A stretch of DNA of 26,557 bases, taken from contig JAIXMF010000177.1 in the NCBI GenBank assembly GCA_025201365.1, positions 1 through 26,557 of the forward strand, given 5' to 3'. Every line of letters starts with the position of its first letter. Position 1 is the stretch's first letter. The position numbers and the translations under genes are program-made. The notes under the pieces are model-generated. The model searched no databases and was not told the DNA's origin. It was given only the letters and a program-made list of their open reading frames with translations. This document shows positions 1 through 26,557 of this stretch, piece after piece. This stretch comes from Syncephalis plumigaleata. Its lineage: Eukaryota > Zoopagomycota > Zoopagomycetes > Zoopagales > Piptocephalidaceae.

Positions 1-297
1 TCAATATTGTTGACATTTGAACCAGTACTTGCACATTATTTATAAAGTAGAATGAAGCAATGATTATAATGCTCAGAATATGACATATTTATTCAATAAA
101 TGATTGAATAATCTTGTAGATATATTCCTTGTACCAAGAAATAATGACTTGAATGGCATGGACACTAAAGGGTCTTGCACCAATCCATTCTTGACTTGAA
201 TACCTATAATATCTACTTGATGATGTCCTTGTCTTGTTCTGTAATCATAACGGATTAGTATGGTATGATTATTTGTTGGATTATTACTTACCATTCC
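1..297 (-). other. 3' UTR of the single-codon-exon gene, with a terminal intron
   Basis: On the minus strand the last coding exon ends at a GTAAGT donor (291-286). A 53-nt intron follows, with a CTAAT branch-like site, ending in TTACAG at 239-240. The downstream exon carries AATAAA at 93-88, a plausible polyadenylation signal. A 73-codon ORF over 294-73 runs through the intron and is probably fortuitous. If the irregular junction at 1227-1234 is read as an 8-nt exon, the stop codon itself is split by this intron. Confidence 0.5.
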
Positions 298-3200
298 TCA
301 AGATGCCTTAACAATTAACGTGTATTCCATTACAATTAATGCGGCATTTGTTATCGTCGTACTGCCCACTTACAAGCTATCATACAATCATACGCATATC
401 GTATTTTACATTGATTGTAATCAGTGTATAGTCTATGGCAATCGGAAAGATAGCTTACAATCTGATGTATGTCAGCATACATGGAGAACATGCCACATTA
501 CAATGAGTAATGCGTATACGTTGATTGACATGCCCACTTACTTCCTATTATTATTATTATTTACAATCCACATGGATCGAGTAGCACATTATGATTGAGT
601 GATCATATACTGTCATTGAAAATACCAGCTTACTTGCTATTCGATATGATTGTACCGGATTGCATATCGCACATCGATTAGTCGTCCATCATCATGTATC
701 GTGACTATGCCTTCTTTTGACTTACATCCTGTGTTATGCCATTGTGAATGAGCCATGTTACATGTTGCAATCAATGAATCATCCATCGTAGTCGAGTTGA
801 TAGCTTACTTTCTATTGCCCATTATCGTATATTAGTCAAGTGGTATTGCATTTAGCATAGCATAGCTTGTCATCAATCCATTGACTTGCCTCCTATTGTA
901 TGTGATTATGCATGGATTGCATGTCGTATTGTCATTAGCACACGACATATCACGATCGAGTCACTGGCTTGCCTTCTGTTAATACGGTAATACGTGAATT
1001 GTATGCCACATATCGTCATTAACATGCCACCTATTGCAAGTAAAAGTGCTCGCTTACATGCTATTATACGTGAGTATACACGATCCATATGGCGTACATT
1101 GCAATTAGCACGTCATAGATTGTCATTAGAAATGCCAACTTGCCTCCTGTCATTCACAATCATATGGGAATTGAATGTTGCAATACAATTAGCGTATTGC
1201 AAATTGCCATTGACATGTCCACTTGCCCTTTATTCTACGTAATCAAATGTGATTCGTATGTTGTCTTGTGATTAGTGCACCATAGAATGCAATAGCACTA
1301 TCGACTTACATCCTATCGTATAGAAGTGTACAGGAATTGTGTTTGCATTATAATAAGCACATCGTCTATTCTGATCGGAATACTAGTTTACCTTCTGTTC
1401 AATAGTTATACACCAATCATATGGTATGATAATGTTGTTGTTAGCACGATATACAAGGCAATAATACATCAACTTACTTGCTATCATACGCAATCACATA
1501 GACATGGATCGTATCCCATATTGCAATTAGTGGGGAATACGTGCAACTAGAATGCTAGCCTACCTTCTTCTATCATACATGACCATGCATGGATCGTATA
1601 CCATACACTGCCATTAGCATGTCGTATATCGGGATAAGAATGCCTGCTTACCGCCTATCACGCATAATCATAGGTGAGTTGTATGTCATATAACAATCAA
1701 AATGCCCACTTACAAACTATAGAATGTGGCCATACATGAAACGTATACCATCATACTGTCATTAATCTACCATACGATAACATTCGAATGCTCACTTACT
1801 GCCTATGACACGTAAGCATACACGAATGAGATATCATACTGCTATTAGCGACTATACTATTCCAATAAATAGGTTGACTTTCTTACCATCTATTATCCAT
1901 GATCATTTGTGGGTGTACACCACGTCATTACAATTATTAGTCCATCGTCAAATTGTCATTAGACTGCTAGCTTACGGTCTATTATCCACACACATGCACA
2001 TATGAATGGTATGCCAAATCACTATCAGCTACCAATATCGTATTACAACATGAATGCTGACTTACTCCCTGATGTGCATAATCATACGTGGATTGTATGT
2101 CCCATTCCAGTTAATGTCTCATATGTCGTAACAAGAATAATAAACTTACAAACTACCACATACAACCATACGTGAATCATGTGTCATAATACAATCAGTA
2201 CACCGCATGCTGTGATTACAATTCCCACTTACAAGCTGTCATATGTAATCACACACGAGTTGTTTACCACATTGCAATTAGATCGACGTATTAATGTTAA
2301 AAATGCTAGCTTACATCCTAGTATCCATGATCATACGGGAGTTGTATGTCACACTATGATTAATGCTTCATGTCTACTAGCTGACACTTCCAGCTTACAA
2401 GCTATCATGTGGCCATACATCAATCATTTGTGATATTTCGATTAGTATACCGTAGATTGTAATGGTGACATCAACTTACATGTTGATTCGCTTCCTCCAA
2501 CTAGGGCACGCAATAGTGGATTAGCTTCACATGATGCTTGACCAAATCAAACAATAAACTTACTTCTTCCTGTGCATAATCATACCAGGATTGTAAATTC
2601 CATTGTAATAAGTGCATGATGCATCATTATTTGGTATCTGCTTACTTGCTATGATAATACAAGCACATATCACATTCCGATTAGCATACCGTAGACTGTA
2701 ACAAGAATGATGACTTACACGCTGCTTCTCAGCCTCCAACTATGACATACAACAATAGATTAGTCTTACAAGATGTTTGACCAAATCAAACAATAAACTT
2801 ACTTCCATCTGTGCATGATTACACGTAGATTGTATGTCCCATTGTAATGAGTGTATGATGCATCATCATTTGGATATCTGCTTACTGGCTATGATAATGA
2901 TACAAGTACATATCACACATTGATTAGTATACCGCAGATTGTAATCATGATATCAACTTACATGTTGATTCCAAGTCTCCAACTAGGACATACAGCAGTG
3001 GATTAGCTTCACATGATGCTTGACCAAATCAAACAATAAAACTTACTTTTATCTGTGCATGATTACACGTGGATTGAATGTTCCATTGGAATGAGTGCGT
3101 GATGCATTATCATTTGGATATCAACCTACCGTCTATAACAATAGCAATAATACAAGCACATATCCCATTGCAATCAATATAGCGTAGATTGTAATCGTGA

Positions 3201-6200
3201 TATCAACTTACATATTGATACTCAACCCGGATCTAGGACACGCAATAGTGGATTAGCTTCATAAGATGTTTGACCAAATCAGACGATAATACTTACTTCT
3301 TTCTGTGCAGGATTCTACGTAGATTGTATGTCCCATTGGAGTGAGTGTATGATGCATCATTATTTGGTATCTGCTTACTTGCTATGATAATACAAGCACA
3401 TATCACATTCCGATTAGTATACCGCAGATTGTAATCAAAGTGATGACTTACTTCCTTTCATACACAATCAAAGGTCAATAGTGTATCACAATACGGTTAA
3501 TATGCTATGTAAATTGGCTGGAATACTGCCTTACCCCCTAATAGTTGTAGTTTTATGTGAATCATTCAATGGCATTACCATTAGCATGTCACATCTTGTA
3601 ACCAGCATGTCAGCTTACAAACTATCAAATGTAGTCATATGTGAATCATAAGACATCTTGCAATTAGTTCATCCAACACTATCATCGAATAATAACTTAC
3701 TAACTACAGTGGGGGAAAAAATTGTTCACGTGTTATATACTTTTTTACTTTCCCAATCACTACACAATTAATAAACAACATATCACTTTGTACTTTTACA
3801 TGTTAATAAAGCTATTAATTCTCTTTCTAATGATATAAAATATGTGCATACTTTATTATAGATTTCTTGAGATATTAGTGTTGAAAGTCACGTGGTGCAC
3901 GTGAACAATTTTTTCCATTACTAATAAAATTAACATTTCTTACCAATAATCAATTTTTATTCAATTTAAATGTAATAAAATGTTTATATATGAGTAAATA
4001 CGAGCTGTCGTGCATCGTACGAGCAATAAATAATTATAAATCAAGTTGATGTGGTTGAGCAATATGGCTATAATTGCTCATTTTAATGTATAGTAAAAAT
4101 GTTACTACAGTATGCTTTATTCACTTCCAAATGTTGTGCAAATGCTTATTAAAGCGCTTTTAAGCAATGGTAGCCTCCCTAGAACCACTGCGGGCAAGTT
4201 AGCTATGGTTAAAGATATGATTACATTGAACAATCACGCATGCAGCTGCTGGAATAGCGTTCATGTTACTACAATTTCGCTTATTACTCAGTGTACATTC
4301 GACCGATCCTACTTAAATTGCAGGTTATGATAAAGCACGTCTTCACGCAGATAATGATATAAAATAATGCTATGTCGATGGGAAAAGCGTCTAGTTATCA
4401 TCCTACAAAGATGATGTCACATTAATGTCACTGAATAGCGTAAATTTTAATTTTAATTTTTTGTAATAAATTTATTAATTAATGCCAAAAATAATAGTAA
4501 AAAATAGCGCAGAGCACGTTAATAAAGCATAATAAACAATAACAATAGCAGTTAATAAAGTGTTAAAGAATTTATTAAAAGATCTAATAAGAATTAATTT
4601 ACGCTATTCAGTGACATTAATGTGACATCATCTTTGTAGGATGATAACTAGACGCTTTTCCCATCGACATAGCATTATTTTATATCATTATCTGCGTGAA
4701 GACGTGCTTTATCATAACCTGCAATTTAAGTAGGATCGGTCGAATGTACACTGAGTAATAAGCGAAATTGTAGTAACATGAACGCTATTCCAGCAGCTGC
4801 ATGCGTGATTGTTCAATGTAATCATATCTTTAACCATAGCTAACTTGCCCGCAGTGGTTCTAGGGAGGCTACCATTGCTTAAAAGCGCTTTAATAAGCAT
4901 TTGCACAACATTTGGAAGTGAATAAAGCATACTGTAGTAACATTTTTACTATACATTAAAATGAGCAATTATAGCCATATTGCTCAACCACATCAACTTG
5001 ATTTATAATTATTTATTGCTCGTACGATGCACGACAGCTCGTATTTACTCATATATAAACATTTTATTACATTTAAATTGAATAAAAATTGATTATTGGT
5101 AAGAAATGTTAATTTTATTAGTAATGGAAAAAATTGTTCACGTGCACCACGTGACTTTCAACACTAATATCTCAAGAAATCTATAATAAAGTATGCACAT
5201 ATTTTATATCATTAGAAAGAGAATTAATAGCTTTATTAACATGTAAAAGTACAAAGTGATATGTTGTTTATTAATTGTGTAGTGATTGGGAAAGTAAAAA
5301 AGTATATAACACGTGAACAATTTTTTCCCCCACTGTATCATTCGTAATCATATATGGATCGTATTCATTACGATTAACACATCGTATCCTGTAGTGATAA
5401 TGCTAGCTTACTCTCTGTTATATGTGATCACAAGTCAATGGTATGCCGATTTATAATTAGTTCATTGCTTGTTGTAATCACTGTTTTGACTCACGAACTG
5501 ATGTGCATAAGCGTAAGTGAATTGCACACCGATTATGATTAGTTAATCGTATACGGTAATCACTATTTTGGCTTACTCTCTGTTATATGTAATGATAAAT
5601 GGATTGCACATCGATTATAATTAGCTCACGGTATACTGTAACCACTATTTCGACCTACCATCTGTTATAGGTGATTATAGATGAATTGTACACCGATTAC
5701 GATTAGTTCATCGTATAATACAGCCATTATTTTGGCTTACTTCCTGTTACATACGATCATGGATGAATTGCACATCAATTTACGATTAGTTCATTGTACG
5801 ATGTAACTGATATGTAAACATACTTCCTGTTATATGTGATCATAGGCGATTTGCATACCCGCTTACAATTAGTTCATTGTGTGCTATAATCACTGTTCTG
5901 ACCTACCGCCTGATGTGCATAAGTGTAAGTAAATTGTATACCGATTACAATTAGTTGATTGTACGCTGTAATCATTATGCATTCTTACTTCCCGCTATAT
6001 GTAAGCATACGTGAATGGTGTATCAATTTAGAATCATTTGATTGTGTGTTATAATCGTTATTTTGGCTTACTTTCTGACATTCATAAGTACAAGTAATCG
6101 CACATTACTTTGCTATTAATTTATGGTATGCTATAATCACTATTTTGGCTTACCCTCTGGCATGCATAGGCACAAATAGTAGCATATCGATTTATAATTA

Positions 6201-7886
6201 GCTGATTGTATGCCATAATAACAATGCTGACTTACTGCCTGTTACATGTCACCATAAGTGAACAGTGTGCCGATTTACAATTAGTTGATTGTGCGCTGTA
6301 GTCGCTATGCTAACCTACTTTCTGTTATATGTAATCATAGGCGAGTTCCACACCAATTACGATCAGCTCATCGTATGAAGCGATCGTTATATGACTTACT
6401 CTCTGTTATATGTGATCATAAGTCAATGGTATCGTAATTTACGATTAGTTCATCGTATGCTATAATCACTACTCTTGCTTACTATCTAACGTGCATAAGC
6501 GTAAGTGAATTGCACACCGATTACGATTAGTTCATCATATAGTGGGATTGTTATATGACTTACTCTCTGTTATATGTAATGATAAGTCGATGGTATGCAG
6601 ATTTACAATTAGTTCGTCGTATGTTGTAGTTACTATTATGACTTACGAGCTGATGTGCATAAGCGTAAATGAAGTGCACCCAATTTACAATTAGTTGCTT
6701 GTAAGCTATAATCACCATGCATCCTTACTTCCTGTTATATGTAAGCATACGTGAATGGTGTGTCAATTTAGAATTAGTTGATTGTATATTGCAAATAGTA
6801 CGCTAACTTACCGACTGGCATTTATCATTATAGATTTGTTATTCCACATTAGATTAGTTCATTGTGTGCTAAAGCCTATACGTTGGCTTACAGACTATGA
6901 TTTATAAATGCATATAAATCGTATATTCCACTCCAATTAGCACACATTCTACGGCAATTATAATGTTGGCTTACTATCTGTTGTACGTGATAGTACGTGG
7001 ATTGATTGTATTCCTCATTCCAATTAATGTCTTATATGCTTCAATCGAAATGATAACTTACGGCCTATTGTATTCCATAGTCATAGGTGAGCTACATTTT
7101 GGGATTGTAGTCCACGTGTTAACTTACACTCTATGTCGTGTGATCATCATACACACACACACGTATATGAATTGTACGTCGCATTATGATTATTGTGATT
7201 ATTATTGGAACGCTAGCTTACTGGCTTCTGCATGTGTCGTTACAAGTCAATCATGTATCATGCTACAATTAGCATACTGTATCCTATAGTCATCATAATG
7301 ACTTACCCTCTATTATTCACAATAATAAACAAGTACTATGATTAGTATGCCGTATATTGACACTGGAATGCCAACCTACAATCTATGCCGTGTAATCATC
7401 CATCATGAACCATGTTCCTCATTTCGATTAACACATTGCATATCACGATAAGAATGTCTAGTTACCCTCTGTTACATGGATGCATATGTGAATCATCAAT
7501 CAGCTTGTAATTAATCGATCGCACATTGCGCTGATCATCACTTACATACTATTACTCGTAATCATATGTGAATCGTACGCCATAGGGTAATGAGTACATC
7601 GACTAGTAAGACTGGAATGCTAACTTCTTACAATCTATTATATATATATGTGTGTGATGCATTGCTATTAACATGCCATGCATTAGTATGGAAATGTCCA
7701 CTTACATACTAGTGCAATCATATGCGAAGAGAATGATGATTGTTGTTGTTGTTATTAGTACATTATACGGTAATGCTAGACTAGCAACTTACATCCTGTT
7801 ACAGGTCATCGTACACGTATCATGACATGTCAACTTATAATGAGCACATCGTATGCTATGATCGAAATGATCACCTACATGCTGTC

Positions 7887-7919
<33 letters not shown>

Positions 7920-8596
7920 GAATGACAAGTGAAGCAATTGTGCCATTGCAATTAGTATGACGTATACTGCAATCGGAATACCGCCCACTTACAATCTATT
8001 ACGCGTCATCATCGGTGAATCGAATGCCACATTCCAACGAGTGCTCGCTTACCCACTAATACATGCAATCATACGTGAGTCAAATGGCTCATTGCAATGA
8101 TACTAGTAGCTTACGTGTTCCTATGCATGATAATCATACGGGAATCGATTGCCACATTTCAATGAGCGTATGGCATAGTATCATCGTGATTCACAACTCA
8201 CCTCCTATCATACGAGTATTGCAATTAGTACATTGTATGTTTATTTAGACAGAATATCAACTTACTTCTGCTTCTATAATAGTAACATATGATTTTGATT
8301 TACATTCCAGTCAACACGACATACGCCATGCTCACTCGTTGTTTAACTCACCAACTATGATTGACAGCATCGTATGTGGCATCATCATCAGTATCGCAAT
8401 CATTGTCATACGATATAGACTTACCATCTATTGATTGTCATTAGAAAGACCATTAGATAGTAGTATTACGATTAGCGTGTTTATTAGTATCGATGATGAT
8501 GATGGTAGAAATACCAGTGGAATTTGATGATACGGATGCTGTAGCACTGACTATAGGCTGGCTATTGTTATTATTGTTATCAGCAGATAATTCCAT
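298..8596 (-). CDS. Single-codon-exon gene: about 140-residue helical protein split by about 80 introns
   Basis: I do not recognise the protein. The start ATG is at 8596-8594 and the first coding exon is 8596-8515 (27 codons plus 1 nt; Asn/Ser-rich). It is followed by about 80 tiny exons, each written NAG|exon|GTAAG on the minus strand. The 3-nt exons begin (low + coordinate) at 8425, 8352, 8202, 8053, 7993, 7879, 7793, 7706, 7632, 7546, 7466, 7380, 7307, 7128, 7062, 6975, 6892, 6812, 6729, 6647, 6564, 6483, 6400, 6319, 6236, 6154, 6072, 5907, 5824, 5741, 5659, 5577, 5495, 5412, 3701, 3619, 3535, 3452, 3379, 3130, 2886, 2646, 2399, 2315, 2233, 2150, 2066, 1976, 1887, 1800, 1714, 1652, 1478, 1392, 1310, 1144, 1058, 973, 890, 809, 726, 634, 542, 459 and 374. 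The 6-nt exons begin at 8115, 7222, 5989, 3297, 3047, 2803, 2574 and 1564. The 21-nt exons begin at 3212, 2962, 2719 and 2480. There is an 8-nt exon at 8266-8273. The junction at 1227-1234 is irregular. The last coding exon is 292-306. The joined frame has no internal stop and is rich in E, K, R, A, L and Q; one stretch reads ELRIRKARKREAEEMRF, which looks like a coiled-coil helix. Donors are GTAAG (most), GTAGG (7), GCAAG (4), GTGAG (3), GTATG, GTAAA and GTAAC. The stop is TGA at 300-298, or a TGA split by the last intron if the 1227-1234 junction is an 8-nt exon. Function is unknown and expression is untested. Confidence 0.72.
307..3704 (-). repeat. Array of related introns, downstream half (about 83-bp period)
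   Basis: About 41 units of degenerate tandem repeat. On the minus strand each reads GTAAGT, about 35 nt, a CTAAT-type branch site, about 40 nt, then a YAG acceptor, followed by a 3-21 nt exon and the next donor. Donor-to-donor spacing is mostly 81-90 bp, with a few of 62-76. Units diverge strongly from each other except at the splice signals. Between 2574 and 3440 the introns are much more alike, reflecting a recent higher-order duplication. Confidence 0.85.
2480..3302 (-). repeat. Higher-order repeat: three-exon module of about 245 bp, four copies
   Basis: Four 21-nt exons at 2480-2500, 2719-2739, 2962-2982 and 3212-3232 lie 239-250 bp apart. Each is preceded in transcription order by a 6-nt exon and a 3-nt exon, so one module contributes 30 coding nt, a ten-residue repeat. 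The 21-nt exons translate as LEEANQH, LEAEKQR, LETWNQH and IRVEYQY. Introns at equivalent positions are near copies (for example 2634-2690 and 3365-3421), so the module was amplified with its introns. Confidence 0.8.
3707..4446 (+). repeat. Left arm of the palindromic element
   Basis: This 740-bp terminal inverted repeat pairs with 4596-5335. Within it, the outer motif GGAAAAAATTGTTCACGTG (about 3713-3731) recurs in inverted orientation at 3898-3916. Each arm therefore has its own terminal/subterminal inverted pair about 200 bp across, a layout reminiscent of the double transposase-binding sites of IR/DR-type Tc1 elements. Confidence 0.9.
4112..4330 (+). CDS. 72-codon ORF in left arm, possible transposase N-terminal remnant
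   Basis: The ORF has a possible helix-turn-helix-like stretch near residues 11-35 (IKALLSNGSLPRTTAGKLA), loosely like the N-terminal DNA-binding region of Tc1/mariner transposases. No catalytic DDE/D part is visible. It could be the first exon of a truncated transposase captured in the inverted duplication, or chance. Confidence in function is low; the ORF itself is certain. Confidence 0.3.
   Translation: MLYSLPNVVQMLIKALLSNGSLPRTTAGKLAMVKDMITLNNHACSCWNSVHVTTISLITQCTFDRSYLNCRL
4596..5335 (-). repeat. Right arm of the palindromic element
   Basis: Inverted copy of 3707-4446. Symmetry breaks at 4446/4596. I checked it by reading the outer 430 nt and the innermost 130 nt of both arms, plus the identical 72-codon ORF translations. 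Confidence 0.9.
4712..4930 (-). CDS. 72-codon ORF in right arm, identical to the left-arm copy
   Basis: The translation is identical to the ORF at 4112-4330, as expected from the perfect palindrome. It shows that the duplicated segment includes this ORF in divergent-to-convergent orientation (both ORFs point towards the spacer). The doubt about a transposase origin is the same. Confidence 0.3.
   Translation of the reverse strand: MLYSLPNVVQMLIKALLSNGSLPRTTAGKLAMVKDMITLNNHACSCWNSVHVTTISLITQCTFDRSYLNCRL
5338..8514 (-). repeat. Array of related introns, upstream half (about 83-bp period)
   Basis: About 39 units of the same family on the far side of the palindromic element. Spacing between 5411 and 6974 is very even (80-83 bp) and the units there are the most alike, with shared segments near CATACGATGAACTAAT and ATGATTACATATAACAG on the minus strand. 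Spacing becomes irregular (60-114 bp) towards 8500, where one unit has expanded through an AT/GT microsatellite. The first intron (8514-8428) has a GTATTT donor and a normal CAATAG acceptor. Confidence 0.85.
7887..7919. repeat. (AT)n(GT)n microsatellite in an intron
   Basis: An alternating AT tract followed by GT lies near the 3' end (minus strand) of the intron between the exons at 7993 and 7879. It explains why that unit is about 114 bp instead of about 83. Confidence 0.9.
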
Positions 8597-9357
8597 GTTG
8601 ATATTGTCCTAATGGAAGAGCAAGAGAAACAAACAAACAAACAAACAAACAAACAAGCGAAATGGAGTAATGAGTATAGAATAGAATAAAAAGAGAGATA
8701 TGGTCAAATAGTATGGTAGTTCTAGGAAAGTAGCACAGGCACTTTTGACTAATTTAAACGACACCGCATTGACACCTCGCCACTTCTGCATTTCTTTACC
8801 GTATTTCTTTCTCGTGTTCTTTTTCGTGTTTCTGTACGTTTTCTATGCATAAGCATATTCAGTTTGCGTTGTATTCCTTTGTGCCTTCTACGCGTTTGTA
8901 CTCTCACTAGCTTACGACAGTAATTACTCATAGTATATATTCTACTCTACTCTGCATAGTTATTCATACTATTGTGTACACTTTTACTGCTTGTAAACTA
9001 CGATTACTGCAGAGAACCACTTTCTTCCGTAGCACTTGATCTTGCCACGATCTACTCTTGTCTAACTAGTTTAGTCGTTATTTCTTTCTGTACAACAAAG
9101 CCGTACACCCTGCTGTGCTCATTGCCGTTGTATTTATCGTATTTCTCTCCTACAACTACACGCTATTTTTATTCGTTTATCTCGTCATAGTCATAGTACG
9201 TGCTTTTATCTTTCATCGTGCTAATAACCGTTATAGCAAGTATACTAACGACTATATGCTATGTTGTAGGCATAGTCACACTTCTCGTAATCATGGCCTG
9301 TGTTTATACTGTGCACCCTTCTATATTCGTAGGTCATAGCACTCATAACCCGCAAGC
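8597..9357. promoter_or_regulatory. Divergent intergenic region, with an AAAC tract
   Basis: This separates the minus-strand single-codon-exon gene from the plus-strand ORF at 9358. A run of AAAC repeats (8626-8656) reads on the minus strand as a pyrimidine/GT-rich tract ending CTTCCATTAG just before the start codon, so a 5' UTR intron acceptor at 8611 is possible. Short ORFs on both strands here have no recognisable content. On the plus strand an 83-codon hydrophobic ORF (9200-9451) overlaps the next gene in another frame. I see no RNA gene. Confidence 0.4.
8626..8656. repeat. (AAAC)n microsatellite
   Basis: About seven AAAC units just upstream (on the minus strand) of the start codon of the single-codon-exon gene. 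In the transcript this is a GTTT tract before a possible CTTCCATTAG acceptor. Confidence 0.95.
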
Positions 9358-10302
9358 GTGCCACTCCGCACAATTGCATCGCCAGTTCAAACGAATTCAG
9401 TTGCAGCCGCTACATTCTCCCGACAAACTTGCTGCGTGGAATACTTACTAGACGGTATTGTTAGCGTAATGAGCAAGCGACTACACCAACGGCTCTTCAG
9501 TGCAATTGTATCGCTTTTCTATTGCATTAGCGGCAGTTATCAGCAAGCAGCCCTACAAGACTGTTGCGCCGAACATTTCCTATCAGCCATTCTTGATCCG
9601 GTGAATAAGGTGCTTTATGCGGGTGCACCATTTAAAAGCAATGAAACGAAGACGCTGATGTCACGTTTTCACGATACCACGGCTATGCCTCGTAACCGAG
9701 TAGCGAGACCACCGCATATTGCTCCTCCACCAATCCAGCGCACTCTTTACGTGATAGAGGAATCGCCACTCGAATTAGACAGCATCCAACACTCGCTCAA
9801 CTCGGTAGAGGCATTGTCACTCGAATCAGATAACGACCAGCACGCATCCATGCTGCCAAGTACACCGGAAGAAGAGCTCATCTTTGTAATCGAGGACTAC
9901 ACGGATAAGGTGGCATCCAATCCGCGTAAACGACCATTAGAGGATGAAGCTGATCTCGCTACGAGCTGCATGCCACGAACAAAGAAGGGTCGATTGCAAA
10001 TCCCGGTCAATACGTGCCAATGGCCACGAACACGTAAACGCACAACCATACGACATCGTACGCAGCCCTCATTCAAGCTGCCCGGCCTAGTACTCGTCTG
10101 CCCACCAATGGATGTAGACGATGACTATATGCTTAATACATCAACTACGCCAAATGATGCGCATCTTCCGATAATGTCATTCTCTCTGGCTCAAGAACTA
10201 CCGTGGATGGCCACAGCCAAACAGGATTGGACCAAGCAGCACACGTTGTTGATGCCTTCATTTGATTTAATGGAAGATGCTATGATCATTGATACCTACT
10301 AA
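9358..10302 (+). CDS. Hypothetical protein, probably nuclear and disordered
   Basis: This is an uninterrupted 314-codon ORF, unusual for a window where most genes have many introns. I do not recognise it. Residues 1-105 are mixed and Cys-containing; from about 110 it is Pro/Ser/Glu-rich with two basic clusters, RKRPLEDEAD and RTKKGR followed by RTRKRTTIR (about 195-240), resembling bipartite nuclear localisation signals. The C-terminal 60 residues are acidic and hydrophobic (DVDDDY, FDLMEDAMIID), like an activation or interaction segment. The start is uncertain: an internal Met at 9469 is equally plausible, and an upstream exon starting near 9293 could be spliced on. It is divergent from the single-codon-exon gene. 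Confidence 0.5.
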   Translation: MPLRTIASPVQTNSVAAATFSRQTCCVEYLLDGIVSVMSKRLHQRLFSAIVSLFYCISGSYQQAALQDCCAEHFLSAILDPVNKVLYAGAPFKSNETKTLMSRFHDTTAMPRNRVARPPHIAPPPIQRTLYVIEESPLELDSIQHSLNSVEALSLESDNDQHASMLPSTPEEELIFVIEDYTDKVASNPRKRPLEDEADLATSCMPRTKKGRLQIPVNTCQWPRTRKRTTIRHRTQPSFKLPGLVLVCPPMDVDDDYMLNTSTTPNDAHLPIMSFSLAQELPWMATAKQDWTKQHTLLMPSFDLMEDAMIIDTY

Positions 10303-10872
10303 TCCAATTCAAGATCTGTATACAACCACGCATCAAATGGAGTATTACCACATGGCTCCATGGACATTTACAATAGCAATAATTCGAAATTACAAAACAT
10401 CATTTAGTATCATTCAGTACCATATTTTGTTTAACGATCAGCTTTTGTATACAAGCTTATTTGTAATCTGTATTCTAGTAAACATATTAGCATCTTCATG
10501 CTCATTATGGCAAATTTTTAGTGCTCAACAATGGCAGTGTATCCTCTAATATAATATAATTGTTTATTAATATTTAACTAATGTCCTTTATTATTGTCTA
10601 AATGTACACATCATCATCATCATTTCAGAATACTCCATCAATGATGATGTGTATACCTGTTACAACCATCATGACTGGGTATATCCTATTGAAATGATTG
10701 TACTGAAATGATTGTATTGAATATAGATTGACACATAGTATCAGTCACTATTTGATATTTATGTAATAAACAAAATGAACTTGTAGCCATTTAAATAAAC
10801 CACGCGATGACATTAGTATACAAGTAATATGGCATTGTTTATATATTTTATGATTTTCTAATAGTAAGCTTA
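10303..10872. other. Convergent intergenic region
   Basis: AT-rich sequence between the 3' ends of the plus-strand ORF and MON1. It contains several AATAAA-like hexamers (for example near 10765 and 10794) suitable for polyadenylation of either gene, and a short CATCATCATCAT run near 10610. I see no gene or RNA. Confidence 0.5.
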
Positions 10873-12809
10873 TTAAAGTAAAACAGGTTGTGTTGCAAAT
10901 AATGTATGCTCTGCCTTCTGGATCCACCGAAGCAATGAGTTAATGGCAATGATAGCACTTGCTTTAGAAATGAACGGGCCAAAGATTGCGTATAACTCGA
11001 ATGAGGCCGAAGACTATCATAGTACATACTATTAGTAGTGATTAATACTCTCTAAATACTTTTTACAATTACCCATGCTAGCAATGTCTCTGTAGCCGTT
11101 GTACGATAATGGAACATGGACGGTGCTGATCTGCCGCGTAGTAAATCCGCTGCCTGCTGGTACAATCGAAATAGCCTAGACAATGAATCATGCGTATTAG
11201 CGTAGGTTATTTTGGAATATAGCGGGAATGATAGCTTCTTACCGTTGCTTTTCCTCCTCGCTACTCTCGATTGCATCTGCAATGGCGATCTGTTTACTTT
11301 GTGTTGAGCGAAACATGCAATGACGCAATCCCGGGATGCCCACATCCGCTAATACATTTGTTAGTCATTCTACTACAGCTGTACCCCTACTACTAACCAA
11401 TTGAAAACTGCGCCTCTTCTTTACTAATGGCAAGCAACTTCTCGAAGTAACCCGACACCTCTAATGACTAAGCAAAGTGGTTGCATTAGTATAAGCGTCG
11501 CAATATCTCATACTCTTCTTTTTTTCCCTTACCTCCTTCAGCCGTGACTGATAGTGTGATAATGCGAAGAACGCATCTTTATCATGTGACACTGCTACAA
11601 AACATATTTGTGGCGCCAAGTAAGATATGTACGCGCTGACAAACGCAGTACGATTAAGCCTAGGCAGACAAAGTGGCGTCCAAGTTTCTCCCGATCCATA
11701 ATTAGTCGATGTCGTGACCATATTAGTAAGGATATGAAGATCTACATACGCATACACATATATACACATATATATATGTAAATAAATAATGAGAATATTA
11801 CTGTTGTCATTTACATACCAAATGGATGTAATGGATGCTTTCGTGGATGTGCATAACTAACCATACGATTATTAATAAATAATGCGGCATATCCAGCCTC
11901 CTAATTATGCATCAACATTAGAATCCATACGATTATATGTCAATGCAATATTGTAGACAATACCTTCACATGAGCTGTCCTGAATGCTTGTGTTACGGCA
12001 CTCCTTAGGGAAGCATCGAGTCGAGCAGTGCGAACCGACTTGACCTCAGTAATTGGTTGCATTGACATCGCATCGACTATTGAATCGAATAGTTTCTCTG
12101 TACCTATCAGGTTTATATTACAGCGTATTAACTACTGTAATAGCAATGCTTAGTTTGTTTCCTACCAGCAAGTAAACGACGTAGATCGAAATTAACACGC
12201 TTATTAAATAGTCGTGCCAGTTGAGGTGCAGTTAGAATGCTTAATAATTGATTGTATAAATGTAATAGTTGTCCACGTAACTAACACCACTCATATTCGT
12301 TTAGTTAATGTTCGTGAATAGATGATGCACCCAGCTTCAATTGCCTACCTGACTTTCCGATTCACCTGATGTCGACACAGTAAGCAGATAGAGCGGGTAT
12401 CGATTTAGAAACACAAAACGATGACGTCCCGCATTGATACATCTATTGCACTATGCTTTATAGTCTAATCCTATTACAATCTATTCGACATATTCACGTA
12501 CCGTATTTGATCGCCACTACTTTCAAATGATGAAATAATGGCCTGTGCCACACCCAAATAACTGGAGATGACAGATTCATCGCCATATCTACTTGTGATA
12601 CTTGTGTTAGAAGGTGCGGCCAGTGTATATACTGCCACTTACCGCGAGTAGACGGGTTTCCCTGCACTGCTAAAGATAAAGAAATGCTTCCGGTCTTTTG
12701 GCCAGTTCGTTGTCATCGTCAAACGCTTCTCCTCAACACCACGCTTATGCGGTAGTTTTACGCCATTAGCCGTAATGGCTACGTTATCTGATGACGGAGT
12801 GCCCTTCAT
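10873..12809 (-). CDS. MON1: MON1, vacuolar fusion protein (Mon1-Ccz1 Rab7 GEF subunit)
   Basis: Mon1 pairs with Ccz1 as the guanine-nucleotide exchange factor for Ypt7/Rab7 on late endosomes and vacuoles. My exon model is 12809-12643, 12588-12502, 12442-12349, 12280-12166, 12103-11964, 11900-11819, 11741-11533, 11458-11398, 11348-11243, 11175-11073 and 11013-10873. It sums to 1305 nt, 434 residues, in frame throughout. Family signatures are KHFFIFSSAGKPVYSRYGDE (first longin domain, split by intron 1), GESESQ, QLLHLYNQLLSILTAPQLAR, FDLRRLLAGTEKLFD, GETWTPLCLP and the C-terminal LRWIQKAEHTLF. The N-terminus before the longin domain is short (about 45 residues) compared with animal and yeast Mon1, so an upstream exon is possible. 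The start chosen is the first in-frame ATG of exon 1. Confidence 0.95.
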
Positions 12810-13083
12810 CGTTGACCAGTAAGTGAACTACAGGAATAGGATAGATTGGTAAGGGAAACACGATAGAATGGAATAGAGAAGTGGAATTCCCCATCCCATC
12901 TGTAACTAGAAACATATTATTCATGTTTATATTTAGTGGTGAATAATGGACACAGTCCAATGTGTCAATCCGAATCACGCTTAATCCAATTCGCCCAATT
13001 CTGTTGGATTTCTTTTTCTTTTTTTTGACAGCAATTTATTGTTTTTATTGTTTCATTTCTTTACGAATAGATACTGAATCAGA
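12810..13083. promoter_or_regulatory. Divergent promoter region between MON1 and MRD1
   Basis: 274 bp between the two start codons, which point away from each other. It has a T-rich tract at 13010-13026. A 64-codon minus ORF (12978-12784) overlaps the MON1 start in another frame and has no family features. Confidence 0.5.
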
Positions 13084-16000
13084 ATGTAAGTAACGATGCA
13101 TATACTTGCCAGATAAATAGCTATTAACCACGAATACAGGTCGCGTATTATAGTCAAAGACCTGCCGCGTTATCTGAACGAAGACCGTCTTCGAGAGCAC
13201 TTTACCAGTATAGGAGAAGTCACCGATGTTCGACTAATGCGAACAGCGTAAGTATTCCGATGAATTTGTAGGAAGCAACCGACTAATATAGCATGTATAG
13301 TAAGGGTGTTTCTCGACGATTCGCATATATTGGCTATAAAGCAGAGCATGAAGCACAAAAAGCGATATCTCACTTTAACGGCACATTTATCGATACTTCT
13401 CGCATCGTTGTTGAGCAGGCTAAAGCGGTAAGTGGCCAACTAGTTCATCAGTTCATGATGTATGCAAGCACTATATTAATAACTAACTATTTTTTATATT
13501 TTCTTAGCGCAATGATCCAACACTAGCTGCACCCTTAGGACTTCACTCGGCGAAAAGTGAGAGTAATGTGCGAGGGCGAACAGACGATACAGCAACTACA
13601 AATGATCATTCGCATAAACGTCTCAATAACAAGCAATCGACAAAGTCTGATGATGTCAAGACAGACGAACGACTACAAGAGTTTCTCCAAGTGATGCAAC
13701 CACGTATTAAATCCAAAGCATGGGCCAATGAAGACGGTAGAATAGTCGATGCACGTCCCAGTACTGTTCAGCAGCAGCAGCAGAAAAAGAAAACAACCGA
13801 TGTTATCGAAGTGGCTAACAAGAAACCAGGAGGCAATGGCATGATTGTAAAAAAGATACACACCAAATTCGATGATGATGATGATGATGCTAGCGATAAT
13901 GAAGAAGGAGCAAGAAATGGGCATCATATTGCTAATACTAATACAGCTTCTCATCATGATGATAATGACAATGACGATGATAACAATGATGCCATGATGA
14001 TACTACCTGCTCAGAACTCGATGGCACATAATGCATCAGTATCTAATCTGGACTACTTACGCTCCAAGATGGTATTACAAACTGATTTGGAAATGGCAAG
14101 TCATACTAGTGTATTAAACATCGATTAAATCATTGATTAATGAACTTGGTTATTTAGGATGTAGCAGCATCGAATGAAGTACACGACACTACAGAGTCAA
14201 CAGAGAAAGTAGATGAGACGACGAGTAATCTAAGTCGACTCGATATCATTGATACTACGGCAAATGATTATCAAACACCTGAAGCGCAGATTATGGATAC
14301 TGGTCGATTGTTCCTACGTAATCTCGCCTATACATGCACAGAAGATGATCTACGCCCAATATTTGCTCCATTTGGCCCATTGGCCGAAGTGCAACTGCCC
14401 ATAGATCGAGAAACGAAAAAGTCCAAGGGATTTGCCTATATCACTTATGTGATGCCGGAACATGCTGTTAAAGCATATCAGGCAATGGATAGACAATCGT
14501 TACAAGGTCGTATACTGCATGTTCTACCGGCCAAGGAGAAACCACGTCCGGCAGCATCTGATGAAACACTCTCGGTGAAGAAAGCACGCGAGAAGAAGCG
14601 TAAAGCGCAAGCTGGCAATGATTTCAATTGGAATACGCTTTACATGAATGTAAGTGATAGTGCTATCCGAATGTAACGATTGATTGATTTATCTATTATA
14701 TATAGAGCGATGCTGTGATGGATGCTATTGCAGATAAATTGGGAGTGGCCAAAGCAGAAATACTCGATCCAAGTGCAGAGAACATGGCCGTACGAATGGC
14801 ATTGGCCGAAACGCAGATTATCAATGATACCAAGGGTTATCTAGAACAGGTGAGAGCAATAGTAATCTAATAATGAATATTACAATAGTATTACTAGATT
14901 ATTGACAGGATTATACTACGATAATAGCATGGTATTTGTTTAGATGCATTTGAAAAGAAAGAACGTAGCGAGACAGTTATTCTAGTAAAGAATATACCGC
15001 ATGGCACAACAGAAGAACAGATGCACGGTCTATTTAGTAAATATGGTGAATTAGGTCGAGTAAGTTAATCACTTTATATAATCAAATAGATAATGTATAT
15101 GATGATTAACCGTAAACACATGTACTATTAGATTATTGTGCCGCCAGCTCAAACAATCGCCATTGTTGAATATTTGGAACCGACAGAGGCACGAGCTGCA
15201 TTCAAACAACTAGCGTATAGTCGTTACAAGTCATCACTGTTGTATTTGGAGAAGGCACCATTAGGCATCTTCACGCATGGTTATCACGAATCGAAACAGG
15301 CCGCGGTCATGCAAGCACAATCAACACAACGTAAAGCGGATGTGGAAGCCTTACTCGAGTCGAATCAAACCACCGAGGATCACTATGATAATGACATTGG
15401 CACATCTACCCTGTTCATTAAGAATCTCAACTTTGACACTACAGAGGCCACACTTCGTGATGTCTTTGCACCGGTGGGTCAACTAAGGAAGGTGACCATA
15501 CGAAGGAAGAAGGATCCGAAACGACCTGGTCAGCTATTGTCTATGGGATTCGGATTTATCGAGTTTGCAGGCGAGGATACCGCGAATCGAGCATTGAAGT
15601 CGTTACAAGGATTTGTGGTGGATGGACATGCACTTCAGCTAAAGATCTCGTCGCAATCTAACATGGACGAGATTAGCGGATCATCCACGAAGAACAAGGC
15701 CAGCACTGGTACTAAATTAATCGTACGCAATATTCCATTCGAGGCAACACGTAAGGATATTATGGAATTGTTCAGGTAAGTAGTAATACAAGAGGAGATA
15801 CAGCTAGCAAGTGATTAATGATTCCATTCTACCAATGGCGATTAGTGCTTATGGTCAGTTGAAAACGGTGCGCTTACCCAAGAAATACGCTGGTGGTCAT
15901 CGTGGTTTTGCCTTTATCGAGTTCTTGGGTCAACAGGAAGCGAAGAATGCCATGAAACATCTTACGAATACGCATTTATACGGGCGTCATTTGGTCATTG

Positions 16001-16236
16001 AAGCAGCTGAAGACATTGCAGATCTGGATGTTATGCGTAAACGTGTCGATGAACAATACGAAAAACATATCCTTTATTACACTTGACTAGATAGATAGAT
16101 AGATAGATAGATAATTGCTTAACTCTTATGATTACTGACTAGTGCAGCTGCTTCTGCGAGTAAACGTCGTAGATTAGACATGGACGGTATTCTATCGATG
16201 GGTGGCGAGGATGCAGCCATGTCAGACGAGGATTAA
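13084..16236 (+). CDS. MRD1: MRD1, multiple-RRM ribosome biogenesis protein
   Basis: Homologue of yeast Mrd1/animal RBM19, a nucleolar component of the 90S pre-ribosome needed for early 18S processing. Exons are 13084-13085, 13140-13247, 13301-13427, 13508-14095, 14158-14649, 14706-14849, 14928-15059, 15132-15775, 15846-16066 and 16136-16236, giving 2559 nt, 852 residues (yeast Mrd1 is close to this length). Five RRMs: residues about 3-79 ([11 protein letters not shown]), 324-400 ([12 protein letters not shown]), 500-575 ([13 protein letters not shown]), 620-705 ([14 protein letters not shown]) and 725-805 ([13 protein letters not shown]). A disordered Asp/Asn-rich linker follows RRM1, encoded partly by a GAT run at 13870-13889. 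The C-terminus is basic then acidic (SKRRRLD ... MSDED). Oddities: the start codon is split AT|G by intron 1; intron 4 (14096-14157) has a GC donor, GCAAGT; the last intron is U12-type AT-AC. Confidence 0.95.
16067..16135 (+). other. U12-type AT-AC intron in MRD1
   Basis: The donor is ATATCCTTT, an exact match to the U12-type 5' consensus. The branch region TTGCTTAACTC (about 16114-16124) fits the TTCCTTAAC consensus, with AC at 16134-16135 about 13 nt later. There is no GT or GC donor nearby. Using these sites leaves 1 nt carried over and joins in frame to the final exon ending TAA at 16236. The intron is 69 nt and contains a GATA microsatellite (16087-16113). Confidence 0.85.
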
Positions 16237-16491
16237 TCAACCAGCTAATCAACAGTATTAATAGAATAACTTAATAAATTAATGATTTTTGTATGGTAAA
16301 TAATTATCATCACATTAGTATCACATTATAGGAGTAATTACTTTTCACACAGTCCAGAACATTTCTATTGCTATTATCGTTATTACTATTCAGTATTGTT
16401 GCCATTATCATATTTCTTGCTAGCAGAACGCACTAGATTGCTTTGCATATTCTTATTATTATTATTTACGCTTGTGGTGTACGCTATCGCC

Positions 16492-18585
16492 ATGTCGTTT
16501 CAACGGCGTACTCGGCTATGTGATGCTTGTCAGGCCAATATCACCAATATAGTACGTATCAAGTGTGCCACCTGCGATGACGCCGAGTACTGTGTCGAAT
16601 GTTTCGCTCAAGGCAAGGAAACTGGCAATCACAAAGCGAATCACGACTATCGAGTCATGGTAAGTGTGGAGGGAGACGACTAGGTACAACGTGGTCATTA
16701 CTAGGCCGCGATACAAGGTTAATGGAGTAGTCATGCGACTGATCTAACCAGCATACTCACTCTAGGATCGACTCACCTTTTCGATTCTTGAGAATGACTG
16801 GGGCGCCGACGAAGAACTGCTATTTATGGAGGGTTTAAAGACCTGCGGTATGGGTAATTGGGCCTCGATCGGCGACCATATAGGCACGAAGACCAAGGAA
16901 CAGTGTGAATCTCACTATTTAAACGTGTTCGTTAACTCGCCTAACTGGCCCTTACCCGTAAGTGGTATAGTACTACTACTGCTACTACAATGAATGTTAT
17001 CGGGTAGTATTTGCTAATCATAAAGATGTTGCTCATGATAGACATCGCTAGTGGATGGAGACACATCCATGGATACGAATGCATCGAAAAAACGCGTTCA
17101 TGCACCATCTCGAGATGATGGTAAGTGTGTAATAATGGCAATGTCATAGATATATCATGCTAATAGCGATTAATCGTTATTATTATTACTTGCTAGCTAC
17201 TACGATGAAAGTAAGTGCTCTGATAGAGTAGTAATAGTAGCAATGTATGTGTGTAATGGATAGATTAACGAAATGATACAATTAGAGTCAACCGTCCAAT
17301 CATGAGATTGTAGGATACATGCCGGGTCGATTAGAATTCGAACAGGAATACGAGAATGAAGCGGAAAACTCGATCAAGGATCTCGTATTCTATGAAGATG
17401 ATGCCGATGAAGATATGGGTAAGTAGAAGAAACAATCTCTATATTGGTTTGGTATGCTTGATACTAATGACATAGGATAGAATTGAAAATAACACTGTTA
17501 CACATATATAATGCAAAGTTGGATCGAAGAGAAGCAAAGAAAAAGCTAATTTTCGAGCGTGGTCTACTGGAATATCGTAAAGTAAGTAATATAGCATGGT
17601 ATCTGTTGTAGTAGACGTGTATACTAATCATGATCATGTCCATGATTAGAATCAAGCCAATGAGAGAAAACTCGCCAAGGAGGATCGTGATCTACTCAAC
17701 CGATGTAAAGTATTTGCTAAAATGATGACTAAAGAGGATTTCGATGAATTTGTCAATGGATTAATTAGTGAGTGACATGCGTAATAGTTTATTAGTTGAT
17801 CAATCAGTATTGACTAATAATGAACTATATAGACGAGAGACGTATTCGACGTCGTATTGCCGAATTGCAAGAGTATCGTCAAAATGGTATTCGTACAGAA
17901 AGTGCAGCAGCAGCTTATGAACGACAAAAGGAACAACGTGTAAGTAACACATTGATTGTATGGAATAACGAGGATTGCCCTTGCTAAACATTGATGTACA
18001 CATGTATATTTTATAGTTATCGGCAACAAAGTTTATGATGGCTCGAGATACGTACGCCTACACTGATCGTACATCTCGACCAAGTGCACGCCACACTAGA
18101 GAGGTAGGAAGTTACGCACCAGTATTACGAATACTATCCAGACTAATCTACGAACAAACACTGCTTGTACTTCTTTATGTAATAGTCTACACCACCACCT
18201 GTTACATCACAGAAGAGTATGGGTCGTAAACCAGGTAATTTAATTATTAGTCAATTGATGTCAAATGATTTACTATATGGAACTAATCACTGAACTTGAT
18301 TTATACGCGTTGTTGTTATATATAGCCAATCCATTGGATATCACGGAAGCTGATGGTATTCATTTATTGTCGATCGACGAGCAAGAGTTGTGTTCCGCTT
18401 TACGTATTCTACCCAAACCGTATCTGGTCATTAAGGAGACCATTCTCAATGAGTATACACGTCGTGGCACGTTACGACGTCGACAAGCACGAGAGCTTAT
18501 AAAAATCGATGTCAATAAGACAAGTCGTATTTATGATTTCTTTATGAAAATGGGCTGGATTCGCGCACCCATTAAGGATCCATAA
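16492..18585 (+). CDS. ADA2: ADA2, SAGA histone acetyltransferase module adaptor
   Basis: Ada2 binds Gcn5 and Ada3 in SAGA/ADA and stimulates nucleosomal H3 acetylation. Exons are 16492-16659, 16766-16957, 17042-17120, 17197-17210, 17286-17418, 17481-17581, 17650-17767, 17833-17939, 18017-18103, 18186-18234 and 18326-18585, giving 1308 nt, 435 residues, in frame. Domains: ZZ zinc finger, residues 10-51 (C10, C13, C25, C28, C34, C37, H47, H51); SANT/Myb, about 60-115 ([35 protein letters not shown]); ADA2 central region, about 155-330 ([26 protein letters not shown]); C-terminal SWIRM, about 350-435 ([32 protein letters not shown]). Exon 4 is only 14 nt. The start is the Met just before the ZZ finger; an upstream in-frame Met at 16396 gives a hydrophobic leader not expected in a nuclear protein. 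Poly(A)-like AATAAA lies near 18627. Confidence 0.96.
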
Positions 18586-18876
18586 TCATGGCATTACTAT
18601 TTACATTGCTCGTCGTATGTTGTATAAATAAAAGCGAACTATAAACACTATAATAATACTACTAATAATCATGATGATCATACCATTCACTCATGTCATG
18701 TCATTTAGTAATCAAACCACATTTATACAATTCGATAAGCAAACATTATAATAACACGCAACAATTAATGTAACTAAAATAAATGGTCAGAATATCGTAG
18801 TGTATTGTGGCTCTGTATACGAAACGATAATGTGAAAGAAATAAGCACAAATCCTAAATATAAGAAGAGAAAGGAT

Positions 18877-19788
18877 TTAGAACTTGGTGAATTGCTTGGC
18901 ACCCTTGACGTTCTGCTTCTGGACCTTGAGTACGTTGAAGCGAACAGTCTTTGAGAGTGGGCTAGAGTTTACAAATAATGATCATTGGTTAGTATCAATA
19001 ATACACGACTATAATAATAATTCCTCTCAAACAAATGAATGACTACTTACCGGCACTGACCAACAGTGACGAGATCACCGTTCTTAACATCAATGAAAGC
19101 TGGCGACAAGTGAGCAGCTACGTTCTTGTGACGCTTCTCGTAACGGTTGTACTTCTTGATGTAGTGCAAGTAGTCACGACGCAAGATGACGGTACGCTTC
19201 ATTTTAGTGGAGACAACGACACCCGACAAGATACGACCGCGGATGGAGACGTTGCCGGTGAATGGGCACTTCTTGTCGATGTAGTGGCCGTGGATAGCCT
19301 CCTTTGGTGTCTTGAAGCCAAGACCAACATCTTTGTACCAGCGTTGGTTCTTGCCCTTCTTGGCAGCCAACTTGGAGTTTAGGAAAACACCCTGTTGCTT
19401 TTGGAAAGCTTTCTCAACCTAGATATAGCAGAATGATAAGAGGTGAGTATAAGAAGCAAAAAGTATTGCTACTGCCACCAGTAGAAATAGCCATGATGTA
19501 TAAAGACGAGTGCATCAATATTGACAAAGCAAGCAAAGCAACAGTATATATAGCTATCAATCTATCGCTTAATGGCGATAACACTAATAGTGCTATAGCA
19601 TATATAGATAGGAGATCATACAAGTCTAAATCTCAATCGCTAATCTTTTCTTTTTCTTTTTGCATATATGAGCTTTAATTGACCGTTCCTTCTATCGTTA
19701 CTTTGTCGCCTGTACAAGCTAGCTTTGTCTATATCGACGACACCGTGAATATACGGCTATCATATTGATTACTTACCTGCTCGGACAT
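18877..19788 (-). CDS. RPS11: Small ribosomal subunit protein S11 (uS17)
   Basis: Cytosolic 40S protein that binds 18S rRNA. Exons are 19788-19777 (12 nt, MSEQ), 19418-19051 and 18961-18877; 465 nt, 154 residues, close to the usual eukaryotic length. Signatures: [65 protein letters not shown] and C-terminal GAKQFTKF. The first intron (19419-19776, 358 nt) is the longest ordinary intron in the window, as is common for ribosomal protein genes; I see no clear C/D-box snoRNA in it. Codons in exon 2 are more GC-rich and regular than in neighbours, consistent with high expression. Convergent with ADA2. Confidence 0.97.
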
Positions 19789-19985
19789 GTTGGCTGGTGA
19801 TCTGCACACTGTTCTTCACAGACGCGTGATTCAGTGAGGAGTAAAAGAGGAGGAAAAAAAGGAGCCAGATGCAGAATGGCGGCACTTCATTTTCCAGTTG
19901 TGCAAAAAGTGTTAAACTGTCTTTTCCTCTTTTCTTCCTGAAAACTAGCAAAATTATTTGTACCCTTGTCGTGAATGTTTATTTG

Positions 19986-20010
19986 TCGTATCGTATCGTA
20001 TCGTATCGTA
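19986..20010. repeat. (TCGTA)5 microsatellite
   Basis: Five perfect TCGTA units in the RPS11/UPF0357 intergenic region. Confidence 0.95.
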
Positions 20011-20566
20011 TACATTAACAAGTATTAGCGCGTAATAGAACTACGATGACTGTGTGCAAATATTCTATTTACTAGTAGGTTGACATTCTACTAAGCTGAA
20101 TGAATAATAAATAACTATAGTTTATAGATGAATGGAAATGAGACACTGTTTATTATCAGTATGATATACAATTATTTGTACTAGTGTATTATTGCATCAA
20201 TTCATAAGGAAACAAAGCAACTCTAATGAATAGTCTAAGGCAGAGTAATAATAATAACAATCATAGTAGATGACCATGAAACATCAGAGCATGGCTACTA
20301 TTCAGTATATTATAGTCGTACTAAATGAATATGAAACTATCCATATTGTTAATGGAATACTCCATTTGTTCGGAAGAATTATCCGTCTAACACTGATTGA
20401 CTAAATGGAATGGGATGAACAACGATGATGCTGCCCATATATCCTATGTTTGCCTTGACCACCACCAACCACGCACAATTAAACCACGAGTAATCGCCAA
20501 GAATTCCTACCTCCGTTAGTAATCGTGTCCTCGTTCTCCCTCGCCTATTCCCCTTTTTAGTTGTGT

Positions 20567-20576
20567 TATATAAAAG
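20567..20576 (+). promoter_or_regulatory. Candidate TATA box for the UPF0357 gene
   Basis: TATATAAAAG, 159 bp upstream of the start codon at 20735. The distance implies a 5' UTR of roughly 100-130 nt. Assigned by motif only. Confidence 0.45.
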
Positions 20577-20734
20577 CCTGGTAGTATTCCAAGTGTATTT
20601 CACGGTACTAGTCCATTATACTCTTCTACTTCGCCGTAATCTATACCACCACCACTACAACACTCGAGTCTATTTCGCTTGTTAGAAGCTTGTCCGCTTA
20701 TTATTGTTACGCTTTCTTCTGCAATCATAATACT

Positions 20735-21180
20735 ATGGAGGATCTACACTATTGGGGACTTGTTGCCGTTGTGGCCACTGTACTAGGTAAGTGCTGACGT
20801 AGTATCGTCGAATACTAGTGTTGTACATTTATTGCCGTGGTCTATCAATCATTACTAACGATATCGACATGTGTATAGGTGTACTTGCTTATCGTCGACT
20901 AAAAGAACGACAAGGATACTTGCGTGTTGGCAATAGTAGTACGTTCCAGCAGGATATAGAAGATGGTCTTACTAGTAGTAACTTTGATCTGAATGCCAAT
21001 GTCCTCGATGGAGATACCCGTCCTGGTCTCGATGCCGATGAGATTCGTCGTATTATGAAGGATGAAGGCTGCTCGTTCGACGAGGCTCGTTTACTTCGTC
21101 AACAGCGAATTCTCCTGCGTCATAACATTGATCCACGCACTGGTTTGCCGCGTGATCCTAAATTAGTGACTTTCGGCTAA
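20735..21180 (+). CDS. UPF0357/DUF2015 family single-pass membrane protein
   Basis: Two exons, 20735-20786 and 20879-21180; 354 nt, 117 residues. It resembles the fungal UPF0357 (DUF2015) family that includes yeast YCL012C: a short N-terminal hydrophobic segment (residues about 5-21, WGLVAVVATVLGVLAY) followed by a basic stretch (RRLKERQGY), then the conserved tail GDTRPGLDADEIRRIM, FDEARLLRQQR and DPRTGLPRDPKLVTF. Molecular function of the family is not established. The single intron falls within the membrane segment, phase 1. Confidence 0.85.
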
Positions 21181-21538
21181 GCGAACGTAAGCACATCAGT
21201 ATACATATATAGCGCCATTTGTCCCTTTAGAGATAATGGATCGCTAGCTTATAATCTATAGGCCTACACCTATTCTAGTATATATATATCCACCTATTTA
21301 CATAGCATCAATTTATAACCTTGAATCCTTAGCCAATTCTTTTCGGCACCATCATCTGTTTACTGTTATTATAGTCTTAGCAACCACTATTCTCTATGCA
21401 CATATTAAATTCATCTGCTATTGTTGTTACATTTATGCTTTACCAGCCATTTCTTTTATCAAAAATAAATTTATAGAAAAACCAAAAAATATTCAGTTGA
21501 TACTTGTAGAATATAAATGATAAATAGTATGGGTATGA
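21181..21538. other. Convergent intergenic region
   Basis: 358 bp between the stops of the UPF0357 gene and the MATE gene. It holds a short AT microsatellite (about 21279-21290) and an AATAAATTTATAG region near 21465 usable for polyadenylation. Nothing else seen. Confidence 0.5.
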
Positions 21539-23454
21539 TCATGTCTCGCTAATGATAGGAAATTCTAGACTATTGACAAGTGTAGTTGACTCGGATGGCG
21601 ATGATGGCGACAATGATGCTACAGTTGGTTCTACCACTATGGTTTGATTCAATTTTGCCTCAGCACGACGTACATCTTGCTGCGAAGTAATCGATATTTG
21701 TTCCCAGTTACACTTTGCAATTAGAACAATCTCCGAGACTACCGTCAATAATACGGCACTTATGAAGGCTAGCCAAAGTCCAGCCAGACGAAGTTCCGTG
21801 TAAATGCTCAATAGAATTGCCAATGGTAGGCCAACTAGGTAGAATGTCACGATTCGAATAGTGGCACCATAGGATTGTTGACCTTGACCGCGAAGAATCG
21901 CGTCACATACCACACCTATTGCGACAATCACATGGAAGAAGGCACCGATTGGTAATAGTTCTCCCACGAGGCGTATAACCTCCTCGTCATTAGTGTAGAA
22001 TGATCCCATCTTTTTACGGAATATAAACACTAGTGTCGCATAGGTACATGCAAGTAGTGCAACGATAGTAAATGACGTCCATGCGTTGACTCGTGCCAAT
22101 ATGGATTTACCGGCTCCAAGCAAATTGCCTATTCGGTTGCTCGCGGCAATGGCTACACCTATCGCAATGTAGCAGCTTTAGTATGGCTCATCATTCGGGC
22201 ATCATCTCTTATGTGTGTACACATACCTAAATGAATAAGCAGGCTTACCATGGCACATTGAATGGTAATCGCTTGCACGGTCACGGCTATCGGGCCGAAA
22301 TACGACGCGATTAGTGTAAGGATCTCGACTATCCAGAGTTCGTTGCAACCCAAGAAAATACCAGAGATTGCTAGTAACAATAAACGATGACATCACATTT
22401 GGTATCAAACATTGCATTTCTATCGATCACAAGTGGAATTACCTAGTTTAAGGAATGGTTTCCAGCCTGAAAACGCGGCATATGTCCATGGAGACCAAGT
22501 GGGTTGGGACACTGCCTTGTACACAATAAGGATGGCGCCTAATGTATTGGAAACGAGTGAGGCAATGGGTGCACCGATAAAACCGACCGAGTCTCGACAT
22601 ACAATAATTAGAATGTAATTAAGTATAGCACCGATTGGACCAGTTATACATAGAATACGTGCTCCTGTCTTCATATCACCTGACGCGAGATACAAATGAT
22701 TAGATATGCTATAATGAATATGCGCTACCATGACATTAAATTACCTTGACCTTGGAAGAAACGACGAAACACGTCTATCACGATAAATCCAGGTATGTGT
22801 AATAGCAACCAGAAAACATACTTGCCCGATAATCGTGCAACCTCCGGATCTTGGCCCAGATATAGGAGGACAGACTCGGCGTTCAAGCATAGGCAGGCCA
22901 TGGGTATGAAGCATAATAGAAGGACCACGAGTGCTCGCTGGATGTGCAGACTAAGTAGTTTGCTATTCCGCGAACCAGCGGTAAATGTCTGAGAGCATAG
23001 CGTATCAAGAGCCGTCACCATTCCTAATAGCCAAGAGGTACATGATAATGTGAGGAATGCACCGGATATAGCAGCAGCAGCCAGATCTATACGTAATCAC
23101 GAATGTTAAGCGGTTGCTATTCAATCAGTAAATGAAGGGAAATAGGGTATGATGAACATAATCATTAACAATACTTACAACTTGGGCCCTAGAATATTGA
23201 TTGATTGATTGGTTAATTAGTCATTAATAAAGATCAGTGTGCTATCCATTCTATTTACCAAATGGCCAATGCACATGACAGCAGAGATGTTGGTCGATGC
23301 TTGAAGAAGCAGCGTAAGTGATATGGGCGAACCATTACGCAATAGCCAGAGTGACTCCTTCTTGACTTCGTGTAGCAACACGTTTCGCGACTCGAGTCCT
23401 ATCGAAGACGTCGTGTCATTTAAGTTGACCAATAGCGACGTCTCCTCAGTTGGT
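21539..23454 (-). CDS. MATE family multidrug/toxic-compound efflux transporter
   Basis: Cation-coupled antiporter of the eukaryotic MATE type, expected 12 membrane helices. Exons are 23454-23259, 23188-23179 (10 nt), 23086-22745, 22679-22443, 22370-22227 and 22158-21539, about 516 residues as seen. Family signatures: a first helix SPISLTLLLQASTNISAVMC then GHLG; LGMVTALDTLCSQTFTAGS (matching the ALDTLCGQAYGA motif); YVFWLLLHIPGFIVIDVFRR; FFQGQG; GAPIASLVSNTLGAIL; SNRIGNLLGAGKS near the start of the C-terminal bundle. The N-terminus is unresolved: the frame of exon 1 meets an acceptor-like TTAG and then a stop with no ATG, so a short 5' exon lies upstream (somewhere in 23455-23700) or the start is non-canonical. 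ATG GTAAGC inside exon 5 mimics a donor but reading through restores the family sequence. Confidence 0.9.
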
Positions 23455-24699
23455 CTAACGGCTTATGGCGTGCATTATTATTATTGACCATATTTAACAA
23501 GTTGAAATGTCAATGTAATGAGAGTGAAAAACACGCAAGTTTGTATGGTAACTATTATGTATTGAAATGTATGTGGGGATGGTAATGATGGTAATGACAA
23601 TGATGATGATAGAATCAGATGACACACAATATCCTGTTTAAATAAGATTCGAGTAAAACATATCAACTAAATGATAGAGCCTAAATAAGCAAGCAAGCAA
23701 ACAAACAAGGCCTTATAGGAAGTATTCCTAAAAGTACTATCAGTGTGGCACAATTAATCATCGGATTTGACAAGTATATTGTTCCGTGATGCTATTGTGA
23801 GATATCCTGCATTACTAATCAGGCTATTATTGTATAATGATAGGGAATAAATATACCGAAGGTTACGCTCAATTGGATATGCGATGCCAAGGACAATGAA
23901 ACTGCTCTACGATCATTTGAACTGAAACATTTCATCACGATCTAGTTGCCATTGCAAAATACTAGTTACATGGTAGTAGCGGATACCGTTTCATAAAGTG
24001 TCAACTAGCATCCAACCATTCGACGTGATGTACCATTTTCTAATCTAATCGATTCATCCAAGGCCTAGTATATAATTCATGCACTATTCAACCTAACGAT
24101 TATTACTAGTCTAGCAACAATATCTCGGCAGGATAGAGAACCAAGAAATAAATGCTGATTGCTATGAGCTATTAATAATAAATGACATGTCATTACATAG
24201 ACTACTTAGTACAATAGGCTGTTTATCGTCATGCTTGTAATACGAGAGTTGCAAGAACCACACGTTGCAGTATTCAGTAGAGAGTAGCACGATATTGTAT
24301 GGCATAGCGCAGGATAATTGCAAGCCATTTATCCGATACCGGATACGTTACACCAAAAATAATCTAGTTACGTTTATTTGCCACTCCATTCAGATAGTTG
24401 CACTTTGCAAATAAATTTGCCAAGATTAGCAAGAGCCCTTTAGGGTCAGGTAGCAATAATACACGTATGTTAGAATATACAGAGACTTACAATTGTTCAT
24501 ATCAATAGGTATTGCCTCGTATTCTAACTGAGCACGCAATGGAAAATAAAAGTAGCGTAATTTATTCGATAATGTCAATGTCGTGTAACCGTATAAATAT
24601 ATATTAAATATTCCTCAAATGTAAACTATCCCTCACCTCTATTATTTATAGACGTAACTCTGACATGAGTATTGCCATCATATAATAGATGGAGATAGA
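23455..24699. other. Intergenic region, possible MATE 5' exon
   Basis: About 1.2 kb of AT-rich sequence. The part next to the MATE gene (23455-23700) must hold its promoter and probably a short first coding exon I could not place. It contains a GATGATGAT run near 23600 and an AAGC/AAAC run at 23687-23709. The remainder, including the region 3' of the SUN gene, shows no ORF, tRNA or repeat I can support. Confidence 0.4.
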
Positions 24700-25927
24700 C
24701 TATACGAATAGGAGCGAGAGAGCAAGTGGGATCATGTAGGTGGTGTATGTTAAAAGGAAAGGAATGCCGAGAATTTGACACGAAGAACTTAGGCCTGATG
24801 TCGATGATGATGATGATGATGCGTTGTTTGACGTTGAAGATCTCCCCTCCACCATTGTTGTACCGTTCGTCATCGTAATAGGCGCATCATCGTTATTTTC
24901 GTCATCGCTTTTAAGGGACACTTCGTTCGTATCTCCTAAAAGTAAAACGAACACAGTTAATAGGACCATTCTCTAAGGAGAGAAATGTCATCAACTACTA
25001 TTACTGAGATGGATTACCAGAAACTTCGTGTACAGGAATGACTGGCGTGCTACTATCATGGAGGGATGGTGTATAACCAATCGTATCCTTGCCGTATAAC
25101 ACGAACGATGCCTTGCCACCCTTTCGGACAGCAATCGTGCATCCGTTCTCTTGAGTACACTTGCCATTGGCACACTGGCACGGAAGTCCGTTGCACTTGC
25201 TGGGATCCTCGCATTCAATGCGAACATTGTAGGCTTTCGACGTTTGTTGACCGGCTCGCTCATAGTCTGGATTGTAGCGAACCGAAACAAACGTGACATC
25301 CTCCATTCCTTCACCGGCACCAAATACGAATGGTGCCCAGTTGCCAACTGGCATCGATGCATTACCCCATCGACACTGATCTTTATTGGTACCGGTAGGA
25401 TTGATGTAATACTGCGCCGAGGTCTTTTGCCAATAAGCGGTCGATGGCACATTGATGGCCGCTTGTTTTCCAGATGCCACCACGGTTGGAATAAGCATTT
25501 CCTCATTGCCGGGATACACGGTCTGACAAGCGGACACGCTCTTGGCAAGTTTGTTGACAATATTGACGTTTTTCAGGCCAGCAACGCAATAAGGCTCGCT
25601 AGGGAATGGCTTTTGCAACGAGCCATTATCCTTGCAGATTAAACCGCCGTCCATGGTGTTTTCCTTTATCGTCGACTGCGGATTCCATTGCCGCGAGAAG
25701 TAGCCGGGAGCACACGCGTATGGACAGTACATGCCTGGCTTGCATTCCTGGTCGACAGACATGGCCCATCCTTGATTTCTGGCATTCGGTGTGATGGGTA
25801 CGATAAGTGGATCGTTTGGTAGTTTGCATCGAATGATGCTTGAACCATTGGGTACGGCGGATATTTGCACAGCAAATGTGACCGCAATAGCTGCCGTGGT
25901 GATTGAGGATGTGAAAGAAAAGTGCAT
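24700..25927 (-). CDS. SUN-family secreted cell-wall protein, probably GPI-anchored
   Basis: SUN-family proteins (yeast Sim1, Uth1, Sun4 and relatives) are fungal wall proteins linked to beta-glucan remodelling and septation. Two exons, 25927-25018 and 24935-24700; 1146 nt, 381 residues. A signal peptide occupies residues 1-25 (hydrophobic, cleavage near ISA-VP). The SUN domain covers about residues 55-290 with the diagnostic spaced cysteines CKPGMYCPYACAPGYF, then GGLIC about 25 residues on, plus KSVSACQTVYPGNEEMLIPT, AYWQKTSAQYYINP and QCRWG. A Cys-rich stretch CNGLPCQCANGKC follows. Exon 2 adds an acidic linker, a Ser/Thr-rich spacer (partly a GAT microsatellite, 24801-24820) and a C-terminal hydrophobic tail (LGIPFLLTYTTYMIPLALSL), which together look like a GPI-attachment signal. 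That tail is absent from classical Sim1/Uth1. Confidence 0.9.
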
Positions 25928-26557
25928 TTTGGGGTAATAGTAGTGTAAGTTGCTAATAAAGCTGCGTTCTTATCTTTTATATATATATGAGATGAAATTA
26001 CACAAAGTGGAACGTTACTTTATGTCGATGAAGCAAGTCGGTGTAGGATACGGTCAAGTTCGTGATAAACCGCGTCACAAGTGTCTTTAGACTGTATTAC
26101 ACTGGAATAGATGTAGACAAGGAGGTAGAGAGAGCGAGAAAGGTAATAATGTCAAGTTGCGCGAGGCCATCGTGTCTTTTTATAATAAGCTGTTCGCGTA
26201 TGTGACATTCAATGAGCATTTCAATCGGATGTAGAAACAACAAGGTCGATGGGTAATTTTCCTGAGCGCTAATTCAACTGAGTGTACTATCGGAACAAGT
26301 GCTAGCAATAGAACGAAGCGATAAGATCGGAATGCACCTGTGAACAATGATAGTGAAATTTGTTCCGCTCGAAAACTAGCGAGAAATCAGTACTAATAAT
26401 GGAGCAGTAGAATAGAAACAAACCGGATGGGTACGCGTCTAGTTCGACCGGAAACACTAAGAGTGTAAGTCAAATCGTTCACAATTGTAACAATGACTCA
26501 ATTGCCCGTTGTTCCGCTAGGAAACTAGTGAGAGTAGCTTCGTTGCATGGTATGGGA
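25928..26557. other. Upstream region of the SUN-family gene
   Basis: 630 bp without a supported gene. Similar motifs GTTCCGCTCGAAAACTAGCG (26362-26381), GTTCGACCGGAAACACTAAG (26442-26461) and GTTCCGCTAGGAAACTAGTG (26511-26530) recur at about 70-80 bp intervals, a weak local repeat that runs to the window edge. Confidence 0.4.
25974..25987 (-). promoter_or_regulatory. Candidate TATA box of the SUN-family gene
   Basis: TATATATATAAAAG on the minus strand, 47-60 bp upstream of the ATG at 25927. Assigned by motif and position only; it implies a very short 5' UTR. Confidence 0.5.

Follow-up and report, generated by a model that had tools for sequence, protein, structure and literature searches.

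The minus strand of the window, that is, the whole stretch of 26,557 nucleotides analysed from the mycoparasitic fungus Syncephalis plumigaleata, very probably carries a spliced protein-coding gene in which about 80 short, self-sufficient introns separate exons that are mostly one codon long; this reading is supported by exon lengths in threes, the absence of stops, synonymous differences between probable alleles, the cysteine codons and in-frame terminal stops of sister genes, and a like chain of exons that encodes an annotated protein of the species. In the curated splice model, positions 8596 to 213 are divided into 82 exons and 81 introns in one open frame, with an 82-nt first exon, a 26-nt last exon and 80 internal exons, all of 3–21 nt (66 of 3 nt, seven of 6, four of 21, two of 8 and one of 5). 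The median intron is 79 nt and 80 of the 81 measure 53–111 nt, the remaining one (5411–3704) being 1,708 nt long; an earlier note on this DNA gave a spacing of about 83 bp. The exon counts of that note (65 of 3 nt, eight of 6, four of 21 and one or two of 8) and its estimate of about 140 residues were right within one or two, and the single open frame that it drew from the ATG at 8596 through an 82-nt exon holds in the curated model, with 150 or 139 residues; the start of the gene stands, whereas its end lies at 213 and not at 298.

The first exon (8515–8596), which runs from the ATG to a donor G/GTATTT in phase 1 and is matched 28 times in the genome, in a few cases partially (29 of 29 candidates scored), encodes MELSADNNNNN..., in which no signal peptide is apparent by eye; the signal-peptide exon of a sister family is similar to it at the start and in the 5′ flank. 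Phase 0, which is the reading phase across most of the array, is restored by an 8-nt exon at 8266–8273 (82 + 3 + 3 + 8 = 96 nt); the parse gives 8 nt there for five of the seven gene copies and differs for the remaining two. The 5′ part of small exons, from ATG (8427) to ATA (6975), is alignable in all seven copies; it is followed by a variable middle (6894–2480) of one-codon, 6-nt and four 21-nt exons, in which the number and identity of the codons differ among copies. The 21-nt exons of the curated model lie at 3232–3212 and 2982–2962 (seven codons each), at 2739–2719 (LEAEKQR) and at 2500–2480 (LEEANQH), the last position being occupied by a 21-nt exon in all seven copies compared. The 3′ constant part extends from CTT (2401) to CTT (374) and includes a doubtful 8-nt exon, AATAAAGG (1234–1227), which leaves the frame end ambiguous: its use would put the remainder in phase 2 and yield a product of 150 residues, its omission one of 139. 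Its length is constant in the seven copies, and one of them, L036, fits better without it by eye. A 5-nt exon, GAATG (296–292), precedes the final intron. The last exon (238–213) ends in TAG, is present in at least 40 genome copies (40 of 193 candidates scored, hence a lower bound) and is read differently in L036; in the sister family its homologue is the terminal exon, located past the stop. The predicted product is charged and heptad-rich, probably a coiled coil, with constant ends, a variable middle and no obvious signal peptide. Identity with a known protein family was rejected, since the Pfam hits of the two spliced products were all far below the cut-off (ZapB, E 0.097; DUF7155, E 0.17; MgtS-like, E 0.84).

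The array of one-codon exons is confirmed by motif counts, by shuffled sequences and by a parser that uses splice signals only. The pattern YAG-N3-GTA[AGT]G has 57 minus-strand matches within positions 1–8700, none elsewhere on that strand and three on the entire plus strand, the corresponding figures for the 6-nt version being 10, 0 and 6. A stricter pattern, YAGNNNGTAAGY, occurs 47 times in the window against 0.81 expected from 100 dinucleotide shuffles (maximum 3), and 46 of the 47 matches lie inside the minus-strand array, one of them (2713) closing a 21-nt exon. The codon-blind parser places 71 or 81 introns in the array depending on the penalty, and 55 or 60 of the exons between them measure 3 nt; the shortest exon that it calls is 25 nt long in the reversed array, and 14 and 7 nt long on the two strands of the remaining window sequence.

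The window gene is also one member of a genome-wide family, which was beyond the view of the earlier note, and it is the whole-genome evidence that supports the claim of a real spliced coding gene, splicing itself being inferred from sequence. Two consecutive 3-nt exons are matched 2,315 times in the genome (reversed control, 4) and a 6-nt exon before a 3-nt exon 78 times (control, 2); a 4-nt first exon before a 3-nt exon has no match (control, 4). Among the matches listed, 119 array clusters were delimited on 61 contigs by gaps under 4 kb, from hand-copied coordinates with close neighbours dropped, a figure that bounds the gene number neither way as allelic contigs are counted separately and some long genes, that of the window included, are split in two. 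With allelic copies counted, the genome carries roughly a hundred arrays of this kind. Introns of about 80 bases appear to divide dozens of genes into one-codon exons, and many of the genes so divided seem to code for small, fast-changing, secreted-looking proteins.

Parsing of 14 loci on splice sites only gave 811 exons no longer than 30 nt; 781 of these have lengths divisible by three, and 11 of the other 30 are 2 nt long. Stops are absent from the 653 one-codon exons of these loci in phase 0, and number 19 and 65 in the other two phases, among 639 codons each, obtained by joining consecutive 3-nt exons and ignoring intervening longer ones; the 653 codons are not independent because the loci include paralogues. 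The same depletion is found genome-wide, with four TRA codons (reversed control, 3) against 106 TRY, 425 VRA and 589 VRY (Fisher p 7e-19). In the probable alleles L037 and L051, 17 of 71 matched small exons differ, nine of them synonymously; 8 of the 11 single-base differences are synonymous, compared with 19% expected if every single-base change is equally likely (p 1e-4), and 9 of the 11 are at third positions, with small exons diverging overall as fast as introns (24/233 vs 520/5,602).

The seven copies of the window gene show that its parts evolve differently. The middle exons diverge faster than the introns, in a comparison where some of the changed codons belong to 21-nt exons of uncertain correspondence and which was repeated on well-matched units only, whereas in the 5′ part exon variation equals intron variation. 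In the 3′ constant part, only 5 of 29 codon columns vary (five to seven copies per column), and the nine exons compared beyond the doubtful 8-nt exon are invariant. No synonymous change was found in this part despite varying introns, and a pure constraint on the protein is thus insufficient as an explanation.

The search of protein databases with the spliced product, proposed in the earlier note, did return three matches, all from S. plumigaleata, which look like gene-finder output. The annotated protein P0060 (130 aa) is exactly encoded by 44 exons of the paralogue L049, of which 29 are 3 nt long, and none of 30 shuffled tails could be mapped in the same way; P0060 nevertheless omits one-codon exons present in its own DNA, and P0061 maps only up to residue 82 of 105, with residues encoded by no parsed exon, for which reasons these proteins were set aside as proof of transcripts. 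The omissions would also arise if, as is possible though unlikely, the one-codon exons are real and only partly included, a random or regulated subset in each transcript giving a cloud of protein variants. Small exons are nearly all multiples of three and mostly in phase 0, any subset staying in frame because almost all exons are whole codons, and P0060 does remain in frame without several of them, as skipping predicts. Limits of the annotation software could explain these omissions equally well, however, and the near invariance of the 3′ constant exons is expected if each of them is normally included.

The sister family provides further coding evidence. Its signal-peptide exon, so recognised by eye, is 94 nt long and ends in phase 1, small exons then bringing the frame to 0 before the one-codon exons begin; this exon, a relative of the window gene's first exon, has at least 146 matches in the genome (150 of 168 candidates scored, hence a lower bound), 77 of them adjoining arrays. 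Four of the six sister genes parsed have cysteine codons at the start, a CC pair and a further one downstream, and apparently encode cysteine-containing secreted proteins; two of these four reach an in-frame TAA in hand-refined exon lists, with products of 66 aa (30 one-codon exons) and 83 aa (43). No cysteines are spelled in the parses of L044 and L046; a 2-nt exon breaks the frame of the former, and the latter has no visible terminal stop. Some sister genes carry this signal-peptide exon and no array, and adjacent introns of L044 are more alike than distant ones (0.76 vs 0.65 identity). Such features, together with the repetition of similar units, would suit a non-coding tandem satellite or intron-derived repeat with splice-like motifs, removed as a single intron between the first and terminal exons; this is highly improbable and was rejected, as it explains neither the lack of phase-0 stops, nor the presence of 3- and 6-nt but not 4-nt patterns, nor the synonymous excess, nor the cysteines and stops of the sister genes. 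It is scarcely plausible that the arrays are decayed or mis-assembled relics of formerly normal genes, even if the window copy holds a fresh-looking foldback insertion and two of the seven copies (L033 and L034) have 1-nt gaps in small exons, with introns gapped likewise; the window copy and most of its six paralogues keep the frame, the splice sites and the 3′ constant exons, and the signature recurs in about 100 clusters, allelic ones included. A host gene for intron-encoded non-coding RNAs, with tiny exons as by-products, would account for one transcript with many short introns of like size but is barely conceivable and was set aside, since no Rfam family reaches the gathering score anywhere in the window and whole-codon exons, missing stops and cysteine codons are not predicted by it.

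In the preferred reading of a spliced coding gene, every intron has its own strong GTAAG-type donor and YAG acceptor, and in most cases a branch site resembling CTAAT, and these self-sufficient signals make splicing by intron definition, intron by intron, very likely; from established splicing knowledge, a 3-nt exon would be too small for exon definition. An intron and a single codon, about 83 bp together, form the structural unit, whose gain, loss or exchange would add, remove or swap one amino acid with the frame kept. Sister proteins may be candidate effectors of the mycoparasite towards its fungal host. A wider proposal, for and against which the balance is about even, is that tandem units of this kind at about 100 loci form a new architecture, with one residue per splicing event, evolving by single-codon modules on homologous introns and acting as a frame-safe, codon-level system that diversifies host-facing proteins, perhaps with codon-wise alternative splicing multiplying the variants. 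If the arrays are spliced coding genes, the spliceosome of a mycoparasitic fungus can build coding sequence from runs of dozens of one-codon exons, with about 80 introns in one gene, the message being put together almost one amino acid per step; how small an exon can be and how far intron definition is required become directly testable, a simple route exists to change gene length and content by one amino acid without frameshift, and standard annotation and RNA mapping can readily overlook an apparently host-facing class of proteins. Introner elements are related introns inserted in large numbers into many unrelated genes of one genome; array introns, as compared among array genes only, are similar, arranged head to tail, and each accompanied by its own codon.

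Among the closest known systems, schistosome micro-exon genes (MEGs) form a parasite gene superfamily with small exons of 3–81 bp and secreted products (PMC10526429); by this description they resemble the window gene in having many short exons, and differ from it in their introns of up to 5 kb and in that most exons here are one codon long and follow one another by the dozen. A signal-peptide-like exon is recognised here in the sister family and not in the window gene. Aphid bicycle genes, putative effectors that evolve fast, have many unusually small exons that share one phase; they average about 17 exons, nearly all internal ones in phase 2, and one "megacycle" gene has more than 100 microexons (PMC9168663). 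The fungal genes have mostly single-codon exons, and the window array is in phase 0, with phase 2 possible at one end only; rapid coding divergence like that described for bicycle genes is seen in its middle exons, not in the 3′ constant ones. Isolated microexons of 1–3 nt in plant APC11 and VPS55 (PMC8831610, PMC4674806) and a 3-bp exon in Drosophila homothorax (PMC7392893) indicate that the spliceosome can join such exons, which are single ones in otherwise ordinary genes. Among the titles and abstract beginnings listed from open-licence papers, none dealt with runs of one-codon exons.

The long intron at 5411–3704 reaches 1,708 nt because a foldback (inverted-repeat) element of 1,633 bp (3705–5337) is inserted in it, with two 742-nt arms, 100% complementary, and a 149-nt loop. 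By eye, the acceptor of the TTA exon contains a duplication of TA and remains TAG, and the paralogue at C1:1414k represents the empty site.

The predicted gene lies on the window's minus strand; its ATG is at 8596, its TAG at 213, and splice sites follow one another about every 83 bases. The curated model comprises 82 exons and 81 introns, and the spliced frame encodes 150 residues. Between a first exon of 82 nt and a last one of 26 nt lie 66 exons that measure 3 nt each, together with seven of 6 nt, four of 21 nt, two of 8 nt and one of 5 nt. The donor is GTAAG in 63 of the 81 introns and a related form in the remainder, the acceptor is TAG or CAG in 78, and a CTAAT-like branch motif is found most commonly 43 nt upstream of the acceptor. 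The window contains 47 instances of a strict splice motif, where 0.81 would be expected from shuffled sequence, and the splice parser found no run like that of the array elsewhere in the window. A point against the coding reading is that the frame can end in two ways, depending on a doubtful 8-nt exon (1234-1227): when it is used the product ends in NEQDKDIIK, with 150 residues; when it is skipped, in KDQEILE, with 139. Each 21-nt exon, such as LEAEKQR or LEEANQH, supplies seven residues and equals a coiled-coil heptad in length; with the adjacent small exons these exons form a 250-bp repeat. A signal peptide is not evident in the first exon, and the predicted product is a charged, probably coiled-coil protein without an obvious one.

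The coding signal was assessed at 14 loci parsed from splice sites alone, where 781 of 811 exons of 30 nt or less were divisible by three, 705 of them being 3 nt long; among the 30 others, 11 were 2 nt. None of the 653 one-codon exons read in phase 0 at these loci is a stop, while base composition predicts 19.4 in the 451 of the window's family and 8.0 in the 202 of a sister family; in the other two phases of the exon chains, stops number 19 and 65 of 639. Genome-wide, the pattern of two successive 3-nt exons has 2,315 matches in 32.6 Mb, against 4 for the reversed pattern; when the first exon is set to 4 nt it has none (reversed 4), and when set to 6 nt it has 78 (reversed 2). From the counts of TRY 106, VRA 425 and VRY 589, about 76 of these pairs should begin with TAA or TGA; four do (p 7e-19), and three in the reversed control.

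In two loci that are probable alleles (L037 and L051; identity 91.5%), 71 small exons were matched and three more were not. Of the matched exons 17 differ; nine of these differences are synonymous, and the eight that alter the amino acid include six clustered in one stretch. Of their single-base differences, 8/11 are synonymous, compared with 19% of random changes (p 1e-4), and 9/11 fall at the third codon position. The approximately 91% identity of their contigs (C318 and C346) suggests that the assembly contains both alleles of a diverged diploid.

With the spliced product of the window's gene as query, three annotated proteins were matched, all from S. plumigaleata. One of these, P0060, shows 46% identity over its full length and is encoded exactly by locus L049 in 44 exons, 29 of them single-codon; in a shuffled-tail control, none of 30 versions could be placed. 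P0060 leaves out some of the one-codon exons that its DNA contains, and several of its introns therefore span two to four units. A second protein, P0061, follows a similar exon path and is unmappable beyond residue 82 of 105. These annotations are taken as the verdict of an independent gene finder rather than as transcript evidence.

The structure of the window's gene is explained by the sister family, whose 94-nt first exon encodes MKFSAVIAIVVAVVALTSLVAVEASPALVRR; judged by eye, this is a signal peptide with a dibasic site after it. At least 146 places in the genome match this exon, and at 77 of them an array place lies no more than 4.5 kb away; the sequence that close to arrays makes up 3.7% of the genome. 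After it, small exons of 3, 6, 9 and 5 nt shift the reading from phase 1 to phase 0, one-codon exons follow, and the gene closes with a terminal exon that carries a TAA in frame. The parse covered six of these genes (L037a, L037b, L038, L039, L044 and L046); in L044 a 2-nt exon breaks the frame, and in L046 no terminal TAA is visible. Two products, from hand-refined exon lists, were read through to the stop (66 residues, 33 introns; 83 residues, 47 introns), with no intron longer than 84 nt, and two others were read in part only; all four have the cysteine order C, CC, C, and the L044 and L046 parses contain no cysteine codons. The window's gene resembles this family in its 5' flank and shares its last exon with it. 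In L049 and L050, which are copies of that gene, the terminal exon contains an in-frame TAA as in the sister family; the window's copy differs in this. Some genes with the sister-type signal peptide have no one-codon array in their parse (L041, L042, L043, L045, L047 and L048) and may represent ancestral or collapsed states of the gene; in two of them, L043 and L048, the signal-peptide frame enters a homologue of the shared terminal exon.

When the window's gene is compared across seven copies, its 3' constant part (374..2401) differs at 70 of 1,908 exon bases versus 2,406 of 36,074 intron bases, and the nine exons compared beyond the doubtful 8-nt exon are invariant; synonymous change is absent from this part, which pure protein constraint does not account for and which counts against the coding reading. 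The 5' part (6975..8427) varies similarly in exons (86/1,082) and introns (1,471/22,791). In the variable middle (2480..6894), compared with the closest copy, 26 of 106 exon bases differ versus 174 of 1,891 intron bases (p 7e-6), and 17 of 36 codons carry an amino-acid change and one a synonymous change. The excess is retained in the 17 well-matched units, those with 85% identity or more in both flanking introns (exons 8/51, introns 71/1,348, p 0.006), and no 8-base intron bin in these units is as variable as the exons. Since the middle exons are free of stops and diverge faster than the introns, these comparisons point to diversifying selection; exchange of units between copies could also account for part of the divergence. 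Unit number also varies among the copies, and two of the seven (L033 and L034, on C112 and C223) have 1-nt gaps in exons, and likewise in introns, possibly through assembly error or decay; these gaps, too, count against the coding reading.

At the level of sequence, complete introns bound the small exons, exon lengths and stops obey the reading frame, and the number of units differs by copy. Splicing would proceed intron by intron, because a 3-nt exon is too small for both splice-site complexes. The arrays may have grown by tandem duplication of intron-plus-codon units: introns resemble their neighbours more than they resemble distant introns in L044 and L046; the difference is only slight for the window's gene and L032, and absent in L037 and L039. 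S. plumigaleata belongs to the Zoopagales, and Syncephalis species are mycoparasites (PMC6784888; PMC10386755); the signal-peptide family might act at the host-fungus interface.

Among the matches listed, array places form 119 clusters on 61 contigs, with allelic contigs entered separately and a few long genes cut in two, and the array genes thus number about a hundred or somewhat fewer. For the window's gene, the first exon matches at 28 places in the genome, of which 27 lie no more than 4.5 kb from an array place. Twenty-two clusters lie near neither first exon (for example C68:294-298 kb, C1:2256 kb, C1:2473 kb and C112:1950 kb); some are parts of split genes, including the 3' part of the window's gene, or lie at contig ends, and several with visibly different introns may be further families.

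Within the window, a foldback element (3705-5337) has two 742-nt arms, 100% complementary, around a 149-nt loop; by eye, TA is duplicated in a splice acceptor that is left intact, and the element is either a very recent insertion or an assembly effect. Upstream of the array gene, on the opposite (plus) strand, lies a 314-codon open frame (9358-10302) without a Pfam match. Of seven open frames tested in the window outside the array gene, five have ordinary family matches (two RRM, ribosomal protein S17, MatE and SUN), the SUN protein being 92% identical to one from Syncephalis plumigaleata.
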